This document shows positions 1 through 64,000 of a stretch of 64,000 nucleotides of DNA, piece after piece. Position numbers and translations under genes: made by a program. Below the pieces are notes generated by a model that worked only from the letters and a program-made list of their open reading frames with translations, made no database searches and had not been told where the DNA came from. Source of the stretch: Bryobacterales bacterium (lineage in GTDB: Bacteria; Acidobacteriota; Terriglobia; Bryobacterales; UBA6623); contig JAPOOG010000052.1 in NCBI GenBank assembly GCA_026713545.1, positions 1-64,000 of the forward strand. Direction: 5' to 3'. Every line of letters begins with the position of its first letter. The first letter of the stretch is position 1.

Positions 1-271
1 CGAGTGGAAAGAGGTTTTTCTGAATCCCGAGACAGGAATTACGACTTTTTCCGAATCCCGACTCGGTTCAAGACTCGGAATTCCCCACAATTCCCCACAA
101 TTCGTCGGAATGATTCGGATACGCCCCTACTGCGAATCAAGTGCCCCCGCGCGCGGGCGTGGGCGGCGCTTCTCCTGTCGCCGCGTCACCCGTGACGCCA
201 AGTGCCCCCGCCCACGGGCGGCCTCCGTTGGAGCGTCGGCCTCTCCCCTTTCCTCTGCTAGTCTGAAATGC
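1..271. other. Left-edge non-coding region
   Basis: No convincing gene is visible here. The stretch holds a short tandem repeat (AATTCCCCAC twice near 79-102) and two copies of CAAGTGCCCCCGC about 60 bp apart (near 138 and 199). Reading frames that cross it have no family resemblance and the downstream DUF58 gene most likely starts after it. A promoter for the DUF58 operon could lie here, unless the operon begins with a MoxR gene left of the window. Confidence 0.4.
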
Positions 272-1180
272 GTGCAAGCTCCCGATCCGCTCCTCGACCG
301 CCAGACCCTCGAGCGTCTCGAGCGCCTCGCGATCCGCTGGAAGCAGTCGTTTCGGGGCCTGTTGGGGGGCAACAACCTCTCGCGCTACGCCGGTGCGGGC
401 CATGAATTCCTCGATCACCGCCACTACCAGCAGGGGGACGATCTGCGCTCGGTCAACTGGCGCGCCTATCTCCGGCTCGGCCGCCTGTTCCTGAAAATGT
501 TCCGCACCGAGCCGCGCACGCCGGTGCGGCTGATGATCGACACCAGCGAGTCCATGTCGTGTGGAGCTTCCGAGAGAGGCGGCGAACCGAAGTTCACCTA
601 CGCCTGCCGTTTGGCGGCGGCGCTCTGCTACATCGGACTGGTAAGGCTCGAATCGATCGTCATCCAGCCGTTCTCCGACGTCATGTCGGAAAACTTCCGC
701 TCCGAGGGAGGCCGCCACCGCTTCGCGGGCGCGTCGCGGTTCATTGGCGGACTGTCGACAGGCGGCCGCTCCGACTTCACCTCCGCCACACGGCAGTTTC
801 TGCAAGCGGCGCCTTCCTCGGGGTTCACGATCATCCTGTCCGATTTCCTCAGCGACGGCAATGAGCAACGCGCCCTGCAATACCTTGCCGACCACGGACA
901 GGAGCTGATGCTCATTCACCTCGCCGGACCGGAGGACGCCGCCCCGTTCGACCAGGGGGAATTCGAGCTGGTTGACGCCGAGTCCGGCGAAGTGCTGCGG
1001 ATGAGCGTAGACCGCCCCGTGATCGACGACTACGTTGTGGCCTTCGAGCAACATGCTCACGACGTCGAGTACGCCGCGCTCCGAAACGGCGGCCGCTACA
1101 CGCGTCTCACGACCGACGTCGATCTCGACGACGCTCTCTATGGGGCGCTGATGTTCACGGGCTCTTTGAGCCTCCAGTAA
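272..1180 (+). CDS. DUF58 family protein (vWA-like)
   Basis: About 302 residues. The DUF58 signature is visible near residues 43-75 (GHEFLDHRHYQQGDDLR followed by VNWRAYLR), and a vWA-like segment with LMIDTSESM follows near residue 89. DUF58 proteins accompany MoxR AAA ATPases and vWA membrane proteins; they are thought to help assemble or activate cell-envelope or metalloenzyme partners. The frame is open upstream to 110, but that N-terminal extension is arginine/alanine-rich and unlike the family, so I chose the GTG at 272. The next gene starts 16 bp downstream, which suggests an operon. The start is uncertain; the family call is firm. Confidence 0.85.
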   Translation: MQAPDPLLDRQTLERLERLAIRWKQSFRGLLGGNNLSRYAGAGHEFLDHRHYQQGDDLRSVNWRAYLRLGRLFLKMFRTEPRTPVRLMIDTSESMSCGASERGGEPKFTYACRLAAALCYIGLVRLESIVIQPFSDVMSENFRSEGGRHRFAGASRFIGGLSTGGRSDFTSATRQFLQAAPSSGFTIILSDFLSDGNEQRALQYLADHGQELMLIHLAGPEDAAPFDQGEFELVDAESGEVLRMSVDRPVIDDYVVAFEQHAHDVEYAALRNGGRYTRLTTDVDLDDALYGALMFTGSLSLQ

Positions 1181-1196
1181 GGGAAAGCCGCGGACC

Positions 1197-3203
1197 ATGG
1201 AACTGCTGAGTCTCACGCTGGCCGAGCTGCTCGCGTTCGCCGTTCCCATCAGCGCGGCGGTCGTCGCCCTTTATTTCTCCGACCGCTCCCGCCGCCGCCG
1301 CGTCGTCTCGACTCTGCGTTTCTGGCCGCGGCGTGCGGTGTACTTGATGACGACGCGCCGCCGGCGTTTGCAGCAGCCCTGGTCGTTGCTGCTGCAGCTT
1401 CTGGCGGCGCTCCTGCTGTTGTTGGCGATTGCGGACCTTCGCTTCAGCGGATCGAGCAGCGCCTCGCGCCATCACGTCGTGATCCTCGAGACCTCCGCCT
1501 GGATGAGCGCGCCAGCCGGGGAAGGGCAGGGCGGCGCCTTGCTCGACCGCGCTCGCGACCGGGCATCCGCTTTCCTCGACGCCCTGCCCGCTGACGATCC
1601 CGTGCTGTTGATCCAGGGCGACGCGAACCCGATGGTCGTTCAGGGCTTCACCACCAATCGGACCGCTTTCCGGGAATCCCTCGATTCTCTGCAGCCAAGC
1701 TGGACCGCCGCCAACCTGGCGGACGCCGTCGAGCTTGCCAAGAGCCTCCTGCGCCTGGCGGCGGCCTCGAACGGCGCCGGCGGACTGGAGGCATCGAACG
1801 CCGTCGGGGAAATCGTCTACATCGGCGGCGGCCGGGTCTCCCCCGAGGTTCTGGGCCGGGTCGACACTTCCGATCTGCCCTTCCTGCGCTACATCGCCGT
1901 CGGTGAAGAAGTCGATGACGTGGGTCTCACCCGCGTCATCGCCCATCGCGAGCCCGCCGACCCGAGGCGATGGCGCGTTGTCGCCGAAGTGCACAACCAC
2001 GGCGACCGGCCTCGGCCCGTCCGCCTCGAATTCGAGTTCGAGCAACAACGTCTCGGCTACAAGGCGGTCATGGTTCCGGCGGAACAGGCCCGGGAGATCG
2101 TGTTCCACCTGGGCACGGAACGCGCCGGGGTTCTCTCCGCCCGTTTGGCGGAGGAAGACGGTTTCGCCGGCAATAACCGGGCGCACCTCGATCTGCCTCC
2201 ATTACGGACACGCGTCGTGCGCTTCGCGTCTCCGCGCGAGCCGCTATGGCGCCCGCTGCTTTCCGCGGCGCCTGCCGTCGAAGCCGTGTTTGCCGCTTCC
2301 CTCGACACGGTCGAGCCGGATCTTGAAGTTTTTGATCGCACCGCGCCGGACAGCGCGCCGGGTGGACTCTTCATCGAGCCTCCCCGCGCCGCATCGCCGA
2401 TACCGGTCAGCCGCTCCGTCGGGCGGACCCGCATCACGCAATGGGCGTCCCATCATCCGATCGCGGCGGGCCTGCGCACGCAAGACCTGCTGTTGCCGAG
2501 GGCGCTGCTGTTCGCTCCCGAACCCGGCGACGTGGTCGTTGCCGAAACGCAAGAGGGCCCCGTTGTCGTTGCCCGCGAAAGGGAGGGCCGAAAGACCGTC
2601 GTGTACGGATTCGATCCGCTGGAAACGCGGCTGGCCAATCGCCTGGTGACACCTCTGCTGTTCGCCAATACGCTTCGCTGGTTCTCGCCGGACCTCTTCA
2701 TCAGCCGTCAGGTGCTCGCCGGATCGCCCGGTCTCGTGGAAACCCCGGTCGATGCCGAGGACGAAAGCGAAGTCGCCGTTCGCTCGGCGGAGCTGAGCAA
2801 CCTGCCCTGGTCACTCGAAGACGGGCGCCTGCGCTTCTTCATGCCCACCCCGGGCAACGTGGAGGTGACAACACCCTTCCGCAAGGACGGATGGAGCCTC
2901 ACTCTTCCCGAGCTCGGCACGTCCCGTTGGGAGCCGCCGGAAGGGACGTTGCGAGGCGTCCCGCCGCCCTCGGCCGCTGCGGCCGGCTGGGGCTTTCCGC
3001 TCTGGCCCTGGCTCGCGCTGCTGGCGGCGGTCTGCTGGTTGATCGACTGGACTTGCTACGGCCGCGTCTCGCCGCCGCGGTCCGTTGCGGCCGTCCCTCG
3101 TTCCGCCGGCCGCTTCAATCCCGGCATCCTCGGCGGTCCGGGCGCTGCGCAGCCTCCCGTGCGCGACTACGAGCCGGCCGGGCAGTCCAGGGGGGCGCGT
3201 TGA
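1197..3203 (+). CDS. BatA-type membrane protein with degenerate vWA domain
   Basis: 668 residues. An N-terminal hydrophobic pair (residues about 8-28 and 60-82) flanks an arginine-rich loop, the layout of the aerotolerance-regulator BatA N-terminal domain. A vWA-like region follows (about 95-215), but its metal site is degenerate: VILETSAWMS stands where a DxSxS motif would be expected. A further membrane helix lies near the C-terminus (WGFPLWPWLALLAAV, about 598-612). It sits between the DUF58 gene and a second vWA gene whose TTG start overlaps this stop codon (TTGA). Probable inner-membrane partner of a MoxR system; substrate unknown. Confidence 0.8.
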   Translation: MELLSLTLAELLAFAVPISAAVVALYFSDRSRRRRVVSTLRFWPRRAVYLMTTRRRRLQQPWSLLLQLLAALLLLLAIADLRFSGSSSASRHHVVILETSAWMSAPAGEGQGGALLDRARDRASAFLDALPADDPVLLIQGDANPMVVQGFTTNRTAFRESLDSLQPSWTAANLADAVELAKSLLRLAAASNGAGGLEASNAVGEIVYIGGGRVSPEVLGRVDTSDLPFLRYIAVGEEVDDVGLTRVIAHREPADPRRWRVVAEVHNHGDRPRPVRLEFEFEQQRLGYKAVMVPAEQAREIVFHLGTERAGVLSARLAEEDGFAGNNRAHLDLPPLRTRVVRFASPREPLWRPLLSAAPAVEAVFAASLDTVEPDLEVFDRTAPDSAPGGLFIEPPRAASPIPVSRSVGRTRITQWASHHPIAAGLRTQDLLLPRALLFAPEPGDVVVAETQEGPVVVAREREGRKTVVYGFDPLETRLANRLVTPLLFANTLRWFSPDLFISRQVLAGSPGLVETPVDAEDESEVAVRSAELSNLPWSLEDGRLRFFMPTPGNVEVTTPFRKDGWSLTLPELGTSRWEPPEGTLRGVPPPSAAAAGWGFPLWPWLALLAAVCWLIDWTCYGRVSPPRSVAAVPRSAGRFNPGILGGPGAAQPPVRDYEPAGQSRGAR

Positions 3204-5680
3204 CTTTCGAGTCGGCTTGGGTTCTGACGCTGTTGCTCCTGCCGGCGCTCTGGCTTGCCTGGGAATGGCGGCGCTCGTACCGCCGCGGAGCGCTGCTGCT
3301 GAAAGCCGTGTCGTTCGCGCTGATCGTGCTCGCGCTCGGCCAGCCTCGCCTGCGGGTGTTCGAGACCAAGGTGGCGCTCACCGCTCTGGTCGACCGGTCG
3401 GGCAGTGTCATGGAGGCCGATGCAACCCGCACGCAAGAGATGGTCGCGGCGCTCCGCGGCGCCCGGGGCCGCCACCGGCTCCAGGTCGTGCCGTTCGATG
3501 AGACCACTCGTTTCGGAAACGGAGCACCCGAGGCGGACCCATCGCGAACCGCCGCCACGAACCTCGAAGTCGCCGTCCGCAACGCCATCGGTACATTGCC
3601 GGCCGATCTGGTGCCGCGTATCGCGCTGATCTCCGACGGCAAGGGGACCTTTGGGTCCATCGAGCGCGCCGCCTACCAGGCGAGCGCCTTGGGGATCCCC
3701 ATCGATACGTTCGCCCTTGCCGGGCAGACCGAGCCCGAACTGCGCATTACCAGCACCTTCGCTCCCGCACAGGCGTTCGCGGGCGAGAACGTCCCCATCG
3801 TGTTGGAAGTGGCGGCGGAGCGCGCCGGTCCTGCGACCGTCCAGCTTATGGCGGAAGGCCGCGTGATCGGTCGTTCCGAGATCCGGCTTGCCGCCGGCGC
3901 GAACGTCGTTCGCGCGCAGGCCCGCGTTCAAACCGAGGGAGCCACGCCCCTGATCGGCCGCATTGCTTCCGCCGACATGGGCGCCGTTCAGTTCGAGCAC
4001 GCCATCACGTTCAAGCGGCCCCTCGCTCTGCTCGTCTCCGGCGACAGCACCGGCGCCGAGGTCCACCTGCGGCAGGTGCTCGGCGCGGCGGGTTTCGAAG
4101 TGGAGCGTTCCGCGGGCGTCATCGACGGACCGCTCGACCCGTACGCTCTCGTTGTCGTCAACAACTTCGATGTCGAAGCATGGCCCCCTTCGCAGAAATC
4201 CCGGCTTGCCGATTTTGTCCGGGCCGGAGGAGGTTTCCTCTTCATCGCCGGCGAGAAGAACCTCTACGTCGAGCCGCCTGACGACCGGGACGACCCGCTG
4301 TGGGAAACGCTCCCCGCGCGCCTGGCCCCGCCCCGCACGCCCGAGGGCACCTCGGTGGTTCTCGTCGTCGACAAGTCGTCGTCGATGGAGGGCAAGAAGA
4401 TGCAGCTCGCCCGGCAGTCGGCCATCGGCGTCGTCACGAACCTCCGCCCGGTCGATCGCGTCGGCGTGCTTGTCTTCGACAACTCCTTCCAATGGGCGGT
4501 CCCGCTGCGTCCGAACAGCGAACCGGATGTACTGAGGCAACTCGTTTCCGGGATCATCGCCGACGGCGGCACTCAGATCGCGCCGGCGCTCCACGAAGCC
4601 TTCAATCAGATCCGCGAAACCGAATCGGTCTACAAGCACATCCTGCTGTTGACCGACGGCATTTCGGAGGAAGGCGACAGCATCGCGCTGGCGCGGGAGG
4701 CCGCCAAGCTGCAGATCACGATCTCGACCGTCGGCCTGGGCCAGGACGTGAACCGTGCTTATCTCGAGCGCGTCGCCACCACCGCCGAGGGCCGTTCCTA
4801 CTTTCTCATTGACGTATCGAGCCTGGAGCAGATCGTCCTCCGCGACGTCATGGAGCATACCGGCTCCTCGATCATGGAAACTTCTGTGGCGCCCGAGGCC
4901 GCGGGGGAAGCCGAGATCCTCGAAGGCGTCTCGCTGGACGACGCCGGTCCGCTGCTCGGGTGGGTCAAGTTCGATGCCAAGGACGACGCGGAAACCCTGC
5001 TCACCATCGGCGAGGAAGTCGAGAAGGACCCCCTGCTGCTGCGCTGGCAATACGGACTGGGCCGCTCGGCGGTCTTCGCGTCCGACGCCAAGCCGCGCTG
5101 GGCGGTCAACTGGGTCGGCAGTCCGGCATTCGACCGCTTCTGGACCAACCTGTTGCGAGACCTGCTGCCCCGCTCGCCCGCCACCGAGGCGACCGCGTTG
5201 TACGAAAGCTCATCGGACGAGATTGTCGCCCGCTACCGGGTGACCGAGCGCAGCTCCTCCGCGGTGCCCGAGTCGCTCCCGGACCTCTTCGTGCTGGGTC
5301 CTTCGGATTTCCGCAGGTCCATTCCCCTCAAACGTGTCGGCGAGACGGAGTTCGAAGCGCGCGCTCCGATCGGGAACCGTTTCGGCCTGTTCCGGATTCG
5401 TCCGGCATCCCATGTCGATACGTTCCCCGAGATCGCCTACCACCGCGCCAACTCGGAACTTACCGACTATGGCTCGGACGAGCGTCTCCTGCGGAAGATC
5501 GCGGCCTGGACGGGCGGACGCTTCCAACCGGACTTGTCCGCCGCCTTCGACGCGGGCGGGCGCTCGGTCACCACCGCCATGAACCTCTGGCCGGGCCTGC
5601 TCGCCCTGGCCTTGCTGCTGAGCCTGTTGGAACTGGTTGGACGAAAGGGCTGGCTGCCCTGGCTCCGCCGCTGGATTTGA
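3200..5680 (+). CDS. Membrane protein with two vWA domains and a GATase-like domain
   Basis: 826 residues from a TTG start at 3200, which overlaps the previous stop and follows a strong AGGGGGG ribosome site. Two N-terminal helices (about 5-20 and 32-50) precede a first vWA domain with an intact DRSGS motif (about 60-185). A glutamine-amidotransferase-like segment (about 270-370) follows, then a second vWA domain with DKSSS (about 383-560) and a C-terminal helix (about 795-815). This layout resembles large proteins found beside BatA and MoxR. Its TGA stop is also the first three bases of a 45-bp A element. Confidence 0.82.
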   Translation: MTFESAWVLTLLLLPALWLAWEWRRSYRRGALLLKAVSFALIVLALGQPRLRVFETKVALTALVDRSGSVMEADATRTQEMVAALRGARGRHRLQVVPFDETTRFGNGAPEADPSRTAATNLEVAVRNAIGTLPADLVPRIALISDGKGTFGSIERAAYQASALGIPIDTFALAGQTEPELRITSTFAPAQAFAGENVPIVLEVAAERAGPATVQLMAEGRVIGRSEIRLAAGANVVRAQARVQTEGATPLIGRIASADMGAVQFEHAITFKRPLALLVSGDSTGAEVHLRQVLGAAGFEVERSAGVIDGPLDPYALVVVNNFDVEAWPPSQKSRLADFVRAGGGFLFIAGEKNLYVEPPDDRDDPLWETLPARLAPPRTPEGTSVVLVVDKSSSMEGKKMQLARQSAIGVVTNLRPVDRVGVLVFDNSFQWAVPLRPNSEPDVLRQLVSGIIADGGTQIAPALHEAFNQIRETESVYKHILLLTDGISEEGDSIALAREAAKLQITISTVGLGQDVNRAYLERVATTAEGRSYFLIDVSSLEQIVLRDVMEHTGSSIMETSVAPEAAGEAEILEGVSLDDAGPLLGWVKFDAKDDAETLLTIGEEVEKDPLLLRWQYGLGRSAVFASDAKPRWAVNWVGSPAFDRFWTNLLRDLLPRSPATEATALYESSSDEIVARYRVTERSSSAVPESLPDLFVLGPSDFRRSIPLKRVGETEFEARAPIGNRFGLFRIRPASHVDTFPEIAYHRANSELTDYGSDERLLRKIAAWTGGRFQPDLSAAFDAGGRSVTTAMNLWPGLLALALLLSLLELVGRKGWLPWLRRWI

Positions 5681-5722
5681 CCTGTATTTTCCGCCGCGCC
5701 GGGTGGTGAGAAATTCAGGTCA
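5678..5722 (+). repeat. A element copy 1 (minimal, 45 bp)
   Basis: Starts TGACCTGTATTTTC and ends GAGAAATTCAGGTCA, so the ends are near-perfect inverted repeats. The core keeps only the right-hand CGCCGGGTGGTGAGAAA segment of the full element. The left TGA is the stop codon of the vWA gene. The next gene is convergent (ends at 5756), so this hairpin could act between two 3' ends. Confidence 0.75.
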
Positions 5723-5755
5723 ACCGCGGACCCGATCGTCCACTAGTGGAAGACT

Positions 5756-6163
5756 TCAGTTACAGCCTTTTCCCGCCCGCTTGCGCGCTCGTTCGTCAAG
5801 GATCTCCTGATACTTGACCTTCTGATCGTCGTCCAACAGCGCCATGATCCGCTCAGCGCGTTGCGCTCGCAAGACCTTGATCTGTGGATCGATGGTCTTG
5901 CGAACCGCGTGGTATTGCTTGCCGATCTCGTCGTAGATCTCGTTGACGTCTTCGACTTGCTGCGGGCTCAGACTCAACTCCGTGCGGAGGCTGGAGAGGA
6001 GTTCCTGGCGGTATTGCGAGGAAGACTTTCTCACCGGAGCCACGACGCGGGCATCGGCGGTTTGCACGGCGTGGAAACGGTGGGCCGCCGCGCCGAGCAC
6101 CAAACCGGCGGCGAACACCAAGCTCAGGTACAGGGCCGCTATTTTTTTCGGTTGACCGTTCAT
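5756..6163 (-). CDS. Spy/CpxP-like periplasmic protein
   Basis: 135 residues. One N-terminal membrane or signal segment (about 8-27) is followed by a helical, charged domain with LSPQQVEDVNEIYDEIGKQY and DDQKVKYQEILDERARKR. These match the LTxxQ-type repeats of Spy/CpxP-like and heavy-metal-resistance proteins. Such proteins act as periplasmic chaperones or sensors and often sit with ECF sigma/anti-sigma pairs. Its ATG overlaps the anti-sigma stop (ATGA at 6160-6163), so translation is likely coupled. Function is inferred from fold and context only. Confidence 0.68.
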   Translation of the reverse strand: MNGQPKKIAALYLSLVFAAGLVLGAAAHRFHAVQTADARVVAPVRKSSSQYRQELLSSLRTELSLSPQQVEDVNEIYDEIGKQYHAVRKTIDPQIKVLRAQRAERIMALLDDDQKVKYQEILDERARKRAGKGCN

Positions 6164-6495
6164 TCCCCGTTGCTTACCAACAGCCAGAGATCGCCGTCAA
6201 GCTCGTCGGCGGCATCTTGCGCAAGGACGTCGACGTAGCCCCATTCGCGCACTTCCAGCGACTGCCGCGGCTGCCACATTCCCACGGCAGCCACGAGCAA
6301 GGCCGCCGCCAAGCCGGCCACGGCCGCCACCCTCGTCGCCCAGACCCGCAACGGCGCCAGCCAACCCGGGCTGCGCCGAGCGTCGATCTTCGCCCACAAC
6401 TCCGGCATGAAGGCGGCGCTTGGCTCGGGCGCGGAACAGGCGGCCCGGTAGTGCTTCCAGATCCGTTCGAGTTTCTCTTCCAGCAAGCGGCTCAT
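6160..6495 (-). CDS. Putative single-pass anti-sigma factor
   Basis: About 111 residues from ATG 6495 (MSRLLEEKLERIWKHYR). A cytoplasmic N-terminal half is followed by one membrane helix (VAAVAGLAAALLVAAVGMW, about 63-82) and a short outer tail. Size, topology and position directly after an ECF sigma gene point to an anti-sigma factor. The HxxxCxxC zinc motif of ZAS-type anti-sigmas is absent, so the family cannot be named. A TTG at 6522 is an alternative start. It is coupled to the downstream Spy-like gene by a 4-bp overlap. Confidence 0.62.
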   Translation of the reverse strand: MSRLLEEKLERIWKHYRAACSAPEPSAAFMPELWAKIDARRSPGWLAPLRVWATRVAAVAGLAAALLVAAVGMWQPRQSLEVREWGYVDVLAQDAADELDGDLWLLVSNGE

Positions 6496-6518
6496 AAGCC
6501 CACTCCGACGCGAGTCTA

Positions 6519-7094
6519 TCAAATCCTACCCTGATCTTTCAAACGCTCGAGCGCTTTCAGCGCACGCTTCCGGGCCCGAAACAAGCGAACCTTCAGCGCG
6601 TTTTCCTTGACGTTGTAAATCTGCTGCAACTCCTTCAACGTCATGCCCTCGATCTCTTTCAACGTCAGCAAGATGCGATCGTCGTCGGATATGTTCTCGA
6701 ACAACGCTCCCACAACCTGCCTTACTTCGTCGTTCCGAACATCCTCCTCATGCTGCTTGCCGCTCTGCGAGGCGTCCGCAGCGATCACCTGCTCCTCGCT
6801 CAACTCCGCCATCGCCACGCTGCCCGACCTCCGCCGTTTTCGCAGATAGTCGTACGTCGTGTTCACCGTCAGGCGATGAAGCCAGGGTTCAAACACTTTC
6901 GGCAGACGCAACTGATCGAGCGAGTAGTAGAGCCGTACGAAGACATCCTGCGTAACATCTTCAACATCCTCCGGCCGCCCGATCAGCCGATACACCGTAC
7001 CGAGAATACGGCTCCGGTACGACCGGACGATCACGTTGAACGCCGAGGCATCTCCGGACTGTGCGAGCTTGATCGTCTCGGGATCGACGAGCAT
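6519..7094 (-). CDS. ECF-type RNA polymerase sigma factor
   Basis: 191 residues from ATG 7094 (MLVDPETIKLAQSGD); a TTG twelve bases upstream is possible. Region 2 is clear (FNVIVRSYRSRILGTVYRL, then DVEDVTQDVFVRLYYSL, about residues 20-70), as is a region 4 helix-turn-helix near the C-terminus (LTLKEIEGMTLKELQQIYN then VKVRLFRARK-like residues). It directs RNA polymerase to a regulon that probably includes its own operon. It is followed by a putative anti-sigma factor and a Spy-like protein, the usual envelope-stress arrangement. Confidence 0.9.
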   Translation of the reverse strand: MLVDPETIKLAQSGDASAFNVIVRSYRSRILGTVYRLIGRPEDVEDVTQDVFVRLYYSLDQLRLPKVFEPWLHRLTVNTTYDYLRKRRRSGSVAMAELSEEQVIAADASQSGKQHEEDVRNDEVRQVVGALFENISDDDRILLTLKEIEGMTLKELQQIYNVKENALKVRLFRARKRALKALERLKDQGRI

Positions 7095-7266
7095 CTGGAC
7101 CGACAAACGAATTAGCGCTGATCATAAGCGCCCCGCCGTTCCTGAGTTCGCTTTGCCCGCACTCTCGGGCCTCAGCACGTAAGGGCGCAACAGCAGAGGA
7201 ATAGGTTACTGCAAAGCGGCGACAAAGGTCAGTTACTCAAGACACGAACTCATGTCCCGCGGCGGG

Positions 7267-8841
7267 CTACTCACCAAGCCGCTGCCTTGATGCCGCCTTC
7301 AGCAGAGATCCGTTCGTTCGCCGTCCGGCCTGCCGTTGAACTTCGGGCGGATCGAAGTAGCCGTTGCCGTTGGCATCGACAAAGATGGGGTTTGTGAACG
7401 AGAACGAGCTGTAGTTGTCGAAAGGCGTCCCCCAACGCTTGTCGGACGATGCGATCACCGCGTACCAGGAGTCGCGTTTCGGCTTCACGATCAACTCGGC
7501 GGCGAAACGCAGCGCCTTGTCTTCGCCGGCGGGTTCGTCGACTGCGTAGGTGGTCAGGACCTCGCCGTTGCGAATCACTTCGACCGTTTCCACAGGCACC
7601 CACTTGGGAGACTGCACGTCGATTCGCAGCGTGACCGAGCCATCCGTGTCCGGAACCAGCGAGCCGACCGGGGCGCCGTCCCCGCTGAGGTGGATGTAGG
7701 GGCCGTGGGCCGTGGTGGCCGCCCGGCTCTTGAGCGCGGTCACGACCGCTTCCGGATCGATCTCCCAGGGGTTGTCCGTGACCGATTGAATGTAGTTCCG
7801 CGGATAGCCGGGGACGTGATCGGGATAGCCGTGCGCATCGGTGTTCGCAACCCCGGTCACCAGGATTCCCTTGTTGAGGAAGCGGTACCAGTCGAGCAGC
7901 TTCTGGTCGACGACCTCCGTCCTGCCGATGCGGTCTTCGGTCTGATCGGTGATCATGTTGAAGACTTCGAACTGGTCGAAGCTGCCATCGAAGAAGGCCG
8001 GATCGTAGTCACCGCTTTTCGGATCCAGGCGCGTGTCGAAGTAGCCGCTGCGGGGGTTCGGGTCCCAGCGGCGCGGATGATTGACCTGGATGATCTCCTC
8101 GCCGGGGTCCAGCCGTAGCAGGCGAAAGAATTCGGACGGCGTCCGGATCGAGTGCCGGAAGGAACGGTCCTTCCAACGGTTGACTTCGAGCGGAAAGCTG
8201 TTGAAATGTCCGAAGGCGGTGTCGATTTCCGCGCCGATCGTCGACTGCAGGAACTGCTGCAGGTTGAGCTTCCGGATGTAGGGCGAGTAGTCCTTGAGGA
8301 TGTTGTGATCGGTTGCGGTGAGCAGATCGATGCCCTCCGCGGCGGCGACGATGGCTCCTTCGCGCAGCGGAAACGTCAGGTGAAGATGGCAATCGGCTGA
8401 GATGAAGCCGTCGGTTTCGATGACCCGCTCCAGCGTCGAATCGAGATAGGTGGTCTTGCCGGCTTCGATGCTGATCTGCTGGCGGTCGAGGGAATACTCG
8501 GTTCCGCGGCTGATGTAGACTTCGTAGTCTCCGGCGGGCAGGACCTTCTCTTCACGCCCGGAGTGCGTGACCAGGTAATTCTCCCAGCGGCCGACGATGG
8601 GCGGTTCGCCGCCGCCGGCATGGGCGAAATAGAGCCGCGCCGGCAGGTAGCGGCCACTGACGGCTTCGGTGATCTGGAAGTTGAGCTTGCCGACCGGCTC
8701 TCCGGCCTGGAGGACGACGCGGGCGTCCGCGTCGGGCGCGGCATCGGCGCTGACCTGCCGATGGGTGCTCAGATTGAACGCCAGGAGCGCCGTGGCGAAA
8801 ACCGCAAAACCACCGCGAAGAATGAGTTCGGAGCCTTTCAT
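7267..8841 (-). CDS. Secreted CehA/McbA-type PHP metallohydrolase
   Basis: 524 residues with an N-terminal signal or anchor helix (GGFAVFATALLAFNLS, about 10-25). A beta-sandwich-like domain (about 45-140) precedes a PHP domain with the metal ligands SADCHLHL (about 148), TATDHN (about 176) and GVANTDAHG (about 325). A C-terminal beta domain follows. PHP proteins of this type hydrolyse phosphoester or carbamate-like bonds; the substrate is unknown. A strong AGGAGGG site precedes the ATG and directly abuts A element copy 2, which separates it from the upstream DUF1080 gene on the same strand. Confidence 0.82.
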   Translation of the reverse strand: MKGSELILRGGFAVFATALLAFNLSTHRQVSADAAPDADARVVLQAGEPVGKLNFQITEAVSGRYLPARLYFAHAGGGEPPIVGRWENYLVTHSGREEKVLPAGDYEVYISRGTEYSLDRQQISIEAGKTTYLDSTLERVIETDGFISADCHLHLTFPLREGAIVAAAEGIDLLTATDHNILKDYSPYIRKLNLQQFLQSTIGAEIDTAFGHFNSFPLEVNRWKDRSFRHSIRTPSEFFRLLRLDPGEEIIQVNHPRRWDPNPRSGYFDTRLDPKSGDYDPAFFDGSFDQFEVFNMITDQTEDRIGRTEVVDQKLLDWYRFLNKGILVTGVANTDAHGYPDHVPGYPRNYIQSVTDNPWEIDPEAVVTALKSRAATTAHGPYIHLSGDGAPVGSLVPDTDGSVTLRIDVQSPKWVPVETVEVIRNGEVLTTYAVDEPAGEDKALRFAAELIVKPKRDSWYAVIASSDKRWGTPFDNYSSFSFTNPIFVDANGNGYFDPPEVQRQAGRRTNGSLLKAASRQRLGE

Positions 8842-8858
8842 GATTGCTTGATCCCTCC

Positions 8859-8983
8859 TGACCTGCGTGTCTCACGAACTGACGTGGGAAGCAGGCGAGA
8901 AAAAGGCCGTGATACGTGTCTCGCGATTCGTTCCCGCGACCGGCACGGTCTTCGCCTCGCCACCTGCTGAGATATGCATGCTA
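8859..8983 (-). repeat. A element copy 2 (subfamily II, 125 bp)
   Basis: Read on the minus strand it begins TAGCATGCATATCTCAGC and ends GTGAGACACGCAGGTCA. It shares the subfamily II interior (GAGACACGTATCACGGCC) with copies 9 and 10. Its first three bases are the TAG stop of the DUF1080 gene. It is more diverged than the other copies. Confidence 0.7.
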
Positions 8984-9709
8984 ACGTTTTTCGGTTGACT
9001 TGAGGACGATATCCTTGAACTCCACCCGCATCGGCTCTCCGGAATGCATCTGCAGACCGATCATACCCCGGTCGATGCGCTTCGAGGACTCCTGGTCGAT
9101 CACTTGCGAGGCGGTCTTGCCGTTGATCGTGAACGAGAAGCGTTCGCCTCGAACGGTGACATGAACCAGGTTCCACCCGTCGGCGCTGACGTCGGCCGGA
9201 GTCAGGGCGTCTTCGAGATCCCGAAAGGTCCTGTCTCCGGCTTCGCTGATCGTGACGATCTGTCCGCGGTTGACGAGATTCGATCCGCGCGGGTAGCCGT
9301 GGAAGTCCCAGGCGCCGAGCACGCTGGGTCCGATCCCGACGTGGCCGAAATCGGCGTGGTAGCCCGCGACGCGGTGCGTCTTGGAATGGCCGAGCAGGCC
9401 GCGGACGTGAATCCCCGAGTTGGCCGGCGAGCTGATCCGGTAGGAGAGCTTCAGTTCGAAATCGCTCAACTCTCCGCCGGTCCGGATGAGGTCCGATCCC
9501 TCGCCCTGCGTGCTGCCGACGATCCGTCCGTCGCGGACCGACCAGTCAGCCTGGCGCGCGGCCGGGACAACCCGCCAACCGTCAAGGCTGATGCCGTCGA
9601 AGATCGGAACGAAGCCGTGATCCGAAGCGCCGGCCGCGGCGAAAACGATGCCGAGGGCGATAAGAAGTGGCAGCAGCCGGAGCATGGTCGGAAGTTGCAG
9701 CGGTTTCAT
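8981..9709 (-). CDS. DUF1080 (3-keto-disaccharide hydrolase-like) secreted protein
   Basis: 242 residues. A signal peptide (MLRLLPLLIALGIVFAAAGA) leads into a concanavalin-like domain that begins FVPIFDGISLDGW, the usual opening of DUF1080 proteins. Typical later motifs are visible: SGIHVRGL, DGWNLVHVTVRG and GMIGLQMHSGEPMRVEFKDI. The family includes 3-keto-glycoside hydrolases acting outside the cytoplasm. I chose ATG 9709; a second ATG at 9685 is possible. The frame is open further upstream into A element copy 3, but that part is repeat-derived. Its TAG stop lies in copy 2. Confidence 0.87.
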   Translation of the reverse strand: MKPLQLPTMLRLLPLLIALGIVFAAAGASDHGFVPIFDGISLDGWRVVPAARQADWSVRDGRIVGSTQGEGSDLIRTGGELSDFELKLSYRISSPANSGIHVRGLLGHSKTHRVAGYHADFGHVGIGPSVLGAWDFHGYPRGSNLVNRGQIVTISEAGDRTFRDLEDALTPADVSADGWNLVHVTVRGERFSFTINGKTASQVIDQESSKRIDRGMIGLQMHSGEPMRVEFKDIVLKSTEKR

Positions 9710-9721
9710 CAGCGCGGGTCC

Positions 9722-9904
9722 TGGCCTGTATTTCTCACCACGTGGCGAGGCGAAGTGTGTGAGAGGGCCGTCAGGACGAGGCGCGAGCCGCTTGGCGCGC
9801 GCAGGTGTGCTTTGACAGTACATTGAGCACGGCAAGCAAGCGCAACGAAGTCCTGGCGGTCGTATCGTGTGCTTCGACCGTCGGGTGGTGAGAAATGCAG
9901 GCTA
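9722..9904 (+). repeat. A element copy 3 (subfamily I, 183 bp)
   Basis: Full-length copy running from TGGCCTGTATTTCTCACC to GGTGAGAAATGCAGGCTA. The arms pair along most of their length, with a small inner palindrome near the centre. It lies between the divergent DUF1080 and TIM-barrel genes, so it is in a promoter region rather than at a 3' end. Confidence 0.85.
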
Positions 9905-9969
9905 TGCATGATCGTTCGAACGCGCCGGTCCGATTCTACCTTGAAAACGGAGCTGCTTGGGCGGGCTCC

Positions 9970-9975
9970 TATAAT
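9970..9975 (+). promoter_or_regulatory. Candidate -10 box (TATAAT)
   Basis: A perfect TATAAT lies 7 bases before the ATG at 9983. Transcription would start at about that ATG, giving a leaderless message. No good -35 is seen at 17 bp; TTGAAA at 9941 is 23 bp away. Confidence 0.3.
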
Positions 9976-10969
9976 GAAGCCCATGCATGGGCTCGATCGT
10001 CGCGACTTTCTGACTTGCGCGGGCGGATGGGCGGCCGCCTCTCTCTTCGGCTGCGGCGGGCGGCAACCGGTGCCTGACGCGCCCCCGCAGCGATTCGAGT
10101 TCGTGCCTCACGTCGTCGCCGCGAACACCGCTATTCAGGGTGAGGGTTTCTTCGAGGCTGTCGATATCGTGCATGGCCTCGGGTTCCGCACGCTCGAGAT
10201 CCTGCTCGTCCTTGGGCGCCTCGAAGCCACGCCGGGCCAACATCCGGGTTTCCGCTACGACCAGCTTGCCGAAGAGAAGAAAGAGAGGATCAAGGCGTCG
10301 CTCGAGCCGTTCGACCAGGTAACGGTCCATCTGCCCTTCTCGATGCCCTACATGAATCCCGACGACGACGATGCCGTCGCGGACCTCGAGATGAGCATCG
10401 AGGCCAGCGGGTTCATGGGAGCCAAGGTCGCGGTGCTGCACCCTCAATCCGGCGGAACGCAGTTGGAGGAGACACGTCCCACGGTCATCCAGCGGACCCG
10501 CAAATGGGCGTCCATGGCCGCCGACCTGGGATTTCAGATCGCCTGCGAAACCAGCGTTCCGCGTTCCATTCCGGGGCTCGTCGACTTTATCGACGAGATC
10601 GACCACGACAACGTCGGGGTGACGCTCGACGTTGGACATCAGGCCCGCTTCGATGAGCTGTCACACGTCAATCCCGAGGATTACGGCACGCCCGAAGGCG
10701 TCAAGGCGTACAACGACGTCAACGTGAAGATCGTCGAGGCGCTCGGCGAAAAGCTGTTCCATCTGCATGTCCACGACATCGAGCCCGACACCTGGCGAGA
10801 ACACAAGCCGCTCGTCCACGGCTTCATCGATTACCCTCGGCTGCTTTCCAAGCTGCGGGAGATCCGGTATCCCGGCGTGCTGGTCTTCGAGATCGGCGGC
10901 GAAGGCGAAGCGATGCCCGCGTACCTGCGGGATTCGAAGCGGAAGCTCGACGGCTATCTCGCCGCCTAG
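9974..10969 (+). CDS. Tat-exported xylose isomerase-like TIM-barrel lipoprotein
   Basis: 331 residues from ATG 9974, or 328 from ATG 9983. A twin-arginine motif (DRRDFLTCAGG) and a lipobox-like LFGCGG precede a sugar-phosphate isomerase/endonuclease IV-type TIM barrel. Visible barrel elements include VAVLHPQ (about 155), CETS (about 193), VTLDVGHQARF (about 217) and LFHLHVHDIEPDTW (about 262), which supply the usual Glu/Asp/His metal ligands. Probably an extracytoplasmic sugar isomerase or epimerase; the substrate is unknown. It is divergent from the DUF1080 gene, which fits a sugar-processing role. Confidence 0.82.
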   Translation: MKPMHGLDRRDFLTCAGGWAAASLFGCGGRQPVPDAPPQRFEFVPHVVAANTAIQGEGFFEAVDIVHGLGFRTLEILLVLGRLEATPGQHPGFRYDQLAEEKKERIKASLEPFDQVTVHLPFSMPYMNPDDDDAVADLEMSIEASGFMGAKVAVLHPQSGGTQLEETRPTVIQRTRKWASMAADLGFQIACETSVPRSIPGLVDFIDEIDHDNVGVTLDVGHQARFDELSHVNPEDYGTPEGVKAYNDVNVKIVEALGEKLFHLHVHDIEPDTWREHKPLVHGFIDYPRLLSKLREIRYPGVLVFEIGGEGEAMPAYLRDSKRKLDGYLAA

Positions 10970-10999
10970 CCGCCCCTCGTGCCAGAGGGCGTTACGGGC

Positions 11000-11710
11000 T
11001 CAAGGCTTCATATCGGAGATGTAGCATCCGACCGCCGTGGTGAAGCGCGGGGTGAACGATTCGCCCGCGAGAACCAACTGCAGGGCTTCCTCGAGGTCGT
11101 GCTTCGTCGGGCGCGGACGTACCTTTCCGAAATCGACCTGGCGGTCGTCGATCCGGCCGCGATAGGCCAAGCGTCTGCCGGAAGCAAATACCGCGGCCTC
11201 GGGTGTCACGCTGGCTCGAGTCAAGCCCACGAGCCGATGCTCCGGGTCGCGGAGCGCATCGAAGTCGTACCCGAAGTCCTCCAGGTGTTGCCGAATGGCG
11301 TCCGGCGTCTCGGCGGGGTTCGGATACACGAGCCAGAACCTCGCCCCTTGATCCGTGAACTCGGCCTTGAGCCGCTTCACCTCCGGGGCGTAACGGTTCG
11401 ATACCGGACAATCGACACTGCTGAAGATGAAGACGCTTGCCGGGGCGTCCATGTCCTCGAGAGGGGCGACCGATCGTCCGTCGAGGTCAAGCAACACCAC
11501 TTCCGGATCGGACCCGCCGCATGACAAGCTCATCAGCAGGCCCGCGAGCACCGACAGGACGATGTGAAGAGCGATTGTTAGCCTGTATTTCTCACCACGT
11601 GGCGAGGCGAAGTGTGTGAGAGGGCCGCCAGGACGAGGCGCGAGCTGCTTGACGCGCGCAGGTGTACTTGAAGGTACATCGAGCACGGCAAGCAAGCGCA
11701 ACGAAGCCAT
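11000..11710 (-). CDS. Redoxin-family lipoprotein with repeat-derived N-terminus
   Basis: The core (about 190 residues) is a thioredoxin-like redoxin: VFIFSSVDCPVSNRYAPEV holds the active-site Cys, and the C-terminus has the typical TTAVGCYI. The segment before it (IALHIVLSVLAGLLMSLSCGG) is a lipoprotein signal, yet no ATG, GTG or TTG lies where such a signal should begin. The frame runs on into A element copy 4. The nearest usable ATG (11710) is inside that element, and gives a roughly 45-residue repeat-derived leader. Either this leader is translated or the native start was lost by insertion. It pairs with the upstream cytochrome c/TPR gene. Confidence 0.7.
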   Translation of the reverse strand: MASLRLLAVLDVPSSTPARVKQLAPRPGGPLTHFASPRGEKYRLTIALHIVLSVLAGLLMSLSCGGSDPEVVLLDLDGRSVAPLEDMDAPASVFIFSSVDCPVSNRYAPEVKRLKAEFTDQGARFWLVYPNPAETPDAIRQHLEDFGYDFDALRDPEHRLVGLTRASVTPEAAVFASGRRLAYRGRIDDRQVDFGKVRPRPTKHDLEEALQLVLAGESFTPRFTTAVGCYISDMKP

Positions 11711-11760
11711 GGCGGTCGTATCGTGTGCTTCGACTGTCGGGTGGTGAGAAATACAGGTTG
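11579..11760 (+). repeat. A element copy 4 (subfamily I, 182 bp)
   Basis: Begins TAGCCTGTATTTCTCACC and ends GGTGAGAAATACAGGTTG. The inner arms 11624-11651 and 11689-11717 are clearly complementary (for example GCCGCCAGGAC with GCCATGGCGGTC), and a GTAC palindrome lies at the apex, so the whole element can fold as one hairpin. On the minus strand it has an open frame that merges with the redoxin gene. Confidence 0.87.
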
Positions 11761-11953
11761 GCTCCTTGCATGGTCCGGCGACTTGCATGCTGAGGTTCCC
11801 GCTCGGAACGATCCTTCCATCCGGGGGGCGGCCTTTTCGACGACGGTTTATCTCCCGTCGCAGCCGCGCCCTCAAGGCTGATTGTACGGGGCCTTTTTGC
11901 GCCAGGCAAACCCGTCCCGTCTGGCATCGGCAAACAGGCAAACAGAGTCGGAC

Positions 11954-13891
11954 TCAGGGTTCCGACTGCCTGGCGCGCTCTGCATGCGCCAGGTTGCGCC
12001 GGGCGTCTGCGTAATCGGGAGAAATTTCCAGGGCCTTCTTGTAGTGGCGGATGGCTTCGTCAAGCTTGCCCAACGCCCCCAGAGTGTTAGCCAGGTTGTT
12101 ATGAGCCTCGGCGTATTCAGGGGCGAGCCGCAGGGCTTGCCGGAACTCGCTTGCCGCGGCGTCTAGATCGCCCTGCGATCCCAGCACGATGCCGAGGTTG
12201 TTGTGTGCTTCCGGGTTGTTCTTGTCCGCGGCAACCGCTTCCTTGAAATGTCGCAGCGCGGCGGATACGTCGCCGCGGGCGAACAGCGCGATCGCCAGGT
12301 TGTTGTGGGAGGGGGCGTGGTCCGGCAGGTGACGGAGCGCGCTGCGGTAGTGGCCGATCGCCTCATCCGCCTTGCCCAAAGACTCGCTCGCGACGCCCAG
12401 GTTGTAGTGCGCGTAGGGATAGTCCGGCTTGATCGCCAGAGCCCGCCGGAAACAAGGGACCGCCTTGCCGGTGTCATTGGCTTCGAGGTAGAGGTTCCCC
12501 AGCGCATTGTGCTTTTCGTAGTCTTCGGGCTGAATCTCCAACTGCTTCTCATAACCGGCGATCTGCGCCAGCCGCTCCTTGCGTCCGAAGTCGCGGCTCA
12601 GCAGCGCCCAGTCGTTCGAGTCGCGCGGCAACACTTGAAACCACAGGTCTCCCATCTCCTCGGCGGTCTTCCAACCGTACGTCACTCGGACCGGGGGATT
12701 CCTCGGATTCTCCGCGTTTCCCATCGAGTTGTCATACGTGAAACGCATCTCCAGCGTGGTTCCCCGAGGCAGGGCGGGCGGCTCGACGTAACGGTATTCG
12801 TCCTGCCAGTCGAAGTCCCACCGCTCGATGCGCAGCAGCGGGTGTTTGGTCCCGTCGGGAAGAACGGCCCAACCTTCCATTTGCTGTCCGAGATAGTGCG
12901 CGTGGGGGTAGACGTTGAGAACCTCGACATCCACCGGCAGAACGTAGCGGTCTTCGATCACGTAGTTCTTTTCTCCCGGCGCGATGTCGATCGTCTTGGA
13001 GCCCAATCGAAGAATGAACGGTGTCCGCGACGGTTTCGCGGCGGTGAAGTAAAAACCGAGCGATGACTGGATCCGTTCCGGCTTGCCGGTCGGAAGCATG
13101 TGCATTTCGAGCACAAGGTCGGTGCCCGGCGACAGTTCCCACGCCATGTCGTCGGGACGCAGAACCGGCTGCTTGCCCGGCGTCCAGCCGATCCAATGCC
13201 CGGAGGGGTCGAAGATCTCGTCCATGAGCATGCTGCTTGCGAAACCGGGTCCCGGCTCCTCGGCGTCGCGCCTCCGGGAACGGCCGGTACGGTCGAGCAG
13301 CATCCGGGCATGATGCACGATCTTGGCGTTGCCGGGCCGGAACTCGAAGCCTTGAACGTACTTGGGTTCGGAAACAGGGATCGGAATTGCGAAGTTGCGG
13401 AAGACATCCTCTCCGCCGGCAAGCAGGTCGAAGGCCTCCGGCATCTGAATCACGAGATCCGGCTCGCCCAACTGCCATCCCTGGGTCCACTCGGGCAAGG
13501 GAGGGAGCTCGGCGGGGTCTCCTTCGGGAGCGCCTGCGGCAACCCACTCTTCGATCATGGCAATCTCTTCGCCGCTCACCCCCCGCACCCCTTCGAAATC
13601 TCCATAGCCCGGTTCGGGCAGCCAGGGCGGCATGTAGCGGCTCTGCGTTACGGTCTGAACGAGTTCCGCGCGGCGGCGAACGTCGTCGTAGGTCAGCAGT
13701 GGGAAGGGACCGGCCTCGCCCGGGCGGTGGCAGCCGGCGCAGTTCTTGTAGATCACCGGAGCGATGTCCCGCGTGAAGGTCCACCGGCTCGGCCCTGGGC
13801 GAGACTCCGGTTCCGTGCCACCGCAGGACAAAGCGATAACCAGCGCGGCCGTCAAGCATGCCAGGCCGAAGCGGGGCCGATGCACACTCAT
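11954..13891 (-). CDS. Secreted cytochrome c/copper-oxygenase-like/TPR protein
   Basis: 645 residues. A lipoprotein-type signal (LACLTAALVIALSCGG) is followed by a haem-binding NCAGCH (about 51-56) in a cytochrome c-like domain. A middle region resembles copper type II ascorbate-dependent monooxygenases (IVHHARMLLD, about 190; LEMHMLPTG, about 262; VYPHAHYLGQQMEGW, about 330). At least five TPR units fill the C-terminal 210 residues, with repeated PDYPYAHYNLG and PEAHNNLG motifs. Such proteins are found with a redoxin, as here on the same strand downstream. It probably takes part in envelope redox chemistry; the substrate is unknown. Confidence 0.8.
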   Translation of the reverse strand: MSVHRPRFGLACLTAALVIALSCGGTEPESRPGPSRWTFTRDIAPVIYKNCAGCHRPGEAGPFPLLTYDDVRRRAELVQTVTQSRYMPPWLPEPGYGDFEGVRGVSGEEIAMIEEWVAAGAPEGDPAELPPLPEWTQGWQLGEPDLVIQMPEAFDLLAGGEDVFRNFAIPIPVSEPKYVQGFEFRPGNAKIVHHARMLLDRTGRSRRRDAEEPGPGFASSMLMDEIFDPSGHWIGWTPGKQPVLRPDDMAWELSPGTDLVLEMHMLPTGKPERIQSSLGFYFTAAKPSRTPFILRLGSKTIDIAPGEKNYVIEDRYVLPVDVEVLNVYPHAHYLGQQMEGWAVLPDGTKHPLLRIERWDFDWQDEYRYVEPPALPRGTTLEMRFTYDNSMGNAENPRNPPVRVTYGWKTAEEMGDLWFQVLPRDSNDWALLSRDFGRKERLAQIAGYEKQLEIQPEDYEKHNALGNLYLEANDTGKAVPCFRRALAIKPDYPYAHYNLGVASESLGKADEAIGHYRSALRHLPDHAPSHNNLAIALFARGDVSAALRHFKEAVAADKNNPEAHNNLGIVLGSQGDLDAAASEFRQALRLAPEYAEAHNNLANTLGALGKLDEAIRHYKKALEISPDYADARRNLAHAERARQSEP

Positions 13892-13910
13892 TGCCGCTTT
13901 GATGGAAGCG

Positions 13911-14237
13911 TCATTCCGACACCCGCTCGCGGGAGCGCTCGAAGAGCGCCTCGCGCAAGCCGTCCAGCACGCCTTCCAGCCGCGACATGCGCTGGTCCAG
14001 GGCGTCCATGCGATTCTCCATGCGCTGCTCCAACTGTGACATGCGCTGGTCCAGGGCGTCCATGCGCTGCTCCAACTGTGCCATGCGTTGCTCCATGCAC
14101 TGCTCCATGCGCTTCATGTCCTCACGCAAGTCACTGATTTTTGCGTTCATGTCCTCGCGCAAGCCCTTGATGCTTGCCATGTGGAGCGCCGCCAGAGCAA
14201 CGCCCACGCTCAGAATGCCGATCAGTTCAGCGCTCAT
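13911..14237 (-). CDS. Small membrane-anchored coiled-coil protein
   Basis: 108 residues. A short hydrophobic N-terminus (IGILSVGVALAALHM) is followed by a continuous heptad coiled coil rich in Met, Leu, Glu and Arg (for example MEQRMAQLEQRMDALDQRM). The coding DNA holds a 54-bp direct repeat (units near 13987 and 14041 sharing ATGCGCTGGTCCAGGGCGTC), which is 18 codons. Its ATG overlaps the stop of the upstream small gene (ATGA), so the two are translationally coupled. Family and function not recognised. Confidence 0.65.
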   Translation of the reverse strand: MSAELIGILSVGVALAALHMASIKGLREDMNAKISDLREDMKRMEQCMEQRMAQLEQRMDALDQRMSQLEQRMENRMDALDQRMSRLEGVLDGLREALFERSRERVSE

Positions 14238-14389
14238 CGCCTGGTCCTCCTCACAACGTCCTCTCCGTCCACATCATCTGACCGACCGATCACCACGGCC
14301 TCGTACGGCCACGGCAAGGACTTGCACTCTGCATTGTCGCTCACGATCGCCGCCATACGCCGCTTACGCGCTCCCAAGAGTTGTACCAC
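14234..14389 (-). CDS. Small conserved-looking protein, function unknown
   Basis: About 51 residues from a GTG at 14389; the frame is open further upstream to 14578 and the true start may be near the segment GEIFSLLTWEV (a GGAGA lies before it). Visible sequence: VVQLLGARKRRMAAIV then YEAVVIGRSDDVDGEDVVRR. The 4-bp overlap of its stop with the next ATG supports a real gene. I do not recognise the family. It lies downstream of the TonB receptor but after a strong terminator hairpin. Confidence 0.45.
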   Translation of the reverse strand: MVQLLGARKRRMAAIVSDNAECKSLPWPYEAVVIGRSDDVDGEDVVRRTRR

Positions 14390-14576
14390 TTCCCAGGTCA
14401 GGAGCGAGAAGATTTCTCCGGGCGGCTCACAACTGCGTATCCGACGGTAAGCGGCGGGCGCGTCTTCGGAGACGTGACGACTCGGACACCCACCTGCGCC
14501 CGTGGCTGATTGTAGATGCCTGTCGGATCGTGAGGCAAACGCGAAAGAATCCGCGTTACGGCAGAAGGACGAGTGC

Positions 14577-14606
14577 AAGGAAAAGGCCGGCCCGTGAGGG
14601 CCGGCC
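14577..14606 (-). terminator. Rho-independent terminator after the TonB receptor gene
   Basis: A perfect 9-bp stem GGCCGGCCC/GGGCCGGCC with a 4-base loop, followed on the minus strand by TTTTCCTT. It starts 28 bp after the stop codon of the receptor gene. Confidence 0.8.
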
Positions 14607-14633
14607 CGTGGTTGAAAAGTTCAGCCTTCCGGC

Positions 14634-17600
14634 TTAGAAGGAGAGCTTCAGCCCGAACTGAAGAATCCGCATGTCCTGCCGCGTGCCTCGGATCTCTCCC
14701 TGACGAGAGCCGTCCGGCGTGAGCTGGGTGACCGAAGAATACGACAGGGAGCTCGACGGCTGGTTGAAATAGGGTGTATTCAGCGCGTTGTAGAACTCCG
14801 AGCGGAACTGCAGGTTGAACCTCTCGGTAATCTGGAAGTTCTTGAAGAGGCCGAAATCGACTCTTCGTTGTCCCGGCGAGTCCAGCACGTTGTAGCCGAG
14901 GTCGCCGAAGTGGCACAGGTCCTGCCGTTCGGGAATGCGGCATGTTACCCGCTGAAACGCGTTCGGCTGGTACCACAGCTTGCGGTTCTGGCCGTCGAAC
15001 GCGGGCTGCCCGACAAGGTCCGGCCGCGGGTTCTCCTCGACGACGTTCAGATCGCCCTGTGATGCCCGGATCTGATACGGGAAACCGGTGCGTAGCGAGA
15101 TGATCCCGTTCGACTGCCAGCCGCCGATGATGTGCTTCAGAGCGCCCGGCAGGTTCCGCCCCGGCATGTCCCAGACGAAGTTCGCGACCATGTAGTGCCG
15201 CTGGTCGAACCGCAACCGTCCGCGGTCGCAAGTGCGGCAGTGGCGCGGCCGCTGAATCTGCGCGCCTTGGTTGCCTCCGGCCTCGCCGTCGCCGTGGGTT
15301 TTCGAGAAGGTGTAGGCAGCACCGAACATGAAACCGTTCGAATAACGCTTCTTCAGCTCCATCTGAAAGCCGTGATGGAAAGCGTTCTGGTAGGTATCCA
15401 GATACCGCACGGTCGAGAGGTTCTGCACGCCCAACTCCGGCGTGGCGGGGTCATAGAATCGCGGGAACGGCCGGTTCGCCTGGATGGCGCCGTCCGGAGA
15501 AGGCTGGGGCGAGTTCCAGTTGCGCATGCTGTTGCCGACATGGCGCATCGCGTGGCCCACGTATCCCATGGTCAACTGGGTGTTGAAGCCCAGGTCCCGC
15601 TGGAGGTCGAAGCTCCACTTCCACATGTCGCCATCCTTCGTCTCAGGATTGACCGTCACCGTGTTGACGGGGTCCCCGAGGTTGCTGGGAAGCGCGCCGA
15701 CGTTGTCCAGGAACGGGTCGTCGAGTGTGATCGCCACGTTGGGGTCCCGGATTTTCTGCGTTCGCAGGGTTACCGGCTCTCCGCCGATCCCGGCGAGCGT
15801 GATGGCCTGAGCGGGGTCCATGGTCTGGATGAACTCCGTCGCGGCGGCCAACGGGGGATTCAGGTTCAGAATCGACCAGTTGTTCCAGTGCATGAGGTTG
15901 TCGAAGTAGCCCGCGGCGGTCCGCACCACCCACTTCTCGGTCGGGCGATAAGCGATGCCCAGCCGCGGCATGAAGAAGCGAATGTCCTGATGGAACAGCT
16001 TGATGGCGCCGGCCTCACCCAAAGCCGGCGGTCCCATGGTGGGGATTTGCCGCCCCGTTTCCGGATCGGTAAAACCGCCGTTGCCGACAGCGGTGCCCGG
16101 CGCGTGGTTCTCGTCGGGGAACAGGACCGTCCGCAGGAAACCGCCACGATCGCGGATGTTGCCGTTGTAGTCGAACCGGAAGCCCATGTTGATCGTCAGC
16201 CGCGGGCTGAACTTCCAGTCGTCCTGGATGTAGTAGCCCTGGCGAACCGCGACCGGGCTGGTGATGGCGACCCCTTCAGGCGTTTCCGTCGTGGAGGGGA
16301 TGCCCATCAGGAACGAGGCATGGGTGAGGCCCGCCTGGTTGTTGCTCCAACGCACCCGGCCGCGGCCCAGATTGGCGGCGCCGTCGTGCATCGTCAGCCG
16401 GTAGACCTCCATACCCATCTTCAGGTTGTGGGAACCCTTGATGACCGACAGGTGGTTGCCGATCTGCTGGTTGTTGGGGTTGTTGTACTCGCGGCCGTCG
16501 TTGATGTTGTAGAGGCTCAGGTTGGGATAGCCGTGCTCGTCGGTGTCGAGCTGGCGGCCCGAGCCCGCCACGATGTGGAACGGCCCGATGCCGAGGCCCG
16601 GCATGTTGAAGCTTTCGTCACCCCTGCGGGGACTGAAGCTGCCCCGGTTGAACTTCTGGAATCCGAACCGGAACTCGTTGATCATGTTCTGGTTGAACGT
16701 ATGGATCCACTGCGTGGCGACGTTGTAGGTGTTCTCCCCCCGGGTAGTCATGAAGTTCGGGTTCAAGGTAGGGCTCAACCGATCGCTTTTCGAGACCGCA
16801 AGCCGTCCGAAGATGCGGTCGGTGTCGCTGAAGTGGTGATCGACTTTCGTGAAGTATTGATTCACGGTCAGCGGAAAGACGAGCCCCTGGCGGCGCGTGA
16901 AGTCCAGGGGGTCCGGCTGGCGGAAGTCGGCCCGCGCCACCACCGGCAGGATGTTGTCGCGGATTCCGGCGTGGATGCGCTCCGACGGGATGGTGTTGTT
17001 GGGAAAGGGCTCGCCGGTGAACGGGTCGTAGATCAGGATGGGATTGCGCATCCCGCCCCCGGAACGAGGATGGGGCACCATCAACTCCGAGAAGTCGCCC
17101 CCGCGAAACGAATCGTGGGGAAAGAAGCCTTCAGCAACACTCTTCGTCCGCTCCCGGCGGGCTTCCCAGTCGAACATCCAGAACGTCTTGTTCTTGACGA
17201 TGGGGCCGCTCATGACGAAACCGAAGGTGTTGCGGATGCGCTGGTTGACCTCTCTGCGCTGGTCGGCGGGCCGCTCGAAGTTCAGGAAGTAGGGCTCGGC
17301 GTCCATGGCGTTGTTGCGCAGGAACTCGAAGAACGTGCCGTGCAGCTCGTTCGTGCCGCTCTTGAGCGTGATGTTCGTCACGGCGCCGCCGCCGAAGCCG
17401 GTCTCCGCCGAGAACGAGCTGGTCTGGAGCTTGAACTCCTCGATCGCTTCGATGGAAGGCACGAACGGTGTAACCGAGCGCCGTACGTCGGCGGTGTCGG
17501 TGCCGTCGAGGCTGACCACCTGGTGAAGCTCGCGCACGCCGTTGGCGCTCACCGAATAGCTGCCCTCGGGGATGTAACCCCCGTCGCCCCGGTTCATGCC

Positions 17601-18128
17601 CGAGCGCTGTCCGAACTGCACGCCCGGAACCAGGACCGCCAACTGCACGATGTTGCGGCCATTGAGCGGCAACTCGATGATCTGCCGGTTTTCGATCACG
17701 CTGCCGACCGTCGAGTTCTCGGTGTTGAGCGTGATCGCGTCGGCGGCGACTTCGATGGTTTCGGTAACGTCGCCGACCTCCATCGTGAAGTCGGTTCGAA
17801 CCTGCGCCGTGGTCTCCACGCGCACCCCGCTCACCGACTGCGTCTTGAAGCCGTCCAGCTCGCAACGGACGTTGTAGTTGCCCACCGGCACGTACGAGAA
17901 GCGGTAGTTGCCGGTGGCGTTCGTCGTCACGGTGGTCGTAATGCCCGTGTCCACGTTCGTCATCGTCACCGTGGCGCCGGGAATGACCGCGCCGGTGGCG
18001 TCCGATACCAGACCTTCAATGGTCTGCGTCGAGGTTCGTTGCGCCTGCAGGGGCAATATCACCAACCCAAGCAGCACCACGAGCCCGATCAACGTTGAGA
18101 GTTTTGTCTTCCGATTGGATGGAACCAT
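14634..18128 (-). CDS. Oar-type TonB-dependent receptor with carboxypeptidase-regulatory domain
   Basis: 1164 residues. Signal peptide (IGLVVLLGLVILPLQAQ), then a carboxypeptidase-regulatory/Cna-B-like domain (TIEGLVSDATGAVIPGATV, about 37-115). A plug domain follows (NRQIIELPLNGRNIVQLAVLVPG, about 145-240, with SVSANG and SLDGTDTADVR), then a long outer-membrane barrel ending in aromatic FGLKLSF. Such proteins are abundant in Acidobacteriota and import large ligands, often plant-polymer fragments. GGAAAACAAC is tandemly repeated just before the ATG, giving two possible weak ribosome sites. A strong terminator follows the stop. The ligand is unknown. Confidence 0.9.
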   Translation of the reverse strand: MVPSNRKTKLSTLIGLVVLLGLVILPLQAQRTSTQTIEGLVSDATGAVIPGATVTMTNVDTGITTTVTTNATGNYRFSYVPVGNYNVRCELDGFKTQSVSGVRVETTAQVRTDFTMEVGDVTETIEVAADAITLNTENSTVGSVIENRQIIELPLNGRNIVQLAVLVPGVQFGQRSGMNRGDGGYIPEGSYSVSANGVRELHQVVSLDGTDTADVRRSVTPFVPSIEAIEEFKLQTSSFSAETGFGGGAVTNITLKSGTNELHGTFFEFLRNNAMDAEPYFLNFERPADQRREVNQRIRNTFGFVMSGPIVKNKTFWMFDWEARRERTKSVAEGFFPHDSFRGGDFSELMVPHPRSGGGMRNPILIYDPFTGEPFPNNTIPSERIHAGIRDNILPVVARADFRQPDPLDFTRRQGLVFPLTVNQYFTKVDHHFSDTDRIFGRLAVSKSDRLSPTLNPNFMTTRGENTYNVATQWIHTFNQNMINEFRFGFQKFNRGSFSPRRGDESFNMPGLGIGPFHIVAGSGRQLDTDEHGYPNLSLYNINDGREYNNPNNQQIGNHLSVIKGSHNLKMGMEVYRLTMHDGAANLGRGRVRWSNNQAGLTHASFLMGIPSTTETPEGVAITSPVAVRQGYYIQDDWKFSPRLTINMGFRFDYNGNIRDRGGFLRTVLFPDENHAPGTAVGNGGFTDPETGRQIPTMGPPALGEAGAIKLFHQDIRFFMPRLGIAYRPTEKWVVRTAAGYFDNLMHWNNWSILNLNPPLAAATEFIQTMDPAQAITLAGIGGEPVTLRTQKIRDPNVAITLDDPFLDNVGALPSNLGDPVNTVTVNPETKDGDMWKWSFDLQRDLGFNTQLTMGYVGHAMRHVGNSMRNWNSPQPSPDGAIQANRPFPRFYDPATPELGVQNLSTVRYLDTYQNAFHHGFQMELKKRYSNGFMFGAAYTFSKTHGDGEAGGNQGAQIQRPRHCRTCDRGRLRFDQRHYMVANFVWDMPGRNLPGALKHIIGGWQSNGIISLRTGFPYQIRASQGDLNVVEENPRPDLVGQPAFDGQNRKLWYQPNAFQRVTCRIPERQDLCHFGDLGYNVLDSPGQRRVDFGLFKNFQITERFNLQFRSEFYNALNTPYFNQPSSSLSYSSVTQLTPDGSRQGEIRGTRQDMRILQFGLKLSF

Positions 18129-18358
18129 GTTGTTTTCCGTTGTTTTCCTTAAGAAAGTTCGATCTTTGGCAATTTGGGAGTGTTCTCCACCAACTTCCCG
18201 GATCGTGCACTATGGCGCCATGTACACCGGGCAGACTACCCCCACGGTAAGTCTGAGCCGAAAGTACCACAGGCCCGATGGGGAAGTCAACAATTTTGCG
18301 AGTTCTCGACGCTGAGTGGGCGCCCTTGCCCCCGGGAAAGCAGAAATAAGTTGACGCG

Positions 18359-19099
18359 TCAGGTTGGGGCGGTGGTGGCGAACCAGTCTTCGGGGAGTTG
18401 GCCTTCGGGGAGGAGGTCTCCCTTTTCGAGGTAGCGGGTCTTGCGGGCGTAGCGGGCGGCGTGAGGGTCGTGGGTGACGATGACGATCGTCTTGCCGTGC
18501 TGCTCGTTGAGCAGGGCGAGGGCGTTCAGCGCTTCTTTGGCGGAAGCGGCGTCGAGGTCGCCGGTGGGTTCGTCGGCCAGTATGATCGCCGGGTCGGTGA
18601 CGATGGCGCGGGCGATAGCGACGCGCTGCTCCTGTCCTCCGGAGAGCTGCCGCGGGTAATGATCGAGGCGGTCGCTCAATCCGACGATATCGAGAGCCGT
18701 CTTGGCGTTCTCGAGGCGCTGTTTCTTGCTGAGACGGGTCAGCAGCAGCGGCAGCTCCACGTTCTCCAAGGCGGTGAGGACGGGGATCAGATTGAACGTC
18801 TGGAAGATGTAGCCGATGTTCTCGCTGCGCCAGGCGGCGAGCTCCTTTTCACCCATGCCTCCGATATCGTCGCCGAGCACGGTCAGGCGGCCCGATGTCG
18901 GTCTGTCGATGCCGGCGATGAGATGGAGCATCGTCGACTTGCCGGACCCGGAGGGACCCATCAGCGCCAGGAAATCATTGCGCGGGATATCGAGGTCGAC
19001 GTTGTTGAGCGCCAGCACGCTGAACTCGTCGCGGCGGTACTCCTTGACCACGCCTCGCAGCTCGACGGCTTGCTCGCCCTGACCGGTTTCTTCACTCAT
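18359..19099 (-). CDS. ABC transporter ATP-binding protein, MacB/LolD type
   Basis: 246 residues with all ABC motifs: Walker [10 protein letters not shown] (about 48), signature LSGGQ (about 152), Walker B IILADEP and H-loop THD (about 210). The sequence [17 protein letters not shown] is typical of the LolD/MacB/FtsE subfamily. Its ATG overlaps the stop of the adaptor gene (TAATG). It is the last gene of a four-gene exporter operon (two permeases, adaptor, ATPase). Confidence 0.93.
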
Positions 19100-20448
19100 T
19101 ACTGACTCACTCGTATGGCGGCCCCGTCCTGGAGATCCTGCGGCGGAGAGATGACGATCTCCTCTCCGCCGTCCAGACCGCCGCCGATCTCCACGCCGCG
19201 CGGCGTCGTCTTCCGCACGGTGATCGCGCGCTTGGCGGTGCGGCCTTCGTGAACAATGAAGACACTGTCGCCGTTCACGAGGGCGGAGGTGGGAATCGTG
19301 ATCGTCGGGCGCGCGGGCGCGGCGTCGGCGGGCTGCTCCTCGGCGAGGAATGCAACGTTGGCGTTCATCTCGGGCCGCAGGAAGGAGTCCGGTTCCAGGA
19401 TCTGCACCTTCACCTGAACCGTGGCTTTCTGGCGGTCGGCTTCGGGCGACATTTCGACGATGGCGCTCTGGTATTTGCGATCGGGGAAGGCGTCCGTGGC
19501 GACGACGGCGCTTTGGCCCATGGTGAGCTTCGCGAAGTCGTCCTGGCTGATATCCAGCTCGACCTGCAGGTCGTTCAGGTCCGCCAGAGAGACGACGAAT
19601 CCCTTGGCCCCGCGCTCTCCCACGAAGCTGGTCGTGATGAACTCGCCCACCTCGACGTTTCTCTCGAGAATCGTACCCGTCACGGGCGCGCGAATCACCG
19701 TGGCGTCGAGCTGCGTGCGGGTGAACGCCAACTCGCCTTCGGCTTGTTTGACCTGGCCGCGCACGAAGTCGATTTCTTCCTGGCGCGGACCGATGCGGAC
19801 GAGCTCGTAGGCGCGGTCCAGGGATGCCACGCGGGCTTGCCGGGCATCGTAGCGAGCTTTGGCGTCATCCAGGTCTTGCTGCGGCACAACGCCTTCCGCA
19901 TGGAGAGTGCGAACCCGATCGAGGTTGACGCGGGCGTTTTCGAGGTCCGCCTTGGCTTCCTCGAGGTTCGCACGGGCAAGTTGAATCTCCTCGGGGCGGG
20001 AGCCGGCTTCCAGTTCCGCGAGCCGCGCTTGCAAGGCCGCAAGGTTTCCTTCAGCTTGGCGGACCCTGGCGCTGTACTCGTCATCCTCGACACGTACGAT
20101 GGGGTCCCCTTTGGTGACGGCGTCGCCTTTTTCGACGCCGATCCAGGCCACTTTGCCGAGAACTTTGGAGGCAACTTCGATCTTGTAGTGCGCGATGACG
20201 TAGCCGGCGGCGTTGAGGACGACCTGTTGACCGCTCGAACCTGCTGTTTGCGGAATCACTCTGATGGTGTCGACCTCGATCAGCCCGGCCTCGGCGAATC
20301 CGAAGCGCCAGATTCCGAGCGCGACGAAGGCGACAACGCCGATGATGATCCACCATTTCGCCCAGCGCGCCGACTCTCCGCCGCGTTGTGAGCGGTCGAT
20401 CTTGAGGCTGGCGAGCCTCTGGTCGACTTGCCGGGTGTCGCTAGCCAT
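19099..20448 (-). CDS. MacA/HlyD-type periplasmic adaptor
   Basis: 449 residues. One N-terminal membrane helix ([19 protein letters not shown], about 31-49) is followed by a lipoyl/barrel domain ([31 protein letters not shown]), a long coiled-coil hairpin (about 130-215) and a second half-lipoyl segment ([19 protein letters not shown]), then beta-barrel domains. It links an inner-membrane ABC transporter to the outer membrane. It lies between the second permease gene (92 bp gap) and the ATPase gene (overlapping). Confidence 0.9.
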
Positions 20449-20501
20449 TGATCTTGTCGAGAAGGTCGGCCGGAGCTTCCAGCCGCTGCCACAAGCTTGC
20501 A

Positions 20502-20545
20502 GTGTAGCGGTTTCGGCCCTGATTCATCCGTGAGGCCGGCTACAC
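20502..20545 (-). terminator. Hairpin spanning the permease stop codon
   Basis: Arms GTGTAGC (20502-20508) and GCTACAC (20539-20545), extended inward by GGCC pairing, enclose about 15 bases. The minus-strand TAG stop of the second permease lies within the first arm. There is no T-tract, so it may attenuate or protect the message rather than terminate it. Confidence 0.35.
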
Positions 20546-21715
20546 GTTTCGCATCGAGCCGAGAATCTCCTCTCGCGCCGCCGCCCGCGCAGGCAGCACG
20601 CCCCCCAGCACACCCATGACCGCCGCGAAACTCATGCCGAGCAGCAGTGCGCCGGACGTGATCTCGAACTCGAAAGTGGTGATGCTGAACGTGATGAAGT
20701 TTCCGATCCGGCCTCCAAGGCCGTCCAAAGGCAGAACCAGCAGACAACCGAGCATCCCGCCCAGCAAGGAAAGCAGCAGCGACTCCAAGAGGAACGAGAG
20801 CAGTACGCTGCCTCGTGAGAAGCCCAACATCCTTAGAACGCCCACTTCGCGAGCGCGCCGGGCGACCGCGGCGTACATCGTGTTCATCGCCGCAAAACTG
20901 CTGCCGATGGCCATGATGATCGAGACGAATACGCCCAGCACCTGAACCGGTTGGCCGGACATGGTCTGCTTCTCGTAGTATTCGCGTTCGCTAAGCGCCT
21001 CGAGCAACAGCCGTTGGTCGTCGGCAACGCGGTTTTTCAGCGCCGCCGCGGTTGCTTCGTCCTCCGCCCGGAGCATAGCCGTGCTCAACGTGCCGCCACG
21101 GCCGAGGTCGACGGCGAGCAGATTGGCGTCAGCCCAGATTTCACTGTTGTAGGCGGATTTGCCCGCGTCGAAGACGCCGACGACTTCCCACTCTCCGCGG
21201 CCGAAGTTGAGCTTGTCTCCTATGGAGGTTCCGTCATTCGTCTCGAAGATGCCGCGGCCGACCGCCACTTCGCGCTTGCCGGGGTCGAACCAGCGGCCCC
21301 GGGAGATCTGCAGGGTTCCCGCCGTTTCGCGGAGCCGGATGCCCATCGGAGGGAGTCCGCGGACATTCACGTTGGCGACCTCGTCAGGGTTGCTCCTGAA
21401 TGGGAGATTGAACACCGTGATCACTTCGAGCGACGCCATCGGCTCACCGTTTTCTTCGGTGATCCCTTCGATGAACTTGAGGTTCTGGAACTGCTCGCGG
21501 GTGACGGTGCTGTTGAGCTCGGCAGTCGAACCCTGGCGCATGACGATCACGTGCAGCGGATCGCCCGTCACCGCGAGTGCGCCGTTGAGGCCGCTGACAA
21601 GCGCGCTGATTCCGACCAGCACGGCTACCGAGAGGGCGATGCCCAACGCCGTCATGATGGTGGTCGTCTTGCGGACGAACAGATTGCGGAAGTTGTAGGA
21701 GAGGGGGATGGCCAT
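20540..21715 (-). CDS. ABC transporter permease, MacB/FtsX type (second)
   Basis: 391 residues. An N-terminal helix (TTIMTALGIALSVAVLVGISAL, about 15-36), a large extracytoplasmic domain (about 40-260) and three C-terminal helices (about 265-380) form the MacB/FtsX fold. The C-terminal motif VARRAREVGVLRMLGFSRGSVL is the typical coupling helix. It lies 18 bp after the first permease, so the two probably form a heterodimer. The stop codon is embedded in a hairpin. Confidence 0.9.
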   Translation of the reverse strand: MAIPLSYNFRNLFVRKTTTIMTALGIALSVAVLVGISALVSGLNGALAVTGDPLHVIVMRQGSTAELNSTVTREQFQNLKFIEGITEENGEPMASLEVITVFNLPFRSNPDEVANVNVRGLPPMGIRLRETAGTLQISRGRWFDPGKREVAVGRGIFETNDGTSIGDKLNFGRGEWEVVGVFDAGKSAYNSEIWADANLLAVDLGRGGTLSTAMLRAEDEATAAALKNRVADDQRLLLEALSEREYYEKQTMSGQPVQVLGVFVSIIMAIGSSFAAMNTMYAAVARRAREVGVLRMLGFSRGSVLLSFLLESLLLSLLGGMLGCLLVLPLDGLGGRIGNFITFSITTFEFEITSGALLLGMSFAAVMGVLGGVLPARAAAREEILGSMRNV

Positions 21716-21733
21716 GGCGGGGATGTATGGTTG

Positions 21734-22882
21734 TCAGCCGGCGTGGCGAAGCGCGTCGGTGACTCGAGTGCGCGCCGCGATGATCGCCGGCACGATCGAG
21801 CTGATGAGGCCGATAAGGAGTGCGACACCGAGGCAAAAGAACACTCCCCACCAGGGCATGATGAGTCCCTCGAAGAAACCGACCAGCATTTCGGTGGCCA
21901 AGCCCGTCACCAGGTAGGTCAAAGCGGTCCCCAACACCCCTCCCACGAACGCGATGAGCACCGCTTCGCCGATGATCATTGACAAGACGGTTGACGAAGT
22001 GAAGCCAAGAGTCTTCAATACGCCGATTTCCTGAATGCGCTCGCGGACCGACATCGCGACCGTGTTGCCCGATACCAGCAGAATCGTGAAGACAACTGCG
22101 CCCGCGATGCTCAACAGAAAGAGCTTGACGTTGCCCATCTGGCTCACGAAGGAGAGCTGAAAGGCCCGCTCGGTTTCGGTCTTGGTCGGCTGGGGCGAGT
22201 TCCGGAACATGTCATCGATGGCCTGCGCGACACGGGGTACGTCGTCAGGGGAGCGGACTCGAATGTAGAACGTTCCGACCTCTCCCCTGCGGTTCTCGGG
22301 CAAACTCTCTTCGAAGTACTTCCAGTGAAAAAAACTGTTGTTGTCTTCCGGCCCTTCGAAGATGGCTCGGACGACGACATCGAGATCGATGGGGTAGATG
22401 TCGCCGACAAGGGTAAAGCGGTCACCGAGCTTCAGGCCGGTGCGGTTCACGACGGAGCTGCCGATCGCGATCCCCTGCCGGTCGCGGAGCCAGGCCTGGT
22501 ATTGGTCTTCCGGGATGCTGACCTCTGAGAGGACTTTGAAAACCTGTTCGGGATCGACGCCGAAACGAGCGAAGAACTCCTCCGGCCGATTGTCTTTGTA
22601 CTTCCCCCCGAACCATGAGAACTTTGTCAGGGTTTCGACACCGTCGACGTCTCGGATGCGGTTTTCGTAATACTGCGGCAACTCCATTGCCAGCGACACG
22701 CGGTGCCGCACGATGAGACGTAGAGCTTCCTCCTCGGTGCCGCCGCGAAAATAGAACGCTGCGTAGACTGACAGCAGCACGCCGACCAGCAGGAGCGACA
22801 TCGTGATGCTGGCGACGGTCAGGATCGTGCGGCGGCGATTCCGAAGCAGATTCTTGAAGGTGAGGGGGACAAACCTGAGCAT
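21734..22882 (-). CDS. ABC transporter permease, MacB/FtsX type (first)
   Basis: 382 residues from ATG 22882 (MLRFVPLTFKNLLRNRRRTILT), which matches the usual start of the family; an open upstream extension is ignored. One N-terminal helix, an extracytoplasmic domain and three C-terminal helices are visible, with the coupling motif VRERIQEIGVLKTLGFTSSTVLS (about 285-307). First gene of the exporter operon. The substrate cannot be told: lipoprotein, peptide or macrolide export are all compatible. Confidence 0.9.
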   Translation of the reverse strand: MLRFVPLTFKNLLRNRRRTILTVASITMSLLLVGVLLSVYAAFYFRGGTEEEALRLIVRHRVSLAMELPQYYENRIRDVDGVETLTKFSWFGGKYKDNRPEEFFARFGVDPEQVFKVLSEVSIPEDQYQAWLRDRQGIAIGSSVVNRTGLKLGDRFTLVGDIYPIDLDVVVRAIFEGPEDNNSFFHWKYFEESLPENRRGEVGTFYIRVRSPDDVPRVAQAIDDMFRNSPQPTKTETERAFQLSFVSQMGNVKLFLLSIAGAVVFTILLVSGNTVAMSVRERIQEIGVLKTLGFTSSTVLSMIIGEAVLIAFVGGVLGTALTYLVTGLATEMLVGFFEGLIMPWWGVFFCLGVALLIGLISSIVPAIIAARTRVTDALRHAG

Positions 22883-23072
22883 GGCTGCCGCGTGGAACGA
22901 CTTTCCTGGATTGTAGCAGTCGCCTTTCGCCGCCACGCGGCAACTAAGGGAGCGCCACGCCTGTCCAGCCTATGGCGAGGAAGATTGCCGCGCGGTTACG
23001 CGCGGGGTGCAGCGGCGGGGCGGCCGCATCCGTCGCCTCGCGACTTGCTGCGAAACCTCGGCCTGCGGTTGC

Positions 23073-23492
23073 CTATTCGCCGAGAACATGCAGCGCGAGG
23101 ATTCTCTGGTGCGCGCGGCGGCGGTGCTCGAAGACGTAGATGCCTTGCCAGGTTCCGAGCGCGGGTCGGCCGCGGAGAATGGGGATGGAGAGTTGACTCT
23201 GGGTGAGGGCGGCCCGGATGTGAGCCGGCATGTCGTCGGGACCTTCCATGGTGTGGGTATAGAGGTTGTTGTCCTCGGGGACAAGGCGGCTGAAGAAGGT
23301 TTCGAGATCTCTGACGACATCGGGGTCGGCGTTTTCCTGGATGAGCAAAGAGGCGGAGGTGTGTCGGAGGAAGATGGTGAGGAGGCCTTCCTGGATGCCG
23401 AGACTCTCGACCCAGGAGCAGGTCTCTCGGGTGACTTCGTAGAAACCCTTGCCGCGGGTTGGAACGGTGATCTGGCGGGTGAACTGCCGCAC
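23073..23492 (-). CDS. yjbQ: YjbQ/UPF0047 family protein
   Basis: 139 residues from GTG 23492 (VRQFTRQITVPTRGKGFYEVT), the normal family length; a longer frame overlaps the divergent gene and is unlikely. Conserved motifs are present: GLLTIFLRHTSASLLIQENADPDV, DDMPAHIRAALTQSQLSIPI and LGTWQGIYVFEHR. The family has weak thiamine-phosphate synthase activity and an unclear main role. The 87-bp gap to the divergent lipoprotein gene holds the promoters. Confidence 0.9.
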   Translation of the reverse strand: MRQFTRQITVPTRGKGFYEVTRETCSWVESLGIQEGLLTIFLRHTSASLLIQENADPDVVRDLETFFSRLVPEDNNLYTHTMEGPDDMPAHIRAALTQSQLSIPILRGRPALGTWQGIYVFEHRRRAHQRILALHVLGE

Positions 23493-23579
23493 GAGTCCAT
23501 GTAGTGTAGCTGACTGATCGGGTAACTTCGTGCTGCAACGGACGCCGACTTTCCGGGACAATACGGTCTTGGTTTGCTG

Positions 23580-24521
23580 ATGCGGCACGGAAGGATTGTT
23601 GGTGTGCTCGCCTTGGCGGCCGCCTGCCTGGGATGCGCGGCGAAAGGGCGGCTCGTTCGCGCGGCGGATGCACCGCGGGCGGAGTTGATCTGTTCATTGA
23701 AGGACTTCGAGCTCGAGGCGGGGTTCGAGGAGACGGACAACTTCTCGCAGTTGTCGAGCCGCGCCTACATCGACTACCGATGCTATTTCACGGGCAAGCT
23801 GAAGCTCCCCTCGGACTACTACAAGCTCAAGCTGCGCCACGGAACGCCAACAGGCTGCCCGATCGGCGAGGCCAAATACGACGTCTTCTTCTATCGGGTC
23901 GAAGCCGTAGCGAGCGGGCATACGCCCATCACGCCAAGTCTCGAGAAAGCGAGTGTCGAGCGGACACTGGTCGTGGTTCCCCATGAGGACTTCCACAACG
24001 ATTCGAGAATGGAAGGTTGGCCCACGGCGATCCGTGAGGCAGCTTCGACGCTGGTAGGGTTTCTTGCGGCGGCTGCGTTCGCGAAGAAAGAGTATGGGGA
24101 GTCGTCGCCGGAGCATCTCAGGCTTTCACGGGAACCGGGAATCTTCTTGCGCAAGGCGGAGATCGTCAACAGGCACGCCGCTCGCCTGGCCGAGCTTTAT
24201 CGCAAGAGCCGGGATGGGCGGATTGCCAAGATGAGGGCCCTTGGACAGAAGAAAGCGCTCTTCTCTCTCCTGCGTGGCGAATGCGCGGCGCTGCCTGACG
24301 CCCGGTCGTTCAGCAAGCATCTCAGCGCCTTGAACAACGCCGGGCTGGCTTTCGACCTGACGTATACGCGGCACTACCCGCTGCTTTATCGTGTATCCCG
24401 CGCGGTCGGCGGGGAGTTGGAGCAGACCATCGCCGCGCTGCGGTCTCCTCCCGGTAGGAAGTCATTTTCCGAGGAGGAAGCGGTGGCGTACTTCCGAAGA
24501 CAACTGAGAGATGCAGGCTAG
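23580..24521 (+). CDS. Putative zinc aminopeptidase-like lipoprotein (HExxH)
   Basis: 313 residues from ATG 23580. A lipobox signal (IVGVLALAAACLGC) is followed by a metalloprotease-like core: VVVPHEDFHND gives HExxH (about 140-144), and REAASTLVGF about 20 residues later could supply the third, glutamate ligand. The C-terminal part (LNNAGLAFDLTYTRHYPLLYRV) resembles the predicted aminopeptidases of COG4324. Similarity is distant, so activity is inferred. It faces YjbQ divergently. The gene ends in GCAGGCTAG, which is the left end of B element copy 1. Confidence 0.6.
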   Translation: MRHGRIVGVLALAAACLGCAAKGRLVRAADAPRAELICSLKDFELEAGFEETDNFSQLSSRAYIDYRCYFTGKLKLPSDYYKLKLRHGTPTGCPIGEAKYDVFFYRVEAVASGHTPITPSLEKASVERTLVVVPHEDFHNDSRMEGWPTAIREAASTLVGFLAAAAFAKKEYGESSPEHLRLSREPGIFLRKAEIVNRHAARLAELYRKSRDGRIAKMRALGQKKALFSLLRGECAALPDARSFSKHLSALNNAGLAFDLTYTRHYPLLYRVSRAVGGELEQTIAALRSPPGRKSFSEEEAVAYFRRQLRDAG

Positions 24522-24616
24522 TCCCGCCCCCGCCCCGCTACGCGGTGTGGATCATTCGAGCAAGAAACATCCGGATCGGCGTCAAGGCCGCTTGATCCGG
24601 ACGATGTTTCAGGTCA
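24514..24616 (+). repeat. B element copy 1 (103 bp hairpin repeat)
   Basis: Runs from CAGGCTAG to TTTCAGGTCA. A hairpin GAAACATCCGGATC (24564-24577) pairs with GATCCGGACGATGTTTC (24594-24610). Copy 2 at 62601-62696 shares the CCGCCC start, the GAAACATCC stem and the ATGTTTCAGGTCAG end. It lies between two convergent genes, and both stop codons (TAG left, TGA right) fall in its ends. Confidence 0.7.
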
Positions 24617-25132
24617 GCTTTCGAGTTCCTTGAAGATTTCCGGCAGGGGGACTTCGATCGCCGGACCATCGGTTCTCAACACTCCGTCTGTCACTTCCAT
24701 TGAACCGTCGCGGGTATGAGCCCATGCTCGCCGATTGCGGGGATTGATCACCCAACAGTAGGACACACCGAAGCGCAGGTAGTCTTCGATCCGTTCCCGA
24801 AGGTCCGAGTCGCGATCGTCCTTCGACAGAATCTCGATGCAGACAAAAGGCGGATTCGTGAAAACGAGTTCCGTCGGGCGATCGCCACGAGTGACACAGA
24901 TGTCAGGAACCCGATAGCGCGTCGGCGAAACTTGAATTCGTTGCTCGACGAACACGTGGACGCCGAGTCGCCGCCTGCGGACGTTCAGCCAAGCGGCAAG
25001 CTCCGTCTGTAGCTCACTATGGTCCCGTTCTCCCGCGCTACGCTCCCAGAGAATGCCGTCAACGTACTCTCGGTCAGGGCGGTAGCTCGTTGCCCGGTAC
25101 TCATGCACGGAGGTCAACGTTCCGCTCGGCAT
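24614..25132 (-). CDS. Uma2 family (DUF820) restriction-like nuclease
   Basis: 172 residues from ATG 25132 (MPSGTLTSVHEYRATSY). The fold is the PD-(D/E)XK type of Uma2 proteins: VPDICVTRGD (about 93), PPFVCIEILSKDDRDSDLRERIEDYLRFGVSYCWVI (about 108-145). The Asp and E-x-S residues of the active site are present. Uma2 proteins are common, mobile and poorly understood. Its TGA stop forms the end of B element copy 1. Confidence 0.85.
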   Translation of the reverse strand: MPSGTLTSVHEYRATSYRPDREYVDGILWERSAGERDHSELQTELAAWLNVRRRRLGVHVFVEQRIQVSPTRYRVPDICVTRGDRPTELVFTNPPFVCIEILSKDDRDSDLRERIEDYLRFGVSYCWVINPRNRRAWAHTRDGSMEVTDGVLRTDGPAIEVPLPEIFKELES

Positions 25133-25158
25133 ACTCTTGTCATAGTGGAATAGGCGAG

Positions 25159-28100
25159 CTATTCCTTGGTGATCGTCTCGTCGAGGTTGAGGATGGTGCT
25201 GGTCACCATCGTCCATGAGGCGAGTACCTGTTCGTCGAAGTTGGGATTGTGCGGCGAGTCACCCACCGCGAGCAGCTCGCGGGCCGCATCGGGTTGCCGG
25301 CGATAATCTTCGGCTAGCTGTTGAAGCAGCGTGAGCAGAACGTCCTTCTCTTTCGGCGAAGGCTCGCGGGCCGTGGCGCGGCGGTAAGCAAAAGCGAGCC
25401 GCTCGGAGTCGTTTGACCCGCCATCCGTCAGGGTTCTCTCGGCGAGGACTCGCGCCGCTTCAACATATGTCGGGTCGTTCATCAGGATGAGAGCTTGCAA
25501 CGGCGTGTTCGTGCGAGGACGCCGCACGGTGCACTTCTCGCGGTCGGGAGCGTCGAAAGTGACGAGTGTCGGCGGCGGCACGGTCCGCTTCCAGAAGTTG
25601 TACATGCTGCGGCGGTAGAGGTCGTCGCCTTTGCCGACGAAGTACTCCTGCGCGGTGAAGCGGTCGCCAAACGACATTTCCTTCCACAGGCCCGGCGGCT
25701 GGTATGGGTAGATGCTGGGGCCGCCGATTGTCGGCACGAGCAGACCGCTGACGGCGAGGGCATTGTCGCGAACCGTCTCGGCGGGCAACCGGAAACGCGG
25801 GCCGCGGGCAAGCTGTCGATTCTCGGGGTCCTCGGCCTGTCGCTCGGGGGTGGTGCGCGAGGACTGCCGATAAGTCGCCGAAGTCACGATCAGGCGTTGC
25901 AAGGCCTTGATGTCCCAACCGGATTCGACAAACCGAATCGCCAGCCAGTCGAGCAGTTCGGGATGGGAGGGAGCCTCGCCTTGCGAGCCGAAGTCCTCGG
26001 CGGTCTTGACGAGGCCGACGCCGAAGTACATCTGCCAATAACGGTTTACGGCGACGCGCGCGGTGAGCGGATTCGAGCCTGAGACCAGCCACTTCGCGAG
26101 ACCGAGCCGGTTGACTGGCGCGTCTTCAGGAAGCGGCGGAAGAACCGCCGGCACCGCTGCCGTTACCTTCTCGCCCTTGTTGCGATAGTCTCCGCGTCCC
26201 AACACGAACGTCTCACGCGGTTCGTTCATGCTGCGCATTACCATGGTCGTCGGGATGTGTTCTTCCAGGTCGCTCTTGCGCTTGCGCTGCTCGCGAAGCA
26301 TCGTGTAGGCGTCGCGATGACGCTGCGGCGCATAGTGCGTGAGGTAGTAATGACGCAGTGTCTGGTCTTGCGACCGGCAGCGGCTTTCTTCCTTCGACTC
26401 TCTCTCTTGCGCGACTTGGACTTCGTCCTTCTTCTCGGCTAGCAGGTCACCGAACTTCGCGCAGGGATCGTCGGGTTGGCGCGAGGAGAGGATGGCGCGA
26501 ATGGGTTCGTGGACGGCCAACTGCTCGACCTCGGCTTCTCCGAGCACGCGGTCGTAGACGCGCAGGTCATCGATGTCACCCTTGTAAGGTTCGCCGACGG
26601 ATGCGTCGCCGATGCCGATCGGTCGGCTGTTCGCAATTGAGCCGCTCAGGCTGTCAAGCGTGACCTTCATCTTGGCCGCCTTGCCGTTGAGATAGACGGA
26701 GACGCCGCCCGCCGTCCCGGAACCATCGGAGTTGACCGTGATTTGATGCCAGTCATTGAGACTGAGCTTCTGCGCCGATTCGAGAAGCACAGCGTTGTCG
26801 GGCCATTGATGAACGAGCCGGACATAGAGCGTTTGCCCGCGGCGGTAGGTGCCGGTTTTTTCGGACTTGCCCAGGAAGAGTTCCAAGCCGGTACGGCTCT
26901 CGGCGTCGGCGATCTTGTGGAAGAGGCTCTTCGCGGAGGGCCGGGAGGCACGCATCCAAAGCGCGATGGAGAAGGGATGGTCGCCGACGGAGTGCTCCTG
27001 ACCGAAGGTGACGTGCGTCTGACCGCTGAGGCGGGCAGCACGTCCGACTTGCCCGTCAACGTAGGTGACTTCGCCGCGGCGGGTTTCGACCTCCCGGCTT
27101 TTGGCGAGCCCTGCGAGATTGTCCTCGAAGGCGAAGTGCGCCCTCAGGCCGTCTGCCGGGGCGTTCGGAATCTCGGAGAGCGCCGTCGCCCTCCACGCGA
27201 ATTCCATCCGATCGATCTCCGGCTTCGGCAGCTTGCGCTCGGTCTTGGCGATCTTGCGCTGAATGGCTGTGAGCAGTCTCCCGTCTGGTTTGCTGGGCAG
27301 TTGCAGCATGGGAACGGCGTTGCCGCGTTGTCCGTCGAGCCCCTTCTCGGGAACGGAGTTGAAGAAGGCGTAGAAGCGATAGAAGTCCTTTTGCGTGATG
27401 GGATCATACTTGTGGTCGTGGCAGCGTGCACAGCCCACCGTCATGCTCATCCAGACGGTGGCGGTGGTCTCGAGGCGGTCGATGACGTACTCGTTGTGAT
27501 ACTCCTCGGGGATCGCGCCGCCCTCGTAGTTGATCATGTGATTGCGGTTGAACCCGGTGGCGACGAGCTGCTCGCGGCTGGGGTTGGGCAGCAGGTCTCC
27601 GGCAAGCTGCTCGATCGTGAACCGGTCATAAGGCATGTTTCGGTTGAACGCCTCGATCACCCAATCGCGCCAGTGCCACATGTCGCGGTGGGAATCGATG
27701 TGGTAGCCGTGGGTGTCGGCGTAGCGCGCCAGATCGAGCCATTCCATCGCCATGCGCTCGCCGTAGTGCTTCGATTGCAGGAGATCGTCCACGCGCTCCT
27801 CGTAGGTGTCGGGGGAGTCGTCATCGAGAAAGGAATCGACTTGCTCGGGGGTGGGCGGCAGGCCCGTCAGGTCAAAAGTTGCGCGGCGCAGGAGTGTGAT
27901 CTTGTCGGCCTCGAGCGAAGGTTCGAGTCTTTCCGCCTCGAGCCGCGCAAGGACAAAGTTGTCGATGGCGTTGCGCGGCCATGAGGCGTTCTCGACAGCA
28001 GGCGCCTCGGGACGCTCGGGGTGCCGAAATGCCCAGTGCGTTTCCCAAGGAGCGCCCTGTTCGATCCACAAACGGATCAGGTCGATCTCGTCCCGGGTGA

Positions 28101-28443
28101 GCTTGCGCTCGGCATAGGGCGGAGGCATGCGCACCACTTCCTGCTGATGGCTGATGCGCTGATAGAGCCGGCTGGCGTCCGAGTCGCCGGGGGTGATGAC
28201 CTGGTAGCCGCCGCGGTCGGCGAAGGCTCCTTCTCTGGAGTCGAGGCGCAATCCCGCTTGGCGTTGCGCTTCGTCCGGCCCATGGCAGGCGAAACACTTG
28301 TCGGAAAGGATGGGACGGATGTCGCGATTGAAATCGATCGCAGGTGGAGCTTCGCCGGCGTGCAGGCCGGCGACGGCGAGAAGAGACAGGGCGGCAAGTC
28401 GAGACGCTAGATGGGCGATGGAAGAGCTGATGCGCACTGCCAA
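25159..28443 (-). CDS. Secreted PSCyt1/DUF1549/LamG/DUF1553 protein
   Basis: 1094 residues from TTG 28443 (GTG 28437 also possible). Signal peptide ([15 protein letters not shown]), then a planctomycete-type cytochrome c domain with CFACHG (about 49), DUF1549 (about 155-365, ending near [13 protein letters not shown]), a LamG/concanavalin-like insert (about 440-640) and DUF1553 (about 780-1065, with [13 protein letters not shown]). The two haem-type CxxCH motifs suggest electron transfer outside the cytoplasm. These proteins usually pair with DUF1501, but no DUF1501 gene is next to it here. Function unknown. Confidence 0.88.
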
Positions 28444-28709
28444 CTATGATACTGCGGCGAAGAACCTCCCGTTCAGGTAGGCCGGTCACTGTTTCTGCAA
28501 AGGCGTAACAGAGATCGGTGTTGTTTGAAAGTTGGCCGGCAATGATCGCGCGTAAGCAGGACACGAGGAGTCTGTGACAGTTCGAGCCGTAGACTGAAGA
28601 GAAGACTCCGGACTCTGTTGCGGTGCATAACAGCGTTGGCGTTTGGGTCCCTTGCCGGTTACCCATGCCTCCATGTCTATCGCCAGACCCGCGAAACGGA
28701 GGAAGAACC

Positions 28710-30677
28710 GTGTCCGAAGCAAAGTTGCTGATCGACCTGACGCTGCTTGTCGGCATGGCGATCCCCATTGTGGCGCTGGCGCACCGTTTGTCGGCTCCAC
28801 CCCTGTTGGGATTCTTTGTGGCCGGCGTCCTGGTGGGTCCCAACGGATTCGGCCTGATCAGTGCCTCGGACGAGGTGGAACTTCTGTCCGAACTCGGTGT
28901 CGCCCTGCTGCTCTTCGAGGTGGGACTTGAGTTGTCCCTCTCCCACGTGCTCCAGTGGGCGCGCGCGGTATTCATCGGCGGAGGGTTGCAGGTGGGATGC
29001 ACATTGCTTGGCGTGGCGGCGTTGGCGTTCGCCTTCGGGGTGCCGCCCGGCCAGGCGATCTTCTACGGAGCTCTGGCCGCGCTTTCTTCGACCGCCATTG
29101 TCAGCAAGATCTATGCCGACAAGGCTGAACTGGATTCGGCGCAGGGGCGCTCCGTCATCTCCATCCTGCTCTTCCAGGATCTGTGCGTATTGCCGCTCAT
29201 TCTGGTTCTGCCAGTTCTCGCCAGCCTGGGAACTGCGGACATCAGGGTGCTGGGCACCGAGTTCTTGCGCGGGCTCGTGATCATCACCGTGCTGATGATC
29301 GGCGGTATGTTCATCGTCCGGCGGACACTGGACCGGATCGTGCTGTTTCGAGACCGCGAGCTGTTTACCCTCTGCGTCGCATTTTTCTGTATCGGCACCG
29401 CGGTGGTTACCGCATCGGCGGGTTTTTCCATCGCCATTGGAGCTTTCATCGCCGGTCTGATCATCTCGGAATCGGAATACGGGTTGCAGGCGTTATCGGA
29501 CGTACTGCCCTTCAGGGCAGTGTTCAGCGGAATCTTTTTCATCTCGGTCGGCATGCTGCTCGACGTTTACGCCGTGATGACGGAGTTCGGCTTGCTGCTT
29601 GCCCTGCTGGCCGTCCTGTTTGCGATTAAGGTAGCGCTGGTGGCGGTGTCGGTCCTGGCGGTGGGAGGCATGACGTCGACCGCCCTGGTCAGCGGCCTCA
29701 GCCTTGCGCAGGTCGGTGAATTCTCCATCCTGCTCGCCTCGGAGGGGTTGCGCCTGGGGCTCTTCCGCGAAGGCGACTACCAGCATTTTCTCAGTGCTGC
29801 CGTCCTGTCCATGATGGCCACGCCGTTTCTGATTTCTGTTGCTCGGCCCATCGCTGAACGCATCGCGCCATCCGGCAGGGGGTTGCAGCGACTCTCCGAT
29901 GCTGCTTCAGCCGATGCTATATCCGACCACACGATCATCGTCGGATATGGTGTTGCCGGGCGATATCTGGCGCGCGTGCTCAACGCGGCGGGCATCAAGT
30001 GCATCGTCGTCGAACACGACGCGCATCTCGTTCGCCGCGCACGCGAGGACAGCGTCCCGGTGGAGTTCGGCGACGGCACTCAACCGGCAGTCCTGAAGCA
30101 TGTCGGCGCGCACCGTGCTCGAATTTTCGTCTTCGCGATATCCTCACCGACCGAGGAGAGGCGAGGTGTCGCGGCCGCTCGCGACCTGAATCCGGCTGCC
30201 CGGATCGTCGTGCGCACCAGATACACGCGTGCCATAGATGAGTTGATGGCGCTGGGAGCCACGGACGTGGTGGTGGAGGAGTTCGAAGCCTCCATCGAAC
30301 TGTTCGCCAAGGCGCTCGAAAGCTACCGCATTCCGATCAATCGGATCTGGCAGGAAGCCGAGACGGTGCGAACCGAACACTACGCCCTGTTACGTGGAAC
30401 AGGGCGGCCCGACTTGCGACTCGATGCGCTGAAACATCTCGGTATTCACGATGCCCTGGAGTTGGTAGAAATCAGGGACGGAGCGGAGGTAATCGGAACG
30501 AGCGCCACGTCGTTGAAGTTGAGGCGCCGTACAGGCGCCGTACAGATCGCTGTGGTCAGGGAGGGTCACCCGATCTATCGTCGCGACTCGGCATTCCATT
30601 ACCGGGCCGGCGACACGGTTGTGCTGGTGGGTGACCGGGAAAGCCTGGACCGGGCCATAGCGCTATTCCAGAAATGA
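28710..30677 (+). CDS. Kef-type cation:proton antiporter with RCK domains
   Basis: 655 residues from GTG 28710, preceded by GGAGGAAG. About twelve membrane helices (residues 1-385) form a CPA2 exchanger with FQDLCVLPLI and GAFIAGLIISES. An RCK/TrkA-N Rossmann domain follows (HTIIVGYGVAGRYLARVLN, about 405-520) and then a TrkA-C domain (about 560-655, ending YRAGDTVVLVGDRESLDRAIALF). It exports potassium or sodium in exchange for protons, gated by ligand binding to the RCK domain. Confidence 0.92.
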   Translation: MSEAKLLIDLTLLVGMAIPIVALAHRLSAPPLLGFFVAGVLVGPNGFGLISASDEVELLSELGVALLLFEVGLELSLSHVLQWARAVFIGGGLQVGCTLLGVAALAFAFGVPPGQAIFYGALAALSSTAIVSKIYADKAELDSAQGRSVISILLFQDLCVLPLILVLPVLASLGTADIRVLGTEFLRGLVIITVLMIGGMFIVRRTLDRIVLFRDRELFTLCVAFFCIGTAVVTASAGFSIAIGAFIAGLIISESEYGLQALSDVLPFRAVFSGIFFISVGMLLDVYAVMTEFGLLLALLAVLFAIKVALVAVSVLAVGGMTSTALVSGLSLAQVGEFSILLASEGLRLGLFREGDYQHFLSAAVLSMMATPFLISVARPIAERIAPSGRGLQRLSDAASADAISDHTIIVGYGVAGRYLARVLNAAGIKCIVVEHDAHLVRRAREDSVPVEFGDGTQPAVLKHVGAHRARIFVFAISSPTEERRGVAAARDLNPAARIVVRTRYTRAIDELMALGATDVVVEEFEASIELFAKALESYRIPINRIWQEAETVRTEHYALLRGTGRPDLRLDALKHLGIHDALELVEIRDGAEVIGTSATSLKLRRRTGAVQIAVVREGHPIYRRDSAFHYRAGDTVVLVGDRESLDRAIALFQK

Positions 30678-30793
30678 CCCGGGATTCACCTGTGGTGGCG
30701 GCCGTATCCCGATAAACTGGAACTGCTCCGTATCTCCAGCTTTTCTCCAGCCTTAGGAGCCCAGCCGGATGGGGAGTTCTTGCCTCTGTTGGT

Positions 30794-32050
30794 TCAGGTC
30801 GAGAGCAAGGCGCGCATCTTCTTGGCAGTTCGGTCGGCGATGCTGCGCAGCCAGTCGGCGAATGCCGCGCCGGCTGACTCTTCCAGGTTGCTGACGCGGG
30901 GGACATGGCCGGCCTTGGCATCCCGTTTCTGGTAGTCCTCGACAGCCTGCTGCGGCGCGGGAAGAGGCGGACCCGGCTCGACGAGAGCTTTGACGATCTG
31001 CTCCTGGTTTTCGATGAGCAACCGATGCTCTTGGATGCAGGCGGCGGAGCCGTCGCCCGACACTTGTTCCCACTTTTTGAGAGAGCGATCGAGCTTCCCG
31101 ATGATCCTCCGGAGGCGGAGGGCGCGCTCGGCAATGTGGTGCTCGATCTGTCGGCGGGCCGCGTGGTGCAGCGTTTTCTCATAATCCGCGGCGAAGGCCA
31201 GTCTCACCTGTTCGTACCAGGCGTCGAGCGCCTGCAGGGCGCCGACAAGGCGAGCCGTTTGGATGAACTTGCCGCCCAGTCTCGTGTAGCGCTCGGGGTC
31301 GAAGGGCTGCGCCAGTTGTGACCGCATCGCCTCGACGTGAATGCAGTTCGGGCCGACGTTGCGGCGGACGATTGACCCGGCCGCGACGACCGCGCCGAAG
31401 TCTACAGCGACCGGTCCCACGAGGCCGCTGTTGCCGCCCACGAAAATCGGGGCCGACCTCAGCAGTACTCCCGTGGCGTCGCCGATCATGCTGCTCCACT
31501 TGTCGCCGCGTGGGTCGAAGTTGAAGTGAACCGCTCCAGAGCCCACTTCGCTGTGGTCTTTGCGCGACGTGCCGCCACTCATGAAAAGGTCACAGTAATT
31601 GATGAGAGAGCCGGTGACGACGGTCGCGGTGAGCACCGTGTTCTTGAACGCGACGGAATGGGCGATGTCGACTTGCTCTTCCAGCAGGGTCCCTTCTCGT
31701 ATCTCCGCGAAGCCGCGTACTCGAACCGCGTCGAGCAGCGTGGCGTTCTGGAAAGAACCCGCGCCGAGTTCGACATCACGGCCGATCTGACAGTTCTCAA
31801 CCCGCGCAAGACCGGATACGCCGATGCGCGATCTACGTCCGACGCACGTTTCCGGTCCGCTCAGTGTTACGTTGATGAGAGACGCGCCCGACTCGATGTT
31901 TTCGAGGGGAACATCGGCGGTAACGTAGACTCGCTCGGGTCCCCAGACATCGACGCCTCGCGCGGCCAGCGCGGCGATTCGCTCGCGGTTGCCGGCTTCA
32001 TCGTAAGTGGGGTGGTTGGACAACGCGTAAGGATCGGTGGGCTTGCCCAC
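30794..32050 (-). CDS. Left-handed beta-helix (GlmU-like C-terminal) protein, nucleotidyltransferase absent
   Basis: 418 residues from GTG 32050. Residues about 35-250 are a hexapeptide beta-helix; the segment NYCDLFMSGGTSRKDHSEVG followed by HFNFDPRGDKWSSMIGD matches UDP-N-acetylglucosamine pyrophosphorylase/acetyltransferases. The N-terminal nucleotidyltransferase domain is missing. The C-terminal 160 residues are alpha-helical and charged (EKTLHHAARRQIEHHIAERALRLRR), possibly coiled coil. It could be an acetyltransferase on a sugar nucleotide or a structural beta-helix. Neighbours give no clear pathway. Confidence 0.7.
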   Translation of the reverse strand: MGKPTDPYALSNHPTYDEAGNRERIAALAARGVDVWGPERVYVTADVPLENIESGASLINVTLSGPETCVGRRSRIGVSGLARVENCQIGRDVELGAGSFQNATLLDAVRVRGFAEIREGTLLEEQVDIAHSVAFKNTVLTATVVTGSLINYCDLFMSGGTSRKDHSEVGSGAVHFNFDPRGDKWSSMIGDATGVLLRSAPIFVGGNSGLVGPVAVDFGAVVAAGSIVRRNVGPNCIHVEAMRSQLAQPFDPERYTRLGGKFIQTARLVGALQALDAWYEQVRLAFAADYEKTLHHAARRQIEHHIAERALRLRRIIGKLDRSLKKWEQVSGDGSAACIQEHRLLIENQEQIVKALVEPGPPLPAPQQAVEDYQKRDAKAGHVPRVSNLEESAGAAFADWLRSIADRTAKKMRALLST

Positions 32051-32195
32051 GCGTCACTTCAGGATACATCGCGGCCCGGATCGAACGATGCAGCTCTTGG
32101 CTTGAGTTCCGCAGCGGCCCGTGTCTCGGGCAAACGAAGTTCGTTCCCAACCCTGCGTCAAGGCCCCCACCCGAGCGGCTTGGCATTGCCTGCTC

Positions 32196-33677
32196 TTACA
32201 TCTCCATCGCTGCCTTAACGTCAGCAGGGAGATCCCGTCGAACGGCGGGAGTGTGCCACCTCGAGACCCCAATGAACACAACCACCGACGCCAGCAGTGA
32301 GAACGCTCCCACATTCATTCCGTAAGGAAGCTGGAACAGCCCATGCCGCGCCGATAGCTCCAACGCGAAGTTCAGGGCTATGCTTGTCACGATCGAGGCG
32401 ACGCACGCTGCTCCAGTCGCTCGCTTCCAGTTGAGCCCGATCGCGATACTCGGGAAGATCGCGGCGGCAAACGTGCCCCACCCGAATGTGCCGAGCAGCG
32501 CAATCAGGTTCTCCATGTAGAGCGCGAAGAGCGCCGAAGAGACGAGCAGCACGCCCGTCGCGACCCTCGACCACAGCAGTTCGCGCTCGAGAGGACGGCC
32601 AAGCAAGGCCGTCGGGATATCCCGCACGACCGATGCCGCGCCGAGATTCAAAAAGCTGTCCGCGGTCGACATGATCGCCGCCAGCAAACCGGCGAAGACA
32701 ACACCGGCCAGCAGTTCCGGCACGTAGTTGAGCAGGAAGACCGGCGCGGCGTGGTCCGGTGAAGCGAGCTGCGAATGTACGCCTTTCTCGACCAGAGTCC
32801 GCATCGAGAGTCCGATGCTCACCCACAATAGGCTCAGCAGGGCATAGCAAGGCCCCGTCAGCAAGCCTGCCCACTTCAGGTTCCTGATGTCTTTGAGCAT
32901 CATGAACTTCGTGATGCCGTGCGGCTGCCCGACACCGCCGATGACGAAAAGCAGGAACCAACTCAGCGACGTCAGCGGCCCGCGAGAGCCCCATGGCCCG
33001 AGAAACGCCGGATCCATATCCCACAGCGTTGTTCCGATGGCATTCAGCCCGCCGGCTGCATTGACGGCGAAGGAGAACACGGCCACCGATGCACCGATCA
33101 TCAGCAGGCCCTGGAACAAGTCGGTGTAGACGCCCGCCATGATTCCGCCCGCGATGCTGTAGAAGGCCAGCACACTCAAGCCGATCGCCAAGCCGACGTG
33201 CAGGTCGACACCCAGCACGGCCATCAGGACGACGCCAATCGCCATCACCTGCGTTCCGAGATAGCCCAACACGCCCAACAGGATCGCCACGGCCATCGTC
33301 GCGCGAGGCCAGCGACCGCCGTAGCGGGCTTCCACCGCGTCGGGTAATGTGAGGATCTCCCGCACTTCGGCCAAGAGCCGAAGACGCTTCCCGAGCATCA
33401 CCGCTCCCAAGGGCATTGCGAAGGTCGCCGCAAAAGTGATCCAGAAGGATGTCGATCCCGACTCGAACACCAGTCCCGGACCGCCCACGAAGCCGAAGCC
33501 GCTCATGATGCTCGACATCGTCGCGAGCACGACGACCATCGGCCCGAGGCTCTTCCCGGCCAGGAAGAAATCCGCGCTGCTGTGCGTCCGCCGCATCGCC
33601 CAGATGCCGATGCCGAAGCAGGCAACCAGGTAGCCGATTACGCAGATAATAATCGCGGGGGAGTCGGCGATGGGCAT
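32196..33677 (-). CDS. Sodium:solute symporter (SSS family)
   Basis: 493 residues from ATG 33677 (MPIADSPAIIICVIGYLVA). About thirteen helices; conserved SSS features are FFLAGKSLGPMVVVLATMSS, AFYSIAGGIMAGVYTDLFQG and GLLAAIMSTADSFLNLGAASVVRD. It is closest in layout to the proline/pantothenate group. The start overlaps the stop of a small membrane protein gene (TGATG), which suggests a two-part transporter. Substrate unknown. Confidence 0.9.
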   Translation of the reverse strand: MPIADSPAIIICVIGYLVACFGIGIWAMRRTHSSADFFLAGKSLGPMVVVLATMSSIMSGFGFVGGPGLVFESGSTSFWITFAATFAMPLGAVMLGKRLRLLAEVREILTLPDAVEARYGGRWPRATMAVAILLGVLGYLGTQVMAIGVVLMAVLGVDLHVGLAIGLSVLAFYSIAGGIMAGVYTDLFQGLLMIGASVAVFSFAVNAAGGLNAIGTTLWDMDPAFLGPWGSRGPLTSLSWFLLFVIGGVGQPHGITKFMMLKDIRNLKWAGLLTGPCYALLSLLWVSIGLSMRTLVEKGVHSQLASPDHAAPVFLLNYVPELLAGVVFAGLLAAIMSTADSFLNLGAASVVRDIPTALLGRPLERELLWSRVATGVLLVSSALFALYMENLIALLGTFGWGTFAAAIFPSIAIGLNWKRATGAACVASIVTSIALNFALELSARHGLFQLPYGMNVGAFSLLASVVVFIGVSRWHTPAVRRDLPADVKAAMEM

Positions 33678-34099
33678 CAGTCGGAAGAAGTCCGTCGGCC
33701 GAACTCGGACAGGAACTTGTCGATCTTCCACCTCGGTAGCACAAGCCGATCGAAGACTCGGAAATAGAGGACGCCGATGAAGACGCCCAGGGGCCAGATG
33801 CCGTAGATCAGGAAGGCCGTCGCGATAGGGACGCCCAGTACGAGGTCGGGTGAGCTGTCGGTTCGATCCGTCAGCAGGATCGCGCCCATCAGCACCACTC
33901 CGGCTGCAAACATCGCCAGTAAAGCTGGCAAGACCTCTCTCCGCGCCGAACTAGCGCCGAACCCCAACGCCGCGCAGAGGAAGATGAGCAGCAACGTCCC
34001 CAAGCCGAACCAGCCCTTCCACCCGACGCAACCTAGCAATAGAAGCAGGAGGCAAAGAGGACCGAGGATCAGGACGAGCCTGTTGCGGAGATCGTTCAC
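33677..34099 (-). CDS. Small membrane protein, symporter partner
   Basis: 140 residues with about four hydrophobic segments (8-26, 31-49, 57-77, 87-110) and a cytoplasmic basic tail (VLPRWKIDKFLSEFGRR). It is translationally coupled to the sodium symporter by a one-base overlap, much as small accessory subunits are in other symporter operons. I do not recognise a named family. Confidence 0.65.
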   Translation of the reverse strand: MNDLRNRLVLILGPLCLLLLLLGCVGWKGWFGLGTLLLIFLCAALGFGASSARREVLPALLAMFAAGVVLMGAILLTDRTDSSPDLVLGVPIATAFLIYGIWPLGVFIGVLYFRVFDRLVLPRWKIDKFLSEFGRRTSSD

Positions 34100-34121
34100 G
34101 AGAGAGGAGCGAGCTTACCCT

Positions 34122-35087
34122 TCAGTAAGGCTCCCAAACAAAGGCCGGGAATCGCTTCAGCAAGCGAAAACCTGAGCATTCGTAAAGTTGGATGGCATGT
34201 TGATTCGAGGCCGTGACCGTCAAACTGACCGCTTCACAGCGGTGTGCGCGGTAGGCGTCAAGCGCCTGGCCAAGCAGTTCCCGGCCAACGCCTGAACAGC
34301 GGAATCGAGGGTCGACGCAGAGCTGTGTGATGTGGCCGACCTTGGGCTGCACCAGGCTTCCCAGACAAATGCCGGCCGCCGTGTTCGTCAGACGGTCGAA
34401 CGCGACTCGAGCAGCCTTGCGGAAGAACAGACCGCATCCGGGATGCTGCGTGCTGTTGCGCAGATAGCGTCGTGCTCCCGTCCTGCTCTGATACTGATCG
34501 TTGATACGGGCGTCGACATGGTGCTGATAGGCGCGACAGATCAGGTCCGAGGTGGATTCGAGATCGCGGTCAGTCCAAGTTCGGTACATCAACCCCGTGG
34601 AAGGGCTTGTGGGTCGGGACGCCGGCAATCCTTCGACGATCATGAAATGGCGAGGAATTACCCGCACTCTGCTGCCATACACCTCCGTCTCGGGCAGATC
34701 GTCGGATAGTGTCAGCAGTTGGCCTTCGATGCGCCGTACTCCTGGAAAAATCACAGCAGTGCGCAGGGTGTGATTCAGCAAAGTTCGTTCGGCATATGAC
34801 TCACGGTGCGCTTCGGAAACGAACAGATCTCCGAGTTGCGCCTTGTGGCTCTCGTGGATGAAATAGCTATAGCCGATCGGGGCGGCATCCTTCAATAACA
34901 CGAAACCGTAGAGGTTTCGCGAGTCGATATAGCGCAATAGGGTTTCCTTCGCAGTGCTGAAGTCCCAATGCAGATGCCGGTTCCAGTAAGCGGCCTGCTC
35001 GGCCAGAAGCGCTTCGAGAATGTCGGAACGGAACTCGCGCAGGTCGCCTATCGTGAGTTCGCTCGGCTGCACAGGCGACGCCGCCAT
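34122..35087 (-). CDS. GNAT family N-acetyltransferase
   Basis: 321 residues from ATG 35087 (MAASPVQPSELTIGDLREFR). The C-terminal GNAT domain has motif A VGHITQLCVDPRFRCSGVGR (acetyl-CoA loop RCSGVG) followed by LLGQALDAYRAHRCEAVSLTV and SNQHAIQLYECSGF. The N-terminal half looks like a second, degenerate GNAT fold (YGFVLLKDAAPIGYSYFIHE). Acceptor unknown. It stands alone between the small membrane protein gene and the glycosyltransferase gene. Confidence 0.8.
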   Translation of the reverse strand: MAASPVQPSELTIGDLREFRSDILEALLAEQAAYWNRHLHWDFSTAKETLLRYIDSRNLYGFVLLKDAAPIGYSYFIHESHKAQLGDLFVSEAHRESYAERTLLNHTLRTAVIFPGVRRIEGQLLTLSDDLPETEVYGSRVRVIPRHFMIVEGLPASRPTSPSTGLMYRTWTDRDLESTSDLICRAYQHHVDARINDQYQSRTGARRYLRNSTQHPGCGLFFRKAARVAFDRLTNTAAGICLGSLVQPKVGHITQLCVDPRFRCSGVGRELLGQALDAYRAHRCEAVSLTVTASNQHAIQLYECSGFRLLKRFPAFVWEPY

Positions 35088-35196
35088 CCAGAAGATTATA
35101 CCCGCCCGCTCCACCTTCTTTCCCAATCGGGAGAACCGGACGAAGCTGTGTGGTCTCGAGTTTTCGGTTTGAAGCGACTTGGGTCAATGACGAAAG

Positions 35197-36678
35197 TTAC
35201 GGTGTACTTGCGGCCCCAGCGGGCACGATGCGCGGTGGGTCGGATTCAACCCGAAACGGGCGGGGTTCAGCGGAACAATCGGGCAGGCGGCCCGTACTGT
35301 AGTACCTCAACCCATAGACGACATGGCGTCGGACATCTCCAAGGCAAGTCGCTTCGTGCCAGGGCTTGATCTGTTGCCACAATGGTCGCGTCCCTGCCTG
35401 GCGGTCGATTTCGGGTACAGCCGCGAACTTGAGCAGGACGAGGCTCACTGCGGCGACAGCGGCAACGGCGGTGGCGGCGGCGGTTGTTCCTCTCGCCGCT
35501 GCAATCGCAATGCCCGCCGCGGCCAGCAGAACACCCGCCACCCAGATCCACGATACGTTGGTGGGGGGCCAAGCCCGTCGTAACCCGTGCGACATCGCCT
35601 CGGGAGCCAGAGCGGCCCCAATGGGGACCAGCATCAGCAGTAGGGCCGCCGAAGTGAGCAAAATTACCGGACGGCGAGCCTTGGCCAAGCCAACGCCCAT
35701 CAGGCCGGCGAGGGGCGGCAACGCCGGCAGGATGTAGGCCGGCAGCTTGTTCACCGACAGCGAGAAGAACAGGAACGTCGTTGCCGCCCAGCCGGCCAGG
35801 AATCGCAGTCGGGCATCGCTGCCGATCGCGAGGCGGGGCAGGAGGCCGAGCAGGGGTGTCCACGGCAACAGCGCGCCCAGCAAGACCGGCACGAAATACC
35901 AAGCCGGCTGAACGTGCTGTAGTTCAGAGCTCACAAACCGCATCACGTGGTGCTTCCAGATAAAGTCTTCGACGAACACGGAGCCGTTTTGGAAGTAACA
36001 AAGTGCGTACCAAGGCAGGCTTACGGCCGCGAAGGCAAGCAGAATGCCGGGGCGCGCGAGCGAAAGTAGACGGTTTCTCAGACCTGCCTCAGCCAGCAGG
36101 GGCAAGAGTGCAAGCGCCGCCACGGCTGGGCCGACCAAGCCCTTGGCAAGCACTGACAGACCGAGAAATCCGCCGAAGATCAAAGGCGGCGGTCGTTCGC
36201 TCCGTTCTGCTTGCTCGATCCATGGCAACAGCGAGATCAAGGCCACGGACACGGTTACCGCTAGGGGCAGGTCGAAGATGCCGGCATGGCTGAACGCGAC
36301 CCAGCCGACAGAAGTGCTCAGGATCATCGTCGCCAAAACGGCTGCGTTACGCCCGAATGAAGACGCCAGGGCCAAGTAGAAATAAATCAAAAAGCCGACG
36401 CTCAGCAGCGCGACGGGCAGTCGGGTCGCGCGGTCATCGTCAAAGCCAAGGAGGGCCGCAGCGGCGCCCATCCAGTAAAGCAGTGCCGGCTTTTCGAACC
36501 AGGGTTCACCGTCCAGGTGCGGTGTGATCCAGTCGCCCGACACGGCCATCTCGCGGGCGATTGCGGCATAGCGAGGCTCGTCAGGACCGACCAGGCCCCG
36601 CCCGGACATGCCCCAGAAGTACAGTCCATACAGAACCGCCAAAGCGGTCAGCCACGCTGAGACGGTATTGCGACGCAT
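35197..36678 (-). CDS. ArnT-like membrane glycosyltransferase (family 39)
   Basis: 493 residues from ATG 36678, preceded by GGGAAGG. About eleven helices. The first periplasmic loop holds the catalytic GPDEPRYAAIAREM and the following DWITPHLDGEPWFEKPALLYW, characteristic of PMT/ArnT-type GT-C enzymes. A soluble C-terminal domain follows. It transfers a sugar from a polyprenyl carrier to lipid A or another envelope acceptor; the exact substrate is unknown. Confidence 0.88.
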   Translation of the reverse strand: MRRNTVSAWLTALAVLYGLYFWGMSGRGLVGPDEPRYAAIAREMAVSGDWITPHLDGEPWFEKPALLYWMGAAAALLGFDDDRATRLPVALLSVGFLIYFYLALASSFGRNAAVLATMILSTSVGWVAFSHAGIFDLPLAVTVSVALISLLPWIEQAERSERPPPLIFGGFLGLSVLAKGLVGPAVAALALLPLLAEAGLRNRLLSLARPGILLAFAAVSLPWYALCYFQNGSVFVEDFIWKHHVMRFVSSELQHVQPAWYFVPVLLGALLPWTPLLGLLPRLAIGSDARLRFLAGWAATTFLFFSLSVNKLPAYILPALPPLAGLMGVGLAKARRPVILLTSAALLLMLVPIGAALAPEAMSHGLRRAWPPTNVSWIWVAGVLLAAAGIAIAAARGTTAAATAVAAVAAVSLVLLKFAAVPEIDRQAGTRPLWQQIKPWHEATCLGDVRRHVVYGLRYYSTGRLPDCSAEPRPFRVESDPPRIVPAGAASTP

Positions 36679-37095
36679 CCAAAGACCTTCCCAAGTGTAA
36701 CGAAGTGATTTGGTCCTTACTGCGTGCGGTTGGGTTGACGTCTTGCTGTTGTTCTGGCAAGCGGTTTGTTCTGGCAGGGTACATGAGGGAGCGGCATGTC
36801 CTGCCATGCGTCCGTCAGATGCCGCATCGGGGTCTCGACGGGACCGCGAGAGAAACGGCGACGCCTCACCGAGCCGTCAGCCGCGTGTCGACACTGGCTA
36901 GAACGACGAAAGCCTCCGCGCGAACCTCCACCGACACACGGCAAACCACAACCCATGCAGTTCGGTTTCTCCGGCGCTCATCACGTTCACACTCCGATGA
37001 AGTCGAGCGCCCGAACCACCTTTCCCCCGATCAGGCGATCGGGTAGAGCGGGATTCCCTGCGCTTCTCTACGAAGCTTCGGCGTCGGTTCTGCGA
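36679..37095. other. Gene-free intergenic region
   Basis: 417 bp between two minus-strand genes with no supported coding sequence. Open frames are present on the plus strand but are arginine/proline-rich and resemble no family. A small inverted repeat (GGCATGTCCTGCCATGC, 36793-36809) is the only structure noticed. The promoter of the glycosyltransferase gene probably lies here. Confidence 0.4.
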
Positions 37096-37797
37096 CTAAC
37101 TGCCGGAAACTTCTTCGTCAGCAGTTTCAGCCGGCGCGCGCCGGACCGTCTTGATGAAGATCGGAACGGCCGGGTAGTACTGGTGGCTGCCCTTTTCCGT
37201 CGTGTTGACCCGGCTGATCTCATCGACGACCCTCATGCCGTCAATCACCTTGCCGAAAACGCAGTAACCATGGCCGTCGCTCTTGGGGTGATCCCGGTTC
37301 AACTGCCTGTTGTTCCGCACGTTGATAAAGAACTGCGAAGTCGCGCTGGAGGGGTCTTCGCCCCGAGCCATCGCCACCGAGCCTCGGACGTTGCTTAGGC
37401 CGTTATCCGATTCGTTGGGGATTGGGTCGCGCGTCCACTTTTGACGGAGCCGGTTGGTATCAAAGGTATCGATCTGGTAGCCCCCGCCCTGGACCATAAA
37501 GTTCTTGCGAATACGGTGAATGACGGTTTGGTCGTAGAACTTGCGGTCAACGTATTGGAGAAAGTTCTCGACGGTCTTCGGTGCCACGTCGGCGTCAAGC
37601 TCCATCGTCACGTCTCCCTTGGTGGTTTCCATGATGACGACATGCTTGCCGGTGAGAGGTTCCGGTGGTGCTTCTTTTTCCTCAGCTTTCGGTTCCGGCT
37701 CGGAGCTCGCGGTCTCACTCTCTGACGATTCGCAACCCGTCAGGAACGGAAGCGCGGCCACCAACAGGACCGCGAGGATAAATCGAATGGGCTTCAT
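37096..37797 (-). CDS. Cyclophilin-type peptidyl-prolyl isomerase lipoprotein
   Basis: 233 residues. A lipobox signal (ILAVLLVAALPFLTGC) and an acidic linker precede a cyclophilin domain: VIHRIRKNFMVQGGG (about 103), NVRGSVAMARGED (about 145) and SSATSQFFINV (about 158) carry the active-site Arg and Phe/Gln. It catalyses prolyl isomerisation outside the cytoplasm. The start is supported by AAAGGAGGAGG directly upstream. A 503-bp gap, with A element copy 5 inside it, separates it from the upstream YggS gene on the same strand. Confidence 0.92.
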   Translation of the reverse strand: MKPIRFILAVLLVAALPFLTGCESSESETASSEPEPKAEEKEAPPEPLTGKHVVIMETTKGDVTMELDADVAPKTVENFLQYVDRKFYDQTVIHRIRKNFMVQGGGYQIDTFDTNRLRQKWTRDPIPNESDNGLSNVRGSVAMARGEDPSSATSQFFINVRNNRQLNRDHPKSDGHGYCVFGKVIDGMRVVDEISRVNTTEKGSHQYYPAVPIFIKTVRRAPAETADEEVSGS

Positions 37798-37966
37798 GGC
37801 CTCCTCCTTTCCCATGCCATGCTGCGGCGAGTGGCAAAGCCTGACCCGTGTGGCGACGCGGGCGGCTCCACCCGGTTGGATTCTACCACCCCGGCAGTGG
37901 TTGATGTAAAGCTCGGCAGTGCCCCTACTGAGCACTTTTGGCCGTATTTCCCAAAGTCCTGCACTC

Positions 37967-38148
37967 TGACCTGTATTTATCACTACCTGACGGCCGGAGC
38001 ACGCCGTAAGACAGCCACGACTTCGTTGTGCTTTCTCACCGTCCTCAATGTACTGTCATCCACACCTGCTCGCAAAATGAGGCTCGTGCCTCGTCCTGTC
38101 GGCCCTCTCACGCACTTCGCCTCGCCGCATAGTGAAAAATGCAGTCCA
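37967..38148 (-). repeat. A element copy 5 (subfamily I, diverged)
   Basis: On the minus strand it runs from TGGACTGCATTTTTCAC to GTGATAAATACAGGTCA with interior GCGAGGCGAAGTGCGTGAG. It is clearly homologous to copies 3 and 4 but has many substitutions, and the inner arms pair less well. It lies between the YggS and cyclophilin genes and does not touch either stop codon. Confidence 0.75.
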
Positions 38149-38300
38149 GGACTCGCGATAACCGTACCTGAGATCGTGAGTCGGTTGGGTACGTTGTTGT
38201 TGGATTGCCTGCGCGGGCTGGTCCGATGACTTCGTGCTTGCGGCGAATGAAGCCTGTTGGACGCATGGCCTGGGCGGCAGCGGGTAGACGAGAGCGATTT

Positions 38301-38963
38301 TCATCTGTTCACTTTACGCTCGCCGAAGATAGCGGTGCCGACGCGGACGAGCGTCGAGCCTTCCTGGATGGCCGCTTCCAGGTCGTGACTCATGCCCATG
38401 GAGATTTCTCTGAGCTCGTGTTTCTCAGCCAGAGTCCGTAGCCGGCGGAAATACGGGCGGACTTTCTCGGGGTCTTCGAACCAGGGAGGCATGCCCATGA
38501 GTCCTCGCAGGCGAAGGAAAGCCAGTCCGCGGCAATATTCGACGACCGCAGACAGGTCGTTTTCGTCGAGCCCACCCTTGGTCTCTTCGGACGACAGCTT
38601 GACTTCAAGAAAAACATCAATGGGTGTGGCGCAATTGTCAAGGCGGCGGGCGAGCTTGAGACTGTCGATGGTTTGGATCACCTGGAAGAGCCGCGCCGCC
38701 GGTTTGGTCTTGTTGCTTTGGAGCTTGCCGATGAAGTGAAACACGGCGCCGGAAAGATCGCCGAGATCCGCGGACTTGCGATCGAACTCCTGGACGTAGT
38801 TCTCGCCGAAATGGCGTTGTCCGGCCTGGTAAGCTTCACGGACATCGGCAGCAGACTTGACCTTGGAGACGGCGACGAGAGTGATGGCATTGGGGTCGCG
38901 TCCTGCGGCAAGCGCTGCCTTCTCGATGCGTTCTCGAACCCGAGCAAGACGGTCGGCGATCAT
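38301..38963 (-). CDS. yggS: YggS family PLP-binding protein
   Basis: 220 residues from ATG 38963 (MIADRLARVRERIEKAAL). The PLP lysine is in LVAVSKVKSAADVREAYQAG, followed by HFGENYVQE, HFIGKLQSNK, IDSLKLARRL, GLMGMPPW and SMGMSHDLEAAIQEGSTLVRVGTAIFG. All are hallmarks of this PLP-homeostasis family. An ATG nine bases upstream is possible. It is divergent from the thymidylate kinase gene, with 87 bp between. Confidence 0.94.
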   Translation of the reverse strand: MIADRLARVRERIEKAALAAGRDPNAITLVAVSKVKSAADVREAYQAGQRHFGENYVQEFDRKSADLGDLSGAVFHFIGKLQSNKTKPAARLFQVIQTIDSLKLARRLDNCATPIDVFLEVKLSSEETKGGLDENDLSAVVEYCRGLAFLRLRGLMGMPPWFEDPEKVRPYFRRLRTLAEKHELREISMGMSHDLEAAIQEGSTLVRVGTAIFGERKVNR

Positions 38964-39038
38964 GGTGACCATTTTAGGTGGTGGGGCCTGAATGACCGGG
39001 CAGGACCGCAGGCCGCCAAGCAGCGTGTGAGTGAGGGC

Positions 39039-39044
39039 TATAAT
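39039..39044 (+). promoter_or_regulatory. Candidate -10 box (TATAAT) of the tmk operon
   Basis: A perfect TATAAT 6 bases before the TTG at 39051; the predicted start of transcription would fall at the start codon (leaderless). No clear -35 was found. Confidence 0.3.
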
Positions 39045-39050
39045 CGCAGC

Positions 39051-39713
39051 TTGCAGCGGGGACTGTTCATCACACTCGAGGGGATTGACGGCAGTGGGAA
39101 GACGACGCAACTCCACCGCTTGGAGACGTTTCTCACGGACAGAGGATATGCGGTCACTTTGGCCCAGGAACCCGGTGGGACGCGAGTCGGGCGCGAGATC
39201 CGGCGGCTCCTGCTCGACGCGGCGAGTTCGGATCTGAGGCCAATCCCCGAATTGCTCCTTTACTTCGCGTCACGTGCGCAGAATGTCGAAGAGGTGATTC
39301 AACCTGCATTGCGGGATGGCAGGGTCGTACTTGCGGATCGTTTCACCGACGCAACCGTGGCATACCAGGGCTATGGCCGGGAACTTGGTGTCCCGGCGGT
39401 TCGCCAAGTGGAAAGCGTCGCGTGCCAGGGAGTGCAACCAGATCTTACGATCCTGCTGGAGATCGACATCGAGACCGGTGTGAGACGAGCCTTGCACCGC
39501 AACGCCGAACAGAGCGACGACGAGAGCCGCATGGAGCAGGAAAGTCGAGAGTTCCACGAGCGGGTCGCGAAGGGGTACGCCGCGCTGCTGGCTGCCGATC
39601 CCGAACGGATCAAGAAGATCGACGGCCGAGGATCGATTGATGAAGTCGCTGCGAGAATCGAAGCTGAAATAGCTCTCTTTTTTTCGAAGCACGCAGCGGT
39701 GCCGGACGGATGA
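39051..39713 (+). CDS. tmk: Thymidylate kinase
   Basis: 220 residues from TTG 39051; GTG 39027 is an alternative. The P-loop EGIDGSGKTT (about 9-18), LAQEPGGTRVGREIRRLLLD, the DRF motif in VVLADRFTDATVAYQGYGR and VQPDLTILLEIDIETGVRRAL identify the enzyme, which phosphorylates dTMP to dTDP. The stop overlaps the ATG of the next gene (ATGATG), the common tmk-holB arrangement. Confidence 0.93.
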   Translation: MQRGLFITLEGIDGSGKTTQLHRLETFLTDRGYAVTLAQEPGGTRVGREIRRLLLDAASSDLRPIPELLLYFASRAQNVEEVIQPALRDGRVVLADRFTDATVAYQGYGRELGVPAVRQVESVACQGVQPDLTILLEIDIETGVRRALHRNAEQSDDESRMEQESREFHERVAKGYAALLAADPERIKKIDGRGSIDEVAARIEAEIALFFSKHAAVPDG

Positions 39714-40828
39714 TGAACTTCTCGGATTTCATCGGGAACACCGACACGGTCGGCGTGCTGCGGCGAATGGTCGAGAAGCAGCGGCTGCCCCAGACGCTGC
39801 TGTTTACCGGACCGTCGGGAGTAGGCAAGGCCACCCTGGCTCGCTTGCTGACGGCCGCCATCAACTGCGACCGCACGCCAGGTGGCATCTGCGGAGGGTG
39901 CTCGAACTGCTTGCGGATTCTGCAGGCGGATTTGTCGCGCGAGGAGTTCGCGCTGCAGTTCGCGGAGCGCGAGAAGCTACCGTCGGCGAAACGCGTCGAG
40001 AACCCGCTCGTGATCTCGACACATCCTGATTTCCTGGTGTTTCCGCCGGACGGGCCGTTGCGCCTGATCACGATCGAGCAAGCACGGTTCTTGCGTACTG
40101 CGGCGCAATTCCGGCCGTCGGGGGCGCGTCGGCGGGTGTTTCTGATCGATCACGCCGATCGCGCCAACACAGAAGCAGCGAACTCCCTCCTCAAGACGCT
40201 CGAGGAGCCAGCGGAAGCATTGACGCTCATTCTCACCGCGGAGAACCCCTACGACCTGTTGCCGACGATTCGGTCGCGGTCCATTCCTTTCCATTTCGCT
40301 CCGCTTTCGGTCGCGGAGATGGAGCGCTATCTGGATGCTCGCTCCGACATCAGGACGACCGACCGTGCCCGACTCATTGGTTGGTCTCAAGGCAGTCCGG
40401 GCCTGGCGCTCGCGCTGGATCTCGAGGCGTACGGAGAGCGGCGGGAGGCTATGCTGGCGCTGCTTCGGAGTGCGCTGGCTACTGCCTCCTACGGCGATTT
40501 GGTGGCGCAAACGGATCGTCTCGCCAAGCGCCGCCAGGAGCGGTTGGACCTGTTAACGGAATCGCTGTACGGGTTGCTTCAGGACCTGCTTCATCTGCGC
40601 CACGGATCGAGCAGGCTGCTGATCCACGAAGACATTCGCGGCGAGCTGGCGCGGTTGGCTCAAACAGCTTCCTTCGAGTGGATCGAGGGGGCGGTGGCGA
40701 GATTGGCCGAACTCGATGCACTGGTGCGGCGGAATATCCAGAAACAGATTGCGCTCGAAGCTCTTGCGGTTGGCCTGCGGCGGGCCATGCGAGCCGAAGC
40801 GATCACAGGTACGGAGAGCAAGGCATAG
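39710..40828 (+). CDS. holB: DNA polymerase III delta prime subunit
   Basis: 372 residues. A clamp-loader AAA+ fold: GPSGVGKATLARLL (Walker A, about 34-47), a zinc module (CDRTPGGICGGCSNCLRI), RRRVFLIDHADRANTEAANSLLKTLEEP (about 140-167), and IRSRSIPFHF. A loop around residues 75-100 is longer than in E. coli. It works in the clamp loader at the replication fork. It overlaps the thymidylate kinase gene by 4 bp. A 251-bp gap with no clear gene precedes the Hfq-like gene. Confidence 0.9.
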   Translation: MMNFSDFIGNTDTVGVLRRMVEKQRLPQTLLFTGPSGVGKATLARLLTAAINCDRTPGGICGGCSNCLRILQADLSREEFALQFAEREKLPSAKRVENPLVISTHPDFLVFPPDGPLRLITIEQARFLRTAAQFRPSGARRRVFLIDHADRANTEAANSLLKTLEEPAEALTLILTAENPYDLLPTIRSRSIPFHFAPLSVAEMERYLDARSDIRTTDRARLIGWSQGSPGLALALDLEAYGERREAMLALLRSALATASYGDLVAQTDRLAKRRQERLDLLTESLYGLLQDLLHLRHGSSRLLIHEDIRGELARLAQTASFEWIEGAVARLAELDALVRRNIQKQIALEALAVGLRRAMRAEAITGTESKA

Positions 40829-41079
40829 ATCGTTGTAACGACGTACGACGCATCGTCTTGGGGAATGGAAGGTGCGAGTTGCTTGCAGGGTTGAGAGAGA
40901 TTGTGTTATCCCTATGGCGACTGGTGCGGCCCCCTTTTTGAGATTTCTGAACGGGCTTGGGTTCTTCGTAGGTCGAAGCAAGAACTTGCAGGATGGAGCC
41001 GAGGCTCAGTTCCCTCCGGAGAGCTGCTGTTCTACCGGCCCGACGCCAGACCTTCCGCGATGTGCGGAAAGGGGTTTCG

Positions 41080-41484
41080 ATGAAAGACATCGACGACTCG
41101 AACAATCGCAAACTGATTCGTCCTTCTCTGAGTAACCTGCGGGATCAGTTCACCAACCAAAAACGGCGCGGCGGCGGCCCGAATGGACCGCACCAGAGAG
41201 AACGACGCGGCACGCCTCCGGGTCAGACCAACGCGGAGAACTTCTATTACGTCAAGCAGATGCAGAACCAGACGCCGATGGTCGTGGTTTTGACCGACGG
41301 TGAAGTGTTCCGCGGCGTGATCGAGTGGTACGACAAGGCGTGTCTGAAACTGAATCGGAAGAACGGCGCAAACTTGGTCATCTACAAAGACAGCATCAAG
41401 TACCTGTACAAGGACTCGGTAAAGGGAGTGAAGTCGGAAACGTCCGTGAACGGGACGGCTGCCGGCGAGTCGATGACGGCCTGA
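41080..41484 (+). CDS. hfq: Hfq-like Sm-fold RNA-binding protein with N-terminal extension
   Basis: 134 residues from ATG 41080, preceded by GAAAGGGG. The first 55 residues are basic and disordered-looking (DQFTNQKRRGGGPNGPHQRERR). The Sm core follows: FYYVKQMQNQTPMVVVLTDG, EVFRGVIEWYDKACLKLNR and NLVIYKDSIKYLY. The Sm2 motif reads YKD where E. coli Hfq has YKH, so the proximal RNA site may differ. A post-transcriptional RNA chaperone is likely. The TGA stop is the end of A element copy 6, shared with the convergent MFS gene. Confidence 0.78.
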   Translation: MKDIDDSNNRKLIRPSLSNLRDQFTNQKRRGGGPNGPHQRERRGTPPGQTNAENFYYVKQMQNQTPMVVVLTDGEVFRGVIEWYDKACLKLNRKNGANLVIYKDSIKYLYKDSVKGVKSETSVNGTAAGESMTA

Positions 41485-41535
41485 ACTGCCTTTCTCACGC
41501 ACTTCGACTCGCCACGTGGTGCGAATGGCAGGCTA
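41482..41535 (-). repeat. A element copy 6 (minimal, 54 bp)
   Basis: Read on the minus strand it runs TAGCCTGCCATTCGCACC to GTGAGAAAGGCAGTTCA and keeps only the left arm of the full element. Its two ends are the stop codons of the two convergent neighbours: TGA of the Hfq-like gene and TAG of the MFS gene. Nothing else lies between these genes. Confidence 0.8.
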
Positions 41536-42867
41536 ATCCGGCAACTCTCCTTGCTTCGGTTCCGGCAGGAAGAAGCTCGCCGCGAAGCCCGCGACATAGG
41601 TGAGTATACCCACGATCGCCGCCGCGTACGCCAGCTTGGTGGGGGCCGTGGCCCCAGGCGTGTAGTTGGCCAGCGTCGTCGTCAGCAGCGCCGCGGAGGT
41701 GCCGAGCATGCGGCCGCCGATGTTTGCGGCAAAGCTCTCGCCGGTGCCGCGCAGGTGCGTGGGGTACATGCGCGGCAAGTAGTTCCCCCAGAAGCTGAAC
41801 TGGGCAATGGTCAGCAATCCCACGACGAGGATGCCCCACTTCAATAGTTCGAGGTCATAGAGCGAAGCGTAGAGGAAGACAAAGGGCAGGATGATGAGTC
41901 CGGGAACCTGGAAGATGCGCAGGAGCAGTCGGCGGGAGATGATCCGGATGGCCAGAAAGGCCAGCAGGAAGCGGCCGAGAAGACCACCGATTTCTTGAAA
42001 GAACTGCACGCCGCTGACGATCTTCTGTTGGGCGTCCCCGTCTAGGCCGACGACCTCGGACAGGCCGGGGACGATGCGCGGCACGTGCTGGATGGCGCCG
42101 AATGCGGCCCCGTAGCTGCAAGCGAACATGAACGCGGTGATGAGCGTCGTCTTGCGATAGGCGGGCTGGAAGAGTTCGCCGAAGCTGGGGCGTTTGAGGG
42201 TGCCGGCGGCTTTTTTGGCTGCCCAGGTAGGGGACTCGGGCAGGAATGGCCGGATAACGATGAGCGGCAGTGCGGGAATCACGCCGGAAATGAGCGTGTA
42301 GCGCCAGGCTTCATGACCCCCGCGGATTTCGGGCAGCGATTCGCCGAAGGTCACGGCGAGGTAGTAAGCGCCGGTCACGAGCAGTCCGCCGATCGAGGAG
42401 AACGCCTGCGTGTATCCGAGAACGCCCTCGCGCTGCTTCGGATCCGGGAAGAGTTCGGCGAGCCAGGCCACGGCGGCGACAAATTCGACGCAGACGCCAA
42501 TGAAGGTCGTGCAACGGAACACCAGCAGCCATTCCGGCGAGGTAACGAAACCGGCCGCACAGGCCGAAAAGGCATAAAGCAGGATGCTCCAGACGAGCAC
42601 GCGGCGGCGTCCGAGCCGGTCGGTGAGATAGCCGCCGAGGAGTCCGAAGATGCCGCCGCAGACAGCGGGGATGTAAAAGAGCATTCCGACCCACTGGTTG
42701 AACTCGGGAGTGCCCGGTCGGACGTCGGCGAGCTCGAGAAGGGCCGGCCTCACGATCAGCGGCAGCATGAGGAGCTCGTAGATGTCGAAACAGAAGCCGA
42801 GGGCGGCGACCGCGCAGATGGTCCATTGGATGGGGGTCAGCTTGAGCCCTGGCTCGTTGTTCGGCAT
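41533..42867 (-). CDS. MFS transporter
   Basis: 444 residues and about twelve helices. The MFS signature GGYLTDRLGRRRVLVWSI lies after helix 2 (about 78-95), and a second GRFLLAFLAIRIISRR-type motif follows helix 8. The sequence FCFDIYELLMLPLIVRP and the helix 4 Arg are typical of the sugar or aromatic-acid:proton symporter group. Substrate unknown. The TAG stop lies in A element copy 6. No operon partner. Confidence 0.88.
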   Translation of the reverse strand: MPNNEPGLKLTPIQWTICAVAALGFCFDIYELLMLPLIVRPALLELADVRPGTPEFNQWVGMLFYIPAVCGGIFGLLGGYLTDRLGRRRVLVWSILLYAFSACAAGFVTSPEWLLVFRCTTFIGVCVEFVAAVAWLAELFPDPKQREGVLGYTQAFSSIGGLLVTGAYYLAVTFGESLPEIRGGHEAWRYTLISGVIPALPLIVIRPFLPESPTWAAKKAAGTLKRPSFGELFQPAYRKTTLITAFMFACSYGAAFGAIQHVPRIVPGLSEVVGLDGDAQQKIVSGVQFFQEIGGLLGRFLLAFLAIRIISRRLLLRIFQVPGLIILPFVFLYASLYDLELLKWGILVVGLLTIAQFSFWGNYLPRMYPTHLRGTGESFAANIGGRMLGTSAALLTTTLANYTPGATAPTKLAYAAAIVGILTYVAGFAASFFLPEPKQGELPD

Positions 42868-43079
42868 GGTCGGCTTGCTTTTACTCTGCGGGAAACGCGG
42901 CGTGGTGGATCGGGGAAGCCTCGCGGGGCGCTGGAACAGACCGAATTATACTCGACATCACGGTCAGGGTTACGAACAGAGCCGGAACCAGTAAACCATC
43001 GTGAACGGCGAAACCGCGGGATGTTTCCGGATGTCGGGGGCGCCGACTCGGGCATGAGCCGGGAAAACAGAAGATCTCG

Positions 43080-44645
43080 TCAGGTTCCGAACGGGAATAC
43101 GAGTGAGCCCAGCAGGTAGACCAGCGCCGGCGCCAGCATGACGCCAATGACGTCCATGACAATGCCCACACGGAACATCTGTGGAATCGTGAGCCAGCCG
43201 CTGCCGAACACGATGGCGTTGGGCGGGGTGGCTACGGGAAGCATGAAAGCAAACGAGCAGACGATGGACGCCGGGATCAACAACAGGTAGGGGTGGACCC
43301 CGATCTGCAATGCGGTCTCGGCGATGATCGGCGAAATCATCAGGACGGTGGCGATGTTCGACGTCGTTTCTGTCAGCGACGTGGCGATCACGCAGATCAG
43401 AGGAACCAGCAACCAAATCGGCATGCCTTCCAGCATGGACATTTTTGAGCCGATCCAGTGGGCGAGTTCCGACTCCTGAATACCGGCGGCAAGGGCAAAG
43501 CCCCCGCCAAGCAGCAGCACGATGCTCCACGGAATGCCCTTTTGAATCGTTTGCCAATCCATGACGAAGTGCTCGCGGCGGCCTTTCCACTCGATGCCTC
43601 CGGAAAGGTTGAGCGGGAGCAGGCAGAGGAGGATGCCCATCACCATGGCGACCGTTGCGTCATGGATATCGGAGGGTGCCTCAAAGATGATCGACCAACC
43701 GGGCAGCGTGAAGCCGCCGAGTTCGATCGGCCTGCGGAAAATCCACAGGAAGGCGGTCAGAGACGACGCGGCAAGGACAACCTTTTCGGGGCCGGTCATC
43801 GGACCCATCTTGCGCAGTTCGCCTTGGATCACGTCCTGGCTGCCCATGAAGCGGATTCGGCTAAGCGGGACGTTGCCCCCAAAGCGACAGAGGTAGGCCC
43901 ACATGATCGGGACGAAGACAACGACCAGGGGAATGCAGACGAGGCTCCAGTCCAGGAAGCCGATCGGTGGCTCGTCAGGAAAGCGCGTCTGGGCGAAACC
44001 GAGGAAAGCGACTGTTGTGGGCGAGCCGATGATGGTTCCGAGCCCTCCGACACTCGCCGAATATGCGATGCCGAGCAGCAGCATGACCCCGAAGGTTCGC
44101 TGAACGCGAGCGGGCGTGTCGGGGCCGCGTTTGCCTTCGACTTCCGCCATTTCAGCGAGTTGATTGACGACGGCCATGGCGATTGGAAGCATCATCATCG
44201 TCGTGGCGGTGTTCGAGATCCACATCGAAAGAAAAGCCGTGGCGATCATGAAGCCGAGCATCAGCCGCGCCGGCCGCGTGCCGACCTTGGCGATGGTTTC
44301 GAGCGCGATGCGGCGATGCAGATTCCACTTCTCCATGGCCAGGGCGAGGATGAAGCCGCCGATGAAGAGGAAGATGATGTGGTTCGCGTAGTTCGGAGCC
44401 ACCTTGCTGCTCGGCATGATGCCCAGCAGCGGAAGCAACGGGATCGGCAAAAGGGCGGTGACGGCGATGTGCGTCGCCTCGGTAATCCACCAGGTCGCCA
44501 TCAGGACGGCCACGGCGCCCATCTTCTTGCCCATGGGTGTGAGGCCGTCCGGTGTGGGGAGCAGCAGGATCCCGAAAAAGAGAACCAGGCCCAGGATGAG
44601 CCCGACGCGATTGCGCATGCCGTATTCTTCGCTGACGGCTGTCAT
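43080..44645 (-). CDS. DASS/SLC13-type anion symporter
   Basis: 521 residues and about twelve helices. Family motifs are intact: MWISNTATTMMMLPIA (about 137-152), SLTETTSNIATVLMISP (about 425-441) and the C-terminal FMLPVATPPNAIVFGSG (about 470). These SNT loops bind sodium and dicarboxylate or sulfate. The carrier probably takes up C4-dicarboxylates; the exact substrate is not evident. It has the same strand as the MFS gene but a 212-bp gap. Confidence 0.9.
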   Translation of the reverse strand: MTAVSEEYGMRNRVGLILGLVLFFGILLLPTPDGLTPMGKKMGAVAVLMATWWITEATHIAVTALLPIPLLPLLGIMPSSKVAPNYANHIIFLFIGGFILALAMEKWNLHRRIALETIAKVGTRPARLMLGFMIATAFLSMWISNTATTMMMLPIAMAVVNQLAEMAEVEGKRGPDTPARVQRTFGVMLLLGIAYSASVGGLGTIIGSPTTVAFLGFAQTRFPDEPPIGFLDWSLVCIPLVVVFVPIMWAYLCRFGGNVPLSRIRFMGSQDVIQGELRKMGPMTGPEKVVLAASSLTAFLWIFRRPIELGGFTLPGWSIIFEAPSDIHDATVAMVMGILLCLLPLNLSGGIEWKGRREHFVMDWQTIQKGIPWSIVLLLGGGFALAAGIQESELAHWIGSKMSMLEGMPIWLLVPLICVIATSLTETTSNIATVLMISPIIAETALQIGVHPYLLLIPASIVCSFAFMLPVATPPNAIVFGSGWLTIPQMFRVGIVMDVIGVMLAPALVYLLGSLVFPFGT

Positions 44646-44765
44646 GGACGAACCCTAGCGAGGCTCCGCCTCCGACCAACATGCAGGATATCTGATCGCC
44701 GCGAGAACTTGACTCGAATGTCAACCTTGGCCAGCGACAAGAAAACTAGTCCGCTTTGTGCAACA

Positions 44766-44814
44766 GGTGGTGAAAAGCACGAGATGGAGAAACGAGAGCC
44801 AAAACTTCACCACC
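44766..44814. repeat. Inverted repeat GGTGGTGAA/TTCACCACC
   Basis: A 9-bp perfect stem with a 31-base loop, lying 56 bp before A element copy 7. The arms resemble the GGTGGTGAGAAA end of the A element, so it may be a worn remnant. The rest of 44646-44869 shows nothing recognisable. Confidence 0.35.
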
Positions 44815-44869
44815 GTAACACGCGGCCGGACGCCGAAGGAACGTTGATGAGCCGGCCGGGACCGACATC

Positions 44870-45052
44870 CAGCCTGCATGTATCACCACGTGGCGAGGCG
44901 AAGTGGGTGAGAGGGCCGTCAGGACGAGGCGCGAGCCGCTTGGCGCGCGCAGGTGTACTTGAACAGTACATCGAGCACGCCGAGCAAGCGGAACGAAGTC
45001 ATGGCGGTCGTATCGCGTGCTTCGGACGTCGGGTGGTGAGAAATGCAGGCTA
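44870..45052 (+). repeat. A element copy 7 (subfamily I, 183 bp)
   Basis: Runs from CAGCCTGCATGTATCACC to GGTGAGAAATGCAGGCTA with arms that pair end to end. It lies in the 622-bp gap between the divergent DASS and radical SAM genes. The left outer triplet is CAG instead of the common TRR. Confidence 0.87.
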
Positions 45053-45172
45053 AGCCCTTCAGGATTCCGAAATGGCGGTCGCCGGCACAGCCGCCGCGTC
45101 CTCTGCGCCCGCGGGCGCGCGGTGTGCTTCGTGTGTCAGGAAAGCGATGGTTGCGAGCAGCGTCGCCAGGAC

Positions 45173-45243
45173 TATAATCGTTGCTGGATGTCCCGCGAAG
45201 CAGATCGGGAAGGTCTGATCGATCAGCGAAACTGAGGTACAAT
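45173..45243 (+). promoter_or_regulatory. Candidate promoter boxes of the radical SAM gene
   Basis: TATAAT at 45173-45178 and TACAAT at 45238-45243 both lie upstream of the ATG at 45269, which has a GTTGGAGTAGG ribosome site. Neither has a strong -35 hexamer at 17 bp. Confidence 0.3.
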
Positions 45244-45268
45244 CAAGAACTTCTGTTGGAGTAGGACT

Positions 45269-47092
45269 ATGGCTTACGATTCTCGCGGAGTGAAGTTCGT
45301 CTTGACGGCGCCGGATACCGAGAGCACTGAACAGGCTTTCAGCCCCTGGAAACAGATGATCTACGCCTCGGCTCCGGCTCGCTACGTTCCGCGGTTCATG
45401 TACAAGAACAAGTTCGAGCAGCCCAAGTACCGGGACGGCACGGCGATCGTGATGCCATACGGAATCCGGGTCATCGAAGAAATTCTCCTGCAGCATTACT
45501 CCCCCGACGACGTTGCCGTCTGCCATCCCGACGACCTTGACCACTTCGTCGGTCCCAGGACCGTCGCCGTCGGCGTCGGCGCTCACAACCCCATCGGCAC
45601 GGCCTTTTCGACCGGGGTGTACAGCAACATTTTCGGCAGTTCCGCACGGCCGGTGAACGCGGCTGAAAGCGAGCGCGTCTACAAGCATCCTGCGCTGCGA
45701 AAATATCGCCCGAAGGTCATCGTCGGCGGCGCGGGCGCTTGGCAGATTCCCAAAACCGGTTCGATGGAGCGGCTTGGCGTCGATTGCATCATCAACGGAC
45801 GCTGTGAAGGCGTAGCCCTTGAGTTGTTCCGGAAGGCCGAAGCCGGAGAGGAACTCCCGCCGATTGTCAATGCTCCCGAACCCACCGTCGAGCAACTGGT
45901 GGTCCCAAGGAAACGTTCGACCTACGGCATCGTCGAGATGAACCGCGGCTGCGGGCGGCAGTGCGCTTTCTGCTCGCCGACGCTCGAGACGCGCATCTCG
46001 GTGCCTCCCGAGCAGGCGCTCGAATCCGTACGGGCGAACACCCGCAACGGCGGAAAGATTATCTTCCCCGTCTCTGAAGACATCTTCATCTACGGCGCGG
46101 CCGCTCCGTTCTACATCCCGAATCCGGACGCCGTCATCAACTTTTACGACTCGATCGCCCGCGAGCCCGGCGTCGAGTATCTGCCCCTTTCGCACGCCAC
46201 GATCGCTCCGGCGGTGGTCAATCCGGATCTGATCAAGGAGATGTCGAAGATTCTGCTCGACAAGAGCGCCCTGCGGAACCGCAATTCCACGCATCCCGAC
46301 GGCAAGTTTCTGGCGCCGCTCATCGGCATCGAGACCGGCTCCCCGCGCCTCGCGGCCCTGACCATGTCGGGCAAGTCGTTGCCGTTCGATATTCGCGATT
46401 GGCAGGAGATCGTCGTCGAGGGCATCCGTATCCTCAACGAGAACAACTGGTTCCCGGTCTGCACCTTCATCGTCGGCCTGCCCAACGAGACCCCGGACGA
46501 CCTGCGTCAGACGTTGGACCTGCTGCACCGCCTCAAGAAGGCCAAGATCCTCTACGTTCCTTCGATCTTCACGCCGCTCGAAGACACCCGCATGGCCGAT
46601 GGCAAAGGTCTCAAGGCCAAGCAGCTCACGCAGTTGCAGTGGGAGTTCATGATGACGGCCTGGACGCAGAGCCGCGACTTCGGAGAGATGCGGGAGCGCT
46701 CCCGGAAGTACTTCAAGTGGGGCACCCGCGCGTTCTACTACTTCCGAGGCAAGTGGGTGCACGGCGAGCAATTCAAGTGGCCCGCCATGCGCTTCGCCGG
46801 TCTCCCCGACAAGAAGCTCAACAAGCACCTCTATCTCGATTGGAGCGCGGAGAACGAAGTTCCGGTCAAGCGGCCACGTCTTATCAGCAAGCACCGCAAG
46901 CAGTCGCTCGAAGAGTTGCGCAAGATCAATGACAAGCAGCCCTTCAGCATCTATGGTACGAGCCGCGTCGAGGAAAGTGTTGAACCGTCGCCGCTGCCGA
47001 TCGTCAACGGAGCCGCGGTCGGCGCCTCCAACGGCTACGCCGGAGCAACTCCCGAACCCGTCCCGGTCGACCAACCCGTAGCCGGCGACTGA
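45269..47092 (+). CDS. Radical SAM protein with N-terminal B12-binding-like domain
   Basis: 607 residues. Residues about 60-215 look like a B12-binding-type Rossmann domain (VIVGGAGAWQ, DCIINGRCEGVALELFR). The radical SAM domain has RGCGRQCAFC (C-x3-C-x2-C, about 231-240), then PLIGIETGSPRLA and TFIVGLPNETPDDLRQTLDLL. The C-terminal 90 residues are alanine- and proline-rich at the end. The reaction is unknown; such proteins are often methyltransferases or ring-forming enzymes. No pathway partner is adjacent. Confidence 0.85.
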   Translation: MAYDSRGVKFVLTAPDTESTEQAFSPWKQMIYASAPARYVPRFMYKNKFEQPKYRDGTAIVMPYGIRVIEEILLQHYSPDDVAVCHPDDLDHFVGPRTVAVGVGAHNPIGTAFSTGVYSNIFGSSARPVNAAESERVYKHPALRKYRPKVIVGGAGAWQIPKTGSMERLGVDCIINGRCEGVALELFRKAEAGEELPPIVNAPEPTVEQLVVPRKRSTYGIVEMNRGCGRQCAFCSPTLETRISVPPEQALESVRANTRNGGKIIFPVSEDIFIYGAAAPFYIPNPDAVINFYDSIAREPGVEYLPLSHATIAPAVVNPDLIKEMSKILLDKSALRNRNSTHPDGKFLAPLIGIETGSPRLAALTMSGKSLPFDIRDWQEIVVEGIRILNENNWFPVCTFIVGLPNETPDDLRQTLDLLHRLKKAKILYVPSIFTPLEDTRMADGKGLKAKQLTQLQWEFMMTAWTQSRDFGEMRERSRKYFKWGTRAFYYFRGKWVHGEQFKWPAMRFAGLPDKKLNKHLYLDWSAENEVPVKRPRLISKHRKQSLEELRKINDKQPFSIYGTSRVEESVEPSPLPIVNGAAVGASNGYAGATPEPVPVDQPVAGD

Positions 47093-47226
47093 TCAACAGC
47101 CGGCTCGAGGCGGCGAAATTACAAGGACAACTGAGCCGATTCGCGGCTGTGGACACGCGCGCCCGGGCCAAAAGCCACCACGTAAGAAGACCACCCGGCA
47201 AATTCAGCCCGGAAGCTGATTCACAA

Positions 47227-49620
47227 CTACTCGCCTCGGACCCAGATCGGGCTCGCCCAGGCCATGTGCTTGTTGATCTGGATGACGCGGAGGTAGTAGT
47301 AACACTCCTCGCCATCGAACTCCTCGTCGCGAAACGTGAAATCCGCTGTCGACGAGTTGGGGTTGGTGGTGAAGATGAACTTGCCTTCTTTGATGATGTC
47401 GATTTGCTTGAGAGGCACAGTTCCTTGAACGACTACCTTGAATTCAGGCTTGCCGCGAATGACCGCCTCCTCGCCCATATACTTCCCGTTCATCGAAAAC
47501 TCCACGAGAATCTTGTCCGTGGCGGCATAGGTGCGGCGGTTGTAGAGCGCGTCGAAGAGTGACTCGCGGTCGAAGCCCTTTGCATAGACGCCCGCAAAGG
47601 CGTTGTGCGTGGCCAGGTGATCGGAACTGGCGATGAAGCCGAGCTTGCGTTTGCGGGCCAGGGCATCCCATACAAAACTCTTGCTGTCCCGCTCGTAGGG
47701 CTTGCGGCGGAAACCGCGGTGCTCGGAGTACTTGAGGTATTCAGGCCGAGAAACTCCATCCGGCGAATCGACGTACTCGTAGCTGCCGCGAAAGCCCTGA
47801 AAGATCTCCACGAGGCGTTCGAACTCGGGATCGTGGTAATCCCAACTGACCTGCTTGTCGATGAACGCGATGTGGTGCGGGATGGTGATGGCCCTCTTGC
47901 CACGTAGGGCGGCCCACAGTCCCCAAGGGCTGACGCCGACATCACCGAGGGTATACGACGCCGGCACGGGTAGGTAGTTGCGAGCGAGGTTGAGAATCGT
48001 GCGATGCCCCCATGGGGAATGCTGGCTTCGTTCGTAAGTGTGCATGCCCACGAAAGCTCCGGCATGGGTGTAAAGCTCCGCCGCCTGCTGCGAGCGCCAA
48101 ACGTTGTAAGGCCGGGTGAGATAGCGAGTGTTCTCCGTCGTTCCCAGAAAATCAAGATCGGCGGCGTCGATGGCGTAGCGGTAGTTGTCGGTGAGTGAGC
48201 CGTCCAGGTACTGTTGCTGGCCGCCGCCCAGGGAAATGTCGGTGTGGCGGTGCAGATCACCCCAATAAAGTTGAAAGCCCCCGAAGGCGTGCCGCGCCGC
48301 ACGCCGCGCCGCTCCCTTCGGTCTTTGCGGGGCCGCCGCTTCGAGAGAAGGGGTCCGATCGGCTCCGCTGACCGCCGGACCGGACTTGAACTGCTTCGCG
48401 TACAACAGGTTGTGCAGCGAGCCCATGGGGTAGACGAGAAGCGTGCTGTCGCCGAGCTGGGTGACGGCCAGGCGTTGATCGATGCGGCCTTCGGTATTGA
48501 ACACGGTCTCGACCGCCGACCAGCGGTTGCCCTCCCAGGTCGTCGTGCCGATAGATAGCCACGGCGGCCGGACGTGGTGGCGGAAGAAAAGCCGCATGCG
48601 GCCGTCTCGTCCGACGGCAATCTCGGGAGCCTCCATCGTCTCCCACCCGGCCACGGCGTCGAGTTGCCGGATCGCTTCCGCCGGCCGGTACAGCTTGCCG
48701 TTCGCAAGACAGGCGATGCCGATCTTCCGCCCTTCGGCCCGCAAGCCCTTGGTGGCGGAGTCGCTCGCCCATGCTTCCGGGCCGGTTTCCCACGAAACCC
48801 AAAGACGGTCTTGCTGGTCGACACAGAGGCTCGGACGGTTCTCGAGTCGCGGCGACGAAGCTACCGCCGTTTCCTCGCCCCATTCGCCATTCACGAAACT
48901 CCGCAGCAAGACGTCGTAATCGCCGCGGAAGCTGTCCCAGGCAATGTGAAAAGCGCCGTCCGGCGTGGCCGCGGCGACGGGTTCCCAATCGTTCGCGGCA
49001 TTCGAGGTGACGGCGCCTTCCTTGCCCCACTTCCCGTCCGCGAACAGTCGGTAGAGGATATCCAGGCTCCCGTTTCGTATGCCCTGCCAAGCGAGCATGA
49101 CCCGCCCGTTCGAGGCAGCGAGACGTGGAATCTGATCCGGGCCGGGATGATCCGTGAGCCGCTTCGTCCTCGACCACCCGCCGTCCGGCTCTCGGACTCT
49201 CGCATGGAGATCCCAATTGCCCTCGGCTTGTGCCGGCCAGACGACCCAGACCCGCGACTCCTCATCCACGGCGATGGCGGGTTTGTAATAGTCCCCGCCC
49301 TCTGTCGTGACTGCTTCCGCTGCGGACCAGGCGGTTTCACCGCTCTTGAGAGAGCGGACCAGAATGAGGCTGTTGCGGTCCGTTTCAGAGTAGGAGACCC
49401 ATGCCGTCCAAGCGATGTCGCCGTTGGAAGCAACCGAGGGGTGATCGTCTTCTCGCAGCCCGGTCGTGAGTTCCGTGACTTCGCGGAACGCGCGTTCCAC
49501 TCGCGGATTCGGTCGCAGGCCCGGACCGGAGTAGGAGGGAACCTGTGCCTGGGCCCAGGGTATGGCGAGGAGGACGGTAGCCAACGCTGCACTGGCGGGT
49601 GCGAACCTCTGCATGGCCAT
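47227..49620 (-). CDS. Secreted protein with beta-propeller-like and DUF3604/PHP domains
   Basis: 797 residues from ATG 49620 (MAMQRFAPASAALATVLLAIPWAQA signal). Residues about 45-430 hold repeated blades with VASNGDIAWTAW, VDEESRVWVVW and AATPDGAFHIAWDS, a propeller-like pattern. The C-terminal part starts YWGDLHRHTDIS (a PHP metal site) and continues with FLGTTENTRYLTR, ITIPHHIAF and FIASSDHLATHNAFAG, typical of DUF3604. Probably an extracytoplasmic metallohydrolase. The downstream gap of 134 bp to the convergent radical SAM gene holds nothing obvious. Confidence 0.82.
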   Translation of the reverse strand: MAMQRFAPASAALATVLLAIPWAQAQVPSYSGPGLRPNPRVERAFREVTELTTGLREDDHPSVASNGDIAWTAWVSYSETDRNSLILVRSLKSGETAWSAAEAVTTEGGDYYKPAIAVDEESRVWVVWPAQAEGNWDLHARVREPDGGWSRTKRLTDHPGPDQIPRLAASNGRVMLAWQGIRNGSLDILYRLFADGKWGKEGAVTSNAANDWEPVAAATPDGAFHIAWDSFRGDYDVLLRSFVNGEWGEETAVASSPRLENRPSLCVDQQDRLWVSWETGPEAWASDSATKGLRAEGRKIGIACLANGKLYRPAEAIRQLDAVAGWETMEAPEIAVGRDGRMRLFFRHHVRPPWLSIGTTTWEGNRWSAVETVFNTEGRIDQRLAVTQLGDSTLLVYPMGSLHNLLYAKQFKSGPAVSGADRTPSLEAAAPQRPKGAARRAARHAFGGFQLYWGDLHRHTDISLGGGQQQYLDGSLTDNYRYAIDAADLDFLGTTENTRYLTRPYNVWRSQQAAELYTHAGAFVGMHTYERSQHSPWGHRTILNLARNYLPVPASYTLGDVGVSPWGLWAALRGKRAITIPHHIAFIDKQVSWDYHDPEFERLVEIFQGFRGSYEYVDSPDGVSRPEYLKYSEHRGFRRKPYERDSKSFVWDALARKRKLGFIASSDHLATHNAFAGVYAKGFDRESLFDALYNRRTYAATDKILVEFSMNGKYMGEEAVIRGKPEFKVVVQGTVPLKQIDIIKEGKFIFTTNPNSSTADFTFRDEEFDGEECYYYLRVIQINKHMAWASPIWVRGE

Positions 49621-49690
49621 CGATGATGCGTCCCGGACCGCTTGGAAGGGTGGCGAGTCGTCCCGCAACCGCAAACGCGGCCTCATTGCC

Positions 49691-51745
49691 CTAGTGACTC
49701 TTTTCCGAAACCATATAGTGGTCCCACTGCGCGGCGGCTTGCTCGACGATCAGCGGCACGTCCCTTTCCAGTACATAGCCTTCCGCCGCCAGTTCCCGGG
49801 CGGCTTCTTCGAGCCGGCTCACGTAATCCTTCCGGCTTTCGTAGCGCTCCTCCATGGAAAGCCGCGGGTCTCCCGTTTTCTCCCGCTCCGCCTTGGTCCT
49901 GGCAAACGGGATGTAGGACCCCCGCATGCTGTACAGTTCCCTGGGAGCGCCGATGCTCGGATCACGCAGGTTCCAGCCCGTGTACGTCGCCAGAGGCGCA
50001 CGGATCACCGGCAACCGAATTCCCGAGGTCTCGTTTCCGTCGCCATCCACTTGCGGAACCCGCATCGGGAATGCCCTGCCGACTTCGGGCGGCTCGATGG
50101 TCACGATGCCCTTCGAGCGAAACTCCGGGCCGTAAAAGACGCGGTAAGCGTGGTGCATGCGTTCAGGAATGGCCACACCGGGAATCTTCGGAAACTCGAC
50201 CTTGTTCAGCGGCGCCAGACTCCCGTTGGCGATGCTCGGATATTGCGAGGGCGGCGGCTCCTTGTTCTCGGCGAGCCACTTCTGCATGCCGGCCAGCAGC
50301 CCCCTCATGCCCCACGTGAAGTCATTGGCGTTGCTGAGGTTCTGCACGCCCTGACCGCCCGGCGGAAATCGACCCGGCCCATGTTGAGCCCCCGCGAAGA
50401 GATAGATTCGTGTCTTCTCGGACGGCGGGAAGTCCTTCCGGCCGTCAATCGCCGTGTGGATCAAAGACGCCGAGCGTCCATAGTATTCGTACGACGAGTT
50501 CGTGTAATAAATCTTCGGGACTACGCCCGCCTTCTTCACCCGATCCAGGATGCCCTCGCTCAGCCCGGTCTCCGGGTCGGTCTGTTTCTCGTCCGTAAAG
50601 GGGAAAATGTCGGTCGGGTAGAGAAAGTTGAAGTGAGGTCGCGCATCGCGTGACGGCTGCGCGAACCGATGATTGAAGCTCCCGCGGCCCCCGCCGGCCA
50701 CGTGTGACCACACGCCGTCGAAAACCTGCCGCCCCTTTTCGTCCGCGTTGAACCCGAAATAGAGAAACGTCCTCAGGAAACGCCCGCTCTGCGACGACCC
50801 CAGAGCCAGCGTCTGCTTGACGTGCTGGTGATACTCGGCCAGTGGTTCTCCTCGGCCGCCGTTCGAGCCGTGCTTGAGGAAGGCGATCAGATCCCTTGTC
50901 GCCGCCAGCCCCAGTCCCACCAGCGCCGGGTCCTGCGACGTGTAGACGATCTCGTAGATCTTGCCCGGCTCCAGACCCGCCTTGACGAAAACGTGCGTGC
51001 GGTTCGGGACCGGCTTGCCGTCTTTCTCGCGTGCGAACAGCCATCGGTCTCGGGGCATGTTCCGCCGCGGTGCGTCGATCCGGTCTCGAACGGTGAGTTG
51101 CACCTCCGGGTCATCGGGATTGATCACCGGATACGGCGCGTGCTGCCGATCCGCCAGGTGGAAACTGTAGATGCTCTTGTCGGGAACGTAATCGGACCGC
51201 ACCAGCCCCGTAATCGGTCGCTCGCCATCCCGAGCCACCGGCACATGGACCCTCATCAGGTTCGGCTCTTGCGCCACATCGTATTGCCAGCCCATCCACA
51301 CCACGGTGTATCCCTCTTCGAGCAAGTACCCATCTCCGAAGTGAGCCTCCGTGCGCGGATCGTAAGAGCCCGTGGTGCCAACGTTGAACCGCCCCAGCAG
51401 ACCTTTTCGGCCGCGGTTTACGACCTCGTAGAACACCGTCCCGTTGCCCTTGGCGGGGTCCTTCGGCAGGAGCAGGTAAAGGTCGGCGGAGAAATCGACG
51501 CGCCCGCGCGCGTTGCGGGGGGCGAAATCGAGATCCGAGATCCGTCGATTGGCCTCCAGCTTCGGGTCCACTTCGAAATGAACCTTGCCCACGATTCGCT
51601 CGTAGGCTCCGGTGGAGCCGAACGGCTTTCCGGCGAGAACGTCGCTGCGTTCTTCCACCTCGACGCGGACCAGTTCGCCCGGCGCGGTGCCGGTCAACCA
51701 CAGAACCATCACGAGCCCGAGCCTGCTTTTGGAAAAGACCGTCAA
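49691..51745 (-). CDS. Secreted alpha/beta-hydrolase (Abhydrolase_10 type)
   Basis: 684 residues from TTG 51745, preceded by GGGAGGCG. A signal peptide (LGLVMVLWLTGTAPG) leads into VRVEVEERSDVLAGKPFGSTGAYERIVGKV, the usual opening of this large hydrolase family. The nucleophile is in LALGSSQSGRFLRTFLYFG (GSSQSG, about 335), and AGAQHGPGR (about 470) may hold the catalytic His. Esterase or lactonase activity is likely; the substrate is unknown. It is on the same strand as the PHP gene, 70 bp upstream. Confidence 0.82.
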   Translation of the reverse strand: MTVFSKSRLGLVMVLWLTGTAPGELVRVEVEERSDVLAGKPFGSTGAYERIVGKVHFEVDPKLEANRRISDLDFAPRNARGRVDFSADLYLLLPKDPAKGNGTVFYEVVNRGRKGLLGRFNVGTTGSYDPRTEAHFGDGYLLEEGYTVVWMGWQYDVAQEPNLMRVHVPVARDGERPITGLVRSDYVPDKSIYSFHLADRQHAPYPVINPDDPEVQLTVRDRIDAPRRNMPRDRWLFAREKDGKPVPNRTHVFVKAGLEPGKIYEIVYTSQDPALVGLGLAATRDLIAFLKHGSNGGRGEPLAEYHQHVKQTLALGSSQSGRFLRTFLYFGFNADEKGRQVFDGVWSHVAGGGRGSFNHRFAQPSRDARPHFNFLYPTDIFPFTDEKQTDPETGLSEGILDRVKKAGVVPKIYYTNSSYEYYGRSASLIHTAIDGRKDFPPSEKTRIYLFAGAQHGPGRFPPGGQGVQNLSNANDFTWGMRGLLAGMQKWLAENKEPPPSQYPSIANGSLAPLNKVEFPKIPGVAIPERMHHAYRVFYGPEFRSKGIVTIEPPEVGRAFPMRVPQVDGDGNETSGIRLPVIRAPLATYTGWNLRDPSIGAPRELYSMRGSYIPFARTKAEREKTGDPRLSMEERYESRKDYVSRLEEAARELAAEGYVLERDVPLIVEQAAAQWDHYMVSEKSH

Positions 51746-51824
51746 GGGGCGCCTCCCGACAACGCGGTCAGTCTAGCCGACTACCGGCGGGGAAGCAAGA
51801 GCAGGTCCTGGCCGGACCGGGATT

Positions 51825-52190
51825 CTACTCGGGAATGGAGACTGTCGATCGCAAGCCGCTCTGGGTACCGCCGCTAGCCGCCGGATGGACCAACGGCTGG
51901 GGTGCGGACCACACGATTCGGCCGCCGGAATCGAAGAGCTGAATACGGCCTTCGCTGAAAGGCAATACCTGGTTGGCGTCTTCTTCCCCCAGTCGTAGGG
52001 ATGCTCCGCCGATCAAGGCGAGCACGCGGCCTTCGGAGTCGACGACGCGGAACTCTTGAGCCGTGACTTGGCGGGCCGGCTCCGATTGGGCAAGGGCATG
52101 TTCAGGCAGCGCAATGTCGGGCAGCACGCTCCCCAGGAAACCCGCCAGAACCGCAACAACCGCCAAACGCACATCAATGGGCCTTTTCAT
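51825..52190 (-). CDS. Small secreted protein, function unknown
   Basis: 121 residues from ATG 52190. A signal or anchor helix (LAVVAVLAGFLGSVLPDIAL) is followed by a beta-rich stretch, EFRVVDSEGRVLALIGG and RIQLFDSGGRIVWSAP. The FRVVDSEGR/IQLFDSGGR pair looks like a short internal repeat found in small secreted proteins of several phyla. I do not recognise a named function. A element copy 8 lies 11 bp upstream of its start. Confidence 0.62.
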   Translation of the reverse strand: MKRPIDVRLAVVAVLAGFLGSVLPDIALPEHALAQSEPARQVTAQEFRVVDSEGRVLALIGGASLRLGEEDANQVLPFSEGRIQLFDSGGRIVWSAPQPLVHPAASGGTQSGLRSTVSIPE

Positions 52191-52200
52191 GAAAGCCTCC

Positions 52201-52392
52201 TGGCCTGCATGTCTCACCACGCGGCGAGGCGAAGTTCGTGAGAGGGCCGACAGGACGAGGCGCGAGCCGGGCGGAGGAAAAAGGCGCGCGCAGGCGTACT
52301 TGACCGTAAGTCGAGCACGGCAAGCAAGCGCAACGAAGTCATGGCGGTCGTATCGCGTGCTTCGACCGTCGGGTGGTGAGACATGCAGGCTA
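52201..52392 (+). repeat. A element copy 8 (subfamily I, 192 bp)
   Basis: Runs from TGGCCTGCATGTCTCACC to GGTGAGACATGCAGGCTA. It has a small insertion (GGGCGGAGGAAAAA) in the left inner arm near 52270. It lies upstream of the small secreted protein gene. Confidence 0.87.
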
Positions 52393-52570
52393 TGTTCCTA
52401 CGGACGTAAACGAAAGATAAGCGGTTACACGAAATCGGGGCGCCCTGAACCCGGTCGTGGGACAGGGAATGTTGTACGCAGGCCTGCCGACAGCCTCCAG
52501 TCCCTTTCTTGTTTACGTTTACGGGTGTGCAAAGAGCAGGCCGGTGAAGCGCCACAGCTTTCGATCGACT
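52393..52570. other. Spacer between A element copies 8 and 9
   Basis: No coding sequence is supported. An inverted repeat is present: CGTAAACGAAAGA (52405-52417) and TCTTGTTTACG (52507-52517), which could bring the two flanking A elements together in a larger fold. Confidence 0.4.
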
Positions 52571-52796
52571 TGGACTGCTTTTTTCACCAAGTGCGAGGTG
52601 AAGTGCGTGAGAGGGCCGTCAGGACGAGGCGCGAGCCGCTGGGAGCCGGCAACACGGCCTTTACGGTTCGCCGGCCGTCAGATATTTCTTCTGGAGCGAA
52701 TCAGTCTCCCGCCCATGGTTTTCACGAAACACGAAACACGAATCACGGCCTTTCTATCGCGTGCTTCGGCCTTCGGGTGGTGAGAAAGGCAGGTTA
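52571..52796 (+). repeat. A element copy 9 (subfamily II, 226 bp)
   Basis: Runs from TGGACTGCTTTTTTCACC to GGTGAGAAAGGCAGGTTA. The interior differs from subfamily I: ACACGGCCTTTACGG, a GCCGGCCGTC segment and a CACGAAACACGAAACACG run. The right outer triplet is the TAA stop of the DUF1501 gene. Confidence 0.85.
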
Positions 52797-54236
52797 GCTC
52801 ACCGCTTCTTCGATCAGCTTCCCGCCGTTGACGGTCGGCCGCTCGGCGCGGGCGTTGTGCAGGTAGGTGAGATCGAGGTGATTCAGTCCGAGTTGATGCA
52901 GAATCGTCGCATGGATGTCGTGGACGTGGTAGGGCTTGTCGACGGCGCGCAATCCGATCTCGTCGGTCGTGCCGATGGCCTGTCCCGGCTTGACGCCGCC
53001 GCCGGCCATCCAGATCGTGAAACCCCACGGGTTGTGGTCGCGTCCGATGCCTTTCTCGTTGAACGGCGTCCGGCCGAATTCACCTCCCCACACCACGAGG
53101 GTCTCGTCCAGCAGACCGCGCGATTTGAGGTCCGTGAGAAGGCCGGCGATCGGCTTGTCGGAGACCTTGCACCACTTCTCATGGTTGCCTTCGATGTCGG
53201 CATGGGCATCCCAACCGCTGCCGCTGCCGCAATAGCACTCGACGAATCGTACGCCGCGTTCGACGAGCCGCCTCGCCAGCAGGCAGTTCGAACCGAACCG
53301 GGCCGTCTCCTCCTCGTCCATGCCGTAGAGCCTCTTGGTCGCCTCCGATTCGCTCTCGACATCCACTGCCTCGGGCGCCGACGACTGCATCCGGTAAGCC
53401 AGCTCGAACGACTCGATGCGTGCCTCGAGATCGGTGTCCTCGGGGCGCGTGCTGGCATGATGCCGGTTCAGGTCCCGCAGCAGATCGAGCTTGCGGCGCT
53501 GCTGCCGGTCGCCTATCGTCTCCGGCCGCGCCAGGTCGAGAATCGGCGGGCCTTCCTGCTGGAAGGGCGTCCCCTGGTACACGGCGGGCAGGAAGCCCGA
53601 GCTCCATGTCTTGGCTCCACCGACCACTCCCTTGTTGTCCGTGAGAATGACGAAGGACGGCAGGTCCTCGTTCGCAGTCCCGAGACCGTAGGTGACCCAG
53701 GAGCCGAGCGACGGCCGGCCGGCGAGGATCGAGCCCGTATTCATTTGCGAGACCGACCCGACGTGATTCAAGCCGTCGGCCCAACATGAGCGGACCACGG
53801 CAAGGTCATCGGCGTGTTCGGCGATATGCGGATACCAGTCGGATATCCACAGTCCGCTCTCGCCGTGCCGCTTCCAGACACGTTTCGTGGGCAGGATGGT
53901 GTTGTCCGATGTCCCCATCGCCGTCACGGGTCGTCCGAACGACGCGGGCATTGGCTGTCCGGCCAGCTTGTCGAGCGCCGGCTTGTAGTCGAACAGATCG
54001 ATGTGGCTGGGGCCGCCCTCCATGAACAGCCAGATGACCGACTTGGCCCGCGGCGCGTGATGCGGCGGCTTGTCGGCCAAGGCGTTGGCGGCGGACGCCC
54101 TGGGCAACACGCCGCTGCCCTCGATCAGATGGCTGAGCGCCAGCGCGCCGAGTCCGCTGCCTGCCCGCGTGAGAAACCGCCGGCGCGACTCGATCGGGCG
54201 TCGGCAGGGTCGTTGTCCGGACATCCGTGGCGTCAT
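52794..54236 (-). CDS. DUF1501 Tat-exported protein
   Basis: 480 residues. A twin-arginine signal (SRRRFLTRAGSGLGALAL) precedes the alkaline-phosphatase-like DUF1501 fold: SVIWLFMEGGPSHIDLFDYKP (about 66), DETLVVWGGEFGRTPFNE and GRDHNPWGFTIWMAGGGVKPG. The metal ligands of the superfamily are visible (GGPSH, GRDHNP). It forms an operon with the DUF1549/DUF1553 gene 12 bp upstream. The pair is widespread in planctomycetes and Acidobacteriota but its role is unknown. Confidence 0.9.
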   Translation of the reverse strand: MTPRMSGQRPCRRPIESRRRFLTRAGSGLGALALSHLIEGSGVLPRASAANALADKPPHHAPRAKSVIWLFMEGGPSHIDLFDYKPALDKLAGQPMPASFGRPVTAMGTSDNTILPTKRVWKRHGESGLWISDWYPHIAEHADDLAVVRSCWADGLNHVGSVSQMNTGSILAGRPSLGSWVTYGLGTANEDLPSFVILTDNKGVVGGAKTWSSGFLPAVYQGTPFQQEGPPILDLARPETIGDRQQRRKLDLLRDLNRHHASTRPEDTDLEARIESFELAYRMQSSAPEAVDVESESEATKRLYGMDEEETARFGSNCLLARRLVERGVRFVECYCGSGSGWDAHADIEGNHEKWCKVSDKPIAGLLTDLKSRGLLDETLVVWGGEFGRTPFNEKGIGRDHNPWGFTIWMAGGGVKPGQAIGTTDEIGLRAVDKPYHVHDIHATILHQLGLNHLDLTYLHNARAERPTVNGGKLIEEAVS

Positions 54237-54248
54237 CGCTCGGGGGGA

Positions 54249-56516
54249 TCAGTAGCGGAACACGAACTCGTTCGAGTTCAACAGAGTGTGGCAAAAATCG
54301 ACGACCGCCGCGGCGCGCGGCTCGCTCACGCCTTCGGGAATGAACGCCGGCAAGGCCAGCGCGCCGCTGTTCTCCTGCCGCTCCGCGATCAGGCGCTCTT
54401 GCTCGTCGAGAAATGTCAGAGCCTTGTCCTTTTCCCAGCCATCCGGCTCGCGCGAGAAAGCCAGTGTATAGGCGTCGGAGATGCCTCCGCCCCAGTCGGT
54501 TCCGTTCGTCTCGAGAACCCGGCCGGCGAAACCGCGGGCCCAGCCAAGGAACTGATGGTTGTTGAGCATCAGCAGGGCTTGCGGGGCAGTTGTTGTTACG
54601 GTGCGCCGGGCGCAGCTTTCGTGCGTGTCCGGCATGTCGAACGCCAGCAGCATTGGATACCGTGCATTGCGCCGGACGAAAACGTAGACGCTGCGCCTCT
54701 GCGCGTCATTGGGGTCGTCGGGCGTGTCCCAACCACCGCGCGGCGTGGGCGCCCCCGCAGGGAGCGGCGGAAACACGCTCGGCCCGCCCATTTTCCGATG
54801 CAGCATGCCGGACACGGCGAGCGCAGCGTCCCGAATGACCTCGCCCTCCAGCCGCTGCGGCGTGAAACGCCAGAAGAGCCGGTTGAGCGGATCGGCCCGG
54901 TGTGCGTCGTCACGATATGCCGAGCTCTGCTGGTATGTTGCCGAGTTCATGATCAGCTGGTGCATGTGCTTGACGCTCCAGCCGCTCTTGATGAATTCGT
55001 CGGTCAGCCAGTCAAGCAGCTCGGGATGCGTCGGTGGCTCACCCATCAGGCCGAAGTCGCTGGGGGTCGCCACGATGCCGCGTCCGAAGTGATAGTGCCA
55101 GATTCGGTTGACCATCACGCGAGGCGTCAGCGGGTTTTCTGGATTCGCTAGCCACTGGGCCAGTGCCGTGCGGCGGCCGGACGAGTCGACATGCGGTAGA
55201 TGGGGAATCTCGGCCGGCTCGGGATCAAGAATCGAGAGAAAGCCCGGCCGCACCGCTTCACCCGGCGCTTCGTGAGAGCCGACACCGAGAATATGCGTCG
55301 GCGGGGCTTGACGACCGATATCTCTTACGCCGGTTGCCTTTGGGGGTTCGCTTGGGTGCAGATGGTCGAACGTGTCCAACTGGGCCCGTAGCCGTTCGTA
55401 CTCTTCCTTCTGTTCATCCTCGAGTCCCTTGGCAAGGCGTGCTTCGGTGTTGAGGAAACGCATCTCCCACAGATGCTTGCGATAGATCTGTCGATCGTAG
55501 GGAGTCTGAACTGCAAGCGGTCCGCGCAGCATGACGCGGGTTTCCGGAGCGCGTCGGGCGACCTGATGCTCCCAGGCTTTTTTCTTGGCGGGCTGAAAGA
55601 GTTCTTCGATGCGGGCGCGAATGTCTTTCGTCGCCTCTTCCCATTCGGCCAATCCGGCTTCGTATTCCCGTCGGTCCTCGGCCCCCAGAAGGATGATGTC
55701 GTCGTCCTCGGCGGTGTTGGCGAAAAAGGCTTGCAGACGATAGTAGTCCTTCTGCGAGATCGGGTCGAACTTGTGGTCGTGGCACTTGGCGCAGCCGTAA
55801 GTAAGCCCCAGGAAGGTGGCGCCGACGGTATCGGTCATGTCATGCAGGATCTCCTGGCGGCGCTGGCGGAGATTGGCGGCGTTCGTTTCGTCGGGAAAGT
55901 TGCGGTTGAAGGCGGTGGCTACGAGAGTGTCGAAATTTTCGGGCCACAGCTCGTCGCCGGCGATCTGCTCCTTGATGAAGAGGTCGTACGGTTTGTCCTG
56001 GTTGAAGGCCTGGATGACGTAGTCGCGATAACGCCAGGCATTGGGGCGCGTTTCGTCTGCTTTGAAGCCCTCGCTTTCCGCATATCGGGCCAGGTCGAGC
56101 CAATGACGTCCCCAGCGCTCGCCGTACTGCGGCGAAGCCAGCAGACGGTCAACGACTCCCGCGAAGGCGTCCGGGTCGTCGTCTCGCAGGAAGGCGGCCA
56201 CGTTCTGCGGCGTCGGGGGCAGCCCGGTCAAATCGAAGTACGCCCGCCGCAGCAATGCAGCCTTGTCGGCTGGATCGCCCGGCTCGATCTGTTTCTCTTC
56301 CAACTTGTGGACAATGAAGGCGTCAATTGGATTTCGCAGCCGGTCCTGACGCCTTGCTTCGGGGACCGCGGGGCGCTGAACCCTCTGGAAAGCCCAGTAG
56401 GAGCGCTGCCGCTCTGTAAACGGGTCTTCCGTACGCGGAGCGCCGGCGCTGAAGACCGTAAACATCAAGCCGGCTGTCAATACAGTTGACGGTAGGGCAA
56501 CCCTGGTGGGAATCAT
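54249..56516 (-). CDS. Secreted DUF1549/DUF1553 protein without cytochrome domain
   Basis: 755 residues from ATG 56516. Signal peptide (PSTVLTAGLMFTVFSAG), DUF1549 (about 45-265, with [27 protein letters not shown] and GCAKCHDHKFDPISQKDYY) and DUF1553 (about 440-720, with RVMVNRIWHYHFGRG and QSSAYRDDAHRADPLNRL). Unlike the gene at 25159-28443 it has no PSCyt1 domain and no LamG insert; it keeps only the CAKCH motif. It is transcribed with DUF1501. Confidence 0.9.
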   Translation of the reverse strand: MIPTRVALPSTVLTAGLMFTVFSAGAPRTEDPFTERQRSYWAFQRVQRPAVPEARRQDRLRNPIDAFIVHKLEEKQIEPGDPADKAALLRRAYFDLTGLPPTPQNVAAFLRDDDPDAFAGVVDRLLASPQYGERWGRHWLDLARYAESEGFKADETRPNAWRYRDYVIQAFNQDKPYDLFIKEQIAGDELWPENFDTLVATAFNRNFPDETNAANLRQRRQEILHDMTDTVGATFLGLTYGCAKCHDHKFDPISQKDYYRLQAFFANTAEDDDIILLGAEDRREYEAGLAEWEEATKDIRARIEELFQPAKKKAWEHQVARRAPETRVMLRGPLAVQTPYDRQIYRKHLWEMRFLNTEARLAKGLEDEQKEEYERLRAQLDTFDHLHPSEPPKATGVRDIGRQAPPTHILGVGSHEAPGEAVRPGFLSILDPEPAEIPHLPHVDSSGRRTALAQWLANPENPLTPRVMVNRIWHYHFGRGIVATPSDFGLMGEPPTHPELLDWLTDEFIKSGWSVKHMHQLIMNSATYQQSSAYRDDAHRADPLNRLFWRFTPQRLEGEVIRDAALAVSGMLHRKMGGPSVFPPLPAGAPTPRGGWDTPDDPNDAQRRSVYVFVRRNARYPMLLAFDMPDTHESCARRTVTTTAPQALLMLNNHQFLGWARGFAGRVLETNGTDWGGGISDAYTLAFSREPDGWEKDKALTFLDEQERLIAERQENSGALALPAFIPEGVSEPRAAAVVDFCHTLLNSNEFVFRY

Positions 56517-56650
56517 GCGGATTCCTCGCTGCAAGCGACTATGGGACGCCGCAATGACATGCAACGACCCGCCACTACTATCCTACGTGGCGCGGCCCCT
56601 GTCAAAGCCGGGCAGCGGATTTCGGGACTCCACTGCTACGCCGCGGGCTG

Positions 56651-57277
56651 TTACCCCTTCAGTTGGTAGACCGCGATGTCGGCGCGCAGTGACGGCCACC
56701 AGCGGATGCGTTTGCCTCGTCGCAGAAAGTACGAACGCTCAATCGTCAATTGCTCTTGCCGCGCCGTCTCTTCGAAATCGAGCACCGTCAGGAAATGGAT
56801 GTTCGGGGTATCATGCCACTCGTAGGGAAGGTGGTCGGTCTTGGGGGCCTTGCCGTTGCGCAGCAACGAGGCGCGCACCGACCAGTGGCCGAAGTTCGGA
56901 AACGCCACGATCGCACGTCGTCCCACTCGAATCATTTCTCGCAGAACGTTAAGAGGACGGCGGGTCTCCTGTAGGGTCTGGCTGAGAATGATGTAGTCGA
57001 AACACAGCGGGGGATAGTCGGCGAGGCCCTTGTCGATGTCTCCCTGGTAAACGGACAAGCCGCGCGCGACGCATTTGCGGACTTTCTCGGGCGCAATCTC
57101 GACACCGCGCGCCTTGACGCCCCGCTGTTCTTCCAGCCAGCCGAGGAGTTCACCCTCGCCGCAACCGAGATCGAGCACGCTGGCGCCCTCCTCGACCATC
57201 TCGCCGATGATGGCGTAGTCCTCGCGGCCGAGAACTTGCGGAACGATGGAGCTGAGCATGGCTTCGGCGGTGGCCAT
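56651..57277 (-). CDS. metW: MetW-type methyltransferase-like protein
   Basis: 208 residues. The MetW fold is clear: GASVLDLGCGEGELLGWLEEQRGVKARGVEIAPEKV (about 31-66), GLSVYQGDIDKGLADYPPLCFDYIILSQTLQETRRP and ELPYEWHDTPNIHFLTVLDFEE-like residues. MetW is required with MetX for homoserine acetylation in many bacteria. It lies downstream of metX on the same strand, but a 363-bp gap filled mainly by A element copy 10 separates them, so it may need its own promoter. Confidence 0.92.
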   Translation of the reverse strand: MATAEAMLSSIVPQVLGREDYAIIGEMVEEGASVLDLGCGEGELLGWLEEQRGVKARGVEIAPEKVRKCVARGLSVYQGDIDKGLADYPPLCFDYIILSQTLQETRRPLNVLREMIRVGRRAIVAFPNFGHWSVRASLLRNGKAPKTDHLPYEWHDTPNIHFLTVLDFEETARQEQLTIERSYFLRRGKRIRWWPSLRADIAVYQLKG

Positions 57278-57285
57278 TTCTGACC

Positions 57286-57291
57286 ATTATA
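57286..57291 (-). promoter_or_regulatory. Candidate -10 box (TATAAT) of metW
   Basis: On the minus strand TATAAT lies 8 bases before the metW ATG, which would give a leaderless or very short leader message. No clear -35 was found. It would let metW be expressed despite the element that separates it from metX. Confidence 0.35.
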
Positions 57292-57385
57292 GTGATCGTC
57301 GATTTCGCCGAATCAGCCGGCGCTGCCGGCCCGAGCCAACCGGATCTACGAGAAGGCGGCTCAGCCCGAACGCCTCGGCGGTTGC

Positions 57386-57643
57386 TGACCTGCATGTCTC
57401 ACAACGTGGCGAGGTGAAGTGCGTGAGAGGGCCGCCAAGTCGAGGCGTGAGCCGCTGGGTGCCAGCAACTCGGCCTTTAAGGTTTTCACGAATCACGGCC
57501 TTTATGGTTCACTGGCCGTCAGAGATTACTTCTTGGAGCGAACCAAACCCCACCAATGGTTTTCACGAAACACGAGACACGAGACACGAATCACGGCCTT
57601 TTATCGCGTTCTTCGGCCGTCAAGTGGTGTGATGTGCAGGCTA
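57386..57643 (+). repeat. A element copy 10 (subfamily II, 258 bp)
   Basis: Runs from TGACCTGCATGTCTCACA to TGTGATGTGCAGGCTA. The interior has two copies of ACGAATCACGGCCTTTAT (near 57487 and 57586), with a CACGAGACACGAGACACG run before the second. The right outer triplet is the TAG stop of metX. It stands between metX and metW. Confidence 0.85.
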
Positions 57644-58762
57644 AGCGCCCATTTGCGAAGCGGGAAGCGGCAGGCGTTTATAGGTGTTTTCCAGGAAGCT
57701 TTTGATCAACTCCGTCTGTTCCCCGACTTCGATCAGAAAGGCGTCGTGCCCGTAGTTCGAGGGAATCTCGACATAAGCGACGTCAAGATTGCGGCTGCGT
57801 AGCGCGCGGACCGTTTCCTGCGATTGGTAGCTCGGATAAAGCCAGTCCGAAGTAAAACTCAACACCAGAAAACGCGCGTCGGTGCGGCCGATCGCCTCGC
57901 CGATCGACGAAAACCCCTGCACGGCATCGAACGAATCCATCGCGCGCGTGATCACCAGATAGGAATTCGCGTCGAAGCGGCTGACGAATTGCCCGCCACG
58001 GTATCGCAGGTAGCTCTCGACTTCAAACGCGCCGCTCGAATCCGGTTCAGGATCGCGGCGACGGCGGCCGAACTTTTCTCGCATCGAGTCGTCGCTCATG
58101 TAGGTGATGTGTCCGACCATCCGAGCCACGGCCAGTCCCCGCGCGGGACCGGCTCCTTCGTAGTAGTCGCCGTTCTCCCAATCCGGGTCGGCCATGATGG
58201 CCTGCCGCCCCACTTCGTTGAAAGCGATCTGTTGCGCGGAATGCCGATGCGTGCCTGCGATCGGAATCGCCGAAGCCACGGCCTCGGGATAGTCGACGAC
58301 CCATTGCAGGGCCTGCATCGCTCCCATCGAGCCGCCGGCCACCGACAACAACCGCTCGATGCCGAAGGAATCCGTAAGTTGCTTTTGAAGCCGCACCATG
58401 TCGGCGGTCGTCACGTAGGGAAAAGAAGACCCATAGGGGCGTCCGGTGTCGGGACGAATGGACGAGGGACCGGTTGTGCCGCGGCAGCCGCCCAGGCAGT
58501 TGCTGCAAATCACGAAGTACCTGTTCGTATCGAAGGCCTTGCCGGGGCCGATCATGTTGTCCCACCACCCCGGTTTCCCGTCCTCTTCGCTTATGCCCGC
58601 GGCATGCGCGTCTCCCGAGAAAGCATGCAGAACGACGACAGCGTTGGACTTGTCCGCGTCGAGCGCGCCATACGTTTCGTAGGCGACTTCCACTGCGCGC
58701 AGGGTCTCGCCGCAGTCGAGCGGGAGTTCCTCGAATTGAGCGGTTTGCGTTCGAACGATCAT
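57641..58762 (-). CDS. metX: Homoserine O-acetyltransferase (MetX family)
   Basis: 373 residues from ATG 58762 (MIVRTQTAQFEELPLDCGE). An alpha/beta hydrolase: NCLGGCRGTTGP, the nucleophile elbow SVAGGSMGAMQALQW (about 155), the Asp in SFTSDWLYP and the His in NYGHDAFLIEVG. It transfers an acyl group to homoserine in methionine synthesis. The stop TAG is the terminus of A element copy 10. The small protein gene upstream ends 92 bp before this start. Succinyl specificity cannot be excluded from sequence alone. Confidence 0.93.
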   Translation of the reverse strand: MIVRTQTAQFEELPLDCGETLRAVEVAYETYGALDADKSNAVVVLHAFSGDAHAAGISEEDGKPGWWDNMIGPGKAFDTNRYFVICSNCLGGCRGTTGPSSIRPDTGRPYGSSFPYVTTADMVRLQKQLTDSFGIERLLSVAGGSMGAMQALQWVVDYPEAVASAIPIAGTHRHSAQQIAFNEVGRQAIMADPDWENGDYYEGAGPARGLAVARMVGHITYMSDDSMREKFGRRRRDPEPDSSGAFEVESYLRYRGGQFVSRFDANSYLVITRAMDSFDAVQGFSSIGEAIGRTDARFLVLSFTSDWLYPSYQSQETVRALRSRNLDVAYVEIPSNYGHDAFLIEVGEQTELIKSFLENTYKRLPLPASQMGA

Positions 58763-58853
58763 GCCAAGGCGAGACGGCCAGCCGGTTCGACTGTCTGTAT
58801 GATACCGCCCGGCTGAGGGGGAACGCTGCGGTCGAGAGGGAGGCGGATACAAG

Positions 58854-59387
58854 CTACGGCGTTTCCGCCGCGACCGTCGGCGCGGCCTGCTCGGCTTCGG
58901 TCTCGCTGCTGTCCGCCGCCGTCTCTGGAGTCTGCCACTCCGCTTCGTCGAATCCCCAGTGATTGAGAATGATCAAGCTTGATGGCTCCGTCTCTGGCCT
59001 GCATGTCTCGCCACGTGGCGAGGTGAAGTGCGTGAGAGGGCCGTCAGGACGAGGCGCGCGCCGCTTGGCGCGCGCAGGCGTACTTGACGGTACGTCGAGC
59101 ACGGCGAGCAAGCGCAATGAAGTCATGACGGTCGTATCGCATGCTTCGGCCGTCGGGTGGTGAGAAACGCAGGCTAGCACGTCGCCAACGCCGAACTCGC
59201 GTCTTCCGTGCCTCGCCTCGGGTTCATCGCGCAGCCGCTTCCAAACCGCGTACGGAGTCGGCGCTTCGATTTCACCCGCTTCGTTGTAATCGCGAATCCG
59301 GAGGCGGTATGGCCTGGGCTTCGGAGGCGACTCTCTGAACTTTTGAATCTGGGAGTCGCGGAGATAAAAAAGCTTGTAAAAAGGCAT
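58854..59387 (-). CDS. Small protein with an A element inserted in frame
   Basis: 177 residues from ATG 59387 (MPFYKLFYLRDSQIQKFRE). The first 70 residues (ending REFGVGDVL) and the last 48 (starting ETEPSSLIILNHWGF) read as two halves of one protein. Between them lie about 60 residues encoded by A element copy 11, including SHHPTAEACDTT and APRPDGPLTHF. The frame is open throughout: the element's terminal TAG is present but falls in another phase (C-TAG-CC). Removing the insert joins GDVL to ETEPSS smoothly. Family not named; it lies between a glycosyltransferase gene and metX. Confidence 0.6.
   Translation of the reverse strand: MPFYKLFYLRDSQIQKFRESPPKPRPYRLRIRDYNEAGEIEAPTPYAVWKRLRDEPEARHGRREFGVGDVLACVSHHPTAEACDTTVMTSLRLLAVLDVPSSTPARAKRRAPRPDGPLTHFTSPRGETCRPETEPSSLIILNHWGFDEAEWQTPETAADSSETEAEQAAPTVAAETP
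58995..59176 (+). repeat. A element copy 11 (subfamily I, 182 bp, inside a gene)
   Basis: Runs from TGGCCTGCATGTCTCGCC to GGTGAGAAACGCAGGCTA. The apex palindrome CGTACTTGACGGTACG is the best preserved of the set. The minus strand is read as protein inside the gene at 58854-59387. Confidence 0.88.
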
Positions 59388-59437
59388 GCCGGCTGCGACT
59401 GCCTCAACATTATCACGGTTGGCGAAACCGGCCGCAT

Positions 59438-61054
59438 TCAGCAGCCGGGCCCCTCTTCCATCTTGATGGCCAAGGCGCGCCCGGTTTCCCAGCGGAACTT
59501 GCAGGCTTGGAAGCTCAAGAGCCCCGCGGTGAAATAGAACCCCGTCACGAAGAGCGCGGCGAAGGGAAGCGTAGTCCAGTGGCCGATGTCCGCCAGGTAC
59601 GCCATGCAGCAAGCGTAGTACGTGCCGGCAACGAAGTTCGCAACGGGCAGCCAGCCGCTTGATCGCCGGTAACGCAACCGCGCCAGGCGTGCCTGCTCGC
59701 GATGGGTGGTGTACTTGGCGGTTCGTTGAAACGGAGACTTCATGCCGAGCATCCCCTCCAGCACAGCCCTGGTGTTGGTGATGGTCAGTCCGATTCCCGT
59801 GGCTGCCAACGCCGGAATCAGCAAGAGTTTCCACCACCACCTGGACGGAAACAACTCTTTCTGAGCAAGCAGGTAGAACGTCGAAAGCGAACTGAACGTG
59901 CCGAAGAACAGCAGGATATCGAGCAACAGAAACCCAAAGTGGCCCTGGTGAAAGCGGACGATCGCTGAGGGCAGCCATAAAATTGACAGCAATACGACCA
60001 AGGGGTATGAGACGTTCGAGGTCAGATGAAAGAATGCCTCCAGCTTTACTTTCGCCGGTAGATGAGAAGCGAACATCGCCGGAAGGATCTTTCGGCCGGT
60101 CTGAATCAGACCCTTCGCCCAGCGCGCCTGTTGGACTTGAAACGCCGTGAGGTCCGTAGGCAACTCCGAGGGCGCCTCGACATCGGGAAGGTAAACGTAC
60201 TTCCAACCCGTCATTTGAGCGCGGTAACTGAGATCGGTATCTTCCGTCAGAGTGTCGTGCTGCCATCCACCGGCTTCTTCAATCATGGCGCGCCGTAAAA
60301 CGCCGGCGGTCCCGTTGAAGTTGAAGAAACGTCCGGACCGGGCCCGCGCACCGTGCTCGAAGACGAAGTGTCCGTCGAGCAGCATCGCCTGAACACTCGT
60401 TAGGACGGAATGATTCCGGTTGCGGAAGGTCCAGCGCGCTTGGACGGCGCCGACAGTCGCATCGGTGAAATGGTGGACCGTCCGATGCAGGAAGTCGGGC
60501 AAAGGCCGGAAGTCTGCGTCAAAAACCGCGATCAACTCACCGCGCGCCGTGTCAAGCCCGGCTTGGAGGGCGCCGGCTTTGAAACCATGGCGATGACTCC
60601 GGTGACGATATTCCACAGGAGATCCCTGAGCCGCCCAATGCTCGACCGTGGCGCGGGCCACTCGGCGGGTTTCGTCGGTCGAGTCGTCGAGAACCTGAAT
60701 CTGAAGCCGATCCCTCGGGTAGTCCAAACGGCACGCGGAGTCCAACAATTCCTCCACAACGAACTGTTCGTTGTAGAGAGGGAGTTGCACCGTCACGACC
60801 GGAAGTTCGGTGAAGTGCACGGCCGGTTCTCCCGTCGCCCGGTCGCGATGCCGGTAGTAGAGATAGACCAACTGATAGCGATGCAACCCGTACGCGCTGA
60901 GCACGAGCATCACCACCAGATACAGGGCGGCCAGGCCCCAGTCGAGTGAGCTACTCTGGGTAGCGCCTCGCGAGATCTGCTCGAACCATCCGACCGCCTC
61001 GTTCCAAAGAGAGGCGTTATCCCAGAGAGCAGGGGGAGGGGCTTTTGGAAACAT
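59438..61054 (-). CDS. Family 2 membrane glycosyltransferase (cellulose synthase-like)
   Basis: 538 residues. One N-terminal helix (LAALYLVVMLVLSAYGLH), then a GT2 catalytic domain: VTVQLPLYNEQFVVEELL (about 87), VLDDSTDE, VFDADFRPLPDFL (DxD, about 175), LTEDTDLSYRAQ (TED) and QVQQARWAKG (QxxRW, about 310). Four or more C-terminal helices follow. It probably makes a glucan or mannan, or extends a glycolipid. It is divergent from the GT-C gene, with only 34 bp between. Confidence 0.9.
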   Translation of the reverse strand: MFPKAPPPALWDNASLWNEAVGWFEQISRGATQSSSLDWGLAALYLVVMLVLSAYGLHRYQLVYLYYRHRDRATGEPAVHFTELPVVTVQLPLYNEQFVVEELLDSACRLDYPRDRLQIQVLDDSTDETRRVARATVEHWAAQGSPVEYRHRSHRHGFKAGALQAGLDTARGELIAVFDADFRPLPDFLHRTVHHFTDATVGAVQARWTFRNRNHSVLTSVQAMLLDGHFVFEHGARARSGRFFNFNGTAGVLRRAMIEEAGGWQHDTLTEDTDLSYRAQMTGWKYVYLPDVEAPSELPTDLTAFQVQQARWAKGLIQTGRKILPAMFASHLPAKVKLEAFFHLTSNVSYPLVVLLSILWLPSAIVRFHQGHFGFLLLDILLFFGTFSSLSTFYLLAQKELFPSRWWWKLLLIPALAATGIGLTITNTRAVLEGMLGMKSPFQRTAKYTTHREQARLARLRYRRSSGWLPVANFVAGTYYACCMAYLADIGHWTTLPFAALFVTGFYFTAGLLSFQACKFRWETGRALAIKMEEGPGC

Positions 61055-61088
61055 TTTCCCTCACCGGCGTTTCAGTGTGTTGCGGCCA

Positions 61089-62450
61089 ATGAAGCGCGGA
61101 CGCTATCTCATGCTCTTCGCGTCAGCCTGCGCGATGGAAGCCGGGTTCATCGCTCTGGCTGTGTTGGGGAATTTCGAACAGCTGGTGGTGGAGTTCACCG
61201 GACTCTATCTGGGAACTTCCATATTCTATCTGATCGGCTGCTTCGTCATCACGCGCTTGGACGCAAAGCAATCCGGCCCACGCCTGATCGCGTTCATCTG
61301 GATCTGCGGGTTGGTGTTCCGCTTCACGGTTCTTCCGCTTTCGCCCGAGCTGTCCGAAGATCTGAACCGCTATCGCTGGCACGGCAAGGTCCAGGCGGCC
61401 GGCGCGAATCCCTACTCGGCGGCTCCCGGCGACCCGCGCTTGGCGGAGCTGAGGGATGCGACTTGGCGTCAGGTAAACCGCAAGGACCTGCCTTCTGTCT
61501 ACGGGCCTGTCACGGAGTGGGTTTTCGCTGTTTGGTACCGCGCCGTGGCAGCGGTTCAGCCGGACGCCTTGCGTCAGGTCTGGTGGTTCAAGATTCCTTT
61601 CGCCGTGCTGGAACTGGTGGTCGCGCTGGCCGTCATGCGGCTGTTGGCCGCGGCCGGCAAACCGTGTACGTGGCTGCTGGTCTATCTGTGGTCTCCTCTG
61701 GTCGTTGTCGAGTTTTGGGCTCAGGGGCATAACGACACGCTGGCGTTGGCGTTCGTTGTGGCGGCTGTCGCCTCGGCGCTCGCGGACCGCTGGAAGTGGG
61801 CGTTCGTCTCGCTCGCGATGGCGGCGCTGAGCAAGTTCTGGCCGGTCATTCTTTTCCCGTTCTTCCTGCTGCGTCGCGAGGACGGGCGCTGGATTCTCCG
61901 CTGGAAACAGGCGCTCGCATCGTTGCCTCTGATCGCGCTGGTCCTGGCCCCGTACCGGGACGGTTTGCAGAATGTGCCGGAGTTGATCGAGGGGTTTCTG
62001 GGGGGCTGGCGAAACAATGACAGCCTGTACGGAATCATCAGCCAGCGCGCCGGCGGGAATGTCGGTCTCGAAGCCGGCAGCGTCACGCTCTACCTGGCAG
62101 CCGCCTTGGCGTTGCTCTGGCTCTTGCAGAGGCCGCTGATCGAGTCTGTCAAGTGGGCCGTCGTCGTGCTGCTGTTCTTCTCGGCCAATTGCTTCCCTTG
62201 GTACTTGAGTTGGTTCCTTCCGTTTCTGGCCGTGAGCCCCAACGCCGCGTTGCTGCTTTGGACGGCCCTGGTCAGTCTCGCTTATCACGTCCTGATCGGC
62301 TACGAGGCAGCGGGCATATGGGAATACTCCGATGAGTTCCGGCTACTGGAATACCTGCCGGTCTACGGATTGCTGCTGGCATCCGCGGTGGCCCGCCTGT
62401 CGCTCAAGGCGCTGCGGAAGCGCAACCCAGGCGCGGCCGAAAAGACCTGA
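61089..62450 (+). CDS. GT-C type membrane glycosyltransferase (DUF2029/GT87-like)
   Basis: 453 residues from ATG 61089; a GTG at 61077 is possible. About eleven helices. The first long loop holds SPELSEDLNRYRWHGKVQAAGANPYS, matching the acidic catalytic loop of polyprenyl-phosphate-mannose-dependent enzymes, and FWAQGHNDTLALAFVVAA follows. A mannosyl or arabinosyl transfer to an envelope glycan is likely. Its divergent GT2 neighbour suggests a shared pathway. The TGA stop is the terminus of A element copy 12. Confidence 0.78.
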   Translation: MKRGRYLMLFASACAMEAGFIALAVLGNFEQLVVEFTGLYLGTSIFYLIGCFVITRLDAKQSGPRLIAFIWICGLVFRFTVLPLSPELSEDLNRYRWHGKVQAAGANPYSAAPGDPRLAELRDATWRQVNRKDLPSVYGPVTEWVFAVWYRAVAAVQPDALRQVWWFKIPFAVLELVVALAVMRLLAAAGKPCTWLLVYLWSPLVVVEFWAQGHNDTLALAFVVAAVASALADRWKWAFVSLAMAALSKFWPVILFPFFLLRREDGRWILRWKQALASLPLIALVLAPYRDGLQNVPELIEGFLGGWRNNDSLYGIISQRAGGNVGLEAGSVTLYLAAALALLWLLQRPLIESVKWAVVVLLFFSANCFPWYLSWFLPFLAVSPNAALLLWTALVSLAYHVLIGYEAAGIWEYSDEFRLLEYLPVYGLLLASAVARLSLKALRKRNPGAAEKT

Positions 62451-62607
62451 CCTGCATTTCTCACCACGTGGCGAGACGAAGTGTGTGAGAGGGCCGCCAG
62501 GACGAGGCGCAGGCCGCTGGGCGCCAGCAACTCGGCCTTCAAGGTTTTCACGGATCACGGCCTTTTATCGCGTGCTTCGGCCGTCGGGTGGTGAGAAATC
62601 CAGGCTG
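62448..62607 (+). repeat. A element copy 12 (subfamily II, 160 bp)
   Basis: Runs from TGACCTGCATTTCTCACC to GGTGAGAAATCCAGGCTG. It has the subfamily II interior (CCAGCAACTCGGCC, TCACGGCCTTTTATCGCG) but lacks the long insert of copies 9 and 10. The TGA is the stop of the GT-C gene. Its last seven bases are also the first of B element copy 2. Confidence 0.87.
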
Positions 62608-62696
62608 GTTTTTCCTCCGCCCGCGTGCGGATCATACAAGCGGGAAACATCCGAACCCGTGTCAACGCCGTTTGGTCAGGAGGATGTTTCAGGTCA
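62601..62696 (+). repeat. B element copy 2 (96 bp hairpin repeat)
   Basis: Starts CAGGCTGG and ends TTTCAGGTCA, with the stem GAAACATCC (62644-62652) and GGATGTTTC (62682-62690). It shares more than half its sequence with copy 1 at 24514-24616. The right end holds the TGA stop of the HtrA gene, so elements A12 and B2 together fill the gap between two convergent genes. Confidence 0.7.
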
Positions 62697-63998
62697 GAAG
62701 CGCCCCTTGTCCTGAGGCAGGCCGCCGGCCAGGTAGAGCGCCGTCCATGCGAATTGCTGGTCTGGGTTGCGGCTCGGAATACGCCGCATCACCTTGACGA
62801 CAACGTCATCACCGGGCTTGAGGTCAGCCTGGATGCCTCGGACATCATCAATCGAGGCAACCGGCTTGCGGTTGATCATCACGATGATGTCGTTGGGCTG
62901 AACTCCGATATCATCGGCGAACGATGCCGGGACCACGGATGTGACGAGAACTCCGTCGGACTCCTCGAACGCAAGCTCTTCGCGCTGCGAGCGAGTCAGT
63001 GAAGTCACCTCGATACCGAACATGACTTCCGTCTCTTCGGCGCTCTCTTTCTGCTCGTTGATGTCGTAGCCGAGTTCTTTGGCGAAGAGCACTGAGCGGT
63101 CGGCAATCTCGACGTCGAATGTGTTTCTCTTCCCGTCTCGAATCACGACAATCGGCGTTGTCGAACCGACCTCTTGCGCGGCGACCACGCTGATGAGCTC
63201 ATCGCCGTTCTTGATGGGCTTGCCGGCAATCTCGACGATCACGTCTTCAACCTTGAGGCCCGCTTTCTCGGCCGGTCCGTCTTCTCTCACCTGAGTCACG
63301 AGAACACCGCCGTCATCGGCGCCGAACGAGCGCAGCAGCGCCGGCGGCTGCTCTCTGCTGAAGGTGATGCCGATCGAGCCTCTTCGCATCTTGCCGTGAC
63401 TGATGATCTGGTTGTAGACATTCACTACGACTTTCGAAGGCATCGCGAACCCGAGGCCTTCCGAGCCTCCGCTGCGAGAAACGATCGCCGTGTTCACGCC
63501 GATCAACTCGCCGCGGATGTTCAGCAACGGCCCGCCGCTGTTGCCCGGATTGATGGCCGCGTCGGTCTGTAGAAAGCGTTTGAACTGGCCCTGCTGGGAC
63601 GAGTCGACCTCGCGCGCCTTGGCGCTGATGATCCCTACCGTCACTGTTTCCTCATAGCCGAAGGGCGAACCGACGGCGATTGCCCAATCCCCGACCTGCA
63701 CCGCGTCGGAATTCCCGATCGGGATGGCGGACAGTGGCTTGTCTACGTCGATCTTGATGACCGCAAGGTCGGTTTCGCGATCGGATCCGATCAGTTTCGC
63801 ATCATGCAGTTCTTGGTCGGCTCCGTTATTGAAAATCCGGACTCGAATGCGGTCCGCATTCTGGATGACGTGATGGTTCGTGATGATATAGCCGTTTTCA
63901 TCGACAATGACGCCCGATCCTTCTCCCGGGCGTTGTCGCCGCGGAAAGCCTTCGTTTCCGAACGGACCAGGAAAGCCGAAGAAGCGCCGGAACTCCTC
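62694..63998 (-). CDS. HtrA/DegP-type serine protease (partial, start beyond window)
   Basis: At least 434 residues; the N-terminus lies right of the window. The visible part opens EEFRRFFGFPG, then the protease domain with all three catalytic residues: His in NGYIITNHHVIQ, Asp in GSDRETDLAVIKID and Ser in NPGNSGGPLLN. Two PDZ domains follow (VTQVREDGPAEKAGLKVEDVI and LVTSVVPASFADDIGVQPNDII). It is a periplasmic protein-quality-control protease and chaperone. DegP and DegQ types cannot be told apart from this part alone. The TGA stop lies in B element copy 2. Confidence 0.93.
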   Translation of the reverse strand, partial: EEFRRFFGFPGPFGNEGFPRRQRPGEGSGVIVDENGYIITNHHVIQNADRIRVRIFNNGADQELHDAKLIGSDRETDLAVIKIDVDKPLSAIPIGNSDAVQVGDWAIAVGSPFGYEETVTVGIISAKAREVDSSQQGQFKRFLQTDAAINPGNSGGPLLNIRGELIGVNTAIVSRSGGSEGLGFAMPSKVVVNVYNQIISHGKMRRGSIGITFSREQPPALLRSFGADDGGVLVTQVREDGPAEKAGLKVEDVIVEIAGKPIKNGDELISVVAAQEVGSTTPIVVIRDGKRNTFDVEIADRSVLFAKELGYDINEQKESAEETEVMFGIEVTSLTRSQREELAFEESDGVLVTSVVPASFADDIGVQPNDIIVMINRKPVASIDDVRGIQADLKPGDDVVVKVMRRIPSRNPDQQFAWTALYLAGGLPQDKGRF

Positions 63999-64000
63999 AC

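Follow-up and report, generated by a model that had tools for sequence, protein, structure and literature searches.

The redoxin-like lipoprotein gene of the window, by which we mean the whole 64,000-nucleotide stretch of Bryobacterales DNA analysed here, raises the question of where its translation begins and what part an adjoining repeat, the A element, plays in this. According to the original prediction the lipoprotein signal has no start codon at its front, its frame runs into the element and the nearest ATG lies about 45 codons earlier, and either the element now supplies the start together with a peptide leader or the gene has been disabled by the insertion.

Candidate starts of the redoxin gene

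The first two of these statements agree with the DNA, since no ATG, GTG or TTG is found directly ahead of the signal and the minus-strand frame is open from 11000 to 11941, including its passage through the element (Table 1). The third is correct in that ATG 11710 lies in frame within the element, but it overlooked ATG 11788, which is in frame upstream of the element. The complete series of in-frame starts upstream of the signal is TTG 11941, TTG 11875, ATG 11788, ATG 11710, TTG 11701, TTG 11695 and GTG 11686, after which further ones occur only within the signal itself (GTG 11551, ATG 11533 and TTG 11527). GTG 11551 was rejected as the start of an exported protein, as it would leave about 10 residues up to the Cys, with no charged residue and no SD. 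The protein is here named redoxin-like, both of its Pfam scores being under the curated cut-offs (AhpC-TSA, E 2.2e-5 and 24.8 bits against 26; Redoxin, 19.5 bits against 26.6), and relatives of it were found in 59 of the 61 genomes searched at E values up to 0.001.

Table 1. Positions of the redoxin gene, the A element and associated features in the window.
Feature	Position	Strand	Remark
Redoxin (AhpC/TSA-like) lipoprotein gene	11000..11788	-	from the presumed native ATG; 262 aa including the 60-codon insert
Lipoprotein-type signal region IALHIVLSVLAGLLMSLSCGG	11515..11577	-	judged by eye
Target-site duplication, redoxin side	11578..11581		TTAG on the plus strand
Outward TIR end facing redoxin	11582..11598	-	SD-like GGTGAGAA kept; ATG changed to ATA; not in the redoxin frame
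A element, 176-bp MITE	11582..11757	- (as the redoxin frame reads)	ends CCTGTATTTCTCACCAC / GTGGTGAGAAATACAGG
Target-site duplication, upstream side	11758..11761		TTGG on the plus strand, one mismatch
Presumed native ATG start	11786..11788	-	upstream of the A element; conserved in the element-less sister species

The in-frame insertion and its alternatives

The window comes from a draft genome (G000) of 5.6 Mb and 170 contigs, whose nearest relative among the genomes compared is the sister species G001. The redoxin proteins of the two are 96% identical, and at the same locus G001 lacks the element and shares the ATG, placed there 14 codons before the signal (N-terminal frame MPISGLCKACKEPTLALHIVLPVLAILLMSLSCGG, also given as MPISGLCKACKEPTLALHIVLPVLAILLMSLSC). 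In the window the N-terminus reads MQVAGPCKEP, followed by 60 inserted codons and then by the signal, the frame behind the element being LTIALHIVLSVL. The insert and its 4-bp duplication add up to 176 + 4 = 180 nt and the redoxin frame is therefore kept, with the additional codons placed between ATG 11788 and the signal. When the flanks are joined by script, a 9-nt in-frame indel is the sole difference in length from ATG to signal between the two species. That the insertion is in frame and open is unsurprising, since the commonest insert length is divisible by three and the frame concerned, one of six in the element and the only one mostly open, is free of stops in 31 of the 51 copies of 174-177 bp; by our own estimate the chance of an in-frame, stop-free insertion is very roughly 1 in 5. 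The original prediction would have been refuted by orthologues without the element that show a start codon at the same place, such as a non-canonical codon in use, and G001 comes near to this, since it does have a start, but one that is an ordinary ATG lying 14 codons upstream. The redoxin relative of a further genome, G002, is uninformative on the start, being 41% identical and not located beside the TPR gene.

The reading that we favour, with moderate confidence and together with the TIR starts discussed below, is that the early codons of the redoxin gene received a 176-bp MITE between ATG 11788 and the signal peptide once the two species had separated, the element being probably mobilised by an IS1380-family transposase. 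The protein would now begin at its own ATG, read through 60 element-encoded codons and then enter the signal, and we infer that initiation takes place at ATG 11788, that the lengthened n-region is synthesised and that the product is still exported. The insertion probably adds sixty residues to the protein, and in this respect the predicted leader appears to be real, whereas the gene most likely still uses a start of its own. ATG 11788 is preceded by a weak SD (-4.3 kcal/mol), and the stretch from this ATG to the signal, which diverges between the species about as much as the upstream intergenic DNA and with changes that follow no codon pattern, may perhaps be untranslated.

It is furthermore conceivable, although we consider it unlikely, that since the insertion the gene is no longer translated or its extended product is mislocalised and not exported, the start having been parted from the signal, and that the frame has stayed open only for want of time. 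The redoxin copy of the element has only 2 private changes in comparison with 72 other copies, so that the insertion is young and has left little time for decay. In addition, the element RNA folds as one long hairpin (-79 kcal/mol, z -7.5), which may hinder redoxin translation, and the putative lipobox Cys is residue 90 when counted from ATG 11788, a distance unusual for a lipoprotein. The notion of a disabled gene is nonetheless in poor agreement with an intact frame, with an insert that preserves it and with a dN/dS of 0.168 against the sister species over 178 codons, similar to that of two neighbouring genes (0.149 and 0.226), even though the youth of the insertion makes dN/dS a weak test of decay and means that an intact frame proves little; the numbers are indeed compatible with function having been lost recently. 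No constraint is seen on the added peptide itself, since the redoxin copy differs from the element consensus by 4 synonymous and 7 nonsynonymous changes.

A start supplied by the element at its internal ATG 11710, with a 45-codon leader before the signal, is quite improbable. This ATG is in frame and the consensus element has an ATG at the same position, but there is no SD-like sequence in the 20 nt upstream, the site is found within the hairpin, and the TIR start that other genes use is ATA in this copy and belongs to another frame, for which reasons the TIR ATG was also rejected as a redoxin start. Least probable of all is that translation began, before the insertion as well as after it, at a non-standard codon heading the signal (CTC in the sister species, ATC here) and that the insertion severed this codon from its SD. 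AAGGAG (-7.8 kcal/mol, measured on G001) is found six bases ahead of the codon, where no standard start is present, the DNA ahead evolves at about the intergenic rate, and in orthologues from other genera the signal starts about equally far from the mature domain. Neither CTC nor ATC is, however, an established start codon, an in-frame upstream ATG is present in both species, and the two species differ by a whole number of codons in the spacing of ATG and signal. Judged from its sequence, the redoxin gene most likely did not obtain its start from the element and shows no visible damage, and insertion behind the native ATG is the simplest reading.

The element family and its outward ATG codons

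The A element is short, multicopy and without a transposase, and it has the further features of a MITE, namely TIRs, a target-site duplication and a probable partner IS with similar ends. The TIRs are 17 bp (CCTGCATTTCTCACCAC / GTGGTGAGAAATGCAGG) and the duplication is 4 bp (YTAG), as is also seen from the empty site in the sister species; at this length the two sides match by 67% on average and perfectly in 17 of 73 copies, compared with at most 26% at the other lengths tried. The 73 full copies measure 149 to 210 bp with a mode of 176 bp (32 copies), this count being restricted to complete copies (56 partial matches are omitted) and to 73 of 77 full ones, the remaining four being repeats or too near a locus end. 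G000 contains 338 near-consensus matches, while a reversed control pattern gave none. The element was found in 3 of the 18 family genomes searched, all of this genus, and the ATG-bearing element end has 765 matches in G001, 323 in G000 and 8 in G002, so that close species differ in how far the family has expanded. One further copy in the window (9724-9901) is located between a 3-keto-disaccharide-hydrolase-like gene and a TIM-barrel gene, both of which read away from it and have their own adjoining ATG.

An IS5-type partner, which the 4-bp YTAR duplication might suggest, was rejected, since the IS with matching ends belongs to the IS1380 family. At locus L226 of G001 (1070-2793) it encodes a transposase (NF033539, E 3.2e-115), has an end (CCTGCATTTCTCACCAG) like that of the element and is flanked on both sides by CTAG. 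Two copies of such an IS with element-like ends are present in G001, and a decayed relative carrying a TGA is found in G000 (loci L224, L225 and L226 in all). The IS1380-family IS is the likely mobiliser of the element, judging by a comparison that covered the ends alone.

Two other repeats were noticed in the window. One, CACGAAACACGAGACACGAATCACG, is found at 52708-52747 and 57549-57588 as well as at L032, L067 and L236, near element copies and upstream of genes, and the other is a dispersed 73-nt repeat whose two copies (24545-24617 and 62625-62697) are 81% alike.

Each TIR end reads GGTGGTGAGAA-ATG-CAGG and thus presents an SD-like site followed by an outward-pointing ATG. The SD-like stretch of the consensus end (GGTGGTGAGAAATGCAGG) pairs with the anti-SD at -11.8 kcal/mol, and no earlier start can serve, since in the consensus end a TGA stops this frame immediately upstream of the TIR ATG. 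At several other loci the outward TIR (SD-like GGTGGTGA, 3 nt, ATG) would supply the only start giving a full-length protein. An element-supplied start, one of the two options of the original prediction, most likely fails for redoxin but apparently holds for other copies, in another reading frame.

Our survey comprised 300 distinct ends flanked by 330 nt or more (260 from G000 and 40 from G001; ends with shorter flanks were left out), a non-random sample made up of the best matches and in part of ATG-bearing ends. The ATG is present at the TIR position in 226 of them. By a home-made dicodon score, which on its own training ORFs is below zero for 8.5% of in-frame windows and above zero for 15% of off-frame windows, 65 ends are followed by an outward-reading gene, 32 in the ATG frame and 18 and 15 in the others, and the frame is open up to the element edge in 28, 12 and 3 cases, respectively. 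In the third frame the TAG of the duplication usually acts as a stop, which makes 28 against 12 the fair comparison (28/40, p = 0.017; 27/39, p = 0.024, with GatB counted once). If the six genes lacking another near start are removed, 22/34 remain (p = 0.12); the frame bias is thus modest, and its signal stems from genes without another near start. No other start occurs in the first 36 codons of six genes in the ATG frame, two of which (L032 and L182) are putative genes, as compared with one gene in frame 0 and none in frame 1; in the frame 0 gene (L077) an ATG at codon 45 precedes the domain-like part. Genes with another start nearby (L045, L051, L082, L118, L124, L167, L169, L171, L172, L180, L198, L201 and others) were not counted as proof, and neither was L061, where a TTG at codon 40 precedes the Pfam domain.

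The TIR ATG appears to be the only start for full-length GatB in both species, for methylmalonyl-CoA mutase in G000 and for a sarcosine-oxidase-like subunit (our name) in G001. GatB begins within the element in G000 (MQPRYEPVIGLEV) as well as in G001 (MQSTYEPVIGLEV), its next in-frame start being at codon 52 and the Pfam domain GatB_N beginning at residue 8; among 17 loci compared, 13 have their own longer N-terminus before a KYEPVIGLEV-like motif, 2 are the element-start pair and 2 (L130 and L144) gave no motif match. The mutase has an element start in G000 (MQVRPDRSRTLSG), with the next start at codon 49 and the Pfam domain from residue 9, while in G001 and G002 its frame is without the element. 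The sarcosine-oxidase-like subunit, the 2Fe-2S domain of which begins at residue 8, has an element start in G001 (MQASEGFSFLLNG) and a native GTG start in G000 (MAQASPSEGFSFLLND), and no motif match was obtained in G002. L072, a deacetylase-like membrane protein by our own naming, with no Pfam match and a different front in the G001 copy, and L090 are probable further cases.

The redoxin copy seems to represent another fate, in which the frame is read through the element. A candidate second read-through case is L083 (G000:C91:49800-52900, minus), a PIN-domain gene that starts right at an element remnant and does so in the read-through frame, which is open for 678 nt upstream, through the remnant.

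It is possible, and we propose it tentatively, that the TIR is a portable initiation module, which rescues those right-frame insertions that sever a start, on which GatB has depended since before the species split, and which may explain a copy number in the hundreds in so gene-dense a genome. Mobile elements bring promoters and terminators to genes; if the present notion is true, short element ends also bring a ribosome-binding site and a start codon, in two species to a gene that is probably essential, and this would give transposons a direct route into protein sequences and be a reason why a high copy number can be tolerated.

Comparison with known systems

With bacterial MITEs the element shares its small size, lack of coding capacity, TIRs, 4-bp duplication, hundreds of copies and an IS of the same genus with matching ends. 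The IS1380-family IS of G001 has similar ends and CTAG flanks, but the element lacks a transposase. What seems to set it apart from bacterial MITEs in general is the outward SD-like site and ATG at both ends and their apparent use by neighbouring genes. The terms 'start codon' and 'Shine-Dalgarno' have no occurrences in the available text of a MITE review (PMC10969869), and the titles and abstract openings covered by a literature search contained no report of a bacterial MITE family supplying start codons. The Rickettsia palindromic elements (RPE), as far as that review text describes them, are palindromic and read in frame within a host protein, which is also true of the redoxin element. RPEs are however often found inside genes, whereas copies of our element, apart from cases such as that of redoxin, lie outside genes, and for none of the 73 full copies does the dicodon score show coding sequence of the same frame on both sides; moreover, the fusion is here N-terminal and genes using the TIR start gain only 3 to 4 residues. 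A precedent is MITEAba12 of Acinetobacter, whose authors note that start codons at its ends possibly allow fusion with neighbouring CDSs (PMC6382973). MITEAba12, as described there, has 9-bp duplications and is associated with ISAba12, as opposed to the 4-bp duplication and IS1380-family IS of the present element, and the possibility was derived from a consensus, whereas genes without another usable start and comparisons with the sister species here suggest a real replacement of starts.
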